A DNA stretch of 38,220 nt from a virus. Location of the stretch: the IMG/VR virus record IMGVR_UViG_3300038701_002518, positions 1 to 38,220 of that record. One strand, 5' to 3'. The notes beneath the pieces are model-generated. The model was not told the DNA's origin. It saw only the letters and a list, made by a program, of their open reading frames with translations, and made no database searches. The first letter of the stretch is position 1, and each line of letters opens with the position of its first letter. This document shows positions 1-38,220 of the stretch, in pieces. The position numbers were made by a program, and so were the translations under genes.

Positions 1-107
1 GTTCTAAAATTAAACTTATGTATCGCGACAATGCCCAGTATAATCGCCAATTCAAATCCCGAACATTTTTACATTCAAGAAGGTGATATTTTTTAACTGA
101 TCAAACA

Positions 108-141
108 GCGTTCGAACATTATTAAAATCCGGTTCGAACGC
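108..141. repeat. Inverted repeat near the phage right end
   Basis: A perfect 10-bp inverted repeat (GCGTTCGAAC at 108-117 and GTTCGAACGC at 132-141) is separated by a 14-nt AT-rich spacer. No gene lies here. The motif TTCRAACATTATTA recurs at 111 and 162. It could be a protein-binding site near the transposable end or the hairpin of a terminator. The sequence alone does not decide between these. Confidence 0.5.
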
Positions 142-149
142 CTACCTTT

Positions 150-275
150 GAGGTGTCGCATTTCAAACATTATTATCTATAGGATCGATGCTGTTCAAGG
201 CTTAGCCCGGAGACTTCATCATAGCGATCCTATGGCTATATTTTATTGAAGTGCGACACCTCCGGGCTTTTTTTA
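150..275 (+). ncRNA. Candidate structured RNA ending in an intrinsic terminator
   Basis: The gene-free stretch 1-272 contains nested complementarity. The outer arms 150-166 and 246-262 form 17 pairs with one mismatch. The inner arms ATAGGATCG (179-187) and CGATCCTAT (225-233) are perfect. Two 12-nt unpaired sides lie between them, giving a long hairpin with a central bubble. A competing fold pairs GCCCGGAG plus ACTTCA (from about 208 to 220) with TGAAGT plus CTCCGGGC (247-252 and 261-268, around a 7-nt bulge). It is followed directly by a T-run, so it looks like a terminator on the plus strand. Terminator and anti-terminator shapes are mutually exclusive. No known riboswitch core is recognised. 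It may be an sRNA, an attenuator, or simply an elaborate terminator. Confidence 0.4.
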
Positions 276-1079
276 ACCCGCTACTCCTGTGTCATAATTC
301 ACTGTCAGCACCTCTACCTTGCGCCCTTTGCCAGTCTTTCCGGCAGCTAACTGTTTAGTAAACTTGAAGGTAGTCCAGCCATTTGCTGTAGAGTACTTTT
401 CTAAGATTTCACTAGGGTAGCTGGATAACATGAACTTCCCTTCGATCTTGCCTAATGTACTAAGAAGTATATCAAAATCGGATTCGCTATATCCATTGTA
501 GTGTCCTTGGTTAGAAAAAATGTATGGTGGATCAACGTAGTGAAAACTGTCCTCAGAGTCATGAGCCTGAATGATCTTTACAGCATCATTATTATCAATA
601 GTAACAGCCTCCAATCGATCTGAGTAAACAGACAAATCAAGACTCTTTTTACCTTCCACTCTGATCGGTTGCTTCCCCTTTTTATCATACCCCCATGTGC
701 CTATCTTGCTGGCAAAGCCTTGGCTTGTTGCCGTCCAAAACGCCCAGGCTCGTTTTACATTATCGAACAAATGAGGGTTATGATAGATAGTCAAAGCGTC
801 CTCGTATTGGCTACGACTATGAAGAGTTGAAGCCACAAGTTTCTCCAATGCCTTAGGATTGGTTCTGAGCACCTCATAGAAGTTTACAATCTCTTGATCT
901 ACATCATTGATAATTTCTGACTGGCAGGGCTCTTTAGCCCAGAAGACGGCCAATCCTCCTGCAAACGATTCAGTGTACGTTTCGTGATCTGGAATAAGAG
1001 GCAGGATATGCTGTAGCATTTGTTGTTTGCCTCCATAATAAGTGATAGGTGTTTTTAATCGTGGTTTTTGTCGCACCAT
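273..1079 (-). CDS. D12-class DNA N6-adenine methyltransferase
   Basis: Predicted to transfer methyl from S-adenosylmethionine to adenine N6 in DNA. The 268-aa length is normal for the Dam/D12 class. The SAM-binding start reads ITYYGGK (about residues 12-18), followed by ESFAGG near 38-43. The catalytic DPPY is at 183-186, with Y then I and F after it. Target specificity (GATC or other) cannot be read from the sequence. It is the last gene of the leftward late cluster, 67 nt after the tail-fibre stop and next to the phage end. That is the position of mom in Mu, so a role in protecting virion DNA from host restriction is a reasonable inference. Confidence 0.9.
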   Translation of the reverse strand: MVRQKPRLKTPITYYGGKQQMLQHILPLIPDHETYTESFAGGLAVFWAKEPCQSEIINDVDQEIVNFYEVLRTNPKALEKLVASTLHSRSQYEDALTIYHNPHLFDNVKRAWAFWTATSQGFASKIGTWGYDKKGKQPIRVEGKKSLDLSVYSDRLEAVTIDNNDAVKIIQAHDSEDSFHYVDPPYIFSNQGHYNGYSESDFDILLSTLGKIEGKFMLSSYPSEILEKYSTANGWTTFKFTKQLAAGKTGKGRKVEVLTVNYDTGVAG

Positions 1080-1116
1080 TGTTTATAGATATTTGAGTTA
1101 AAAATTTCTTATTCAA

Positions 1117-1134
1117 AAGGCGCGACACTGCCTT
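1117..1134 (-). promoter_or_regulatory. Small hairpin with GTGTCGC loop upstream of the methylase
   Basis: Located between the fibre stop and the methylase start. The arms AAGGC and GCCTT (5 bp) enclose a loop containing GTGTCGC on the minus strand, and four Ts follow. The same heptamer occurs twice more downstream of the gene, at 154-160 and 253-259. It may be a weak terminator or a translational control element for the methylase. Confidence 0.3.
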
Positions 1135-1146
1135 GTAGTTATTCAT

Positions 1147-2049
1147 TTAAAAGTCATCAGTAGCATAGCTCACTCCATACAAATAGAATGAGCCATTAAC
1201 ATTGGCAGCGGGGTAACCCGCTGGTAGAGCTAGGCTACCGTCAGCGTGGACGCTACATCGCGTCAAAGAGACAGTACTGCCCGCTTGATCGAGAGTTGTG
1301 ATTGCTAAACCAATCAGCCCTCCAGTACCAGTAGGCGGAGCTGGTACAGCCCCTGGGCCAGCTATCCAAGTGCCAGCCGCAATGAGCTTAACCTCACCTC
1401 TTAGATGAACGACTCCAAACTGATCAACTCTGTATTGAGGGGTTTGCCCGTTCCTGATTGTGTACTCAGGGTTAAGTGCTATATCAGTCCATGCACCTTG
1501 TATCTTATTTGCCTTAGTGGTGAGTAGTCCTTCAATCTTTCCAAGAGTGTCAAATGCTGCACCCGCTCCACCCAGCAGCTCATTCTTCAGCTCATCAATA
1601 GCAGATGCATAATCTATCAATTCGGCAACTTTGTCCTTTAGCCTCACAGTCTGATCCAAGTCTATCACTCCACTCCCTGTGGGAGCTAGTTCTATGACCA
1701 TTTTATTGTCAAAATAAACAGAGTACTCATTCTGAGTGGTGAACCTTACAGGCCCTTCCAGATCAATGAAATTAGTCTTCAGCACGGGCACATTTGCAAC
1801 GCTATTCCCTACATAGGCATCTACTAAATGAACTTCATTATTATAGAACACAGCACCATCACCAATAGCATAATCAGTGCCATCTGTAACAACATTGAGA
1901 CCCCATAAAATTGTGACCTCATTGCTCAAAACACCGAGAGCCTGAACAATTGCCTGAATACTCTCTTTTGAGCCGTCCTGAATTAAACTCAGAGCCGTGT
2001 GAGATAACTCCTGGCCCTCAGCACCATGCTGTAAATCGACATATTTCAT
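1147..2049 (-). CDS. Tail fibre / distal tail protein
   Basis: A 300-aa protein without recognisable enzymatic motifs. The N-terminal half is beta-rich with repeated short V/I/T strands. Residues about 140-180 are helical. The C-terminal domain (about 180-300) starts GAWTDIAL and continues with YRVDQFGVVHLRGEV and Gly/Pro-rich loops. This pattern is typical of small C-terminal receptor-binding domains of phage fibres. It overlaps the preceding gene by an ATGA junction (2046-2049) and is the last structural gene of the tail cluster, as expected for an adhesin. Assignment is by position and composition, so the receptor is unknown. Confidence 0.65.
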   Translation of the reverse strand: MKYVDLQHGAEGQELSHTALSLIQDGSKESIQAIVQALGVLSNEVTILWGLNVVTDGTDYAIGDGAVFYNNEVHLVDAYVGNSVANVPVLKTNFIDLEGPVRFTTQNEYSVYFDNKMVIELAPTGSGVIDLDQTVRLKDKVAELIDYASAIDELKNELLGGAGAAFDTLGKIEGLLTTKANKIQGAWTDIALNPEYTIRNGQTPQYRVDQFGVVHLRGEVKLIAAGTWIAGPGAVPAPPTGTGGLIGLAITTLDQAGSTVSLTRCSVHADGSLALPAGYPAANVNGSFYLYGVSYATDDF

Positions 2050-2519
2050 ACTATTACTATTTTGAATGTTTTTGAGTACAGTTTATGAGCCTTAATTACA
2101 GCTCTCATTTCGTCTTGATCGAATAATATTCCATTGGGCACATTTACTGTGAAATCAACGCTATCGAGGTCATAAGCTTTGGGTGAATGCATTGCAGGGT
2201 TCCTACTATCAGTGGGGCCATAGAAACTCTCATTCTTGCGATCTTTAGCACTGAACATATACAGAGGAGCAATGGGAGTGTTAGTATTGGTGATCGTAAT
2301 ACCTGGCCCGAACTTTTGAACCAAAACAGTTCGAAGAGAGATCGTTTGGCCATTCCACTTGGATTCTTCGTCTGTATCTCTCCTGAAGTTTTCAAAGTCA
2401 CTCTCTAACTTTAGTAAAGGGGTGACCAATACATTTATCCAGGATAGAAACTTAGTCTTCCGCACTGCCAACGGAATCAAACCCCTGGCAAATTTCTTTA
2501 TGTCAAAGCTATAGTTCAT
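2046..2519 (-). CDS. Baseplate protein, gpI/gp48-like
   Basis: A 157-aa protein lying directly after the J-like gene and before the fibre, the place of Mu gp48 and P2 gpI. The N-terminus (FARGLIPLAVRK, then a helix with PLLKLESDFENFRR and NGQTISL) resembles the helical start of gpI-type wedge proteins, which begin with a short helix set and an NGQ-containing stretch. The remainder is beta-rich. Start and stop overlap its neighbours by 4 nt (ATGA), showing tight translational coupling. The family assignment is an inference from order plus weak similarity. Confidence 0.55.
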   Translation of the reverse strand: MNYSFDIKKFARGLIPLAVRKTKFLSWINVLVTPLLKLESDFENFRRDTDEESKWNGQTISLRTVLVQKFGPGITITNTNTPIAPLYMFSAKDRKNESFYGPTDSRNPAMHSPKAYDLDSVDFTVNVPNGILFDQDEMRAVIKAHKLYSKTFKIVIV

Positions 2520-3376
2520 TCAGGTGTATATTGAATTGACCCAACTATTGGACCTTGAGTAGACAATGGATATTGTGGGTCGATCGTCAGATACCCACTC
2601 TCAGGATCATACACTCTGGTCACGTCTTGATGAACACTCCCGGCAGGCTTGGCCGTGATCTGATCCACTACGATGTCAATCACTCCTTCCACCGCTTGAA
2701 CCCTATCGACTAACGTACTGATCCGGAAAGTGCCAGCAAAGTCGAGCTCAGCTATGTAAGCATTGATCGCAGACTCTACATTGGCCGTGGTCGTAGCTAA
2801 TGGAATCACAGCATTGTAATACACTTCAAGCTCTATGCGTAATGCATCTCCAGCAGTACTGCTAGCAATCAATGTAGTGCCTGCATACTGAATTTCGTTC
2901 AGATAACCCTGGAATGCTCCGAGCTCATCGTTATTCAATTCTACAGGAGCATCATTCACAAGTTTTGCAACCTTCACAATCGTCTTATTAAAAGAGGTAG
3001 TAACAGCCGATCTCTTTACTATTTGCTTTTCGTCATCTTTCTCAGCATACCCATAAGTGCCGTCATTATTGTATATCAATACATCACCATACTGAAATTT
3101 CAAAGCCTCACCAGCCAGCCAAGCCTCAGTGCCTGGCTTCGCTTTTAACTTAGTATTGATCTCGCTTTTGTATAAATCCCAAAGCTGTTCTAAAAAATGA
3201 GTTGAGACGGCCACAGTGTACAGCCACAATCGCCATACAGCCACTTTAGAACTACTAGTCAAATCATTCAGAATAGAAGCAATATTGTCACCTTGATACC
3301 CCAGATCAACGAGTGAATCATTCAGCTCCTTTTTACTGATCATTTGGTCATATATCTCGCTTATCGTCCTTGCCAT
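2516..3376 (-). CDS. Baseplate J-like wedge protein
   Basis: A 286-aa protein with the layout of Bacteroidota J-like baseplate proteins. A helical N-terminus of about 100 residues (LYKSEINTKLKAKPGTEAW) is followed by a repetitive beta domain. The final part has the RISTLVDRVQAVEGVIDIVVD segment characteristic of the J/gp47 family, where ARTxIxxLVDxVQ..GV is conserved. It would form the baseplate wedge that contacts the hub. It starts with an ATG whose last base abuts the stop of the preceding small protein, and its end overlaps the next gene by 4 nt. Confidence 0.8.
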   Translation of the reverse strand: MARTISEIYDQMISKKELNDSLVDLGYQGDNIASILNDLTSSSKVAVWRLWLYTVAVSTHFLEQLWDLYKSEINTKLKAKPGTEAWLAGEALKFQYGDVLIYNNDGTYGYAEKDDEKQIVKRSAVTTSFNKTIVKVAKLVNDAPVELNNDELGAFQGYLNEIQYAGTTLIASSTAGDALRIELEVYYNAVIPLATTTANVESAINAYIAELDFAGTFRISTLVDRVQAVEGVIDIVVDQITAKPAGSVHQDVTRVYDPESGYLTIDPQYPLSTQGPIVGSIQYTPE

Positions 3377-3699
3377 TAGTACGGGATTATTGGTATATCA
3401 ATTTCAATCAAAAGCGTTTCTCCGTTGGTAAAAAGTACCTCCTTGGAAACGCTATCTTTCGTCACTTCAACTATAGTGTTATCGTCTATCAGCATAAAAG
3501 CTCCACCCTGATCATCCGTGACTGAGGGAAAATCATCTGCCGCGTTCTTTGCTTTAAGAACTACATTGCGCAACCCTCTTCCTTTTCGATCAACCACAGT
3601 TACATTCTTGAACCCAGGAAGTGTAAAAAACAGCCCTACAGCCCCTTGTGGCTGCTTAAATCTTGTCTTCTTAAATACTTCGCTATACTCAATGCTCAT
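3376..3699 (-). CDS. Small baseplate-associated protein
   Basis: A 107-aa protein. The start at 3699 (MSIEYSEVFKK) is chosen because it lies 2 nt after the stop of the preceding gene. The longer open frame to 3747 would run 45 nt back into that gene. The middle, NVTVVDRKGRGLRNVVLKA, followed by an acidic turn and beta strands, has the look of a small carboxypeptidase-regulatory or Ig-like beta sandwich. Such folds are common on phage tails. No specific family is recognised. It sits between the beta-helix protein and J, so a virion role is likely. Confidence 0.6.
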   Translation of the reverse strand: MSIEYSEVFKKTRFKQPQGAVGLFFTLPGFKNVTVVDRKGRGLRNVVLKAKNAADDFPSVTDDQGGAFMLIDDNTIVEVTKDSVSKEVLFTNGETLLIEIDIPIIPY

Positions 3700-3701
3700 G
3701 A

Positions 3702-5288
3702 CTATCCTTTGTATTCGTTGGTATATGTTACTTCCGCTTCGGCCCACTGTGCTGAATAGTTTTCACCAACCAGTCCAGTAGGTCTATCAGGGTCAGCATT
3801 GCCATAAACGTTGAGTCCATCAAAGAACTTCTGAGGAGTAGTAAATAGCCTTTGTATAAGATACTGACCTGCAATACCAAAGCTTGGGTCTACGTCATTG
3901 TCCCATTTACTAGGTGTATCAGGAAAATCGAACTGACTACTCGTTCTCCACCTATAATCAAGCTTGTTTGGCCTCATCGATGCCATGGTAGAAGCGTCTG
4001 AAACCTCAAAAAACTCTAAAGCAGGAACTGGCGCTCGTAAAGCAGCATCCAAGGTGAAAGTATTGACATCCACTATTGCTGATATAGCTCTATCTTCTCC
4101 TGCGTATCTGAATATCTGACCAATTTGAAAACCATGATTATTACACGAAATCGTAATGGCGTCAGGAGAAAGAGCAGAGGTGGTTTTCACAGTGGGGTTA
4201 GCCACAGGGTAATAACTTGGTACATTCTTATTTTGTGCCGATCCACCTGCATAATCAGCATCATATTGAAGCAAGCCTTTGAATCCTACAATACCATTGA
4301 ATGCAACAGGTTGATTGCCTGGGAACTTCCAAATATATCTTATGGTTCCACGTGATTCACCCGGATTTGTAACAGGCGCTAACGGATTGGATATATCCAT
4401 CTCAGCACTTGCTACAACGAAAATAGTAGTGCCATTTGGAGAGTTCAATGTAATCAAGCTACCTACGTCTCTTCCTGTGATATTACCTCCGGTTGATGAT
4501 TTTCCTATCATAGGGCTATTGCTTTGAAGGGTAAAGGCCTGAAGCGAAATATCCGTAAACAATGGGTCACGATTCATACAAGTAGCGACTTGATTATCCC
4601 AACCCGCTATCGTGCCTGCATAACCATCAGCCGTAAGGTTTGCTTCATTCAGCCACTTAACACCTGCCGCATATCCATTATCTTGAGGAGTTCCAACAAA
4701 CTGATCTTGAACAGCGTATTTGTTACCGCCAATAATTATAACACCTTGAATATTACAGTACGAAGTATTACTTGGAGATGAATGTGGAGTAAGTGTAGAG
4801 TCAAAATCAATGTAGTTATCTCGAAACGCACTGCTTCCATTGACTGAGGAGTTTATAAATATACACCTGTAAAAACTGGAATTAGCCCCTACCGTTGCAT
4901 CCGTAACAAGTCCATCATTTAGATGGTGTGACTCACCAGTCCAATCACCGCCTATAAATTCACAGTTTTGAAAAGTGCCATCTAACCCCTGACTATCATC
5001 AACATAAAACCCCGGTTGGGCTTCTATCCTAATTCCAATCCAGGTGCCGCTAATACGATCCAAGTTTCCAGCCTTCAACACTACATTGCCGTCCGCTTGT
5101 ACAGTTTTAAAACGTCCACCGCCTGAAGCTAAAACATACACGCCTGTACCTATGACTATTTTTTGCGAAGTTCCTAATGTCAGAGTAGCCTTAGGAGCTC
5201 CGATAGTACCTGGATTACTATCATGGGCATTATCGCCCTTCGAATAGTATACGTCTCCGTCTGTGATTTCAAAATTATGATAATTCAT
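3702..5288 (-). CDS. Right-handed beta-helix tail protein (spike-like)
   Basis: A 528-aa protein. Residues about 10-250 show the repeating short-strand, Asn/Gly-rich pattern of parallel beta-helices: DGDVYYSKGDNAHDSNPGT, then FQNCEFIGGDW, YRCIFINSS and DNYIDF. The DGxxYYS...N opening is typical of tail-spike and pectate-lyase-like folds. No lyase catalytic set can be confirmed. The C-terminal 250 residues are beta-rich and may bind the baseplate. The start at 5288 gives a 4-nt ATGA overlap with the upstream stop (5285-5287). A TTG-led extension to 5327 is less likely. Its place before J is unusual for a spike and suggests a baseplate-attached decoration or depolymerase. Confidence 0.65.
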   Translation of the reverse strand: MNYHNFEITDGDVYYSKGDNAHDSNPGTIGAPKATLTLGTSQKIVIGTGVYVLASGGGRFKTVQADGNVVLKAGNLDRISGTWIGIRIEAQPGFYVDDSQGLDGTFQNCEFIGGDWTGESHHLNDGLVTDATVGANSSFYRCIFINSSVNGSSAFRDNYIDFDSTLTPHSSPSNTSYCNIQGVIIIGGNKYAVQDQFVGTPQDNGYAAGVKWLNEANLTADGYAGTIAGWDNQVATCMNRDPLFTDISLQAFTLQSNSPMIGKSSTGGNITGRDVGSLITLNSPNGTTIFVVASAEMDISNPLAPVTNPGESRGTIRYIWKFPGNQPVAFNGIVGFKGLLQYDADYAGGSAQNKNVPSYYPVANPTVKTTSALSPDAITISCNNHGFQIGQIFRYAGEDRAISAIVDVNTFTLDAALRAPVPALEFFEVSDASTMASMRPNKLDYRWRTSSQFDFPDTPSKWDNDVDPSFGIAGQYLIQRLFTTPQKFFDGLNVYGNADPDRPTGLVGENYSAQWAEAEVTYTNEYKG

Positions 5289-5506
5289 AACATAATTATT
5301 TGATTGTGACACTTGTACTGCTTCCAAGAGCGATGACTCGCAGGGAAATCATAAAGCCTTGTTTGAATGATCTTGCATTCCTCAGTAGTATATTCTAAAA
5401 CCCTTGATCTGTGATTTGTATCCGTACCATCCTGCACCGGTTCTTGATCAATTATTTCAGGTTCTACTTCTTTGAGTATTTGCCTTTCTCTTTCTTTGGT
5501 TATCAT
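5285..5506 (-). CDS. Small hypothetical tail-cluster protein
   Basis: A charged protein of 73 aa when started at the ATG at 5506; a GTG lies one codon upstream. The N-terminal half is Glu/Lys/Gln-rich (MITKERERQILKEVE). The C-terminal half contains several aromatic residues and ends near a Cys-His pair. No family is recognised. Both ends overlap neighbouring genes by a few bases, so it is translated as part of the tail operon. It could be a chaperone or minor virion component for the following beta-helix protein. Confidence 0.5.
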   Translation of the reverse strand: MITKERERQILKEVEPEIIDQEPVQDGTDTNHRSRVLEYTTEECKIIQTRLYDFPASHRSWKQYKCHNQIIML

Positions 5507-5910
5507 CACTTATATGTTACATACACATCAATAGTTCCGTCACTTGGCTCGAAGAAAATACGATGTTTTACATTCGCTTCATTCTTATAGTTATACCATG
5601 CCATTGTAAACTTTGCGGGATCAAAAGTAGGCTCATTAATTCCATCCGAAGTAATATGATCAACCCTACTACCTAAATCTGTCGCCACAGTTTCGTCAAG
5701 TGTATAAGCTAGAGGGCCAGCTATTATATGTACCGCCCTGTAGTTCTTATCAAGCTTCACAGCAGCGTTAAAAGACACAGTTTGCCTTCCCAATTGAGTC
5801 ACTAGAGCGTACTCTCCATTTATCAACTTATTCACCCAAAGGATGGCCTGATTCAGCTTTGATCTCACTGAGTTTCCGGCCTCACCATTGGTAATATTGT
5901 TAATTGCCAT
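5506..5910 (-). CDS. Hypothetical virion-cluster protein
   Basis: A 134-aa protein, unrecognised. It begins with NITNGEAGNSVRSKLNQAILWVN. This GExxxxVRxKLN pattern is often found at the start of phage tail-fibre-associated or neck-passage-like proteins in Bacteroidota. The rest is beta-rich and ends in DGTIDVYVTYK. It lies immediately after the LysM-type tail gene (2-nt gap) and overlaps the small gene that follows. A structural role at the baseplate is inferred from context only. Confidence 0.5.
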   Translation of the reverse strand: MAINNITNGEAGNSVRSKLNQAILWVNKLINGEYALVTQLGRQTVSFNAAVKLDKNYRAVHIIAGPLAYTLDETVATDLGSRVDHITSDGINEPTFDPAKFTMAWYNYKNEANVKHRIFFEPSDGTIDVYVTYK

Positions 5911-5912
5911 TG

Positions 5913-6236
5913 CTATACGTTATCAATCCAAAATTCATCATCTCGCCAAAATCCGCCATCATTCCAAACACCGCCAGAAACAAGCCAATCAGATGCATTT
6001 ATCACTTGAGCTTCATACTCACCCGTATTGGCCTTAAGTCCTTTTGCTGCATAGTAAGCAGCTATGTCAACATTGATAGCTTCAGGCCTCACGGTCAATA
6101 CCTGTCCGGCCTGCAAATCTTCTCCCAGGTGTATCTCATTATCTTGAATCATCAAGATAATCCCTGAAATATCGCCATACACCTCTAAGGCTATGTCGCT
6201 CAATGTTTGTCCTCTAGTAACTATGTAGCTAGACAT
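5913..6236 (-). CDS. LysM-domain tail protein, gpX-like
   Basis: A 107-aa protein starting at 6236 (MSSYIVTRGQTL), which gives an 8-nt overlap with the upstream stop. The 4-codon extension to 6248 is unlikely. Residues about 3-48 form a LysM fold: YIVTRGQTLSDIALEVYGD, then NEIHLGEDLQAGQVLTV. P2 gpX and related tail proteins carry this domain at the tail tip, where it helps assemble the hub and may touch peptidoglycan. The C-terminal part has several Trp/Gly/Asp residues (GGVWNDGGFWRDDEFW), an odd aromatic-acidic tail. Confidence 0.75.
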   Translation of the reverse strand: MSSYIVTRGQTLSDIALEVYGDISGIILMIQDNEIHLGEDLQAGQVLTVRPEAINVDIAAYYAAKGLKANTGEYEAQVINASDWLVSGGVWNDGGFWRDDEFWIDNV

Positions 6237-6516
6237 AATATGCTTCAAGTGCTACATCTCCATTACTGCCAATTATGAGCTCATCAACAATCATCCCGTC
6301 AAGCTCAAATTGCTTTAATATCTCTTGTCTCAGCGTAGCCAAATTATCATCGGCCAGTGCCTCACTAATACCAATACCCACAACTGGAAACTGTTTCAAT
6401 TCTCCCTTAGAGCTCAACAGTAGAATTTTCTGATGCTGTCCAACTGCATTACCTATCACGAAGTCATCGTTGGCAATAGCTAAATCAAAACTCTCATCAA
6501 GTAAGATGTCAATCAT
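6229..6516 (-). CDS. Baseplate wedge protein, gp25/gpW/gp46-like
   Basis: A 95-aa protein in the position of Mu gp46, next to the spike gene. Typical features of the gp25-like group are DFDLAI-type openings (here ESFDLAIANDDFVIG), a central segment QHQKILLLSSKGELKQFPVVGIGI, and a helix LRQEILKQFELDG. In this family GE.....P..GIG is conserved. The protein would join the wedge and trigger sheath contraction from the baseplate. It sits 2 nt behind the V-like gene and overlaps the LysM gene. Confidence 0.7.
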   Translation of the reverse strand: MIDILLDESFDLAIANDDFVIGNAVGQHQKILLLSSKGELKQFPVVGIGISEALADDNLATLRQEILKQFELDGMIVDELIIGSNGDVALEAYYV

Positions 6517-6518
6517 GG

Positions 6519-7034
6519 TTAGTGCTTTACTCTTTCGTTTTCGATTTCAGAAAAATCACCCAGGCTTTTACCTGCAATAGCAATTTTCATAGCAGCTTGA
6601 AAAGAACTTACAGCTCCATTGCCCCACTCATTGATAGGCGCGCCATTAATCACGCTCATTATTGCCTCAAGCAGTTGGTTAGTCTTCTCCAGCTCTTTCT
6701 TTAAAATAGGAGTGATCGTGAGGCCTCCATTGTCGCCTCCGTAGAATACAACCTCTTCAACCTCATCCACTTTAGCGACAAAGGCCGTACTGGCATCATT
6801 ACCAATAAGACAGACAAGTACAGTTGTGCCTTCAACAGGTATCTCCACAAATCCATCAGTTACGGTATTCACGCTGGCTTTTAGTCTCACGTCAAAAAGC
6901 TCAGCTCCACCCACAGGTGTTACAACACAAGTCAGTTCATTACGATCTACCGATTCCACATCGGCAGGAAAACAAATTGAAGGAATTGCGGTAAATGCCT
7001 TCAATGATTCCTGAAATCTTTCTTGTGTTGTCAT
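6519..7034 (-). CDS. Baseplate assembly protein V / spike-like (gp45-like)
   Basis: A 171-aa protein. The N-terminal third has an OB-fold-like beta pattern (ADVESVDRNELTCVVTPVGG and FVEIPVEGTTVLVCLIGND), as in gpV and Mu gp45, whose OB domain binds the hub. A helical section (about 105-130) and a Gly/Ala-rich C-terminus follow. No long beta-helix needle is present, so the piercing tip could be another protein. It follows the hub gene by 7 nt and precedes the gp25-like wedge gene, the usual order D-V-W. Confidence 0.65.
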   Translation of the reverse strand: MTTQERFQESLKAFTAIPSICFPADVESVDRNELTCVVTPVGGAELFDVRLKASVNTVTDGFVEIPVEGTTVLVCLIGNDASTAFVAKVDEVEEVVFYGGDNGGLTITPILKKELEKTNQLLEAIMSVINGAPINEWGNGAVSSFQAAMKIAIAGKSLGDFSEIENERVKH

Positions 7035-7041
7035 TGATTGA

Positions 7042-8004
7042 TTAGGATAGCTTCAAACCAAGTGAGACATCGCGCCTGGCTCCGTTCACACCAAATGTGG
7101 TCAACACTTTAGTAATGTGATAAGAACCATTCTTATCTGTGTATGAAGGGGAGAAGATCTTCCCGGTCATACCATGAGTAGCGTAGGGTATTAGAAAAGT
7201 CTTCAAACTCCCTTCGAATCCGTCATATTTATGTCTCTGAATTTCCTCTTTGGCCATATCCTGAAGCTTTGCCTTATCGTCAATATTAAAAAAGGTCAAA
7301 CTTATAAGCTCTCCTTCACCGTCTCCTACTTCAACATTCAGCCTCGTATTATCTTTTCTAATTGAGGTAGCCTTTACTCTAAGCCTCACCTGATCAGCAG
7401 TTCTGAAAGTCAGTTTATCCTCTATAACATTCAACCCGAGATTATATCCAACCTCTCCTGGTCTATCCAGATAAGAAAACCCAACATATAGTTCATGGTC
7501 ACGAAAATATGCTCTGAGCCTGTATTTATCCTTGATGTCTTGAACCGCCCTCGCTGCACTCACATTGCTAATCCTCATCGTATCAAATTCAATATGTGGA
7601 ATTAGCTCACTTCTAAGAGTAATAGACTTACCTGTACCTGCTTTGTTCGTTTCGTCAACCAGATAGTTCAGCACCTCTTTCAGTGTTGTGTCTTTCCAGG
7701 CTTTCACAATGTTTACCCGCTTCATTAAATAGGTAGCATTTTCACATTCTACCACTACTGGTATTTTTGGCGAAACCTGCCTTACATAGCCTGTAAATTC
7801 AGTGCCAGAATACACGTCCTCATAGCCAAGATCAATCCGAACCTCATCACCTGGGGTTATTCTATCGGCCAGCACTTTGCTTATTCTTGGCAGCTCCACC
7901 ATAGCTATATTAGTCAGTTGTGAGCTATCACTTTCAATTCTTACTTCTCTTACTTGGCGATACTCATTCGCCCCAATGCCAATGTTACATGTCAGTATAA
8001 ACAT
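7042..8004 (-). CDS. Baseplate hub protein, gpD/gp44-like
   Basis: About 320 aa. The N-terminal domain (VREVRIESDSSQLTNIAMVELPR, then GDEVRIDLGYEDVYSGTEFTGYVRQVSP) is typical of phage late-control gpD / gp27-like hubs. The central stretch TLKEVLNYLVDETN and the C-terminal beta domain with FLIPYATHGMTGKIFS fit too. Three starts are possible: ATG 8004 (MFILTCNIGIG, the usual family beginning), ATG 8034 and TTG 8040. The two upstream starts add a basic, hydrophobic leader that looks like a Sec signal but would be senseless for a cytoplasmic hub, so 8004 is preferred. Confidence 0.75.
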   Translation of the reverse strand: MFILTCNIGIGANEYRQVREVRIESDSSQLTNIAMVELPRISKVLADRITPGDEVRIDLGYEDVYSGTEFTGYVRQVSPKIPVVVECENATYLMKRVNIVKAWKDTTLKEVLNYLVDETNKAGTGKSITLRSELIPHIEFDTMRISNVSAARAVQDIKDKYRLRAYFRDHELYVGFSYLDRPGEVGYNLGLNVIEDKLTFRTADQVRLRVKATSIRKDNTRLNVEVGDGEGELISLTFFNIDDKAKLQDMAKEEIQRHKYDGFEGSLKTFLIPYATHGMTGKIFSPSYTDKNGSYHITKVLTTFGVNGARRDVSLGLKLS

Positions 8005-8068
8005 GATAATCGCGGTTAATAGTCTTCTTTTCATTCTCAATTATTCTATGGTTAAAAATTTCTTTCAT

Positions 8069-8728
8069 CTACCCCAATTGGCTTATCAGCTCAGTCTCAA
8101 AATCCTCATCACTATAGCCTATAATCTCATAGGCTTGGGCATGTTGCATTCCTGGCACCACTGGAAAATTCGAGTCTTCAATGGCTATCAGGCTAATATT
8201 GAAAATGGTAGTCAGTAGACATTGAATTTCCACACTCTTGCGCTCTTCAATAATCTTCCTGATCACTCTCATCTCAGTTTCAGGGTATCGCTCGCTGTCT
8301 TCATTTATCACTATGCCTCTGATAGTGATTTTATAATCGCCAATGTTGATCAGCTCCTTTACGCTACCTCGCTTGTTGGTCACGCCCTGTCGGTGTTCAC
8401 CAGTCAGGTTAGTCTTTTTGATTATTTTCTTACCTCTGAGTTCTACAAGAGGTTCATTTTGCAATTGAATACCGTTGAGCTTTATAGGCATAAATAAGCG
8501 AGCACCATTGGCCGCATTGGCTGCAAAATCTCCTTCAACTTCAAAAGGCTCTATTACCCCGGACTGGTCACTGAATTTTGTGCCACTTATCAGAGCATCA
8601 ACCTTTCCTCTAAGGTTCGGGTTAATAGAAATTCCTCCGGCAGGAAAAGGCACTCCTTTGTAGCCAAACACGTTTCTGTATAAGTCTACTAGGTTGAATT
8701 GCTGCCCTTTTACAAATTCATCAGCCAT
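8069..8728 (-). CDS. DUF6046-like tail protein
   Basis: A 219-aa protein. It begins with a short disordered stretch, then an alpha/beta domain with LVELRGKKIIKKTNLTGEHRQGVTNKRGSVKELINIGDY. This pattern is found in a Bacteroidota phage tail family of unknown function (DUF6046), always between the tape measure and the hub gene. By position it replaces the DNA-circulation / gp43-like protein of Mu. Its ATG overlaps the tape-measure stop by one base (TGATG). The molecular role is unknown; attachment of the tape measure to the baseplate is a guess. Confidence 0.6.
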   Translation of the reverse strand: MADEFVKGQQFNLVDLYRNVFGYKGVPFPAGGISINPNLRGKVDALISGTKFSDQSGVIEPFEVEGDFAANAANGARLFMPIKLNGIQLQNEPLVELRGKKIIKKTNLTGEHRQGVTNKRGSVKELINIGDYKITIRGIVINEDSERYPETEMRVIRKIIEERKSVEIQCLLTTIFNISLIAIEDSNFPVVPGMQHAQAYEIIGYSDEDFETELISQLG

Positions 8729-10641
8729 CAGTTCCTCACGCTTTGAACACCACCATTAATAGCTCTGGTCATCACCTCTAAAATCTTCTCGCTGATATCA
8801 TCAATGTTTTCTCCCACAGTGGTTGAAATCACTTCGCCAATACCATTGATCGTATCTATATTAAGAGTGACATGAGTCACTTTCTTTCCTCCGGCTATCA
8901 CACCATCAATGCCTTGTTGAACTGTACTGCCAGCATCTAAAGGGGATGAACTACCAGTTCCCCCAGGAGCATTCCCAACATTCACAAGTCCTTGAACAAG
9001 GGAGATTTGATTACTCAGCCTGTCAAACGATTTAGAAAGCTTTTTCCTTTGGCTTTCAGCCTTTTCATAGGCATTAATTTGTCTGCTAATGTTGCCGATC
9101 TCGGCAGCATTGGTATTACCTGTAGTTGCTTCTGTATACTGCTTCCTCAGGTCTGATATATTCGTTTCTTGAAGCAGCAGCTTCGAGTTCATCAATTGAT
9201 CTTCTACGCCTTGCCTCTGACTGGTCAGATCGCTCAAGAGCGATTCACGCTGCCTTGGGTTAAGTTTATCAAGGTTGTTGAAGAGCCGCGTAGTCTCTTC
9301 TCTCGATTTCTGGCCCTCTTTGAACTGATCGTTCAGTTTATTAAACCGCTCAAACTCGTCATTGCTCTTTTTTAGCTTTCCTCTGAATAGGAGAAAGGCC
9401 GTTCCAGCAGTTGCTAAGAGAGCAGCTATAGCTCCAATAGGACTCATGCCCGTTACCAGGTTAAAAGCGGCCATAGCATCGCGAGCTGTTTTAATACCAG
9501 TGGCGGTAATCAAAGAAACAGTACCAACGGTTTTCAAAACCACCTGATAAGCCGTGAGTAAAAATGTACTGGCCTTAATAGCCAAATTATAACCAATCAT
9601 GGCTGCTTTGTAGGTCACATAAGCTTTAACAAGAAAGGCAATTTGCTTTCTATGATCTATCAAGTATTTCACCAGAGCCACACCTGACTTCATCATACTA
9701 AGCAGGTTGTCTCTATTAGCTGTCAGGTAGTTATTTAGTCCCTGACCGCTCCTGATCAGGAGGGGGCTCAGCTCTTTCAGCCCTTCACTCATGGTACTAA
9801 AGAATGCCGTTATGGCTGGCTTCAGCTCATTGCCCAGGCTCACTTTCAGTCTTGTCACCTGAGTCTCATAAGCATTCATGTTAGCTTGTAGCGAATTGAT
9901 AGCTGTGGGTATAGCTCCCTCAAATGTTTTCTTTAATTCAGCGGCAAACTTTGGTAAAAACTCAACGGCAGTCACTTTGCCCGTTTCCAGCATCTTATTA
10001 AGCTTGTCCTGCGTCATCCCCATAGCTCTTGCGGCTATATTGAATGCTCCCGGTATTCTTTCACCCAATTGACCCCTCAGCTCTTCAGCCTGAACTTTGC
10101 CTTTTGACATTATCTGACTCAAGGCCAGAAAGGAACCATTAACAGCATCAGATTTCATCTTAAGACCAGTAGCAGCAACACTGACCCCCTCAAAAATATC
10201 CCTGGTAGCCTGCCCCTGAAGCTTGGTATTCATCATAGCTCCAGCCAGTTTACTAAAGCCTTCATTGCTGCTCTCAAGAGGTAGTTTGTAACGATCTATC
10301 GTTTCATTCAGAAACTTTTGATTCTTAGTTGCCTCATTCGCGGCACCTGAAGCAAAAGAAATCACATTACCAAAAGCCTCATACTTAGCCGTTACAGCAG
10401 TAAGGTCGCGAGCAGCCATCAACATAGCTCCTGTAGCAAATACACCAACAGCAGTTCTTTTGATTCTATTGAGAACACCCTCATACCCAATAGCTGAGGA
10501 TTTCACGCGATCATAAGCCTTAACTCCAGCTCGTTGGCTTTGCTGAAACTTACGCATAAGCTTCCCCTGACCGCCCTCTATACGATCCATGACTTTGGTC
10601 ACTCGATCTTGAAGTTCAAATACGTATTCGTACAGTTTCAT
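8728..10641 (-). CDS. Tail tape measure protein
   Basis: A 637-aa protein that sets tail length and occupies the tube lumen. Residues about 70-260 match the tape-measure domain, with the hallmark series AEELRGQLGERIPGAFNIAARAMGM and KLNKMLETGKVTAVEFLPKFAAELKK. Hydrophobic helices lie around 320-420 and are likely membrane-active on injection. A coiled-coil segment with many Lys/Glu/Gln lies around 430-550. For a sheathed tail, 637 aa suggests a short to medium tail of roughly 90 nm (about 1.5 A per residue), similar to Mu. Its ATG overlaps the stop of the frameshifted chaperone ORF. Confidence 0.9.
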   Translation of the reverse strand: MKLYEYVFELQDRVTKVMDRIEGGQGKLMRKFQQSQRAGVKAYDRVKSSAIGYEGVLNRIKRTAVGVFATGAMLMAARDLTAVTAKYEAFGNVISFASGAANEATKNQKFLNETIDRYKLPLESSNEGFSKLAGAMMNTKLQGQATRDIFEGVSVAATGLKMKSDAVNGSFLALSQIMSKGKVQAEELRGQLGERIPGAFNIAARAMGMTQDKLNKMLETGKVTAVEFLPKFAAELKKTFEGAIPTAINSLQANMNAYETQVTRLKVSLGNELKPAITAFFSTMSEGLKELSPLLIRSGQGLNNYLTANRDNLLSMMKSGVALVKYLIDHRKQIAFLVKAYVTYKAAMIGYNLAIKASTFLLTAYQVVLKTVGTVSLITATGIKTARDAMAAFNLVTGMSPIGAIAALLATAGTAFLLFRGKLKKSNDEFERFNKLNDQFKEGQKSREETTRLFNNLDKLNPRQRESLLSDLTSQRQGVEDQLMNSKLLLQETNISDLRKQYTEATTGNTNAAEIGNISRQINAYEKAESQRKKLSKSFDRLSNQISLVQGLVNVGNAPGGTGSSSPLDAGSTVQQGIDGVIAGGKKVTHVTLNIDTINGIGEVISTTVGENIDDISEKILEVMTRAINGGVQSVRN

Positions 10642-11122
10642 GATTGGCTTTTATTCCTTTCTTCTTCTCTCACCCACTGAAGTTTCGCGAGGTTAAGCGT
10701 CCATTCATCATCGCTCAACTCTTGAGGGTTCGGTATATTCATGTAATATTGAAGCAAGGCATCGTTATGATTAATCCAGCTAAGCGATGCCTTTGCTTCT
10801 TCTAAAGCTTTTTTACGGTTACAGATTTTCGTTTGAGCAACTCATCAAGCTCTGCTTCCAAGGCTTCAAACAGCTCCCCCTCGAAATCTTTAAAGCCTTC
10901 GTACCCTCCCAGGTAACAATTCGTGAAAATGGATTCATTGAATTTCATCGGGTTCTTCTTACTTACCTGCATGGCCATACTCAGAATCTTTCGATCTGGC
11001 TTTTTGAGGTAACAGACACATTCATCCACTGTATAGCTGAACACCTCACCGTGCTTTGCTTTCAGGGCATCAACTTCCTTTAGAGTAAGCTGCCCTTTTA
11101 ATTCTTTAGTCTCGTTTTCCAT
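10638..11122 (-). CDS. Tail assembly chaperone, -1 frameshift product (G-T like)
   Basis: The zero-frame product (10802-11122, 106 aa) ends KSVTVKKL. At its end the codons GTA AAA AAG carry the slippery heptamer A AAA AAG (10814-10808). A -1 shift continues for 56 codons, containing ALEEAKASLSWINHND and LSDDEWTLNLAKLQW, to a TGA at 10640-10638 that overlaps the tape-measure ATG. The fusion is therefore about 161 aa. The -1 ORF has no start of its own. In tailed phages such G and G-T proteins bind the tape measure and recruit tube subunits. Location directly before the tape measure, length and the signal all agree. Confidence 0.85.
10751..10814 (-). promoter_or_regulatory. -1 ribosomal frameshift signal in tail chaperone gene
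   Basis: Slippery A AAA AAG at 10814-10808 is followed by an 8-nt spacer. The stem pairs 10799-10785 with 10764-10751: 14 pairs, one bulged A, and a 20-nt loop. The zero-frame stop TAG lies inside the spacer. Spacing and stem strength match known -1 frameshift stimulators such as dnaX. Confidence 0.85.
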
Positions 11123-11153
11123 GATTGATATTTAATCCAAATTTTAGTCTTTT

Positions 11154-11217
11154 GTCTCCCCCCTTTCAGGGGAGCTTGCCTGCCTTGGGCAGGGTGCCCT
11201 TTAGGGCGAGGGGGTTA
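11154..11217 (+). repeat. Palindromic element, copy 1 (long form)
   Basis: A CT-rich start, GTCTCCCCCC, pairs with GGGGAG. A second stem, GCCCT / AGGGC, and an end GAGGGGGTTAA follow. This copy has an extra inner hairpin, CCTGCC / GGGCAGG. Its TTAA end supplies the stop codon of the tail-tube gene on the minus strand, so the insertion set the C-terminus of that gene. Confidence 0.8.
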
Positions 11218-11631
11218 AACGTTATAATCAATACTTCCTATAATCAGTGGCAGGCTCACATTCATATTGGCATCACCCTGATTAAGTGCTTTGGTAAGGT
11301 CTGTGAACTCAACATTGCGAAGTACGTCCGTGGTGATCACACCACCCGAAGCAGCGGCATAAGCCACTGTGATGTCAAAGCGAGGTAAGTCATTCAAGCT
11401 CTTGCCCTCACCAGCAGTGGCCTGCAATGCCTCATATTCACTTTGTAAAATCACAAGACTACCACTATAAGTCTTGTTCCCCCGTGTCCTGGCCACGGGC
11501 TTGTTACCTCGGCCATAGATATTCGTTTTCGTTTGCTCTTCCTTGTACTCAATTCCTGTAATTCCGAGCAATGGCCTTCCAAGCATCACCACTTGTAAGT
11601 CTTCCCAGGAGTATTCGTTTCCGTTGATCAT
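11215..11631 (-). CDS. Tail tube protein
   Basis: A 138-aa protein directly after the sheath gene (3-nt gap), the standard sheath-tube order. The sequence starts INGNEYSWEDLQVVMLGRPLLGITGIEYKEEQTKTNIYGRGNKPVARTRG. It fits the small beta-barrel tube family (Mu gpM / XkdM type), with the conserved charged loop for hexamer packing and SLPLIIGSIDY at the end. The stop codon comes from a palindromic element. Tube proteins of 120-150 aa are usual for such phages. Confidence 0.75.
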   Translation of the reverse strand: MINGNEYSWEDLQVVMLGRPLLGITGIEYKEEQTKTNIYGRGNKPVARTRGNKTYSGSLVILQSEYEALQATAGEGKSLNDLPRFDITVAYAAASGGVITTDVLRNVEFTDLTKALNQGDANMNVSLPLIIGSIDYNV

Positions 11632-11634
11632 CTG

Positions 11635-12843
11635 TTATGAGTTTGAAGGGTTTGTAAAACCTAGTTTTATATTGATTACAGAGCTATACGCTTTCGGCAG
11701 TATGGCCACATTCACCTCTATCTTGTTGGTGGTGAGTACATCCTGTTGAGGGTCTACCGTCACAGTCACAGAACTGATTTCTCCAGTAGCCGTCATTTGT
11801 TGATCAATGACTCTCTGCGCTTTAGCCTGATAGCTTTTGATCACAGCGGCTTCGAGCCTTCCTGTATCAGAATCAAGCTCAACATCATCTTGCAGCTCCT
11901 CTATAAATACCGCGTAAGTCAAAGTGATTGCTTTATCTATCACCCTTCCTCTACTCAGCGTATTGTAATCATCATCATCGCCAGTGGCAGTAGGGTCATC
12001 GGTAAAAAAGTAGCCATTTATACCCGTGTACTTTCTTGTTAGAATGTAACCCTTATCATGTATGGCTTTGATTTCCGTTTCTGACAAATCTTCAATCACA
12101 GTCTCACCATCGCTCAGGTAAGCAGCGGTGATTTTCAGATCACCATTTCTAACTCTTGAAAGTTTTCGCTGTACGGGCACAAGCGCAAGCCTGCCAAGAG
12201 CCAGGCCTACGCATGCCTCCAGGCTTCCAGCCTCTTTACCAGCAAGTAAGACAGCCACACGATTATCGTCTCGCTCTTTCAGGTTAGCCAGATCGGCTGA
12301 AACCTTCTGATAATCTCTGCCCCCTATAATGATTCTCAAGGGTTTGTAGTCATCAGCATAAGATTTTGCCAACGCTTGTGCTTTAGAAATCGAAAGTATT
12401 ACATCCGGGTCTATGCCTACAGCTACAGCGGGGTCACCCACTTCATAAGCGGGCTCATAAGCCACATCCGGCACTCTGGTAATAGCTAGAATTCTTATTC
12501 TACCCTTAGCCGCGTTAAGCAGCTTTACGGCCATATCGTTGTCTTTATCAAGCACATTGATCATCAGTGTAGCCTCAGACTGTACACTTATCCAAAGCTC
12601 CGCTCCCTCTCCAGCCATTGTGTAAAAGTCAGCGATTTGAGCATACATCTCAGGATTCACTAAATCGCTAAACCCTAAGTCTTCAGCTCCTTTCAAGGTG
12701 AAGATTTGCTTAGGTTCGTTGATTGTAATTTTGCCCGCAATTTCAGCTCCTGTTCCAATCAACCCAGCCACACCATCATCAGTGCTAGCTGTTTGCCCGA
12801 TTTGCCCGTTTTGTACTTCAATTGTTACTTCTGGAAATGCCAT
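11635..12843 (-). CDS. Tail sheath protein (DUF2586-like)
   Basis: A 402-aa contractile sheath subunit. It begins MAFPEVTIEVQNGQIGQTAS, as in Bacteroidota DUF2586 sheaths. A Rossmann-like middle domain follows, with IRILAITRVPDV and RVAVLLAGKE. The C-terminal domain contains DDDYNTLSRGRVIDKAITLTYAVFIEELQDDV, the segment that forms the inter-subunit mesh in sheath proteins. At about 400 aa it is slightly shorter than Mu gpL (495 aa). A 129-nt gap with a strong hairpin separates it from the preceding gene, so it may have its own promoter. Confidence 0.85.
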   Translation of the reverse strand: MAFPEVTIEVQNGQIGQTASTDDGVAGLIGTGAEIAGKITINEPKQIFTLKGAEDLGFSDLVNPEMYAQIADFYTMAGEGAELWISVQSEATLMINVLDKDNDMAVKLLNAAKGRIRILAITRVPDVAYEPAYEVGDPAVAVGIDPDVILSISKAQALAKSYADDYKPLRIIIGGRDYQKVSADLANLKERDDNRVAVLLAGKEAGSLEACVGLALGRLALVPVQRKLSRVRNGDLKITAAYLSDGETVIEDLSETEIKAIHDKGYILTRKYTGINGYFFTDDPTATGDDDDYNTLSRGRVIDKAITLTYAVFIEELQDDVELDSDTGRLEAAVIKSYQAKAQRVIDQQMTATGEISSVTVTVDPQQDVLTTNKIEVNVAILPKAYSSVINIKLGFTNPSNS

Positions 12844-12888
12844 ATTACTTTTGATTTATTGCTCCCTGAGGAGGTTCCTTTACCAATT

Positions 12889-12912
12889 GCTCCCAGCATT
12901 GTTGCTGGGAGC
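12889..12912. terminator. Perfect 10-bp hairpin upstream of the sheath gene
   Basis: GCTCCCAGCA and TGCTGGGAGC enclose a TTGT loop. On the plus strand it is followed by TTTCT, but on the transcribed minus strand no T-run follows. It is therefore not a textbook intrinsic terminator for the late operon. It may stabilise mRNA ends or reduce read-through between the lysis part and the highly expressed sheath/tube genes. Confidence 0.5.
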
Positions 12913-12972
12913 TTTCTATAGTTATTCCGCTTTTGGCAATGATGCCTCAGCTCTCGTTTATGGTATCAATAT

Positions 12973-13710
12973 TTATGCTGTCAGTTTTTCAAACCCGGCC
13001 TTTGCCTTGGCAAATAGTGCTGACTTATCGTCTTTAAGATCAAAGTCAATATCATGTTTATTCATCCAGTCAGCCATTACTTCCATTGTCCATTTCCACT
13101 CAGGTTTCTTTACCTCACCTTCTGGCGCGTTGACCGTCTCCCCTTGGGGGGAGTGACCATCGGTCGAGGGGGGTAACTCTTTATTGACTACCTCCTGAAC
13201 CTCTGGTTCTGTTACTTCAGTATTCTCATCCTTTGGCGCGCTGACAGTCTCCCCTTGAGGGGAGTGACCATCGGGCGAAGGGAGTAACTCTTCATTGACT
13301 ACCTCCTGAACCTCTGACTCTTTGGTATCAGGCTTTCCATCTACAGTCAGAGTAGTCACAGTACCATTAGCCTTAGCCTCTATGGCTTCACTTGCCTTAG
13401 CTGCTTTTACTTTTTCCCACTCCTCCTGTACCTGCTCTTCAGATAGGCCGCTAACTTTAGAGAGCAGTTCAATTCCATTCACGCCCTTACTGGCCTCAGA
13501 ATCCTGCCCTTCGGAGGAGGGGAGTAACGGCCTCTCAATCTCAAACCATTCACTTTTGATTGCCCTGGCATGAGAGATCGCATCGCTCTTTTTCTGATCA
13601 GTAAAAAACTGGCCATCAGGAGTAGCGTAAAACGTATCAACATCTTTGAAACTATCGAAGTAGTCACGAGACATCTCAATCAATTCTTCTTTGGTCTTAA
13701 TTTTCGCCAT
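12973..13710 (-). CDS. Conserved phage protein with repeat-expanded linker
   Basis: About 245 aa; MMAKIK at 13713 allows either of two adjacent ATGs. The N-terminal part (AKIKTKEELIEMSRDYFDSF, then YATPDGQFF and AISHARA) is a small Bacteroidota phage module found between head and tail genes. The C-terminal 40 residues (WTMEVMADWMNKHDIDFD, then KSALFAKAKAGFEKL) resemble a HeH/LEM-like helix-extension-helix. The middle is acidic and low-complexity. It has been built by three palindromic elements, two of them within a 37-codon tandem duplication. Role unknown; a head-tail joining or DNA-contact protein is possible. Confidence 0.6.
   Translation of the reverse strand: MAKIKTKEELIEMSRDYFDSFKDVDTFYATPDGQFFTDQKKSDAISHARAIKSEWFEIERPLLPSSEGQDSEASKGVNGIELLSKVSGLSEEQVQEEWEKVKAAKASEAIEAKANGTVTTLTVDGKPDTKESEVQEVVNEELLPSPDGHSPQGETVSAPKDENTEVTEPEVQEVVNKELPPSTDGHSPQGETVNAPEGEVKKPEWKWTMEVMADWMNKHDIDFDLKDDKSALFAKAKAGFEKLTA
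13137..13180 (+). repeat. Palindromic element, copy 2 (in frame)
   Basis: Reads GTCTCCCCTTGGGGGGAGTG, then a second stem ending GAGGGGGGTAAC. It lies inside the 245-aa gene, which translates it on the minus strand as ELPPSTDGHSPQGET without breaking the frame. Confidence 0.8.
13246..13290 (+). repeat. Palindromic element, copy 3 (in frame, tandem duplicate)
   Basis: The same element, translated as ELLPSPDGHSPQGET. Together with copy 2 it lies in a tandem duplication of 37 codons per unit that also repeats EVQEVVN upstream. The two units differ at several bases, so the duplication is not recent. Confidence 0.8.
13505..13528 (+). repeat. Palindromic element, copy 4 (partial)
   Basis: A half element, TGCCCTTCGGAGGAGGGGAG followed by TAAC, corresponds to the 3' half of the other copies. 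It is translated in frame as LLPSSEGQ within the same 245-aa gene. Confidence 0.55.
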
Positions 13711-13712
13711 CA

Positions 13713-13991
13713 TTATTCTGTTTCAGTGGGGTATTCATCCTGTGTTTGCTTTTCTACCACAGGCGATAAAATCAATATCAGTCCGGCAATAGCAAAAGAC
13801 CCAAGCACTAGCAGTGCCTGCGCCACAGTTATTGTCGATATATCAAGCCCTGTCACTACAGCAGCACCTGTTCCGGCTATTACCCCGGCAACCGTTCTCT
13901 TGCTAGAGAAGCGGCCTTTATTGTCTTTTAAGGCTTGCAGAATGTTTCCCGCGTCCTTCAAAACTCCTTTTGTAAATAACTTTTTCAACAT
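13713..13991 (-). CDS. Small membrane protein, putative holin-type
   Basis: A 92-aa protein. A basic amphipathic N-terminus (LKKLFTKGVLKDAGN, then KRTVAGVIAG) precedes two hydrophobic segments around residues 33-55 and 58-78. The C-terminus is acidic. It lies directly after the M15 endolysin gene and overlaps its end by 7 nt. With the 61-aa protein on the other side of the endolysin this makes a three-gene lysis cassette. Which one is the true holin, and which an antiholin or pinholin, cannot be told. Confidence 0.55.
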   Translation of the reverse strand: MLKKLFTKGVLKDAGNILQALKDNKGRFSSKRTVAGVIAGTGAAVVTGLDISTITVAQALLVLGSFAIAGLILILSPVVEKQTQDEYPTETE

Positions 13992-14476
13992 TGTTTACTC
14001 AGTTCAAAATGTGGTAAATCTTTAAGCCGCTGATCATACAAGAGCTCGCCATCATTATCCCAATTACCGCCCCATGTTAGATCATGCGTTATCTGCCCAT
14101 TGGCCAGCAGCTCACTGGAGCATTTCAGCACATGCCCGGCTAAAAAAGACAGATGTACTTCATCATACATCATATGCCTTTTACCTGGCACCCAGACATA
14201 AATATCTACAGCCATTGAAGGGCTATAATTGTGTTTACTCCGTTCCAAAAAACCATCGCAGTTCGTTAAAACAGCATTCGAATCAGTCACTTCATAGCCG
14301 TTAGGCACTTTCTTTCTTCCCGATCGGTAAATCTTGAATTGCTCTTCAGGTGTTCTTTGCCCCACAGCAATACCAAAATCAATCGGTGACGTGAGTATCG
14401 CGTAGAGCATTAAAGTCTGAATGTCTTTATGGCAAGTCTCAAGCCTCTTCAATGATGTTTTACTAAACTGATACAT
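13985..14476 (-). CDS. Endolysin, M15-type peptidase
   Basis: A 163-aa zinc peptidase expected to cut peptide bridges of peptidoglycan. The metal-binding pattern is visible: SKHNYSPSMAVDIY gives His and Asp in the HxxxxAxD form, and LPHFEL near residue 157 supplies the last His. The WGGNWDNDGE stretch between them is the usual L-alanyl-D-glutamate / VanY-like context. The start RTPEEQFKIYRSGRKK is the typical substrate-cleft segment for M15C enzymes. No signal peptide, so release needs a holin. The ATG overlaps the stop of the 61-aa membrane protein by one base. Confidence 0.8.
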   Translation of the reverse strand: MYQFSKTSLKRLETCHKDIQTLMLYAILTSPIDFGIAVGQRTPEEQFKIYRSGRKKVPNGYEVTDSNAVLTNCDGFLERSKHNYSPSMAVDIYVWVPGKRHMMYDEVHLSFLAGHVLKCSSELLANGQITHDLTWGGNWDNDGELLYDQRLKDLPHFELSKQC

Positions 14477-14661
14477 CAGCCCTTCTTTTTTCTTGTCGTG
14501 ATACGCTTAATGAAATAACCTCCCAATGCTCCCGCACAACCACTGACAAAAGCAGTCAAAACGGTAATAAAGAAATCCTGAGAAGCCATTGCCATCAGTC
14601 CTGTGCCAGTACCGAAAAACCCTCCCAAAATCTCCTCAATATGTTTTTGAATTGCACCCAT
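14476..14661 (-). CDS. Putative holin
   Basis: A 61-aa protein with one amphipathic N-terminal helix and one or two hydrophobic stretches (GGFFGTGTGLMAMA and FFITVLTAFVSGCAGALGGYFI). It has a strongly basic tail, KRITTRKKKG. Size, topology and location immediately before the endolysin are typical of small phage holins. The family was not recognised at sequence level. Confidence 0.6.
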   Translation of the reverse strand: MGAIQKHIEEILGGFFGTGTGLMAMASQDFFITVLTAFVSGCAGALGGYFIKRITTRKKKG

Positions 14662-14735
14662 TGCTCCTTAAAGAATCGGGTTCATCTGCTTACCTTTTTT
14701 GCCGTTGCAGAATCACCCGATGATAATCACAGTTC

Positions 14736-15665
14736 TTATACTGTACCTGATTTCAAGGCACCCTGACCATACAGCCAGATAGCCGCTACCAAGGCATTTC
14801 CAGTAAATCTTGTTTCATCCTTTGGCGGATTGTTTCTGGTATCCTCACTCATGGGCTTGTGATGTACGGTAATATTGTACATGGCCTTAGTTAGGTGATC
14901 AGGATAGAAGCTAATTGATGCTGGCCTATCAGTAGGAAGTATTGCAGCCCCCTGAGCTTTTTTGGTATTGTCAGCAGCGTAGTACACCTGCTCCTGGTTC
15001 CAGTAGAATTTAAAGCCGTATTGATTAATAGGCTCTCCTTCAGCGGTCTTTACATAGATATCCTTGAAGTTCTGATAATTCAAGGCATCAAGCATTAAAT
15101 CCTCAAGGTGGTCAGGCGTAAGCACCATATGAATATCATTCAATTTCAGCAGTGGCAACTTATTGTAGAGTCCTCTGAATTTCACCAAGTCTTTAATGAG
15201 TAGTCTTCTCGATCCATCACCACGATCTTCTCCGGTCGTTTCCAGAAATGGAAGCTCCACGGCTGTATCATCATCAGGAGCAATAGAATGCAGTACTTTT
15301 TTAATCCAGCTCTCAGCAATGGCCGACTGTGACTTCATTCGAAGAGTCCCCTGCCTATCAAGCATCGATTCGCGAATCTCCTCCTTGTCAGTTTCAAAGG
15401 GAGTTGTAGAGAAGTAACTCCAGGGTATTACCTTGTTTTCTACCAGAAACCTTACAACATCCACATCAGCATAAGCATCTGCTTTGTCCCAGTCAACTTG
15501 AATCGGTTGACCAATCTTTTCAACAACTACACCGCCAGATGTCAAGGCACGTTTCGGAGTAGTAGGAATGGGCGTGATAAAATCAGCCTTGAGGTTCCTC
15601 AGTTCATGTAAAATCTGAGGCAGCAAAAACTTTTCTATGTATTCGCCATTGTTAAATTCAGCCAT
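14736..15665 (-). CDS. Major capsid protein (Mu gpT-like)
   Basis: A 309-aa protein 3 nt downstream of the protease/scaffold gene. The length fits HK97-fold capsids of Mu-like phages (about 300 aa). The ends are characteristic: an N-terminal helix segment YIEKFLLPQILHEL and a C-terminal DETRFTGNALVAAIWLYGQGA. The central NDIHMVLTPDHLEDLMLDAL fits the peripheral domain. Maturation probably uses the upstream ClpP-like enzyme. No extra decoration domain is seen. Confidence 0.75.
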   Translation of the reverse strand: MAEFNNGEYIEKFLLPQILHELRNLKADFITPIPTTPKRALTSGGVVVEKIGQPIQVDWDKADAYADVDVVRFLVENKVIPWSYFSTTPFETDKEEIRESMLDRQGTLRMKSQSAIAESWIKKVLHSIAPDDDTAVELPFLETTGEDRGDGSRRLLIKDLVKFRGLYNKLPLLKLNDIHMVLTPDHLEDLMLDALNYQNFKDIYVKTAEGEPINQYGFKFYWNQEQVYYAADNTKKAQGAAILPTDRPASISFYPDHLTKAMYNITVHHKPMSEDTRNNPPKDETRFTGNALVAAIWLYGQGALKSGTV

Positions 15666-15668
15666 TTC

Positions 15669-16808
15669 TTAGGTTTTTGGGTTGTCACTATCTTTATACT
15701 CCGCCCTGATCATAGCTTGCAGCTTTTCGGGCGTTTTCTCCAGCTCCTTCAGCTCCTCAGCTGTCAGTTGTGAATACTTCTTTTCTCCACTACTATCTGG
15801 CTCGCGCTTCTCTTTAATCCCAGCCAGCAGCTTACTCAGCTCTCCGCCCTTAGGAGCGGTCGGTTTCTCAACCTTAGCAGTTGCGGCAGGCACCAATTCC
15901 ATCCAATCTATGGCGGCAGCTGGGTCAGCTTTGATTTTCGCCTCCACAGTAGCCTTGTTATCTCCACTCAACAAGCCTTTTACAGTTGCTAAGGCCATTG
16001 CAGCCTTTTGTAGTTGCTTGTTTACTTCAGTGGCAGGCTCTTCTTCGCCATCACCATCACCACCATCGCCTTGCGCGGTAGTTTCCAGTTCAGCCACTTT
16101 TGCTTCAATTTTTTCTATTGAAGAATCTTCAGCTAGACCTACTTTCTTAGCCAATTCAGCTTGTGTCATGTGTTTTTGATTTGTGTCTACAATAAGTTGG
16201 GAGTCATAGTGAGCCGCCATTTCCGTCAATTCGGCACTAGCTTTTTTTGGGGCCTCAGCCTTTCCAGCTACTATTTCATCCACTAATTTTTCTTTGAGAG
16301 CCTCAGCAGCGGTAAACCACTTGTCTTCGCCTTCTTTCATCCAGTTGTCGAGAATCCACTTCTTTTTCTTGCCAGTTTTATCAGCGTAGATTTGGGCAAG
16401 ATCAACATTGAGGCTTTCCAGCATAGCTGCCGATCTTTTCAAATGACCAGCACTACCCCACGCTCCGGTCGAACCCTGATGAATCATGATTCTCGCTGTT
16501 TTTGCTATGAATACTCTTTTTGCACCCATTGCAAAAACAGAAGCCATAGAAGCCGCAAGTCCGTCTATGTAGACATTAATTTCAGCCTTTGAATTCTCCA
16601 TAATTGAAAGCATCGCAATACCTTCGAAGATTGATCCTCCAGGAGAGTGAAGCCTGATATTGATTACACTGTAATCCTTCTCAAGTGCCTTTATCTGGTC
16701 GTAAAACCTATCAGCTCTAACCTCACCCCATTGGCTAATAGTGCCATACATTCGAAGGTCAACAGAGGTTGTGCTTTTATTCTCTACTACATAAAAACTT
16801 GTGTTCAT
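15669..16808 (-). CDS. ClpP-like prohead protease fused to scaffold
   Basis: A 379-aa protein. Residues 1-195 are an S14 (ClpP/SppA-like) serine protease: HSPGGSIFEG (oxyanion region, about 54-63), Ser87 in GLAASMAS, His110 in MIHQGS, and Asp136 or nearby in the helix after it. The C-terminal 180 residues are low-complexity and helical: acidic Gly/Asp stretch, Ala/Lys repeats, LSKLLAGIKEKREPD. This is the scaffold that is degraded after prohead assembly. The arrangement replaces Mu gpI/gpZ. First gene of the leftward late cluster; its upstream region is the divergent promoter zone 16809-16990. Confidence 0.85.
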   Translation of the reverse strand: MNTSFYVVENKSTTSVDLRMYGTISQWGEVRADRFYDQIKALEKDYSVINIRLHSPGGSIFEGIAMLSIMENSKAEINVYIDGLAASMASVFAMGAKRVFIAKTARIMIHQGSTGAWGSAGHLKRSAAMLESLNVDLAQIYADKTGKKKKWILDNWMKEGEDKWFTAAEALKEKLVDEIVAGKAEAPKKASAELTEMAAHYDSQLIVDTNQKHMTQAELAKKVGLAEDSSIEKIEAKVAELETTAQGDGGDGDGEEEPATEVNKQLQKAAMALATVKGLLSGDNKATVEAKIKADPAAAIDWMELVPAATAKVEKPTAPKGGELSKLLAGIKEKREPDSSGEKKYSQLTAEELKELEKTPEKLQAMIRAEYKDSDNPKT

Positions 16809-16990
16809 AAGCCTCGGCTTTCTCTTTAATTAAGTGACCCAAACTTGCAGCCTTTTAACCCTGCCAAAAACACCTTGTGCGTAATTGATGCACTATTCTG
16901 CATCATTAACAGCAGCCCTTGCATCAATCATAAACTCACTCTGATTTCACGCCCTGAAAGCCTCGACTTTAGCCCCATAACAAGCGTATT
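16809..16990. promoter_or_regulatory. Divergent late promoter region
   Basis: This 182-nt region separates the leftward protease gene from the rightward terminase gene, so both late directions must start here. It contains TGATGCA - 6 nt - TGCATCA at 16886-16905, a 7-bp inverted repeat that could be the operator of a late activator. No convincing -7/-33 promoter pair stands out on either strand. Confidence 0.5.
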
Positions 16991-17467
16991 ATGCAATTAC
17001 ACGAGCAGGGGTTTGAGGCCTATTGTCAAGGATTATCACAAAAGCAGATATCCAAAGTTGTTGGCAAATCTGAGCAGGCAGTAGGCACCTGGAAAAAGAA
17101 ATACAATTGGGAAGAAAGGCGGCAAAAACGTCTCATCAGTAGAGACAATGCAGAGGAAGGCGTCTGGCAGCTCTTCAATTACAATGTTCGGCTATTGCTA
17201 AAGATTGCAGCCAAGCAAGAAGAGCTTATCGCATCAAAAAAAGAACTGACTGTGAAAGAGCTGCAAAGCATGCTCACCTCTAAAGGAGATGTAGACGCCC
17301 TTCAAAAGCTACACACTACCATCAAGGGCAAGCCCAACACCTGGAACGATGCCATCACCATTGCACAAGAGCTGCTTGAGTATTTCCACGAGCACCACTT
17401 CGAAGCCGCCAAACTACTGGCCCCAATCATGGACGAGTGGCTTAACCATAAAAGGCAGTCAATCTAA
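16991..17467 (+). CDS. Terminase small subunit-like HTH protein (gp27-like)
   Basis: A 158-aa protein directly before the large terminase (stop overlaps ATG at 17467). Residues about 10-45 form a helix-turn-helix (GLSQKQISKVVGKSEQAVGTWKKKYNW), followed by long helices. The DNA-binding head plus helical oligomerisation domain is the normal plan of small terminases, and it corresponds to Mu gp27 by order. It would recognise phage pac DNA and load the large subunit. First gene of the rightward block. Confidence 0.75.
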   Translation: MQLHEQGFEAYCQGLSQKQISKVVGKSEQAVGTWKKKYNWEERRQKRLISRDNAEEGVWQLFNYNVRLLLKIAAKQEELIASKKELTVKELQSMLTSKGDVDALQKLHTTIKGKPNTWNDAITIAQELLEYFHEHHFEAAKLLAPIMDEWLNHKRQSI

Positions 17468-19086
17468 TGAGCGAGATGACCGCCAAAGAAAAGAAAGCCT
17501 ATGAGAAATGGCTTAAGCTCTGTCAGAAAATCAGAGAGCACGATGCTCCCGTACCACAGGAAACAGAAAGGGAGAAGCGGGAGCGCATTGAATACCTCAA
17601 CAAGCCAGGCAACGCAGCCGAATATGATAAATACTACTTCGGTAGATATATAGATAGTGACTTCGCTTGGTTCCATCATGAGATCAACGATGCCTATGAT
17701 TTCAATGACGATATATTCTTAGTACCTGAACTTCCCCGCGAACACGCCAAGTCAGTCTTTGTCATCGTGTTTCGCCAAATCAGACTCCACACTCAAAAGA
17801 GACTCGATGGTCTCTTAGTCGGTGGTAGAACTGACCCCAAGGCTAAAAAACTTATAGGAGATATTGAGGCCGAGCTGCGCAACAATCAAAGGCTCATTGC
17901 AGACTATGGTGATTTCAATATCATGGGTACCCATAGAGAAGGCCACTTCTCAATAGGTGGCGACATAGGCGTATGGGCATTTTCCCCTGAACAAGAACCC
18001 GCTGGGGTAAGGGAAGCGGCTAAGAGGCCAAACTCAGGAGTCTGCGATGATATGGACTCACTGAAGAAATACCATAAAAAGCCCGACCGTGTAGAAACCG
18101 ACATGAACTGGATCATGGGGGAATTTATGAATTGCCTCAGCCTTAAGAATAAATTCTTCGCATTCTGCAACAACCGTGTTTGTGAAGATGGACTCACTGC
18201 TAACATAGTAGGTGATGTCAAAGAAGGAGACCCAAAACGCGAAGGGATTATCCATATTAAAGCTTATGCCACTGAAGACCCAAAAACTCGCAAAAAACTA
18301 CTTATAGCAGAAGGTGGAGTGCCTGCGTGGAATCGCTATACCATTGAGATGCTTGAGAAGCGTTTCAAGCAAATTGGACCAAGTAACACTTCCAGGCAGT
18401 TCTATCACACACATAAGCGTATAGGCAAATTCTTCATAGAAGAAAACCTGCCTTGGGTTACAGCATTGCCCTGGGTTAGTTACGATGGACTCATTCAATA
18501 CTTAGACCCTGCTTATGGCAGTTCTGGCAAAAGTTGCTATCGCGCCTTAATTCTATTGGGTAAAATCGGTCTCGAATATGATATCCTGTATGCTTGGATG
18601 AGAACAAAAGGAGATTTCCCTGAGGCCCAAAGAGCACTAGAAAAAGAGGTGAAAAATAGAATTGGCATTCCTCAAGAGCTGATAACTAAAAATGCACGGT
18701 TCACCACCTCTAGGTTTCAAAATTGGGTTGAAGCTGGATCATTACAAAAGGCAAGACTCGATAACATCTACAAACTAGCTGATCATGAACGTGGATTTTC
18801 TTGGAGACCACGATATGACAATGATCAGCTTGGAGACAAGCTCTCAAACATTGAAAGTCTAGATCAATTCGTAGACAAAAAGCTAATTCGGTTTAGTAGT
18901 GAATATCAAAAGAACGAAGATATGATCACCCTTAGAAATCAATTCATTGATTTTCCTAACGACTTCTACGATGGCCCTGATTGCGTTTATCGTGCCAAAA
19001 ACAAACTTGACAAAATCACTCAAAGAAGCCAGTCCGAATCCCGCACTGGCTCATTCGCAAAAAACACTGACAGATCACTACATTAA
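17467..19086 (+). CDS. Terminase large subunit (Mu gp28-like)
   Basis: A 539-aa packaging motor. The ATPase part has a deviating P-loop LPREHAKSV around residue 90, followed by the coupling region with LVGGRTDPKAKKLI. A Walker-B-like segment SGVCDDMDS, with two Asp, follows. The nuclease part begins YLDPAYGSSGKS near residue 340, whose Asp is the first RNase-H-fold metal ligand. The C-terminus has DFYDGPDCVYRA with further acidic residues. The P-loop lacks the usual Gly before Lys, common in this terminase subgroup. It is followed after 12 nt by the gp36-like gene. Confidence 0.85.
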   Translation: MSEMTAKEKKAYEKWLKLCQKIREHDAPVPQETEREKRERIEYLNKPGNAAEYDKYYFGRYIDSDFAWFHHEINDAYDFNDDIFLVPELPREHAKSVFVIVFRQIRLHTQKRLDGLLVGGRTDPKAKKLIGDIEAELRNNQRLIADYGDFNIMGTHREGHFSIGGDIGVWAFSPEQEPAGVREAAKRPNSGVCDDMDSLKKYHKKPDRVETDMNWIMGEFMNCLSLKNKFFAFCNNRVCEDGLTANIVGDVKEGDPKREGIIHIKAYATEDPKTRKKLLIAEGGVPAWNRYTIEMLEKRFKQIGPSNTSRQFYHTHKRIGKFFIEENLPWVTALPWVSYDGLIQYLDPAYGSSGKSCYRALILLGKIGLEYDILYAWMRTKGDFPEAQRALEKEVKNRIGIPQELITKNARFTTSRFQNWVEAGSLQKARLDNIYKLADHERGFSWRPRYDNDQLGDKLSNIESLDQFVDKKLIRFSSEYQKNEDMITLRNQFIDFPNDFYDGPDCVYRAKNKLDKITQRSQSESRTGSFAKNTDRSLH

Positions 19087-19098
19087 ACACTAAACCTC

Positions 19099-19536
19099 AT
19101 GCCGTTCATTACCCCTTCAGATTACAAAGCCAAGATCAAAGATCGTCATTTACTCCAGATTATAGAAGATGACCCAGAAGTTCAGACCATCGCAGAAAGC
19201 ACGGCCTTAGGTTTTATAGAGTCCGCCATTTTCCAACGATACGACTCAGAGCATGAACTAGCCTTGGTTGGTTCCGATCGCAATCAGGTCTTACTCTGGT
19301 ATGCTACCAGCATTGTGCTGTACACTCTCTTCGAACGCGTAGACGATGAAATAGTACCTGAGAGTGTCATCAAAAACTATGATGATACAATGAAGGCACT
19401 CGAATTAATAGAAGGAGGAGAGAAACCTCTAAAGCTCAAAAAACTGGAAGTAGATGCAGACGGAGACGGCATCATAGACCCCGTTTCCAAATTCAGATTA
19501 GGCAGCGACAATCCCAGAGACTTCCAACTCAACTAA
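19099..19536 (+). CDS. Mu gp36-like protein (DUF1320)
   Basis: A 145-aa protein. The opening FITPSDYKAKIKDRHLLQI, a helix of the GFIESAIFQRYD type, and the end SKFRLGSDNPRDFQ match the gp36/DUF1320 head-completion family. That family begins with Y..DL and ends with a short basic, aromatic tail. A DGDGD-like loop (DADGDGIID) may bind a cation. Normally encoded near the capsid gene in Mu, it is here between terminase and portal. Likely a head-tail connector. Confidence 0.7.
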   Translation: MPFITPSDYKAKIKDRHLLQIIEDDPEVQTIAESTALGFIESAIFQRYDSEHELALVGSDRNQVLLWYATSIVLYTLFERVDDEIVPESVIKNYDDTMKALELIEGGEKPLKLKKLEVDADGDGIIDPVSKFRLGSDNPRDFQLN

Positions 19537-19569
19537 AACACCGTTCGAAACCCGTTTAAACTCGCGCAC

Positions 19570-20763
19570 ATGAACTCCATACAGAAATTAGCTATCAAGG
19601 CTTTACCTAAAAAGATGCAGGCGCAAATCGCCTTAAAACAAGTTACCCCACCTAGCAAATCGCTCACCGATCGCAAGCGGGTCAGCCATCAGTTAGAAAC
19701 TGATTTCAAATTTCGCTTTGAGATGGGACTCAACGCACTCAGGCAAGCAGAGGATTTGGCACGCGACCCTGAATTCCCTTCTCGCTATCATCTACTTCAG
19801 ATATACGATCGCATCATGAACGACTGTCACCTGTGGAGCCAGGCCGAAAACATGGACGACAAAGTATCAGGCTCACCATATACGGTCATTGATGAGAACA
19901 AAAAACCAGACGATCACCGTGCAGATCTATTCGAGCGAAATTGGTTTGAAGACTACTGCCGTCTCTTTTGCAGCGAGGAGTTATATGGCACTACCCTTAT
20001 TGAGTTTCAGGAGTTCATCAAATCATCAAACAAGCTTGTAGAATGGGAAGTTGGCGATGTTGAATTATTCCCTCGCGAGAATGTAGTTCCAGAAAAGGGC
20101 TGGATTGTCCTCAGCCCACAGGGCTATGTGAAGGGAATCCCTTATCGCGAAGAGCCTTGGAACACTTATCTCATTGAAGTAGGTAAGAAAAACAATCTGG
20201 GCAAGTTATTAAAAGCATGCCCGGAGGTGATTATCAAAAATTTCAGCCGCACAGACTGGAGTCAACACTCAGAAAAATACGGTAAACCAATGCTCAAAAT
20301 TGGCACTGAAACTACAGACACAGAAGAGCTAAACAAACTTGAGACTAACGCTAAAAACCTCGGCTCTAACGGCTATTGGATTGGCGACAAAGGTGATGAA
20401 GCCAGCCTTATGTCAGATTCTGGCAGAGGTGAGCCTCACAAAATCTATCTGGAAAACATCATGTATTCAGATACATCCAATTCCAAGTTAGTCACAGGCC
20501 AGCGTGGTGTAAGTGATGAGCAGGCATTTGTAGGCAGCACAGAAGCAGGCGAGCGAATGCTCAACGAAAGAGTCGAGGCCCGTATGAGACGTTTCCAACG
20601 CCATGTCAACGCTGTATTAATCCCTAAGCTTATCGAATTCGGTTACCCTCTGGAAGGCTACAAGTTCACTTTCCTTGCTTTCATGGACGAAAAGAAGGAG
20701 AAGAACAAAGGCGATCAAGAACCTAATGACGACAATCCCGGAGGTGATAGCGAGGGAAAGTAG
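19570..20763 (+). CDS. Portal protein (DUF935, Mu gp29-like)
   Basis: A 397-aa dodecameric vertex subunit. Family marks include LETDFKFRFEMGLNAL, IYDRIMNDCHLWSQ, the aromatic GTTLIEFQEF core, and VVPEKGWIVLSP. GEAGERMLNERVEARMRRFQ-like text near the end is the helix bordering the tunnel. Shorter than Mu gp29 (512 aa) but similar to other Bacteroidota DUF935 proteins. The reading frame stops with GGA AAG TAG. This is a slippery heptamer followed by a hairpin, so a fraction of ribosomes may continue into the MuF frame. The acidic, Asn/Gly-rich C-terminus is probably a flexible linker. Confidence 0.85.
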   Translation: MNSIQKLAIKALPKKMQAQIALKQVTPPSKSLTDRKRVSHQLETDFKFRFEMGLNALRQAEDLARDPEFPSRYHLLQIYDRIMNDCHLWSQAENMDDKVSGSPYTVIDENKKPDDHRADLFERNWFEDYCRLFCSEELYGTTLIEFQEFIKSSNKLVEWEVGDVELFPRENVVPEKGWIVLSPQGYVKGIPYREEPWNTYLIEVGKKNNLGKLLKACPEVIIKNFSRTDWSQHSEKYGKPMLKIGTETTDTEELNKLETNAKNLGSNGYWIGDKGDEASLMSDSGRGEPHKIYLENIMYSDTSNSKLVTGQRGVSDEQAFVGSTEAGERMLNERVEARMRRFQRHVNAVLIPKLIEFGYPLEGYKFTFLAFMDEKKEKNKGDQEPNDDNPGGDSEGK

Positions 20764-20782
20764 AAGGCTCCACTGATGGAGC
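20754..20782 (+). promoter_or_regulatory. Candidate -1 frameshift signal at portal stop
   Basis: The last sense codons read GAG GGA AAG TAG, so G GGA AAG (20754-20760) fits the X XXY YYZ rule in the correct phase. A spacer TAGAAG of 6 nt is followed by GCTCCA-CTGA-TGGAGC (20767-20782), a perfect 6-bp stem with tetraloop. After slippage the MuF frame is entered at GTA (20760). Confidence 0.65.
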
Positions 20783-22175
20783 ATCACCATTCACCAAAAC
20801 AATCATCGCTTATTACACCAGCAACTGCACCCACACGCACGAACAATCTCCCCCTAAGAGGGGGAGTGGCGAAGCCGAGGGGGTAGAAGCCAAACAAAAA
20901 GATCTTTTCCCCTGGGAGCAGTTCATAAAAAGAGCCGCCAGGCGCATCTATGACCGTAAACTTGTAGGCGGTCAAATAGATCTTTCCACATGGGAGCAAA
21001 CAGCCCTATCACTCTGGAAAGGGACAAAATCAGGCTTTGGCCCTGTAGAATTCGGCACAGACAACCATGCTTTGCTACTACAATTCAAGTACAACATACA
21101 TGTATTTGCAGCCTTCAAAAATCATCAAAACATAGGAGCTATCGCTGATGCCCTCATTGATGACAAAGGAAAGATCAAGTCTTATCGTCAGTTCGAAAGA
21201 GAAGCTCTGGCCATAAGTAAAAACTACAACCGCAATTGGCTGCGCACAGAATACAACATTGCAGTTCGCAGAGCGCGCACAGCTCACAACCTGAACAAAG
21301 CCCTGGACAATACCGATCTCTATCCCAATTGGGAATACATCAAAAGCAAAGCAGCCGATCCACGCGAAGAGCACAAGAAATACTATGGCAAGGTGTTTTC
21401 GCTTCTCACCACAGTGGGCAAATCGGTTATACCACCCAATGGAGAAAATTGCCAATGTGGTTGGAGGCCCACAAACAAGGCTGTCACGGATGAAAACCCA
21501 GATACAAGCATTATCAAAGATCAGTTCTTGGAAGACCCTACTGATACGGGAAGAGTATTCAGTGATTTGCATCCATACTTCAATGTGCAAGAAGACTTTC
21601 AAAAGTGGTCTACCAAAAACTGGAACATCGATTTACCCGCAAGCCCTGATAAAATCACCAATATTTTCAAGGTTTGGAAGCGTGTCAGCAAATCAGACAG
21701 TTACACCATCGAGCACAAAAACAAAGACACAGGCGGTTTTGTAGCAGCTCACAAAAAACATGGTAAAGCCGAACTAACAGAGAACATCAAAGTAGCCAAA
21801 ACTCTCGCTGATAGAAATTCCGATGCTGTCATTCTCCAACCAATCAAGCACGATGCAAAAAGCGCAGACGCTATTGTCAGTGGCCAGGTAACGGAGTTCA
21901 AAGCAATTGGCCCCACTGCCAAGCTCAGCAACACAATCAACAGGCACATGGCCAAAGCCCGAGCACAGGGGGCCGAACAATTAGTAATCACATTGCCTGC
22001 CAAAGTTAACTTCAAAAACCTATCGAAGGGCATTCGAAGAGCCTTTGAAAATGACAGCCAAGGCAAAATCAAGACAATCATTTTCATCTACAAACAAAAG
22101 CTAGTGAGCATCACAAGAGCCTCTTGGCTCAAAAACAGTGTAGACCATTGGATACAAAAAAAGCTGAAAGACTAG
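20760..22175 (+). CDS. MuF minor head protein with nuclease-like C-terminus
   Basis: The frame is open from 20751 to 22175 but has no ATG, GTG or TTG before TTG 21072. Starting there would cut off conserved-looking sequence (LFPWEQFIKRAARRIYD and LWKGTKSGFGPVEFG). It is therefore annotated as the -1 frameshift extension of the portal (471 extra residues; about 868 aa in total). The MuF/gp30 domain covers KNHQNIGAIADALID to PPNGENCQCGW, the last being the conserved metal-binding end. The C-terminal part (about 21650-22170) contains YTIEHKNKDTGGFVAAHKK and SADAIVSGQVTEFKAIG, a D-x8-E-x-K set as in CdiA-CT tRNases. It may be a delivered toxin. Confidence 0.7.
   Translation, partial: VEGSTDGASPFTKTIIAYYTSNCTHTHEQSPPKRGSGEAEGVEAKQKDLFPWEQFIKRAARRIYDRKLVGGQIDLSTWEQTALSLWKGTKSGFGPVEFGTDNHALLLQFKYNIHVFAAFKNHQNIGAIADALIDDKGKIKSYRQFEREALAISKNYNRNWLRTEYNIAVRRARTAHNLNKALDNTDLYPNWEYIKSKAADPREEHKKYYGKVFSLLTTVGKSVIPPNGENCQCGWRPTNKAVTDENPDTSIIKDQFLEDPTDTGRVFSDLHPYFNVQEDFQKWSTKNWNIDLPASPDKITNIFKVWKRVSKSDSYTIEHKNKDTGGFVAAHKKHGKAELTENIKVAKTLADRNSDAVILQPIKHDAKSADAIVSGQVTEFKAIGPTAKLSNTINRHMAKARAQGAEQLVITLPAKVNFKNLSKGIRRAFENDSQGKIKTIIFIYKQKLVSITRASWLKNSVDHWIQKKLKD
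20847..20888 (+). repeat. Palindromic element, copy 5 (in the MuF N-terminal frame)
   Basis: CTCCCCCTAAGAGGGGGAG, then TGGCGAAGCCGAGGGGG. It is read in the plus direction here and keeps the MuF frame open as QSPPKRGSGEAEGVE. It lies in the linker between portal and MuF core, where an insertion would be tolerated. Confidence 0.75.
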
Positions 22176-22235
22176 GTCTCTCAGCTCCGAGCTCCGAGGG
22201 TATTGCTACCCAAGTGGCTCCCAAATATACGAATT

Positions 22236-22760
22236 ATGTCGAAACGTAACATGCAGCAATTCTCAGTTGACCTAAAACAGATCAAAGAAGATCTGGAAAA
22301 ACTGATGAATAATGACATCCCGCGAATAGTAGGCAGAGAAGCTGTCAACTTCTACAAGGCCTCGTTTGACAATCAAGGTTTCACCAAGAAGCGCAAGGGT
22401 AAATGGAAGGGTAGAATATATGACACCAAAGAGCAGAAAGGTAAACCCATCCTTCACGGTAGCGGGGAGCTGGAAGAGAGTATCGATTACCGTATTGAAT
22501 CAGGCAAGGTCATCATCTTCTCAGATAAGGAGTATGCCGAAATTATGAATGAAGGAGGCAAAATACCAGTAACTGACAAGATGCGAAAATTCATGTGGGC
22601 CATGTACTACGAAACTGATGACGAGTTTTACAAAAAATTTGCCCTCACCAAAAAGAAGACAATCACCATACCCAAACGTCAGTTTATGGGCTTCTCTGAT
22701 AAGCTAAACAGCATCATAGAAAAACAGATTGATAACCGGGTAGACGAAATTTTCAAGTAA
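22236..22760 (+). CDS. Virion morphogenesis protein, gpG/gp31-like
   Basis: A 174-aa protein from ATG 22236 (MSKRNMQQFSVDLKQIKEDL); the in-frame TTG at 22203 is less likely. The order MuF then gpG is that of Mu. The core NFYKASFDNQGFTKKRKGKW, followed by GKPILHGSGELEESIDYRI and AEIMNEGGKIP, is the signature of the phage virion morphogenesis family (W..LK.SG.L..SI, YA..H..G). It ends with IPKRQFMGFSDKL, also conserved. Acts in tail completion or head-tail joining. Confidence 0.85.
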   Translation: MSKRNMQQFSVDLKQIKEDLEKLMNNDIPRIVGREAVNFYKASFDNQGFTKKRKGKWKGRIYDTKEQKGKPILHGSGELEESIDYRIESGKVIIFSDKEYAEIMNEGGKIPVTDKMRKFMWAMYYETDDEFYKKFALTKKKTITIPKRQFMGFSDKLNSIIEKQIDNRVDEIFK

Positions 22761-22765
22761 AAACC

Positions 22766-23305
22766 ATGACAACAGACTACATCTACACCATATTAAAGGC
22801 CAGACTTCTGGACAAAGTGCCAGAGCTCAAAGAAGTTGCTTTCTATTATCAGCAAGATGAAGAAAGTGCAGGCAAAGGCCGTCCCATTATCATAGCACCT
22901 GCTGTGCTTATTGAATTCTCTGACATTCCCACAAGAGCACTTAGCGGATCAGTAGAGCAAACCACCATACAATTCAAGGCCAGAATCATCACAACTAATA
23001 TGTATGACGATGACAAGCGCATCACTGATACTAGTCAAGAATCTCACTTTTCAATATCCCGTAAAGTATTCCAGTCGCTCAAAGGCTATGGAGCTACGAT
23101 CAGCGCACACCCCGGCTTTGAAAATCTCAAGGATACCGAACAAGACTTTTGGATTATCAATTCAATCACCAGAACCAACCACCGTACCGACCACAGGCTT
23201 AAAAAAAAGATGAGAACCATCATGAATTTTACAGCTACAGGTAAAGACTTTACAGCCGTCAAAAGCTTTCAAACTGCCCAACCTGATTTGGATATAACCA
23301 TTTAA
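22766..23305 (+). CDS. Hypothetical connector/tail-terminator-like protein
   Basis: A 179-aa protein 6 nt behind gpG. Alpha/beta pattern: N-terminal helix, then PIIIAPAVLIEFSD and TTIQFKARIITTNM, then SISRKVFQSLKGY and a C-terminal beta segment. It resembles tail-terminator or Mu gp37-like proteins, which have a short helix after PAVFI-like strands, but the match is weak. By order it completes the head-tail joining genes of the rightward block. Confidence 0.55.
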   Translation: MTTDYIYTILKARLLDKVPELKEVAFYYQQDEESAGKGRPIIIAPAVLIEFSDIPTRALSGSVEQTTIQFKARIITTNMYDDDKRITDTSQESHFSISRKVFQSLKGYGATISAHPGFENLKDTEQDFWIINSITRTNHRTDHRLKKKMRTIMNFTATGKDFTAVKSFQTAQPDLDITI

Positions 23306-23340
23306 ATACTCTATTTTTATGGTAAATCACAGCACTTCAT

Positions 23341-23538
23341 TTGAACACACAGGTCAGTACCACAAACAAATACAGTACTCGCAAGGCCAACACAGCCAGG
23401 CGCAATGAAAGCATTCGCGCTTTATTCAATCAGTTGTATAATGAAAAGAGAATCCGTTACGATGATGTGATTCAAAAAGTAGCAGCCACTTACGGCCTTA
23501 GCCCCGTCACAATCGAGCGCAACATCCTTAAGTCATAG
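23341..23538 (+). CDS. Small HTH-like protein
   Basis: A 65-aa protein starting with TTG. KRIRYDDVIQKVAATYGLSPVTIERNIL forms a compact helical DNA-binding unit seen in many small Bacteroidota phage proteins. The N-terminal 20 residues are basic and disordered. Could be a late regulator. It ends 11 nt inside a possible opposite-strand gene. The start is uncertain. Confidence 0.55.
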   Translation: MNTQVSTTNKYSTRKANTARRNESIRALFNQLYNEKRIRYDDVIQKVAATYGLSPVTIERNILKS

Positions 23539-23740
23539 TATCAATCTTCCAGCCAATACAAATACCATCAACATAGTCCTTTCTGAAAGCGATTAGATAG
23601 GTATATTTGACCTGTGTAGCCACTCCATTGTTCTGAACATCACGGCATTCCACACACGGCATGGTAAACACCTCACCATTCACATCACTGGCCAGTGGTA
23701 AATATGGCCTCACATCGCTCACTATCTGGTTAAAATTCAT
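23528..23740 (-). CDS. Possible small protein with CxxC
   Basis: A 70-aa open frame opposite to its neighbours. It has VFTMPCVECRDVQNN, a CxxC, and reasonable composition with alternating hydrophobic strands. It overlaps the end of the HTH-like gene by 11 nt. No family recognised. It is the only candidate gene in 23539-23740 but could be chance. Confidence 0.35.
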   Translation of the reverse strand: MNFNQIVSDVRPYLPLASDVNGEVFTMPCVECRDVQNNGVATQVKYTYLIAFRKDYVDGICIGWKIDTMT

Positions 23741-23991
23741 ACTTCGAAGTGGTAGGTTACTTTAAGTTGAAAAGCAGACCCGTCACCTCCAAGACATTTC
23801 TAAACTAAATCAGCCGTTCCAAACATGTCCCCACTGTTGTACCATAAATGTCTCTTGTTTCGGCAACATTTCGGCAGCGTTCCTCATTCGTTCCATTATC
23901 TAAACATGTACATGTTGTACTATATTTATGATATTTACTTACGTCAAAAATTATTAAGTATATTATCATCCTTTATTCAACACCAAACACA
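23741..23991. promoter_or_regulatory. AT-rich intergenic region with a perfect palindrome
   Basis: No gene is seen in this 251-nt region. AACATGTACATGTT at 23903-23916 is a perfect 14-bp palindrome. TTGTACCATAAATG (about 23844) and TTGTACTATATTTATG (about 23915) are similar to each other and share TTGTAC with the operator at 37057. It probably carries the promoter of the accessory genes 23992-25697. Confidence 0.45.
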
Positions 23992-24543
23992 ATGAGTCAA
24001 TTTCCAAATAATTCAGGCGGTTCCATTAATGGAAAAAAAGCCAGCGAAGAAGAATCCAAATACAAAAGTAAATACCCTGAAGCCCGCCTCTCTTACGATT
24101 TCGATGTCGACCAGCTAATCAAATACGGTGAGGAAGCAGCCAAGAAAGGAGCCACGCAATACTATTTCATCAATGGCCTTGACAGCAAAGGAAACACCAC
24201 GCTAAACTATGGCTTCATTGACGAAGCAGGAAAATGGGTGGTAAAGCCCGGCAAGCTGGCTCTCAAACAAGCCAAGTCATTCAAAAAAGCTCACCCCACT
24301 GAAACCAGAGCATACGGTTGGGGCACCGCTAGTCTCACACCTTGGCTTATTAAAAAACAAGCTGCCGGAGCTGACATAGTCTCATGCTGCAATGGTGTAG
24401 ATGACAACGGCAACAACACTTTGCTTGTAAGGGCAGATCAAACGCTATCCCTTTCAAGGTCAACAACCACTGAAGATGATGAAGACGCTGCTTTCAACAT
24501 TGCCACACTGTGCCCACCACTTTGCGGAGGAGGAGAAGACTAA
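23992..24543 (+). CDS. Hypothetical accessory (moron-like) protein
   Basis: A 183-aa protein without recognised family. It is highly polar at the start (NNSGGSINGKKASEEESK). A core with Tyr/Asn/Gly follows: GATQYYFINGLDSKGNTTLNYGFID, and again VSCCNGVDDNGNNTLLVR. The motif NG-D-x-x-GN-T-L occurs twice. The C-terminus is Cys/Pro/Gly-rich (LCPPLCGGGED). No signal peptide. It directly precedes a membrane protein (GTG start abuts the stop), so the two are likely coupled. Possible lysogeny-conversion pair. Confidence 0.55.
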   Translation: MSQFPNNSGGSINGKKASEEESKYKSKYPEARLSYDFDVDQLIKYGEEAAKKGATQYYFINGLDSKGNTTLNYGFIDEAGKWVVKPGKLALKQAKSFKKAHPTETRAYGWGTASLTPWLIKKQAAGADIVSCCNGVDDNGNNTLLVRADQTLSLSRSTTTEDDEDAAFNIATLCPPLCGGGED

Positions 24544-25254
24544 GTGTCTGCTATCACAGTACTATATATATTAGGCTACGGTGCCGCCATACTTTCTCTG
24601 CTACCTCTTAGTATAGGTTTAGCCAGGCGCAAGTACATGAACCCTATTTATAAGGCCGCACTTCTCATTGCGGTCTTAACTTTTACCTGCGATCTATCAG
24701 CGGCCATACTCGCTCTCAACGGCATTCGCAATTGGTTCATGATACCCTTAGGCAATATGCTGTATGCATTACCCGTTTTCTGGTTTTATCATCACCTTAT
24801 CCAGCCAAAGCACCACAAGCTGTGGTTGGGGCTGGCCTTAGCATTCATCATTATCCAGATCATCGAAGTATTCTTCTTTACAGGCCTCAGTGCCTACACC
24901 AGTGTCAGCAGCACATATCTCAGCATTACATTTACTGTTAGCTCTATCATCTTACTCAAAGGTGTTGTGCGCAAAACCAGTACCGTAAACCGCAAAGGCT
25001 CCTCAGTGTTTATCAGCATGCTAAAGCAGCCTTTGTTCTGGCTTATTATCTCAATTCTAATATACTATGGAGGAAGTTTACCAAACGCTCTCTACGGTCA
25101 TTATTTAAGTACTAAGCAAACAGGAGTCTTTTATTTCACAACGGGCATATCATCAGGTTTACTCATTTTATACCGTCTAATTTTTGCCAGAGGGCTTTAT
25201 CAAATACCTCAAGTACAGCATCAACTAAATCCTCTTAGCGTATCAAAACACTAG
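24544..25254 (+). CDS. Integral membrane protein, about seven helices
   Basis: A 236-aa protein starting with GTG right after the preceding stop. Hydrophobic segments lie near residues 4-25, 38-58, 65-83, 95-115, 121-140, 163-182 and 195-214. Short basic loops connect them, and a polar tail follows. This is the seven-helix layout of sensor-like membrane parts common in Cytophagales. No kinase or other domain follows. It may alter the surface or signalling of the lysogen. Confidence 0.6.
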   Translation: MSAITVLYILGYGAAILSLLPLSIGLARRKYMNPIYKAALLIAVLTFTCDLSAAILALNGIRNWFMIPLGNMLYALPVFWFYHHLIQPKHHKLWLGLALAFIIIQIIEVFFFTGLSAYTSVSSTYLSITFTVSSIILLKGVVRKTSTVNRKGSSVFISMLKQPLFWLIISILIYYGGSLPNALYGHYLSTKQTGVFYFTTGISSGLLILYRLIFARGLYQIPQVQHQLNPLSVSKH

Positions 25255-25697
25255 TTACACATATTCAATCCAACTCAATTCCAATTGATACGGGCATTAA
25301 CTCACAGATTTTTGTAGCGGCAGTCGTAGTCATAGTTGCTTTGATTGCTCTCTTCGCCTCGTATCTCTACTATCACAAAAAGCAGGAGAGTCTCCGAAAA
25401 CAAAAGGAGGCCGAGCTAGCCAACCAGCAGCCACAAATTCAGCAAATTGAATACCAAGAAGCAGTTAAGATCGTGAAAGAAAAGCTTCAGGAACGATACT
25501 CCGACTATAATGGATATATAGCCCCATACACCCGTGATCCCGATATGAGTTTTCAAGGATCAATCGGCACATTAAGAAAAGCCCTGCAAGAAAACACCCA
25601 GCGTCCCAACCGTGAATATATCGAAAAAGCTCTCAACGATCTGGAAGCTACTAATGAACTAAAGTTCCATGTAAAGAGGCCGGAAAAAACAGCCTGA
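25254..25697 (+). CDS. Membrane-anchored small protein, start unresolved
   Basis: The frame is open from the TAG near 25239 to 25697. The first possible start is TTG 25341, which falls inside the hydrophobic segment (QIFVAAVVVIVALIALFASYLYY). The anchor is therefore cut if translation begins there. Then follow a basic, coiled-coil-like stretch KKQESLRKQKEAELANQQ and a soluble helical domain to FHVKRPEKTA. It lies in the -1 frame relative to the preceding membrane gene. An unusual start (ATT/ATC/ATA) or recoding is needed for the full anchor. Function unknown. Confidence 0.45.
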   Translation, partial: VTHIQSNSIPIDTGINSQIFVAAVVVIVALIALFASYLYYHKKQESLRKQKEAELANQQPQIQQIEYQEAVKIVKEKLQERYSDYNGYIAPYTRDPDMSFQGSIGTLRKALQENTQRPNREYIEKALNDLEATNELKFHVKRPEKTA

Positions 25698-25713
25698 CAA
25701 ACAGCTAAGTCAC

Positions 25714-25742
25714 AAAAAAAGAGCAGCATTTCTGCCGCTCTT
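25714..25742. terminator. Bidirectional terminator between convergent operons
   Basis: AAGAGC-A-GC, loop ATTTCT, GC-C-GCTCTT form a hairpin with one mismatch. Seven A residues stand before it, giving a T-run for leftward transcripts. It ends the early (minus) operon and also lies 17 nt after the last rightward gene. Confidence 0.8.
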
Positions 25743-25787
25743 CATATGTACACCAAAGTATTTAACTAACCTCCTGTGCGCTGGCCT

Positions 25788-25830
25788 GTCTCCCCCTCGG
25801 GGGAGTGCCCTCAGGGCGAGGGGGGTAACT
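25788..25830 (+). repeat. Palindromic element, copy 6
   Basis: GTCTCCCCCTCGGGGGAGTG, then a GCCCT / AGGGC stem and GAGGGGGGTAAC. It provides the last residues ELPPSP and the stop codon of the secreted protein on the minus strand. Confidence 0.8.
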
Positions 25831-26269
25831 CACACCAATAAACATACTTCCCTTTCTTCTTCACCATCACTACCCTATAACTCACAGCATCATAGTAGCG
25901 GTAAGTATTGCCGTCCTTCTCTTTCTTCTCCACAAACTTCAAATTATCATCCAGCCACTTCTGTTGGTTGCCTGTCACCGAGGCCAGAGCCACTCTGTAG
26001 ACTTTACTCTTATCAAAATAGTAAGTGTATCTATCATTGAAGCCATTCTCTTGCACATCAGAATACACATTATACTTCCATCTGTTATCCTCCGGGCTAA
26101 AGCTCATGGGCTGGCAATCAGCCTCATTCCATTTACCAAGCTCTTGCTGCCACTGAGCAAACTGCACCGAATCAACAAAATTGACATAGTCATGATCAAA
26201 CAATTCATCCTGCCCCTGTACTGATACACAGGCTATCATTAGCATGATTAGTAACACAATCCTTTTCAT
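25811..26269 (-). CDS. Exported protein, possible lysogenic-conversion factor
   Basis: A 152-aa protein with a clear signal sequence: MKR, hydrophobic IVLLIMLMIACVSV, cleavage likely after VQG. The Cys in LMIAC could instead make it a lipoprotein. The mature part has many aromatic residues and a Lys-rich C-terminal strand pair (YRVVMVKKKGKYVYWCEL). The last six residues come from a palindromic element. It is the last gene of the early leftward operon, 2 nt after the previous gene. An exported product there suggests surface or superinfection effects, not replication. Confidence 0.6.
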   Translation of the reverse strand: MKRIVLLIMLMIACVSVQGQDELFDHDYVNFVDSVQFAQWQQELGKWNEADCQPMSFSPEDNRWKYNVYSDVQENGFNDRYTYYFDKSKVYRVALASVTGNQQKWLDDNLKFVEKKEKDGNTYRYYDAVSYRVVMVKKKGKYVYWCELPPSP

Positions 26270-26270
26270 A

Positions 26271-26483
26271 TCATTCTTCTTTAAAATAACTCTTCAGGTA
26301 ACTCTCGTGGTTTCTCTTAATATTCTTCAGAAAAATATTATCCAGTTCAAACGAGGCAAACTCATACTCATGCTCTTTCTGAAACTGCTCAATAACTTCC
26401 ATAAGCTTCAAATCAAGTTTAATACACATAGACTCACTTTCAGCAATCCTCATATTGACCTTTGGTCGATCATCAAATCCCAT
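26271..26483 (-). CDS. Small hypothetical early protein
   Basis: A 70-aa, mostly helical acidic protein (ESMCIKLDLKLMEVIEQFQKEHEYEF). Overlaps the preceding gene by 11 nt. The opening RPKVNMRIAESESMCIKLD is slightly reminiscent of ribbon-helix-helix proteins, but the motif is not convincing. Confidence 0.5.
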   Translation of the reverse strand: MGFDDRPKVNMRIAESESMCIKLDLKLMEVIEQFQKEHEYEFASFELDNIFLKNIKRNHESYLKSYFKEE

Positions 26484-26778
26484 CGTTCTTAAAGTTAGTA
26501 ATATCTAAATCAATTTTTGGCATAAACTCCTCTTTACATTGCTTGCAGCGTAACGATGTATCGTTACTCGCTTCCTGCTTTAGAAAGAAAACGGCCCTTT
26601 TAAAAACTCTAGCCATACCAAGATGCATCTGTCTTAAATTGGGGTATGAGTAGTTATTTGCTTGACATTCGCTGTCCTTAGCTCTGTTTTCGATAAAAGC
26701 AATAACCTCATCCCGGCTCAGCTCCTTTGTGAGCCACTCATTCATAATTTCCTTAGAAGACTTATCTACGTTATTCAT
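26473..26778 (-). CDS. Hypothetical early protein with CxxC
   Basis: A 101-aa protein from ATG 26778, 7 nt after the upstream stop. A TTG 21 nt upstream is possible. Helical, with LRCKQCKEEF near the end, half of a possible zinc site. Unrecognised. Confidence 0.5.
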   Translation of the reverse strand: MNNVDKSSKEIMNEWLTKELSRDEVIAFIENRAKDSECQANNYSYPNLRQMHLGMARVFKRAVFFLKQEASNDTSLRCKQCKEEFMPKIDLDITNFKNDGI

Positions 26779-26785
26779 GCTCTGC

Positions 26786-27580
26786 TCATTTACTATCAAA
26801 ATACCCCTCAGCCCGTTTATCCATCTTATACAAATCCTTTTTCGGGTCTACACCCCTGGGCAGCACTTTCAAAAACTTCCCCATATCAATAGCCGAGTTC
26901 ACCCCATCGCTATCAAACCGCTTGGCAGACTCATGAAACTGTCGATTCACCTCTACCTCATACTGCTCACGATCATTCACATACTGCCTGAGCCATCGCA
27001 GAAGCATTGGCCCGTCCAGTCTATGCATTAACTCACCATAGTCACCCTTTCGGCCATTGTTAAAGCACAGCGCAATTTCTTCAATACTCAAGCCTCCAAA
27101 CTCCGCTACCACGTCAATAGCAGCCTCAGCCGCTTGATTTACGGTTATATTGTTAGCCACATTCAGTCCCTCTCTAACACCACCAATAAGCAGCAATACC
27201 TCACGTTCCAGCGTATCCAAATCCTCTCCATTAGTCTCGCGAGTCTTAAGCGTATCCAGAGGCATCACAGCCCCTTTGCTATGCTTAATCAAATCAGCCT
27301 CATGTTTAATCTCTACAAGAGCCATTTCAATAGTCACAGGGCTATGAACCAGCTCATCGCAGTGCAGAGCCTTCATTTCCTGCCAATAGGCCCAGCTCCT
27401 GCGCAGAGTATCGAGCCTGTCATCCATAGCCCTTACAGCACACCTGTCGGTGATCACACGCCTAATACTCAACCCATTCAAAAAGTGTCTAACCTCCCTG
27501 AGGTTATTCGCCTTTAAGGCTGCTATTAAGCTGATCCCATTCGTTTTCGCTATGTCGCCTTTTGGCCGATTTGCTAGCAT
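26786..27580 (-). CDS. Hypothetical early protein
   Basis: About 264 aa from ATG 27580. A GTG at 27655 would extend the protein further into the upstream gene. Even the ATG overlaps that gene by 77 nt. Helix-rich: RAMDDRLDTLRRSWAYWQEMKAL, then a central ITVNQAAEAAIDVVAEFGGLSIEEIALCFNNGRKGDYGELMHRLDG. The last segment resembles the short ssDNA-annealing / replication helper type seen in Bacteroidota phages, where a FGNLSIEEIALCFNNAKKG...-like stretch precedes a MFRLD helix. The family role is unknown; a DNA-replication accessory is possible. Confidence 0.6.
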   Translation of the reverse strand: MLANRPKGDIAKTNGISLIAALKANNLREVRHFLNGLSIRRVITDRCAVRAMDDRLDTLRRSWAYWQEMKALHCDELVHSPVTIEMALVEIKHEADLIKHSKGAVMPLDTLKTRETNGEDLDTLEREVLLLIGGVREGLNVANNITVNQAAEAAIDVVAEFGGLSIEEIALCFNNGRKGDYGELMHRLDGPMLLRWLRQYVNDREQYEVEVNRQFHESAKRFDSDGVNSAIDMGKFLKVLPRGVDPKKDLYKMDKRAEGYFDSK

Positions 27581-28034
27581 TTCTAAATTCAAATAATATC
27601 TCTTGAATGTTCTTTTTGATCTGAAGTAGGCCCACTTGCTTTTGAATAAACTCACTCAGAAGACTCCAATTATCAAACATATACTGCCATCCTTCCAGAG
27701 CAAGCAGCTCATCACCGTTCACCTTCTCCTGTTTCATCAGGTAGTCCACTGTTTCCTTCAGAGCACGACCATTAGCCGCGTTCATATGAGCCGGAGCACC
27801 CAGCTTTTTTCGGCAAAACTGATCATACGCCCCAACAAACTCCTGATATCGTTCCAGCTTGATCACCTTCTTACGGGTAGGCTGTCCTCCCTTGGGGGAG
27901 GTGCCGCAGGCGGAGGGGGTTACCTGCACTTCCACCAACGTCTCCCTAATAGCCCCTAAAGCCTCCCGTTCCACATCACTATTAGCAAAGCCAAGTAACT
28001 CATCCACAAACGCTATTTGCTGATCAATCCTCAT
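27504..28034 (-). CDS. Hypothetical early protein with element-derived insert
   Basis: A 176-aa protein. The N-terminal helix (DQQIAFVDELLGFANSD) is followed by a palindromic-element peptide TPSACGTSPKGGQPT around residues 39-53. The main domain has KLERYQEFVGAYDQFCRKKLGAPAHMNAANGRALKETVDYL, a pattern frequent in early genes of Bacteroidota phages next to the preceding family. Its ATG overlaps the upstream gene by 11 nt. Function unknown. Confidence 0.55.
   Translation of the reverse strand: MRIDQQIAFVDELLGFANSDVEREALGAIRETLVEVQVTPSACGTSPKGGQPTRKKVIKLERYQEFVGAYDQFCRKKLGAPAHMNAANGRALKETVDYLMKQEKVNGDELLALEGWQYMFDNWSLLSEFIQKQVGLLQIKKNIQEILFEFRNASKSAKRRHSENEWDQLNSSLKGE
27881..27923 (+). repeat. 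Palindromic element, copy 7 (in frame)
   Basis: GCTGTCCTCCCTTGGGGGAG, then GTGCCGCAGGCGGAGGGGGTTACC. Lies inside the 176-aa gene, where it joins the N-terminal helix to the main domain without frameshift. Confidence 0.8.
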
Positions 28035-28338
28035 TCCCGAACATTAATTGATCTGTATAATTATTGACATGATCAAACGCAGCTATTCGAGCATCATAAG
28101 CAATCATGGTCGCTTCATATAAAATATCCCACTGTACCTTGGCACTGAGGTGGTTGATAGTCTTATGTAACCTTTGCCATACTATGAATGCAGTTTCAAG
28201 CATATCATCATTTCCGTTCACTCCTTTAAGTGTCGCGATCATTCTTTGTGCCACTTCTCGATCAGATTCAGACGAACAAGCCTCCATCACCGTATCTTCG
28301 ATGACAACAACATTCCTACTTATTTCTACTATATTCAT
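28024..28338 (-). CDS. Hypothetical early protein
   Basis: A 104-aa, helix-rich protein, unrecognised. Residues about 15-45 are acidic. A second helix pair, FIVWQRLHKTINHLSAKVQW, follows. Stop overlaps the next ATG region by 11 nt, consistent with the compact early operon. Confidence 0.5.
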   Translation of the reverse strand: MNIVEISRNVVVIEDTVMEACSSESDREVAQRMIATLKGVNGNDDMLETAFIVWQRLHKTINHLSAKVQWDILYEATMIAYDARIAAFDHVNNYTDQLMFGNED

Positions 28339-28342
28339 ATCC

Positions 28343-28606
28343 CTACTTGTTACTCCCTAATTCCTTCTTATACATCTCCTTCACCTGAGTCACTACAGCA
28401 GGTAGTTCATTCAGGTACAGAAAATTCAAGATTACTTTCCGAGGATTATTAGCCCCAATATTTTGTATAAATCGATTGATACGATCATAATCAGGCTTAC
28501 CATTTGGCAGCACGTAACCTAGAAGGCATAAGTGATGAATGATCACACCACGCATCCTTTTGCGCTTATCATTCTTCGGGTCAAAGTTTCTGCTTGATGT
28601 CTTCAT
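28343..28606 (-). CDS. Conserved early phage protein
   Basis: An 87-aa basic protein: FDPKNDKRKRMRGVIIHHL, LPNGKPDYDRINRFIQNIG and NNPRKVILNFLYLNELPAVVTQV. The latter two belong to a recurrent Bacteroidota Mu-like early family. The NPRK...L..L.xxEL..VVTQ... ending recalls small GemA-type regulators. Whether it is GemA itself is unsure. It overlaps the coiled-coil gene by 26 nt. Confidence 0.6.
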   Translation of the reverse strand: MKTSSRNFDPKNDKRKRMRGVIIHHLCLLGYVLPNGKPDYDRINRFIQNIGANNPRKVILNFLYLNELPAVVTQVKEMYKKELGSNK

Positions 28607-28820
28607 ATCGTTTTATGCTTTTATTCATATCCTCAATCTCTGCCGCAAGTCGTTCCTGTTCCTTGCCAGCCTGTATTATTTCATTAGTAACTACCCGTCC
28701 CTCAAACCATGTAGAATGAAAGTCATTCAGCTTCTTATCAAACTGCCGTTTGTATTTCATCACCATCCGCTTCTCATCTTTCAAAGCAGCTATCTCACGG
28801 TTTACTTCCCTTTTCGTCAT
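28581..28820 (-). CDS. Small coiled-coil early protein
   Basis: A 79-aa, almost entirely charged helix with heptad character (MTKREVNREIAALKDEK..., then EQERLAAEIEDMNKSIKRYEDI). No family. Preceded by the 378-nt gene-free zone 28821-29198. Confidence 0.5.
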   Translation of the reverse strand: MTKREVNREIAALKDEKRMVMKYKRQFDKKLNDFHSTWFEGRVVTNEIIQAGKEQERLAAEIEDMNKSIKRYEDIKQKL

Positions 28821-28854
28821 AGTTCAATTCAGTATCTTAATCAGTCTCTCCAAC

Positions 28855-28894
28855 TCTCCCCCTTAAAGAGGGAGTGGCGAAGCCGAGGGGGTTA
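28855..28894 (+). repeat. Palindromic element, copy 8
   Basis: TCTCCCCCTTAAAGAGGGAG, then TGGCGAAGCCGAGGGGGTTA. Intergenic. It flanks the tRNA-like sequence on one side, in the same orientation as copy 9. Confidence 0.8.
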
Positions 28895-28903
28895 GGGGTA
28901 TTG

Positions 28904-29038
28904 TGATCCGAGCAGGATTCGAACCTGCATTGCCAGCGTAGCAATCTCATACGAGTCGCTATGTTCTGAGTGCGTCTACCAAGAGCTTGTAATGACCGAA
29001 ATCCATCGGTTTAACTTTACTCATTCCGCCACCGGATC
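28904..29038 (-). tRNA. tRNA-Leu-like sequence with two insertions
   Basis: The acceptor arms GATCCGG (29038-29032) and TCGGATC (28911-28905) pair, with discriminator A at 28904. The T-arm GCAGG-TTCGAAT-CCTGC is perfect. A long variable arm TTGC-7-GCAA and the D-arm words GTGGCGGAAT and TGGTAGACGC are those of bacterial tRNA-Leu. The D-loop is split by about 41 nt (28983-29023) that forms its own hairpin ACCGA / TCGGT. The anticodon arm is about 9 nt too long, with CTCA / TGAG flanking a 17-nt loop. No CCA is encoded. By ordinary rules this is not a working elongator tRNA. It may be a remnant or a tRNA mimic. Confidence 0.6.
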
Positions 29039-29060
29039 ATTTCAAAGTTTCGCACCCCAA

Positions 29061-29103
29061 GTCCTCCCCTTTGAGGGGAGGTGGCCTTTGGCCGGAGGGG
29101 TTC
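29061..29103 (+). repeat. Palindromic element, copy 9
   Basis: GTCCTCCCCTTTGAGGGGAG, then GTGGCCTTTGGCCGGAGGGGTTC. Intergenic, on the other side of the tRNA-like sequence. Confidence 0.8.
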
Positions 29104-29147
29104 AAAAACGACCTATCTCTTTCGTCTAAAAAGATAGGATTGTTCCG

Positions 29148-29185
29148 CTGGCAGTATTGCTCTGCATCACGCCTACACGTGCAGC
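29148..29185. repeat. 38-nt direct repeat, copy A
   Basis: Begins CTGGCAGTATTGCTCTGCAT and ends CACGTGCAGC. Identical to copy B (30603-30640) except for two bases. Intergenic, 13 nt after the stop of the gene at 29199 (minus strand). Confidence 0.8.
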
Positions 29186-29198
29186 GAAATCCTTCACT

Positions 29199-29579
29199 CT
29201 ACTTATTTAAAAGGCGATCCAAAAGTTTTAAGTTATTCTGATATTCAATCATGATATCATTAGAGTCAATCTCAGCTCTCTCTAACCTTTCTATTTCAGC
29301 CCTGAATAGAGCACCAGCCTTCACCAACTCCTTCACTCTGTCATCTGGAGTAGGTTTCCAACTATCAGCAGACCACGGCCAGAATACAGGTATCCCATCT
29401 TGGGATTTCCTATTTTCCTCAGAAGCAGCATAACAACGAGCTGCAAAAAGAAGCTGAGAAAGTACATAAGTATCATCTGACATCTGGGTATACCCTTTCT
29501 TTGACACTTGTCTTGTCCTTTCTTCTGTTATCTGGTACTCGGCATCTTTTAGACCAGAAGTAGGCCATATCTTATTCAC
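29199..29579 (-). CDS. dATP/dGTP diphosphohydrolase N-terminal-like protein
   Basis: A 126-aa protein from GTG 29579, which gives the 8-nt overlap seen elsewhere in this operon. An ATG at 29609 is also possible. ITEERTRQVSKKGYTQMSDDTY, AARCYAASEE, FWPWSADSWKP and DRVKELVKAGALFRAEIERLERA form the known pattern of this domain. The domain is common in phages, alone or before MazG-like or HD enzymes. The Glu/Asp/Lys residues could bind a nucleotide. It may tune dNTP pools or be a structural partner. Activity of the isolated domain is unproven. Confidence 0.7.
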   Translation of the reverse strand: MNKIWPTSGLKDAEYQITEERTRQVSKKGYTQMSDDTYVLSQLLFAARCYAASEENRKSQDGIPVFWPWSADSWKPTPDDRVKELVKAGALFRAEIERLERAEIDSNDIMIEYQNNLKLLDRLLNK

Positions 29580-30027
29580 CGTTACCTCCTTCCTCTTTAG
29601 TTCCCACATGGTGAAAAACCTCCAAAACAAGGCTTTCCTTAACCTCGGGCACAGAGAAGGTCACGAGCAGATTATTCATTTGGTCATGAACCCTTTCATA
29701 AGCTTCTTGCACATTATGAGCATGGATCAGCATCAGATTCACCTCCTTCTTTTCCCTGCCTGAATCAGCATCAGATATCATATAGACCAGTTTGCACTGA
29801 TAAAACACATCGCTATCATCATACTCAAACACATCTGTAATCCGAGATTTGGTAATTGCCTTTACCTGAAATGAACCCATCACACGAGCCTTCATCTCTT
29901 CGTGAATTTTTGCCTCGGCCTCAGTAAAAGAAAGAGCATCCATCAAATACTCCTCTGTCACATTTCTGGCTCTTCCTTGCTCATCCTCTTTCGAATAAGC
30001 AACCTTTGCTTTATACCATGTTTTCAT
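29572..30027 (-). CDS. DUF4494 protein
   Basis: A 151-aa protein. The start TWYKAKVAYSKEDEQG, then VTEEYLMDALSFTEAEAKIHEEM, followed by a duplicated-looking second half (CKLVYMISDADSGREKKEVNLMLIHAHNVQEAYERV) is the DUF4494 signature. Both halves run beta strands then a helix with EA or ERV. Widespread in Bacteroidota phages next to Gam; function unknown. ATGA-type overlap with the Gam gene. Confidence 0.75.
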   Translation of the reverse strand: MKTWYKAKVAYSKEDEQGRARNVTEEYLMDALSFTEAEAKIHEEMKARVMGSFQVKAITKSRITDVFEYDDSDVFYQCKLVYMISDADSGREKKEVNLMLIHAHNVQEAYERVHDQMNNLLVTFSVPEVKESLVLEVFHHVGTKEEGGNGE

Positions 30028-30563
30028 ACCAACTCCTCCTCTTTCAAATCCACATAAAACTGTTCAGCCTGCACTATAATGACACCAGCCTTTTGCAGTC
30101 TTTCCAGCACTTTAGAGTCCTCACGTTTCCCAAGCACAGCATTCTTATCCAGGCTCACAGTTCGCTTCAGGTATGAGTTCATTCTCATATCTACCAGCTT
30201 CTGTACAGCATCCTTCTGTGTAACACCCTTGATAGTACTTACACTCGGGTTATCTGTCCTGAACCCAATCACCCCATTAATCAAGTCCTTCGATTTCTTC
30301 TTGGAAAACTCAGTCTCCTGATTAGCCAGGGCAAACGCTTGCAGCTTTTCAAAATCTTCCTGAATCTGAGTTCTTAGCGGTTCAGCTTGGGCATCAAACT
30401 GCTTATTAATCGCCTCGATCTGATCAGTCAACTTCTGTGCTTCCTGCTCTTTTTCCCCGTTCAGCACCTTCACTTTGCTCTGGTTTGTGGCATACCGCTT
30501 CATTATCGGTACTAAGTCATCTTTACTAGGTGCCACAATCACCTTCTTTTTAGCTCTCGCCAT
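30024..30563 (-). CDS. gam: Mu Gam-like DNA-end protecting protein
   Basis: A 179-aa protein that should bind double-strand DNA ends as a Ku-like dimer and block host exonucleases. The family plan is visible: a basic start (ARAKKKVIVAPSKDD), a long antiparallel coiled coil (about 25-80, VLNGEKEQEAQKLTDQIEAINKQFDAQAEPL), a beta unit ending GVIGFRTDNPSV, and the C-terminal SLDKNAVLGKREDSKVLERLQKAGVIIVQAEQFYVDL, typical of Gam. Length equals Mu Gam (174 aa). Confidence 0.85.
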   Translation of the reverse strand: MARAKKKVIVAPSKDDLVPIMKRYATNQSKVKVLNGEKEQEAQKLTDQIEAINKQFDAQAEPLRTQIQEDFEKLQAFALANQETEFSKKKSKDLINGVIGFRTDNPSVSTIKGVTQKDAVQKLVDMRMNSYLKRTVSLDKNAVLGKREDSKVLERLQKAGVIIVQAEQFYVDLKEEELV

Positions 30564-30602
30564 CGTTGTTATTGTTTAGTGTTAAAAAAGAATTTTGCTT
30601 GA

Positions 30603-30640
30603 CTGGCAGTATTGCTCTGCATCACGTCTGCACGTGCAGC
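30603..30640. repeat. 38-nt direct repeat, copy B
   Basis: The second copy of the repeat at 29148. It contains the perfect palindrome CTGCACGTGCAG, whereas copy A has one mismatch. It lies in the 90-nt gap between Gam and the next gene. Confidence 0.8.
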
Positions 30641-30653
30641 CAACCGTAGTCAT

Positions 30654-31055
30654 TCAGGCAGTAGCGAAAGAATTACTTTTCTGAGAGTCATAGACAAGTT
30701 TCCCAAACGCCCTCATGATCTCCCCAACAGGCCTTTTACCCTTCAAAGCCTGCTTATGAAATCGCTTGTAAGCCTTTAGCTCTATGTTTGAGCCTTTCAT
30801 ACAAATGAGAAGTTCAGGTCTCAGTCGTACAGCATTCACAAAGCACATATCATTGTTAGTCCAAGTCTGTCTAAACCAAACCCAGAAGCAAGGCATCGCC
30901 ATAAACCTATCGGCCTCATCCGCGTTATCCAGTCCCAAAAGATCAATCAGATATTCAGCTGCTGTATCAAGTAGCACATCTACCAGCTCAAACTCATTCA
31001 CCTGTAGCTTATCAGCCACCAGAGCCCTGAGTTTATCATTCACTACATTACTCAT
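30654..31055 (-). CDS. Hypothetical early protein
   Basis: A 133-aa helical protein with several aromatic residues (PCFWVWFRQTWTNND) and a basic C-terminal helix (LKAYKRFHKQALKGKRP). Its ATG overlaps the upstream stop by 8 nt. Unrecognised. Confidence 0.5.
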   Translation of the reverse strand: MSNVVNDKLRALVADKLQVNEFELVDVLLDTAAEYLIDLLGLDNADEADRFMAMPCFWVWFRQTWTNNDMCFVNAVRLRPELLICMKGSNIELKAYKRFHKQALKGKRPVGEIMRAFGKLVYDSQKSNSFATA

Positions 31056-31566
31056 AACTCACCTCCTTAACTCCTCCGAGATGTCCGTCTGATCTTGGAA
31101 ATTCTGGTTGAGCAGTGCCAGTCTCCCCCTTGGGGGAGTGCCCAACGGGCGAGGGGGGTATGGCGGAGGGGGTTAAGTTCCTCACCCTCTCCATTTCAGC
31201 ATGTCTGATGGTAATAGCATTCACTTTACCCTTCGTAGGAATCCAGGCAGTACCATCATTATTAAGCCATTCCAAGCTCACTTCCTTCCCATACATACCC
31301 GCCAACTCAGAAGGAGTCGTAAGACCTTTTTTAGCAGGCATCGTATGCACAGGCTCAAAGAGGTTCGACTGATTCACAGCCGAATTATCCATATTTATCA
31401 TATTGATAAGCCCTAAAAGCTGTTTCTCAGCTTTCTTCATTTCCCTCAGGCTTATCTGTGGTAGGCTCTGATTTTTCCTGCCTCTGAAGTAGTCATACTG
31501 CATATCCAGCACCCTTTTCACTTCCACAGAAAAAGCATGTAGCTCAGTCCTTGCAGGATTACTCAT
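31048..31566 (-). CDS. Hypothetical early protein with element-derived tail
   Basis: A 172-aa protein from ATG 31566, an 8-nt overlap with the ATPase gene. A longer frame to 31638 has no support. Helical N-terminal part, then MYGKEVSLEWLNNDGTAWIPTKGKVNAITIRHAE, a small beta domain with Trp. The last 40 residues, beginning IPPSPVGHSPKGETGTAQ, come from a palindromic element and following sequence. Function unknown. Confidence 0.55.
   Translation of the reverse strand: MSNPARTELHAFSVEVKRVLDMQYDYFRGRKNQSLPQISLREMKKAEKQLLGLINMINMDNSAVNQSNLFEPVHTMPAKKGLTTPSELAGMYGKEVSLEWLNNDGTAWIPTKGKVNAITIRHAEMERVRNLTPSAIPPSPVGHSPKGETGTAQPEFPRSDGHLGGVKEVSYE
31121..31175 (+). repeat. Palindromic element, copy 10 (in frame)
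   Basis: GTCTCCCCCTTGGGGGAGTG, then CCCAACGGGCGAGGGGGGTA, with an extra GGCGGAGGGGGTTA end repeated. In frame within the preceding gene (PPSPVGHSPKGET). Confidence 0.8.
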
Positions 31567-32269
31567 GATCACCTCCTTCCTTGCCTTGCGCACTGGCTGT
31601 CTCCCCTTTGGGGGATTGCCCAACGGGCGAGGCTTCAAAAAGCGTCCCTTTCAAAGGGTCAACCTTCGGTATCTCCTTACTCATATCCCTCACCACAAAG
31701 TCACAGCCAGCACCAAACCTAGAAGCTCGGCACTTAGCCACAAAGTCCTCCAATCGTATTTTGATATCACACAAATGCATGATTGGCTTATTCTTCACCT
31801 TATCAGCGAGGTAGGCTACGAGTATGAAGTTCTTGTTTGGAAACTCCTCAAACAGTTCTTGCACCTGTTTAGCAGAAAGAGGAAAAAAGCTGATCGAGTC
31901 GATGATCACAAACCTGCCACTATTCTGCCTCCTAAGCTGTTCCTTAAGTTTCTCAAAGTTCTGGAGACCCCTATAGATAAATTTACCCCCTGGTATCTCT
32001 TCAAACTTGTTTCGAATTGCGCTGATCTGTATCCCTTTGTGCTTTTTCTGCTCGCAGTTATTCAGAAACACCTTCTTATTCAGAAATATGCAAATCACCT
32101 TAGCCAACATCATCAGGTATTCAGTTTTACCATGCCCTCCATCACCGTCCACATACATAGAAAAGTTCTGTGGCACATCTCCAAGGTGATCAAGCCACTC
32201 CTTAGGCAAGTCCTGATCTTTAAATGACCATGACATAATGGCACTCACGCCATATCCTTTTTCAGACAT
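31559..32269 (-). CDS. P-loop ATPase, RecA-like
   Basis: A 236-aa protein from ATG 32269 (MSEKGYGVSAIMSW). Walker A is GDGGHGKTEYLM near residues 43-54. Walker B is GRFVIIDSISF near 115-125, with a sensor-like NFILVAYL following. This is the core order of a small RecA/KaiC-type ATPase without extra domains. The C-terminal 30 residues are provided by a palindromic element (EASPVGQSPKGETASAQ). In this early position a role in DNA replication or recombination is inferred. The family name is not recognised. Confidence 0.65.
   Translation of the reverse strand: MSEKGYGVSAIMSWSFKDQDLPKEWLDHLGDVPQNFSMYVDGDGGHGKTEYLMMLAKVICIFLNKKVFLNNCEQKKHKGIQISAIRNKFEEIPGGKFIYRGLQNFEKLKEQLRRQNSGRFVIIDSISFFPLSAKQVQELFEEFPNKNFILVAYLADKVKNKPIMHLCDIKIRLEDFVAKCRASRFGAGCDFVVRDMSKEIPKVDPLKGTLFEASPVGQSPKGETASAQGKEGGDHE
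31599..31633 (+). repeat. Palindromic element, copy 11 (in frame)
   Basis: GTCTCCCCTTTGGGGGATTG, then CCCAACGGGCGAGGC. It forms the C-terminus of the P-loop ATPase in the same reading frame as copies 2, 3 and 10. Confidence 0.8.
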
Positions 32270-32651
32270 TGTTGACCCCCTTTCTATTGTGGTCAAAATG
32301 GGCCTTAACACCAGCATTAAACCTGTTTAGAAAGTCATGTCTGACTGTCTCATATTCTTCAACATTGTCTTTCCAGTCACTCAAGAGATAAACCATATAC
32401 TCCCGTGCCGCCTGTACTATTTCATCAAACTCAGTAGGTTCAACATCTGCCGTTCCATCAAACTCAGCCTTGTATGCAGCAGGCACTACATCATTTACAG
32501 AAACGTGATAGGTAGCTCCTGAATCAAACTCTACCATTAATCCATGTGAGTAAGATGACAATGAGAACTTCTGTCCTTCAATTTCACCGCCACCCATATC
32601 CACTCTCAATGGCTTAAACTTTGCTTCAAACTTGCGTAGTAAATCATCCAT
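32262..32651 (-). CDS. Hypothetical early protein
   Basis: A 129-aa, alpha/beta, acidic protein (LLRKFEAKFKPLRVD, then GLMVEFDSGATYHVSVND). Beta strands are followed by two helices. It overlaps both neighbours by 8 nt. Unrecognised. Confidence 0.5.
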   Translation of the reverse strand: MDDLLRKFEAKFKPLRVDMGGGEIEGQKFSLSSYSHGLMVEFDSGATYHVSVNDVVPAAYKAEFDGTADVEPTEFDEIVQAAREYMVYLLSDWKDNVEEYETVRHDFLNRFNAGVKAHFDHNRKGVNNV

Positions 32652-33120
32652 GTTTCACCCCCTCTCTTACTCTCAGTAAGTCCTGAAACACATATTCCTC
32701 ACCAGTCAATTCCCATGGATTGCGCGGAACGGCTATCATCATGCAAGTCGCACTCTGCACTTTCGCAACAGCACCGTCAGAAAATTTCCCACACATACAT
32801 TCACAAAAAGGAAACATAAAGCTCTCCTCTTTGCAATCATCTACTCCAAACAGAGCACCTTTCAGAGCCTCCATATTCCCATAAGTAGCCCACATCACCA
32901 AGTCCGTCCAGCAAGTCCATTGTAGTCTGTTAAGAGCCTTAGCAAAAACAAATCGCTGAGTAGTCCAATACACCTTTCTGGCATACACATCAATGTTATC
33001 ATAGTAATCCCAATGCCTCTTGTAGTCATTAGCTCCTACACTTTTGATATATGCCAAATCCATCCTGTACCCAATCATTAATGCACAAATACAGAATGCC
33101 GCAAAACCAATCAGTACCAT
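32644..33120 (-). CDS. Hypothetical protein with N-terminal membrane helix
   Basis: About 158 aa from ATG 33120 (or 33126). A hydrophobic start (VLIGFAAFCICALMIGY) suggests an anchor. Then a Trp/Tyr-rich helical region and a Cys cluster, FMFPFCECMCGKF, follow. Unusual for an early replication operon. Unrecognised. Confidence 0.5.
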   Translation of the reverse strand: MVLIGFAAFCICALMIGYRMDLAYIKSVGANDYKRHWDYYDNIDVYARKVYWTTQRFVFAKALNRLQWTCWTDLVMWATYGNMEALKGALFGVDDCKEESFMFPFCECMCGKFSDGAVAKVQSATCMMIAVPRNPWELTGEEYVFQDLLRVREGVKHG

Positions 33121-33425
33121 CACCATCCTGCGCCTCCTTCCTCATTGTCCAAAAAGTACTCCTCACAAATACCACTGAACATATCAAGCTCACTTTTATC
33201 ATTCTCCCCAAGGCACTGAGGGCATTGAGGCAGATCAACCGAATTCAAGCAGTTATCCATCGAGTGCTGTACTATACCATCCGCCTCTGTTTTGGTAAAA
33301 CCCACATAGTCGTTATGAATATCACATGAGGCCTCACACATACTTCTGTCTGGGAAAACCACCTTATTAGGCAAACTCTGTGGATTGACATACCCCTTGG
33401 CTATAATTTTCACTCCCTTAATCAT
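33120..33425 (-). CDS. Cys-rich hypothetical early protein
   Basis: A 101-aa protein with six Cys and several His: CEASCDIHN, NCLN and CPQCLG. The CPQC pair and upstream Cys/His could form a zinc site. ATGA overlap with the B gene. Family unknown. Confidence 0.5.
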   Translation of the reverse strand: MIKGVKIIAKGYVNPQSLPNKVVFPDRSMCEASCDIHNDYVGFTKTEADGIVQHSMDNCLNSVDLPQCPQCLGENDKSELDMFSGICEEYFLDNEEGGAGW

Positions 33426-34396
33426 AGCACCTGCTCTATTAGCTCCAGACTCAACTCATGTTCACCTTCCTCTATCTCTCTCAGCAACTTCTCAATGCTA
33501 CCAGAGAGCTCACCCACATTATCCACTTTGTGAGATATCAGTTTCACACAATCTTTTTGTTGTATCCCCATAGCCGCACACATATCCTTCACTTCCTGCT
33601 CATTCTGATCGAATAGTTCCACAAACCCAACTCCCTCTTTAATGCGCCTTTTCAATTGGAAGAATGGCGTTTTCTCCTTCGCAGCCTCCTTTTCAATATG
33701 CCTTTTCAAATCAGGCGTTCCCACAAGTATCACAGGGCAATGTCCTTTAACCGCGTCCATGATTGCTTTGAGACTCCCAAAAACAGCATCCTTTTTTTTA
33801 GCATTCTCACACTCATCCACGATCAGCGCAGGGCTCTTTTCATTCAGCAGTTTCTTCTCAATGGCTTTTCTCATCCTATAAGCACTACCAATAGCCTTCA
33901 CATTAAGTACTTCACATAGCTCATGCAGAAAGGCATTCTTAGTCATATCGCTATCCATATTGATGCGATAAGTCCCCTCAGGTCTCATTCTCAAAAAGTT
34001 GTCAATAGAGTAGCTTTTCCCACTTCCGGTATTACCCACAATGCAAACAGGCTTACCCGACACAAGCGCATCATCAAAGGCATTCATACAGGCATTGTAG
34101 TTGGTGAGGTCAAAGTGTCTCCAGTACACTCTCTCAATACTGAAATCAACTGCCTTTGCCAGTCTTTTGAAGTAAAGGTCTTTAACCGCTACAGTCGTAT
34201 TTCCAGCTTTCATGGCATCCCAGTTGCCATTCATCATGGCGCTCATGTATGCTTTAGAGATGTCCGCTAAATCCGCTAGTTTTGAATCACTGAGTCCATC
34301 CGGCTCAGTTACAGTTGCAAAGCGCATCTTGTACGCCCGTGCAGCTCTAATGATGGCCTCTTTTTGGCCCTCATCAAGTTTGGTTTCTGTGATCAT
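33422..34396 (-). CDS. Transposition target activator ATPase (MuB-like)
   Basis: A 324-aa protein. An N-terminal HTH (LADLADISKAYMSAMMNGNW) is followed by an AAA-type ATPase with Walker A GNTGSGKS (about 121-128), Walker B ALIVDECEN (about 200), and sensor-1-like PVILVGTPD. A helical lid follows, as in MuB. Such proteins bind target DNA as filaments, recruit the transposase and give target immunity. It lies downstream of the transposase, separated by 82 nt with a strong hairpin. Confidence 0.85.
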   Translation of the reverse strand: MITETKLDEGQKEAIIRAARAYKMRFATVTEPDGLSDSKLADLADISKAYMSAMMNGNWDAMKAGNTTVAVKDLYFKRLAKAVDFSIERVYWRHFDLTNYNACMNAFDDALVSGKPVCIVGNTGSGKSYSIDNFLRMRPEGTYRINMDSDMTKNAFLHELCEVLNVKAIGSAYRMRKAIEKKLLNEKSPALIVDECENAKKKDAVFGSLKAIMDAVKGHCPVILVGTPDLKRHIEKEAAKEKTPFFQLKRRIKEGVGFVELFDQNEQEVKDMCAAMGIQQKDCVKLISHKVDNVGELSGSIEKLLREIEEGEHELSLELIEQVL

Positions 34397-34435
34397 TTTA
34401 TAATTGTTTAGTGTACTATGTCCAGGAGCCTTTTA

Positions 34436-34461
34436 GTAGTCGGGGCGGCATCCCCGACTAC
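34436..34461. repeat. Perfect 10-bp hairpin between transposase and B genes
   Basis: GTAGTCGGGG - CGGCAT - CCCCGACTAC. No T-run follows on the minus strand. Possibly a short palindromic repeat or an mRNA processing/attenuation hairpin reducing or stabilising B expression. Confidence 0.6.
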
Positions 34462-34478
34462 CTTATTCACTCCATTTA

Positions 34479-36812
34479 TTATGTTCTCTTTTTCCTTTCA
34501 GCTCTTTTGGCTACAAACTCACGTCTCTTTTCCTCAGCACTCTTCTTTTCCGCTCTCGTTGTCACGGTCGCAGCTTTCATTCCTCGGCCTGTCACTATTC
34601 TATCAGTGTAGTACCTGCTAGAACTCACCGCCTCAGGTCTCGCAAGAGCATCAGCATACAGCTCCTCCATTTTGGGTATAAACTCCTCTTGCTGAGTAGC
34701 CCTGGCTCCTTCAACCATTTCCTTAGCAATCTTTATAGGCAAGCCTCCAATTTCAATCCCATACAGGCTAGCCTCTACCTCCAGTTCTTTCCTTTGCAGA
34801 TAATCAGTCTTATTAGCCCGTCTGTGTGTTTGCTTCATGCGTATGGCCATATCATACTCACCCTGACTAGCCTTGTCTCCGTAAGCCCTCTTCAATGCAG
34901 GAATAGTAGTGAGGTAAGTATCACCATCGAGTACTTTCGGTTGAGAAGGATCAGCCATCGCATACACATCCACAGTGCTCATATCACTCTCATCGTAGAA
35001 AATCCTCACGGTACGGCTCTTGCCAATAGCAGGTAGATATTGCTCATATCCATGAAAATCAAACTCATACGTTTTACTGTTGATCTTCACCTTTAGCACC
35101 TCATTCTTGATCTGCTTTTTAGTCCATCTGTTGAACAGCATCGGCATAGAAGTTGGATCAATCACCTGGGCCTCTGGATGTATATTACCTATCATCTTAT
35201 CCCAGCGACATCCGCCCTCAAGCTTCTTCAATTCTTTGAAGTTGTACACATTCACCAGCTTGATAATCTGATCAACCGCCTCTTCAAAGCTTCCAATCGC
35301 CTCACCTCTATAATCTTTATTCTGAACCCTGTTTTTATCCTTCTGGCTCGTAATATTCGATCCCTTCCAGCCTTCCACATGTTGTGTCAGTCGGTTCAGT
35401 TCCTGCACCATCCTCTCCATAAATCGACCTTTTGAATTGCTTGCTTTGGCCTTCGGATCATTAGGAGCAGGCATGGTTATGTCCTTACAGCAGTATTCGA
35501 ATACTCGCTGAGTATCATCCATCTTGTTGCCACTAAATCGATCACTCTCAATTTCTATGTAGCTTTTACCGATAGTGTTCAGGTGATTCTTGTACATGTT
35601 GCGTACCATCTCACCACTCTCTACAATACCAATATCCAGTCCGGTAATAGCCTCACTGTAGTAATCCCAGACAGCCACTACATTCAACATCACCTGTCCG
35701 GTCTTTTCATTACCGAGTTTGTCTGTAATCACTGTCTTCGTATAAAAATCTATTGAGAGACCGTCATAACCACCTTTAGAAAGGGCAGCTTTGGGCGCAA
35801 GCCCGTGAGTATGAGGTAGCACTTTGTCAATCTCCGCAAATCCATGTCGCTCCCAGGTTATGAATTCAGCCACTTCCGGCTCACTCAAAAAGTATTTTAC
35901 TGTACTAAGGCCACAAGGCCTCACGCCATCTTTCTTACACCTGAGAGCGTACATCATGTGTATCACCTCATGATCAAATATGTTCCCTTTGCCAGGGTTC
36001 ATAGCAATGTTAGTGAGTATGGCCGCGTGATACTCTTTCACATCTATTCGTCCCCCCTCAAGAATTCCCGCTGACTCTGGGTTGGTTATCTTTCCGATCA
36101 CACGCCTGTTCTGATTATTGAAGTTAGAGGGGATCAAGCTGGCCAATGCGGCATCATAAGCCAGTTGATCCTGTCTAAATTTTGGCTCATTCGAATTAGC
36201 TTCGATCACTGTTTGAACAGCCTTCGACCAATCCAATTCTCTTTGCTGTAAAGTGGCATAGTTGCTCACTTTAAAGCCGTACCAAAATTTATACTTGTGG
36301 GTATGGGGGTTATGAATCTTTCCGAGGTAGTAATTCAATACGGCCTCACGTAGTTCTTTCTTAGTTTCAAAACCTATTTTGCGAGTAGCAGTCTTCGTTT
36401 TGTATTCATTCAAAAATCGAAGTATTGCAGCCGCGCGGCTCAGGTCATAAGCCTTGTTCTTTTTCAGTCCCTGCTTTTCAAACCATAAAAGGTCAACAGA
36501 GTAATAGTATTTCTCCTCAATGAAGTAGCCGACTTCATTCTGTAAATCAACAGAGTCAAGCGCATCCTTCTCAGCTTGCATAGCCTTCGATTGATTCACA
36601 AGTTCTTTCTTATGAGGTAGTTTTGATTTGGTTTGGTCTGGTAGGCTATTGTAGCTAATCACTGTCAACCCCTCTAAGCGTTCGCTTCTCCAGGTCACAC
36701 GATTCATCTTTCGGCTCTGGCTACACTTCTTGTCAATGTATCCGGTAGAGGTAGAGGCCATCATGGCTAGGTCATCTCTAAAGAGTAATATATCGTTACC
36801 TCTCAGAATCAT
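34479..36812 (-). CDS. DDE transposase (MuA-like)
   Basis: A 777-aa integrase/replicative transposase. The RNase-H-fold acids can be placed: Asp355 in LSIDFYTK, Asp424 in IESDRF, Glu466 in GRFMERMVQEL. The N-terminal 250 residues are DNA-binding (RDDLAMMAS, repeated Lys/Arg helices). After the catalytic domain comes a beta-barrel segment (EVLKVKINSKTYEFDFHGYEQYL). The basic helical tail TTRAEKKSAEEKRREFVAKR is comparable to the MuB-contacting end of MuA. The size is in the range for MuA (663 aa) plus extra N-terminal sequence. The ATG overlaps the Ner-like stop by one base. Confidence 0.9.
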   Translation of the reverse strand: MILRGNDILLFRDDLAMMASTSTGYIDKKCSQSRKMNRVTWRSERLEGLTVISYNSLPDQTKSKLPHKKELVNQSKAMQAEKDALDSVDLQNEVGYFIEEKYYYSVDLLWFEKQGLKKNKAYDLSRAAAILRFLNEYKTKTATRKIGFETKKELREAVLNYYLGKIHNPHTHKYKFWYGFKVSNYATLQQRELDWSKAVQTVIEANSNEPKFRQDQLAYDAALASLIPSNFNNQNRRVIGKITNPESAGILEGGRIDVKEYHAAILTNIAMNPGKGNIFDHEVIHMMYALRCKKDGVRPCGLSTVKYFLSEPEVAEFITWERHGFAEIDKVLPHTHGLAPKAALSKGGYDGLSIDFYTKTVITDKLGNEKTGQVMLNVVAVWDYYSEAITGLDIGIVESGEMVRNMYKNHLNTIGKSYIEIESDRFSGNKMDDTQRVFEYCCKDITMPAPNDPKAKASNSKGRFMERMVQELNRLTQHVEGWKGSNITSQKDKNRVQNKDYRGEAIGSFEEAVDQIIKLVNVYNFKELKKLEGGCRWDKMIGNIHPEAQVIDPTSMPMLFNRWTKKQIKNEVLKVKINSKTYEFDFHGYEQYLPAIGKSRTVRIFYDESDMSTVDVYAMADPSQPKVLDGDTYLTTIPALKRAYGDKASQGEYDMAIRMKQTHRRANKTDYLQRKELEVEASLYGIEIGGLPIKIAKEMVEGARATQQEEFIPKMEELYADALARPEAVSSSRYYTDRIVTGRGMKAATVTTRAEKKSAEEKRREFVAKRAERKKRT

Positions 36813-37054
36813 TAAGAGCCCTGTTGAATTAACACCATTTCCTCTCTCAGTTCAGTAGCCTTTTGAGAGGCAAGTAGCTTAATGTCCTCCAAGTGTGTAA
36901 AGTGAATATTGAAAGCTAGCTGTACATTGGAAGTATCAGTTCTTTTTCCTGCGACTATCTTCCGTACCAGCTCCTTGCTTTTACCCACTGCGTGAGCTAC
37001 TGTGTCGTAGTCTTCGGAGGTTGCGAGGTTTTTTATTTCGGCTAAAGATTTCAT
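36812..37054 (-). CDS. Ner/Cro-like early regulator
   Basis: An 80-aa protein from ATG 37054; the frame upstream to 37141 runs through the operators and is not coding. MKSLAEIKNLATSEDYDTVAHAVGKSKELVRKIVAGKRTD is a helix-turn-helix. A short C-terminal helical domain follows. First gene of the leftward early operon, directly facing the repressor. It probably represses both early and repressor promoters, as Ner does. Confidence 0.7.
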   Translation of the reverse strand: MKSLAEIKNLATSEDYDTVAHAVGKSKELVRKIVAGKRTDTSNVQLAFNIHFTHLEDIKLLASQKATELREEMVLIQQGS

Positions 37055-37056
37055 AT

Positions 37057-37120
37057 TTGTACCGTATCTATGGTACAAGTATAGCCAAGATTCTTGAACA
37101 TATCCAAGATTCTTGAACAT
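37057..37120. promoter_or_regulatory. Immunity operators and divergent early promoters
   Basis: Two perfect 17-bp direct repeats, CCAAGATTCTTGAACAT, at 37085-37101 and 37104-37120 are spaced by 19 nt (about two helix turns). Each has the dyad CAAGA-T-TCTTG. An inverted repeat TTGTACC / GGTACAA (37057-37078) follows. For the leftward promoter, TATACTTG (37083-37076) fits the Bacteroidota -7 box TAnnTTTG with one change. TTG within the direct repeats gives the -33. Repressor binding would hide this promoter. Confidence 0.8.
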
Positions 37121-37134
37121 TTTTGAAAATACAC

Positions 37135-38016
37135 ATGTCAAGTTTCGGTAACAACCTCAAGCAAATACGAGAATCTCGTGGTCTTAGTCAGCAATCCTTT
37201 GCTGATGAGGTTAATGCTATTATGGGGCTTGATCTCAAAAGAACGGCCATTTCCAACTACGAGAAAGGTACCAGCAGGCCAGACCTTGACAAATTAACGG
37301 CCTTTGCCAAGATACTTGACGTATCAGCAGATGCGCTGTTAGGTTTAGTACCGATAGAAGGGGGTAAGGTAAAGGGTAAGGTCAGGGGTAAGGTCAGGGG
37401 TAAGGTAGAAACAGATTACCAATTCAAAAACAATACAAAAAACCTTACCCTTCAAGAACCGCCCAACCCATACAAAACTATTCAACCTGTAGTAGTCACA
37501 GTCGATAGCTCCTTTAACCAAAATATTACGTTTGTCCCCATCAGAGCACACGCAGGCTATTTAAATGCCTTTCACGATTCAGAATACATCAAGGAACTAC
37601 CTGTTTTCGCTATACCTGGATTTCAAAACGCAACCTTTAGAGCCTTTGAAATCGCTGGATACAGCATGTTACCATATCAGGGAGCAGGTTTGTACCCATC
37701 TGACATCGTAGTGGCTCAGTACCTTGAAAGCCCCTTTGAAATGCGTGACGGGCGTGTTTACGTGATTGTCAGCCGTGATCAAGGCATTATTATCAAGCGT
37801 TGTCTAAACCGAATCAGCGAAAACAACAAGGTAATCGCACAGTCAGACAACACTAATGGAGAGTATCCTGCAATAGTTCTCGATTTGGAAGAAATACAAG
37901 AGGTATGGGAGTTCAAAGCTAAGATCAGTCGCCAAATACCACGCCCAGGCAACATTTTCAGCCGATTAGATGACATTGAGGCTAAGCTAGCCTTAATCAA
38001 CGATGTCAAAGGTTAA
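37135..38016 (+). CDS. Phage repressor, HTH plus S24 (LexA-like) peptidase
   Basis: A 293-aa protein from ATG 37135. Residues 1-60 are an XRE-type HTH (NNLKQIRESRGLSQQSFADEV...). The linker carries a 12-nt repeat giving GKVRGKVR. The peptidase part has an Ala140-Gly141 bond in RAHAGYL as the self-cleavage site, Ser177 in GYSMLP and Lys221 in IIIKRC. It therefore should be cleaved with RecA after DNA damage, unlike Mu c. Divergent to the early operon, with operators between. Confidence 0.9.
   Translation: MSSFGNNLKQIRESRGLSQQSFADEVNAIMGLDLKRTAISNYEKGTSRPDLDKLTAFAKILDVSADALLGLVPIEGGKVKGKVRGKVRGKVETDYQFKNNTKNLTLQEPPNPYKTIQPVVVTVDSSFNQNITFVPIRAHAGYLNAFHDSEYIKELPVFAIPGFQNATFRAFEIAGYSMLPYQGAGLYPSDIVVAQYLESPFEMRDGRVYVIVSRDQGIIIKRCLNRISENNKVIAQSDNTNGEYPAIVLDLEEIQEVWEFKAKISRQIPRPGNIFSRLDDIEAKLALINDVKG
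37363..37407 (+). repeat. 12-nt coding tandem repeat in repressor linker
   Basis: Units of GGTAAGGTcAgG repeat about 3.7 times and encode (GKVR)n. Being a multiple of three, changes in number alter linker length but not frame. Confidence 0.75.
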
Positions 38017-38220
38017 GGGAAAATTAAAGTCTCATAAGCTCCCGAGGTTTATTTCGATCAAAAAATTAAAGTGAAATTCAATATTATTAAGCTTTTGAAA
38101 ATCTCAAAACTTACCCCATTTACATTAAAAACTATGTCTCCGCTCATTTTGGGGCACTTTACCTAAAAAATCATCAATTAAAAAAATCCGCCCCCCGTAT
38201 TGTCGTTCTCAGTAAGGCGT
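38017..38220. other. AT-rich end region with repeated motif
   Basis: No gene is seen. AAAATTAAAGT occurs at 38020-38030 and 38062-38072. A similar AAAATTAAACT is at 6-16, the other extremity. These could be transposase-binding end repeats. The exact phage terminus (…CA) and target duplication cannot be fixed. Confidence 0.4.

What the first reader, a model, noticed from the sequence alone, without database searches (positions are those of the whole stretch)
20754..22175. Portal gene appears to frameshift into a start-less MuF-toxin gene
The portal frame ends GAG GGA AAG TAG. G GGA AAG obeys the X XXY YYZ rule in phase, then 6 nt, then a perfect GCTCCA/TGGAGC hairpin with tetraloop. The -1 frame is open from there through the whole MuF gene. 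It contains no ATG, GTG or TTG for about 310 nt, although that stretch is protein-like (LFPWEQFIKRAARRIYD, LWKGTKSGFG). This would make a small fraction of portal subunits carry MuF and a nuclease-like domain, giving a fixed low copy number per capsid. Frameshifting is well known for tail chaperones; I know of no portal-MuF case.
Basis: partly seen in the sequence, partly recalled or inferred. Interest (0 to 1): 0.85.

Follow-up and report, generated by a model that had tools for sequence, protein, structure and literature searches.

The report
Portal–MuF fusion by ribosomal frameshift
In this phage, and in many related phages of Bacteroidota, a built-in slip of the ribosome near the end of the DNA-entry (portal) gene most likely joins a minor, often toxin-bearing head protein (MuF) to a fraction of the portal subunits, a way of loading a virus head that no paper I could search describes.

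Summary
The portal ORF (19570-20763) ends G_GGA_AAG TAG. A perfect 6-bp hairpin starts 6 nt after the heptamer. The MuF/CdiA_C ORF lies in the -1 frame, with no ATG, GTG or TTG until 311 nt past the portal stop. The one close relative (L003) keeps the heptamer, spacing and -1 frame, with a different 13-bp hairpin.

The arrangement is widespread. Of 44 dereplicated Mu-type portal loci with MuF in an overlapping -1 frame, 38 have an in-phase slippery heptamer within 46 nt of the portal stop (2.4 expected). The six without one have a start codon at the junction. Hairpins after U_UUU_UUC covary. In one clade the -1 frame evolves as protein for 108-219 codons before any start codon. Cases include hankyphage p00 and Peternella_1.

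Other relatives, such as Porphyromonas gingivalis phages, carry portal and MuF as one ORF. They keep the same signal with strictly conserved codons, but there the -1 shift would truncate the protein to portal alone.

The fusion protein itself is unproven. The most likely role, inferred, is setting MuF copies per portal ring. I found no portal-MuF frameshift in the searchable literature; single-gene portal-MuF fusions are known.

The parts
19570..20763 (+). Mu-type portal gene (zero frame), 397 aa, stop TAG 20761-20763
   Evidence: Portal_Mu PF06074 E=2.7e-43; ORF list
20754..20760 (+). Slippery heptamer G_GGA_AAG, in phase, directly before the portal stop
   Evidence: Sequence; same heptamer at the same distance in L003; G_GG.A_AA.G is among the most efficient -1 motifs in E. 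coli (PMC4066793)
20761..20766 (+). 6-nt spacer UAGAAG, contains the zero-frame stop
   Evidence: Sequence
20767..20782 (+). Stimulatory hairpin GCUCCA-CUGA-UGGAGC
   Evidence: MFE -9.8 kcal/mol for the 40 nt from 20761, z -2.58; L003 has a different 13-bp stem that also starts 6 nt after the heptamer, MFE -25.9, z -4.03
20751..22175 (+). MuF-toxin reading frame (-1 relative to the portal), stop to stop, with no in-frame start before 21072
20811..20840 (+). Conserved Tyr/Cys/His motif (YYTSNCTHTH) in the -1 frame, upstream of every start codon
   Evidence: Equivalents in L003, L008, L059, L064, L067, L072, L093, L094, L098
20847..20884 (+). Dispersed palindromic repeat inside the -1 frame (translated as a linker)
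   Evidence: 92% identical copy at 28855-28892
21186..21458 (+). MuF domain
   Evidence: Phage_Mu_F PF04233 26.3 bits, E=1.3e-5, a little under the 29.6 cut-off; clear in relatives, e.g. 65.9 bits in L008 and 75.4 in L079
21858..22091 (+). C-terminal CdiA_C nuclease/toxin-like domain
   Evidence: PF18451 36.5 bits against a cut-off of 26.6

Best explanation
The 3' end of the portal gene carries a -1 programmed ribosomal frameshift signal. Most ribosomes stop at UAG and make portal protein. A minority slip back one base on G_GGA_AAG, helped by the hairpin 6 nt downstream, and go on through the MuF and CdiA_C domains. This gives a 99-kDa portal-MuF-toxin fusion (junction ...GDSEGK|VEGSTDGASPFTK...). 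Inferred: the fusion co-assembles with plain portal subunits in the dodecameric ring, as Gag-Pol does with Gag. It would place a few MuF copies inside the head next to the DNA channel, their number set by slip efficiency and not by a separate promoter, start codon or binding site. Relatives with a single portal-MuF ORF keep the signal in reverse: there the slip would yield portal alone. Shown: sequence signal, conservation, covariation, coding of the -1 frame before any start. Inferred: the protein, its ratio, its incorporation and its function.
For: Heptamer, spacer, hairpin and start-less -1 ORF in the window. L003 conserves heptamer, spacing and frame but with a different, stronger hairpin. 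38 of 44 dereplicated loci with MuF in an overlapping -1 frame have an in-phase heptamer 46-7 nt before the portal stop, 29 of them at -7 or -10, against 2.4 expected; the 6 without have a start codon at the junction; separate-gene loci in other frames have 1 of 13 and loci without detected MuF 1 of 19. Folding after the heptamer: median z -1.68 against -0.07 in portal interiors, p=2.6e-6. Stems start 5-6 nt after U_UUU_UUC in nearly all such loci; a 9-sequence helix has 3 of 8 pairs changed on both sides, 100% of cells paired, 0 of 500 shuffles reaching its covariation score. A_AAA_AAG clade: no start for 335-677 nt in most members, yet dN<<dS over 108-219 -1-frame codons (pooled pS 0.60, pN 0.25; differences at codon positions 1/2/3 1295/922/2121). 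Cys/His motif upstream of all starts in the window, L008, L059, L093, L094, L098. Fused P. gingivalis-type clade: TTT TTC in 15 of 15 although only 8 of 151 invariant degenerate codons are identical in all. The same phage has a second, classical A_AAA_AAG arrangement in its tail-chaperone gene.
Against: No protein evidence was available. L003, hankyphage and several others also have a usable start near the junction, so independent MuF could be made as well. Phages such as FPSV-S1 and lotta8 make MuF from its own ATG, so a fusion is not needed by all. In the fused class a -1 shift would leave the fusion as the major product unless slippage is very efficient, so one copy-number logic may not fit all. 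The A9-A10 loci could use transcriptional slippage (not the window, whose longest run is three). Simple hairpins were not found after several A-run heptamers.
Confidence: 0.9

Rival explanations
1. MuF is a separate protein made by initiation at a non-standard codon (such as ATC/ATT just after the portal stop) or by termination-reinitiation; the heptamer and hairpin are incidental.
For: L003 has an ATG where the window has ATC (59 nt after the stop), and hankyphage has an ATG 4 nt before its stop. Distant FPSV-S1 and lotta8 use ATG just after the stop.
Against: The in-phase heptamer at a fixed distance and the covarying hairpin recur where no start exists for hundreds of bases. Loci in the -1 frame that lack the heptamer all have a start codon at the junction. 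The trans-frame segment is conserved as protein, e.g. FFRLSP and FFRESPG.RRGSFR.
Confidence: 0.06
2. The frame is restored by transcriptional slippage, RNA polymerase adding or dropping a base.
For: Runs of 9-10 A at the junction in Peternella_1, the A_AAA_AAG clade, L005 and L006.
Against: The window has GGGAAAG and the largest group has T6C, runs too short for usual polymerase slippage (general knowledge). Hairpins 6 nt downstream are a ribosomal stimulator layout.
Confidence: 0.02
3. The MuF gene is broken: a sequencing error or a real indel removed its start and joined frames by chance (perhaps linked to the repeat insertion at 20847).
For: A mobile palindromic repeat lies in the start-less stretch; this is a single uncurated virus record.
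Against: L003, an independent contig, has the same heptamer, frame and a repeat at the same place. The -1 frame is open throughout and keeps MuF and CdiA_C domains. The same layout recurs in dozens of genomes.
Confidence: 0.02

Closest known systems
Lambda gpG/gpGT tail-chaperone -1 frameshift (Xu et al. 2004); TP901-1 uses GGGAAAG (PMC4493119)
   Same: -1 slippage near the 3' end of a structural-assembly gene makes a minor C-terminally extended form; the same heptamer as the window.
   Different: Different genes and product: here the extended protein is the portal, and the extension is a head protein with a toxin-like domain.
Frameshift-extended capsid proteins of T3/T7, Lactobacillus phage A2 and Listeria PSA (reviewed in PMC5009743)
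   Same: A virion component exists in short and frameshift-extended forms.
   Different: Those extend the major capsid protein, often by Ig-like domains; none concerns portal or MuF. The word portal does not occur in the held part of that review.
Single-gene portal-MuF fusions of Microbacterium phages, subclusters EA3/EA5/EA8 and cluster EB (PMC7302621)
   Same: Portal and MuF in one chain.
   Different: One continuous gene; no recoding reported there.
MuF polymorphic toxins (Jamet et al. 2017, PMC5576092) and SPP1 gp7
   Same: MuF downstream of portal with a C-terminal toxin domain; gp7 binds portal and is present in 1-2 copies per capsid.
   Different: There MuF is a separate gene; here it has no start of its own and is most likely reached by frameshift.
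Gag-Pol frameshifting; dnaX frameshifting
   Same: Gag-Pol: a fusion packaged through its structural half. dnaX: a shift that truncates the full-length product, like the fused-class loci.
   Different: Analogy of logic only; no homology claimed.

Membership tests
-1 programmed ribosomal frameshift | X_XXY_YYZ heptamer in phase with the upstream frame | tested here: met
   G_GGA_AAG 20754-20760; conserved in L003; 38 of 44 -1-overlap loci
-1 programmed ribosomal frameshift | Stimulatory RNA structure about 5-9 nt downstream | tested here: met
   Hairpin at +6, z -2.58; L003 z -4.03; covariation in the U_UUU_UUC group. Its effect on slippage was not measured
-1 programmed ribosomal frameshift | -1 frame overlapping and under protein-level selection upstream of any start | tested here: met
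   A_AAA_AAG clade dN<<dS. For the window itself only the Cys/His motif shared with relatives; the window-L003 pair was too diverged to align in that stretch
-1 programmed ribosomal frameshift | Trans-frame protein detected, dependent on the heptamer | not testable with these tools
   Needs mass spectrometry or a reporter
MuF polymorphic toxin | MuF domain encoded directly downstream of portal | tested here: met
   PF04233 E=1.3e-5, slightly under the curated cut-off in the window; over it in L008, L079, L137, L141
MuF polymorphic toxin | C-terminal toxin domain | tested here: met
   CdiA_C PF18451 over cut-off in the window and L003; Gln_amidase in hankyphage, PBECR2 in fF4
MuF polymorphic toxin | Adjacent immunity gene | tested here: inconclusive
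   The next gene, 22239-22760, is Phage_tail_S-like; no small immunity-like ORF recognised, but none was searched for by homology
Lambda-type tail chaperone frameshift | Located just upstream of the tape measure gene | tested here: not met
   This site is between portal and MuF; the phage has a separate chaperone-type A_AAA_AAG site near 10810 on the minus strand

The most novel reading that the evidence does not exclude
A conserved recoding switch controls the ratio of plain portal to portal-MuF(-toxin) in Mu-type phages of Bacteroidota. It exists in two interconvertible polarities, 'slip to fuse' (window, hankyphage, Peternella_1) and 'slip to truncate' (Porphyromonas gingivalis phages), and so sets how many MuF/toxin copies each portal ring carries into the next cell.
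Probability: 0.6. Interest if true: 0.88.

Novelty: new variant of a known kind. Interest (0 to 1): 0.82.

Why it matters
It adds the portal vertex to the short list of virion parts made in two forms by recoding. It would explain how a 12-fold ring can carry only a few MuF or toxin copies. It also changes gene models in well-studied phages: hankyphage p00, Peternella_1 and fF4 are annotated as two separate genes, and P. gingivalis phages as one long portal. MuF proteins are proposed carriers of polymorphic toxins, so the ratio of the two forms would be the dose delivered. The frame-swapped pair of states is also a natural experiment on why a virus needs both products.

Tried and rejected
Structure prediction of the MuF-CdiA_C part from a single sequence gave pLDDT 43 and was not used. 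PDB sequence search with the C-terminal domain found nothing. blastn of the junction against annotated phages found nothing. An IMG/VR scan with the window's MuF part found only the L003 contig again. The one genome-collection scan with the portal alignment returned a single genome, the host of L006. Pairwise dN/dS of window against L003 was uninformative because the stretch before L003's ATG is short and saturated. A 45-nt fold first missed the L003 hairpin; the longer fold showed it. Considered and rejected: the hairpin as a transcription terminator, since no T-run follows it on the + strand.

Full report
What is in the window. The window is a Mu-like phage record (G000, 38,220 bases). Its portal gene (Portal_Mu, E=2.7e-43) ends GAG GGA AAG TAG. 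The heptamer G_GGA_AAG is in phase. Six bases later comes a perfect GCUCCA/UGGAGC hairpin with a tetraloop (-9.8 kcal/mol for the 40-nt stretch, z -2.58). The MuF plus CdiA_C reading frame is in the -1 frame and open from 20751 to 22175. It has no ATG, GTG or TTG before 21072, 311 nt past the start of the portal stop. Starting at 21072 would remove a stretch (LFPWEQFIKRAARRIYD..., LWKGTKSGFG) that is conserved in relatives and, by eye, matches the N-terminus of separately encoded MuF proteins such as that of lotta8.

The nearest relative. L003, an IMG/VR contig with 77-78% portal identity, has the same GGGAAAG TAG, the same -1 frame and the same domains. Its downstream structure has a different sequence and is stronger: a 13-bp stem that again begins exactly 6 nt after the heptamer (-25.9 kcal/mol, z -4.03). 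It does have an ATG 59 nt past the stop, just 3' of that stem, at the place where the window has ATC. Independent initiation therefore cannot be excluded in L003.

A survey. I collected 109 Mu-type portal loci: an even sample of 395 genomes of the phylum of 'Bacteroidetes bacterium 4572_117', IMG/VR scans and annotated phages. MuF was recognised with an HMM built here. In the even genome sample the loci with a recognised MuF split 13 frameshift-type, 2 fused and 12 separate (counted). The IMG/VR part was seeded with frameshift-type and fused loci, so overall proportions are biased.

Statistics. After dereplication at 90% portal identity, 44 loci have MuF in an overlapping -1 frame. Of these, 38 have a canonical in-phase heptamer 46 to 7 nt before the portal stop, 29 of them at exactly -7 or -10; the background rate of 0.004 per codon predicts 2.4. 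The six without one have a start codon at or within 7 nt of the portal stop. Among 13 separate-gene loci in other frames 1 has a heptamer, and among 19 loci without recognised MuF 1 has. The loci are related by descent, so these counts are not independent events; the tree below gives at least two origins, and the heptamer type changes several times. The heptamers are mainly U_UUU_UUC, A_AAA_AAG/A, G_GGA_AAG and A_AAU_UUU. G_GG.A_AA.G and A_AA.A_AA.G are among the most efficient -1 motifs in E. coli, and U_UU.U_UU.C is also shift-prone there (PMC4066793).

RNA structure. Forty-five nucleotides after the heptamer fold better than portal interiors (median z -1.68 against -0.07, p=2.6e-6). After U_UUU_UUC a GC-rich stem begins 5-6 nt downstream in nearly every locus, with changing sequence but kept pairing. 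In nine loci with one layout all 72 cells pair, three of eight pairs have two-sided changes, and none of 500 shuffles reaches the covariation score; sliding the partner destroys it.

The -1 frame is translated before any start. In the A_AAA_AAG clade most members have no start codon for 335-677 nt after the portal stop. Yet 108-219 codons of that stretch evolve as protein in the -1 frame (dN well under dS, excess of third-position changes; pairs are related, so counts are not independent). In the clade that holds the window, a motif of Tyr followed by Cys and Cys/His recurs just after the shift: YYTSNCTHTH in the window, and HYNTECCGH, YYNQPQCTHDH, YYEKPVCSH, YSGQCHHC and YSHVCPKC in L008, L093, L094, L059 and L098. 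In all six it lies upstream of every start codon.

Opposite polarity. Twelve dereplicated loci are one portal-MuF ORF, including P. gingivalis phage records annotated as an 853-aa 'portal'. Seven keep U_UUU_UUC, in each case with a hairpin at +5/6, and L132 has C_CCU_UUU with a 10-bp hairpin at +6. There the -1 frame ends 56-74 nt on in most, so slippage would give portal alone. In 15 aligned sequences the two Phe codons are TTT TTC in 15 of 15. Every other invariant Phe column is mixed and TTC-rich, and only 8 of 151 invariant degenerate codons are identical throughout. This argues that the signal is selected in the fused class too. On the portal tree frameshift loci form at least two groups: a large clade of 44 rows (30 frameshift, 12 fused, 2 separate) and the A_AAA_AAG clade of 7, nested among separate-gene loci. 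The fused state needs about five changes (quick tree, some long branches).

Known phages. The layout is present in Winogradskyella phage Peternella_1 (annotated as two genes, the second starting at a GTG 98 nt after the first), Flavobacterium phage fF4, Bacteroides phage BS-TP1 and hankyphage p00 (U_UUU_UUC 46 nt before the portal stop, hairpin at +6, toxin domain Gln_amidase). Hankyphage also has an ATG at -4. Gammaproteobacterial and other Mu-like phages examined (L142-L144, L148, L149) lack the signal.

How it most likely works. Shown: signal, conservation, covariation, coding. Inferred: a minority of ribosomes make portal-MuF-toxin, which co-assembles with plain portal. In SPP1 the separate MuF protein gp7 binds the portal and is present in 1-2 copies per capsid (PMC5576092; targeted to the procapsid interior, PMC6316719). 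A slip rate of roughly 8-17% would give the same copy number per 12-mer without a binding step.

Novelty. Searches of the held open literature found frameshifting in tail chaperones, capsid proteins and IS elements, and single-gene portal-MuF fusions (PMC7302621), but no portal-MuF frameshift. Most subscription journals are not held, so absence is not proof. I therefore call it a new variant of a known kind (programmed frameshifting), in a new gene pair, with an unusual reversal of polarity.

Noticed in passing
window 11122..10650, minus strand: Tail-chaperone-like ORF ends GTA AAA AAG CTT TAG; the -1 frame continues KALEEAKASLSWINHNDALLQYYMN..., a classical gpG/GT-type A_AAA_AAG frameshift in the same phage.
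   Followed up: partly
window 20847-20884, 28855-28892; also 13123-13280, 25775-25827, 27889-27922, 31108-31175, 31586-31632: Dispersed GC-rich palindromic repeats, several translated in frame inside genes (SPxGHSPKGE-like peptides); L003 has a comparable repeat at the same place in its MuF N-terminus.
   Followed up: no
L141 (hankyphage p00), 4130-5630: The MuF protein of hankyphage carries a Gln_amidase (papain-fold toxin) domain and sits behind a conserved frameshift signal plus its own ATG.
   Followed up: partly
L011, L119-L133: P. gingivalis phage 'portal' genes and their relatives are portal-MuF fusions with a conserved slippery site whose -1 frame ends within about 75 nt in most.
   Followed up: yes
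L096: A relative of the Peternella type in which MuF reads in frame 0 with a gap after the portal stop; may be an assembly or indel variant.
   Followed up: no

Follow-up and report, generated by a model that had tools for sequence, protein, structure and literature searches.

Results

A tRNA-Leu-like RNA in the early region of a Mu-like phage

The window, by which we mean the whole 38,220-nucleotide stretch of DNA analysed herein (IMG/VR record IMGVR_UViG_3300038701_002518), is by its gene content a Mu-like (transposable) phage, with a Mu portal protein (positions 19570–20763), a Gam-like protein (30024–30563) and a MuB-like ATPase (33422–34396). The MuB-like protein is 20–28% identical to those of phages of Flavobacterium, Elizabethkingia and Porphyromonas, and the MuB relatives that we found were all distant. 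Single-protein searches of viral contigs retrieved no close relatives of the phage, no MuA-like protein was found at 1e-20 among 395 Bacteroidia genomes, and when the window DNA was compared with annotated phages and plasmids the matches were all short, most of them to parts of tRNAs. On the plus strand, positions 21072–22175 encode a Mu F-like head protein whose C-terminus carries a CdiA_C domain (contact-dependent inhibition toxin; Pfam PF18451, 3.3e-9), i.e., a toxin-like domain joined to a phage head protein.

The RNA element belongs to the early region and is encoded on the minus strand, running from 29038 (nt1) to 28904 (A73), and its 135 nt correspond to nt 1–73 of a tRNA, with C74 encoded and CCA not encoded. 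Read 5′ to 3′, it comprises the acceptor 5′ strand GATCCGG (29032–29038), T8 with the D-arm 5′ half TGGCGGAA including A14 and A15 (29024–29031), an inserted D-loop hairpin of 43 nt (28981–29023), the D-arm 3′ half GGTAGACGC including G18 and G19 (28972–28980), a hypervariable centre of 43 nt in place of the anticodon and variable arms (28929–28971), the T-arm GCAGG TTCGAAT CCTGC (28912–28928) and the acceptor 3′ strand TCGGATC (28905–28911). The acceptor pairs at 7/7 positions, the last pair being G-U, the D-stem is GCG/CGC and the T-stem pairs at 5/5 positions. This is the exact interval at which a first-pass annotation had proposed a tRNA-Leu-like gene, and the acceptor, Leu-type D-arm, T-arm and A73 bear that proposal out. 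The extra D-loop hairpin that it described is present as well, since A15 and G18-G19 are separated by 43 nt instead of the usual 1–3 (~40 extra), and these fold on themselves through a closing GAG/CTC stem and an inner ACCGA/TCGGT stem.

Two further elements of that description held in part, and both concern the centre, which can form a 4-bp CTCA/TGAG stem with a 17-nt loop followed by an ATTGCTA/TGGCAAT helix. An anticodon loop about 9 nt too long is obtained if a tRNA arm is assumed, with CTCA/TGAG as its stem; however, the canonical anticodon-stem positions 27–31/39–43 pair at only 1/5, and we therefore consider the arm to be absent rather than enlarged. Likewise, the “long variable arm” corresponds to the ATTGCTA/TGGCAAT helix, but the loop offers the 5′ strand of this helix an alternative partner (TAGCGA/TTGCTA, 6 bp), and that pairing would make a pseudoknot. 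ARAGORN called no tRNA in the window, and Rfam gave no gathering-score match there (tRNA model 14.9 bits against a cut-off of 29 bits), so that a known RNA family or ribozyme was rejected for the window. The fold energy of the RNA by itself is unremarkable (z −1.4), and the case for it is made by its tRNA anatomy and by its conservation in relatives rather than by fold energy.

Upstream of nt1, AAACTTTG (29043–29050, minus strand) starts at −12 and has one mismatch to the Bacteroidota −7 element TAnnTTTG. Across the family, −12 is the top offset for the start of TAnnTTTG, found in 9 of 298 upstream regions and thus in a minority of members. Further upstream, a terminator-like hairpin with a T run (29112–29138, minus strand) may set off the preceding gene, a weak signal given that one such hairpin was found against 0.4 expected by shuffling. 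A 69-nt repeat (78% identical) occurs twice in the early region, each time in a gap between genes (29120–29188 and 30575–30643); one copy lies just upstream of the RNA, and the repeat is possibly a shared regulatory element. In addition, dispersed repeats of the type CTCCCCCTTGGGGGAGTG were observed at 13123–13280, 25775–25821, 27889–27922, 28855–28892, 31108–31154 and 31586–31632, some of them in frame within genes (as recurring PSPxGHSPKGET peptides) and others flanking the RNA.

A large family of tRNA-like RNAs in phages

Relatives were sought in viral contigs with three pattern scans. The first scan (two D-arm halves, 26–56 nt apart) gave 34 loci, most of which have a matching acceptor and T-arm in the right places, and the same phages also hold versions that lack the D-loop insert but have long centres. 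The second (Leu D-arm, then 50–80 nt, then T-loop) and the third (T-arm plus 3′ acceptor, commonest type) gave at least 120 matches each. By these scans, relatives number in the hundreds and occur across many unrelated phages. The matches listed contained 158 unique RNAs, a few of which are ordinary tRNA-Leu genes, and a wider set, again among the matches listed, comprised 309 sequences in 246 core clusters. An AGTCAGG-type 5′ acceptor lay upstream in 200 of the 221 exact T-arm plus 3′ acceptor matches listed. The window RNA has all the features by which we define the family, namely a tRNA top half, a Leu-type D-arm, no anticodon arm and a centre of at least 40 nt. Some relatives do match the general tRNA model of Rfam, as expected given their tRNA-like ends.

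Members are intergenic, with same-strand genes on both flanks in 94 of 147 cases and no overlap with a long reading frame in 133 of 147, and two or more of them were found at 90 of 246 loci; on one phage contig (L037), six RNAs with identical T-arm and 3′ acceptor lie inside 5 kb. Clustering of neighbouring genes revealed no conserved partner protein or gene. A distant Mu-like prophage (L192), whose MuB identity is only ~25%, also carries one of the RNAs; it lies in the early region, on the MuB strand and 5 kb beyond MuB in the downstream direction, at a gene junction that is not identical to that of the window. In cellular genomes the RNAs are rare: 18 matches were found in 84,980 species genomes, including Sphingobacterium, Chitinophaga, Epilithonimonas, Bacteroides, Paenibacillus, Dyella and several uncultured phyla, and only 2 of 395 Bacteroidia genomes, both previously known carriers, contained one. 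We did not find the family in Rfam or in the open-access literature searched, and a prior description elsewhere, in subscription papers or preprints, is possible. The RNAs thus form a large and apparently undescribed phage family in which the same tRNA-like shell encloses very different structured cores.

The ends are conserved as tRNA ends

Since the scan patterns (D-arm, T-loop) left the acceptor unconstrained, its pairing provides an independent test. All seven acceptor positions pair in 108 of 127 unique matches and at least six in 118, and among distinct acceptors 42 of 56 pair at 7/7, compared with mostly 3–4 when acceptors were recombined. Covariation was assessed on 42 rows, i.e., the window and 41 acceptors picked from the 56 distinct ones, a mildly selected set from which mostly ill-paired or redundant acceptors were omitted. 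In this alignment, 97.8% of cells are paired (73% shuffled), the covariation score is 0.674 (0.163 shuffled) and double changes are found at all seven pairs.

The remaining parts of the shell are similarly constant. TGGCGGAA occurs in 150 of the 158 unique members listed, U8 in 127/127 and U48 in 168/172, as the U8-A14 and A15-U48 contacts of a tRNA elbow would lead one to expect. Nucleotide 73 is A in 157/188 members and G, T or C in 31/188. At the 3′ end, 169/188 members have C at nt74 and 8/188 encode CCA, similar to the ordinary tRNAs of the same loci (29/31 and 3/31, respectively); by this signature, the RNAs appear to enter the 3′ pathway that processes real tRNAs. The commonest acceptor, AGTCAGG, is present in 93 of the 158 unique members listed, and is also combined with unusual D-arms that ARAGORN calls Pro, Ile, Gln and others. 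Selection acts on these ends as it does on those of a tRNA.

Hypervariable cores are structured and lack an anticodon arm

In place of the anticodon and variable arms, family members carry a core of 40–140 nt. Of 143 independent cores, 46 have a helix of at least 6 bp whose 3′ strand ends 2 nt before the T-stem (6.8 expected) and 32 have one that ends 3 nt before it (7.4 expected), while from 5 nt outward the counts were near expectation. The position of this anchored helix is the end point of the variable-arm stem in class II tRNA; the window RNA has 5 bp there, which belong to its 7-bp ATTGCTA/TGGCAAT hairpin. In most cores with an anchored helix the 5′ strand lies far upstream, often within another helix, which results in pseudoknots. 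Related cores show compensatory changes (L034:10787, ATGG/CCAT; L136:829, CGGG/CCCG), L040 and L118 form the same long-range helix from different sequences, and covariation of the pseudoknots is clear within subgroups. Across the family, a crossing (pseudoknot) partner was found 31 times against 28.6 by chance, hence we do not claim that all cores are pseudoknots; as a general rule for the core the pseudoknot was rejected, being seen in subgroups only.

The D-loop inserts are hairpins too, with a mean terminal stem of 6.3 bp in 25 unique inserts compared to 3.0 bp after shuffling. Because the insert can be present or absent beside identical or near-identical cores (L034/L107, L053/L020), we regard the D-loop hairpin as an optional module. 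Homologues sharing both insertions of the window RNA had been suggested as a search target; hundreds of relatives do share the long centre, but the D-loop hairpin comes and goes. A search for shared motifs in the cores gave only a weak enrichment of AGGTGG-like words, which names no target, and the longest match complementary to a member’s own locus, as antisense RNA would have, equals that in shuffled sequences.

At least four of five pairs at the anticodon-stem positions were found in 4.8% of the family versus 6.7% after shuffling; in the same set, those ordinary tRNA-Leu genes that could be recognised pair at 5/5. This means that, judged by their sequences, the family RNAs cannot decode. 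A reading frame for a peptide tag was also sought: stop codons are as frequent in the cores as in shuffled sequences, and a tmRNA-like tag RNA was rejected on that ground; the tmRNA covariance model of Rfam had no match in the window or in six family loci scanned.

Leu-type and Ser-type scaffolds

Long centres were found with 145 of 159 Leu-type D-arms and 10 of 112 others, a comparison biased by the choice of loci with a Leu pattern. A scan with a tRNA-Ser D-arm, intended as a negative control, recovered RNAs of this kind built on Ser scaffolds instead: 14 of its 17 loci have an intact acceptor and a long variable core. These tRNA-Ser-type RNAs (L298–L314), with acceptor and T-arm intact and long variable cores, represent a second scaffold.

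Discussion

The anatomy of the RNAs, the covariation of their ends, the core helices, the lack of an anticodon arm, the tRNA-like 3′ signature and the distribution in phages are established. How such an RNA would be transcribed, processed and kept stable, and what its core would do, we infer from these features. The reading that we favour, and to which we give about an even chance, is of a non-decoding phage RNA whose tRNA-type ends serve for excision and stabilisation and whose hypervariable core is the working part. The acceptor stem, T-arm and D/T elbow would act as a constant “end capsule” through which the RNA is made via the tRNA maturation route, with the 5′ end set by host RNase P or by a transcription start at nt1, the 3′ end set by the host 3′ pathway and the CCA enzyme, and the product shielded as a tRNA would be. 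This shell-around-core arrangement is favoured because RNase P, the 3′ enzymes and the CCA enzyme recognise the part that is constant and not the part that varies. The structured core, different from phage to phage, would take the place of the anticodon and variable arms, to which the D-loop may add a second hairpin, and would bind or sequester host factors, for example in counter-defence or host takeover. Binding or sequestering of host factors appears the most likely job since the cores are phage-specific and vary extremely, with a single phage often having several versions, and it is from this diversity, phage restriction and multiplicity that a role in counter-defence is possibly to be read. 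The “regulatory RNA with tRNA-like ends” offered by the first-pass annotation comes close to this picture. Against it, the searches for own-locus antisense, a conserved partner gene and a strong core motif gave no signal pointing to a target. Furthermore, if the ends were a capsule only, the dominance of Leu- and then Ser-type D-arms and the recurrence of AGTCAGG would need another reason, for which charging is an alternative.

In our ranking, the cut-out-and-protect shell is followed by a charged RNA and then by an acceptor-side decoy. As a charged RNA, which we think possible but would not presume, the ends would be kept for aminoacylation by LeuRS (or SerRS), so that the RNA could serve in translation (tmRNA-like), engage EF-Tu, feed an aminoacyl-tRNA-dependent reaction or drain the synthetase. 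Leu and Ser tRNAs both belong to class II and are recognised by their synthetases without recourse to the anticodon, so that the anticodon arm would be replaceable and this reading stays alive. The overwhelmingly Leu-type scaffold (as counted in Leu-pattern loci), its Ser-type counterpart and the intact D-arm and elbow agree with it, and the prevalence of A73, the main LeuRS discriminator, suggests charging. Set against these are the members with another nucleotide at position 73, the AGTCAGG acceptors on non-Leu D-arms and the lack of a tag reading frame in the cores; a D-loop hairpin beside G18-G19 may moreover hinder LeuRS, and charging leaves the diversity of the cores unexplained. A further reading, in which a widespread and undescribed class of phage non-coding RNA is host-processed, has a possibly Leu/Ser-charged shell and inhibits host defence or functions through a diversified core, is put forward tentatively; if true, it would make these RNAs the counterpart, at the RNA level, of anti-defence protein islands.

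It seems to us unlikely that the RNA is a decoy, with the core as filler, for some host toxin, nuclease or modification enzyme directed at the acceptor/T side of tRNAs. The ends mimic tRNA exactly and the RNAs are phage-specific and often multicopy, but filler would not retain anchored helices and covarying pairs, and attackers of the anticodon loop would find no target. The decoy for anticodon nucleases that had been suggested at first is accordingly weakened, since the relatives have no anticodon arm above chance; one for a synthetase or some other enzyme acting on the acceptor side is possible.

An intron-containing tRNA-Leu, which would become a normal tRNA once the D-loop hairpin and some of the centre had been removed, is very improbable and was rejected. 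Clean excision of the D-loop insert is possible on paper, but most relatives have neither a D-insert nor an anticodon arm to restore, Rfam gave no intron or ribozyme match, and if loop nucleotides of the window RNA are taken out, positions 31-39 are left as a G-A mismatch; to our knowledge, the archaeal tRNA splicing endonuclease is absent from bacteria and phages. A decaying tRNA-Leu pseudogene, which would be missed by ARAGORN and fall below the Rfam tRNA cut-off as the window RNA does, is scarcely credible and was likewise rejected, because every paired arm is intact, as the first-pass annotation had argued against random decay, and the relatives show paired acceptors with compensatory changes throughout the family instead of broken acceptor and T arms.

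Relation to known systems

The likeness to tRNA-Leu (class II) extends over the acceptor, the D-arm (GGCGGAA..GGTAGACGC), the T-arm, A73, U8, U48 and the C74 context, whereas the family RNAs lack the anticodon arm and have a hypervariable core and an optional D-loop hairpin. With tmRNA (ssrA) they share tRNA-like ends, the lack of an anticodon arm and, in some members, pseudoknots at that place, but they are built on a Leu/Ser rather than an Ala scaffold, are much shorter, have a full D-stem and give no signal of a tag frame. The tRNA-like structures of plant RNA viruses are also a viral mimicry of tRNA ends; these are 3′ parts of genomic RNAs, unlike the separate RNAs of DNA phages. The man-made tRNA scaffold engineered for RNA production resembles the family in that its cargo RNA is set where the anticodon arm was. 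The nearest published case that we found in the open-access literature is the pseudo-tRNA tRNA-Other of Bacillus cereus, which is tRNA-like, does not work in translation and was proposed to play a regulatory-RNA part (PMC3399842). It is a lone chromosomal gene by a genomic island and in this differs from the phage RNAs, a whole family in which the shell is constant and the core variable.

Several hundred non-decoding tRNA lookalikes of phages have apparently been overlooked: tRNA finders either skip them or report them as tRNAs whose anticodons have no meaning. Counts of phage “tRNA” genes would accordingly have to be read differently. The family would provide a natural case of a tRNA that carries a cargo, and its hundreds of novel structured folds could be tried for roles in anti-defence or host takeover. 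As members are present in named bacterial strains, among them prophage copies in Sphingobacterium alimentarium DSM 22362 and Chitinophaga eiseniae DSM 22224 (loci L161 and L165), their expression and charging are open to direct test.

Further RNAs were observed in the contigs surveyed. An Rfam “freshwater-1” RNA (RF02979; L034:10301–10363) sits in a phage tRNA array together with several family RNAs, and another phage contig bearing a family RNA has a single isolated ARAGORN tmRNA call (L015:4189–4551). Finally, another tRNA-like type, with an anticodon-arm-like hairpin, an extension of ~80 nt and a common GACCACnA-type motif, was found at L047:12257–12431, L062:836–991, L094:3170–3319 and L134:7301–7450.
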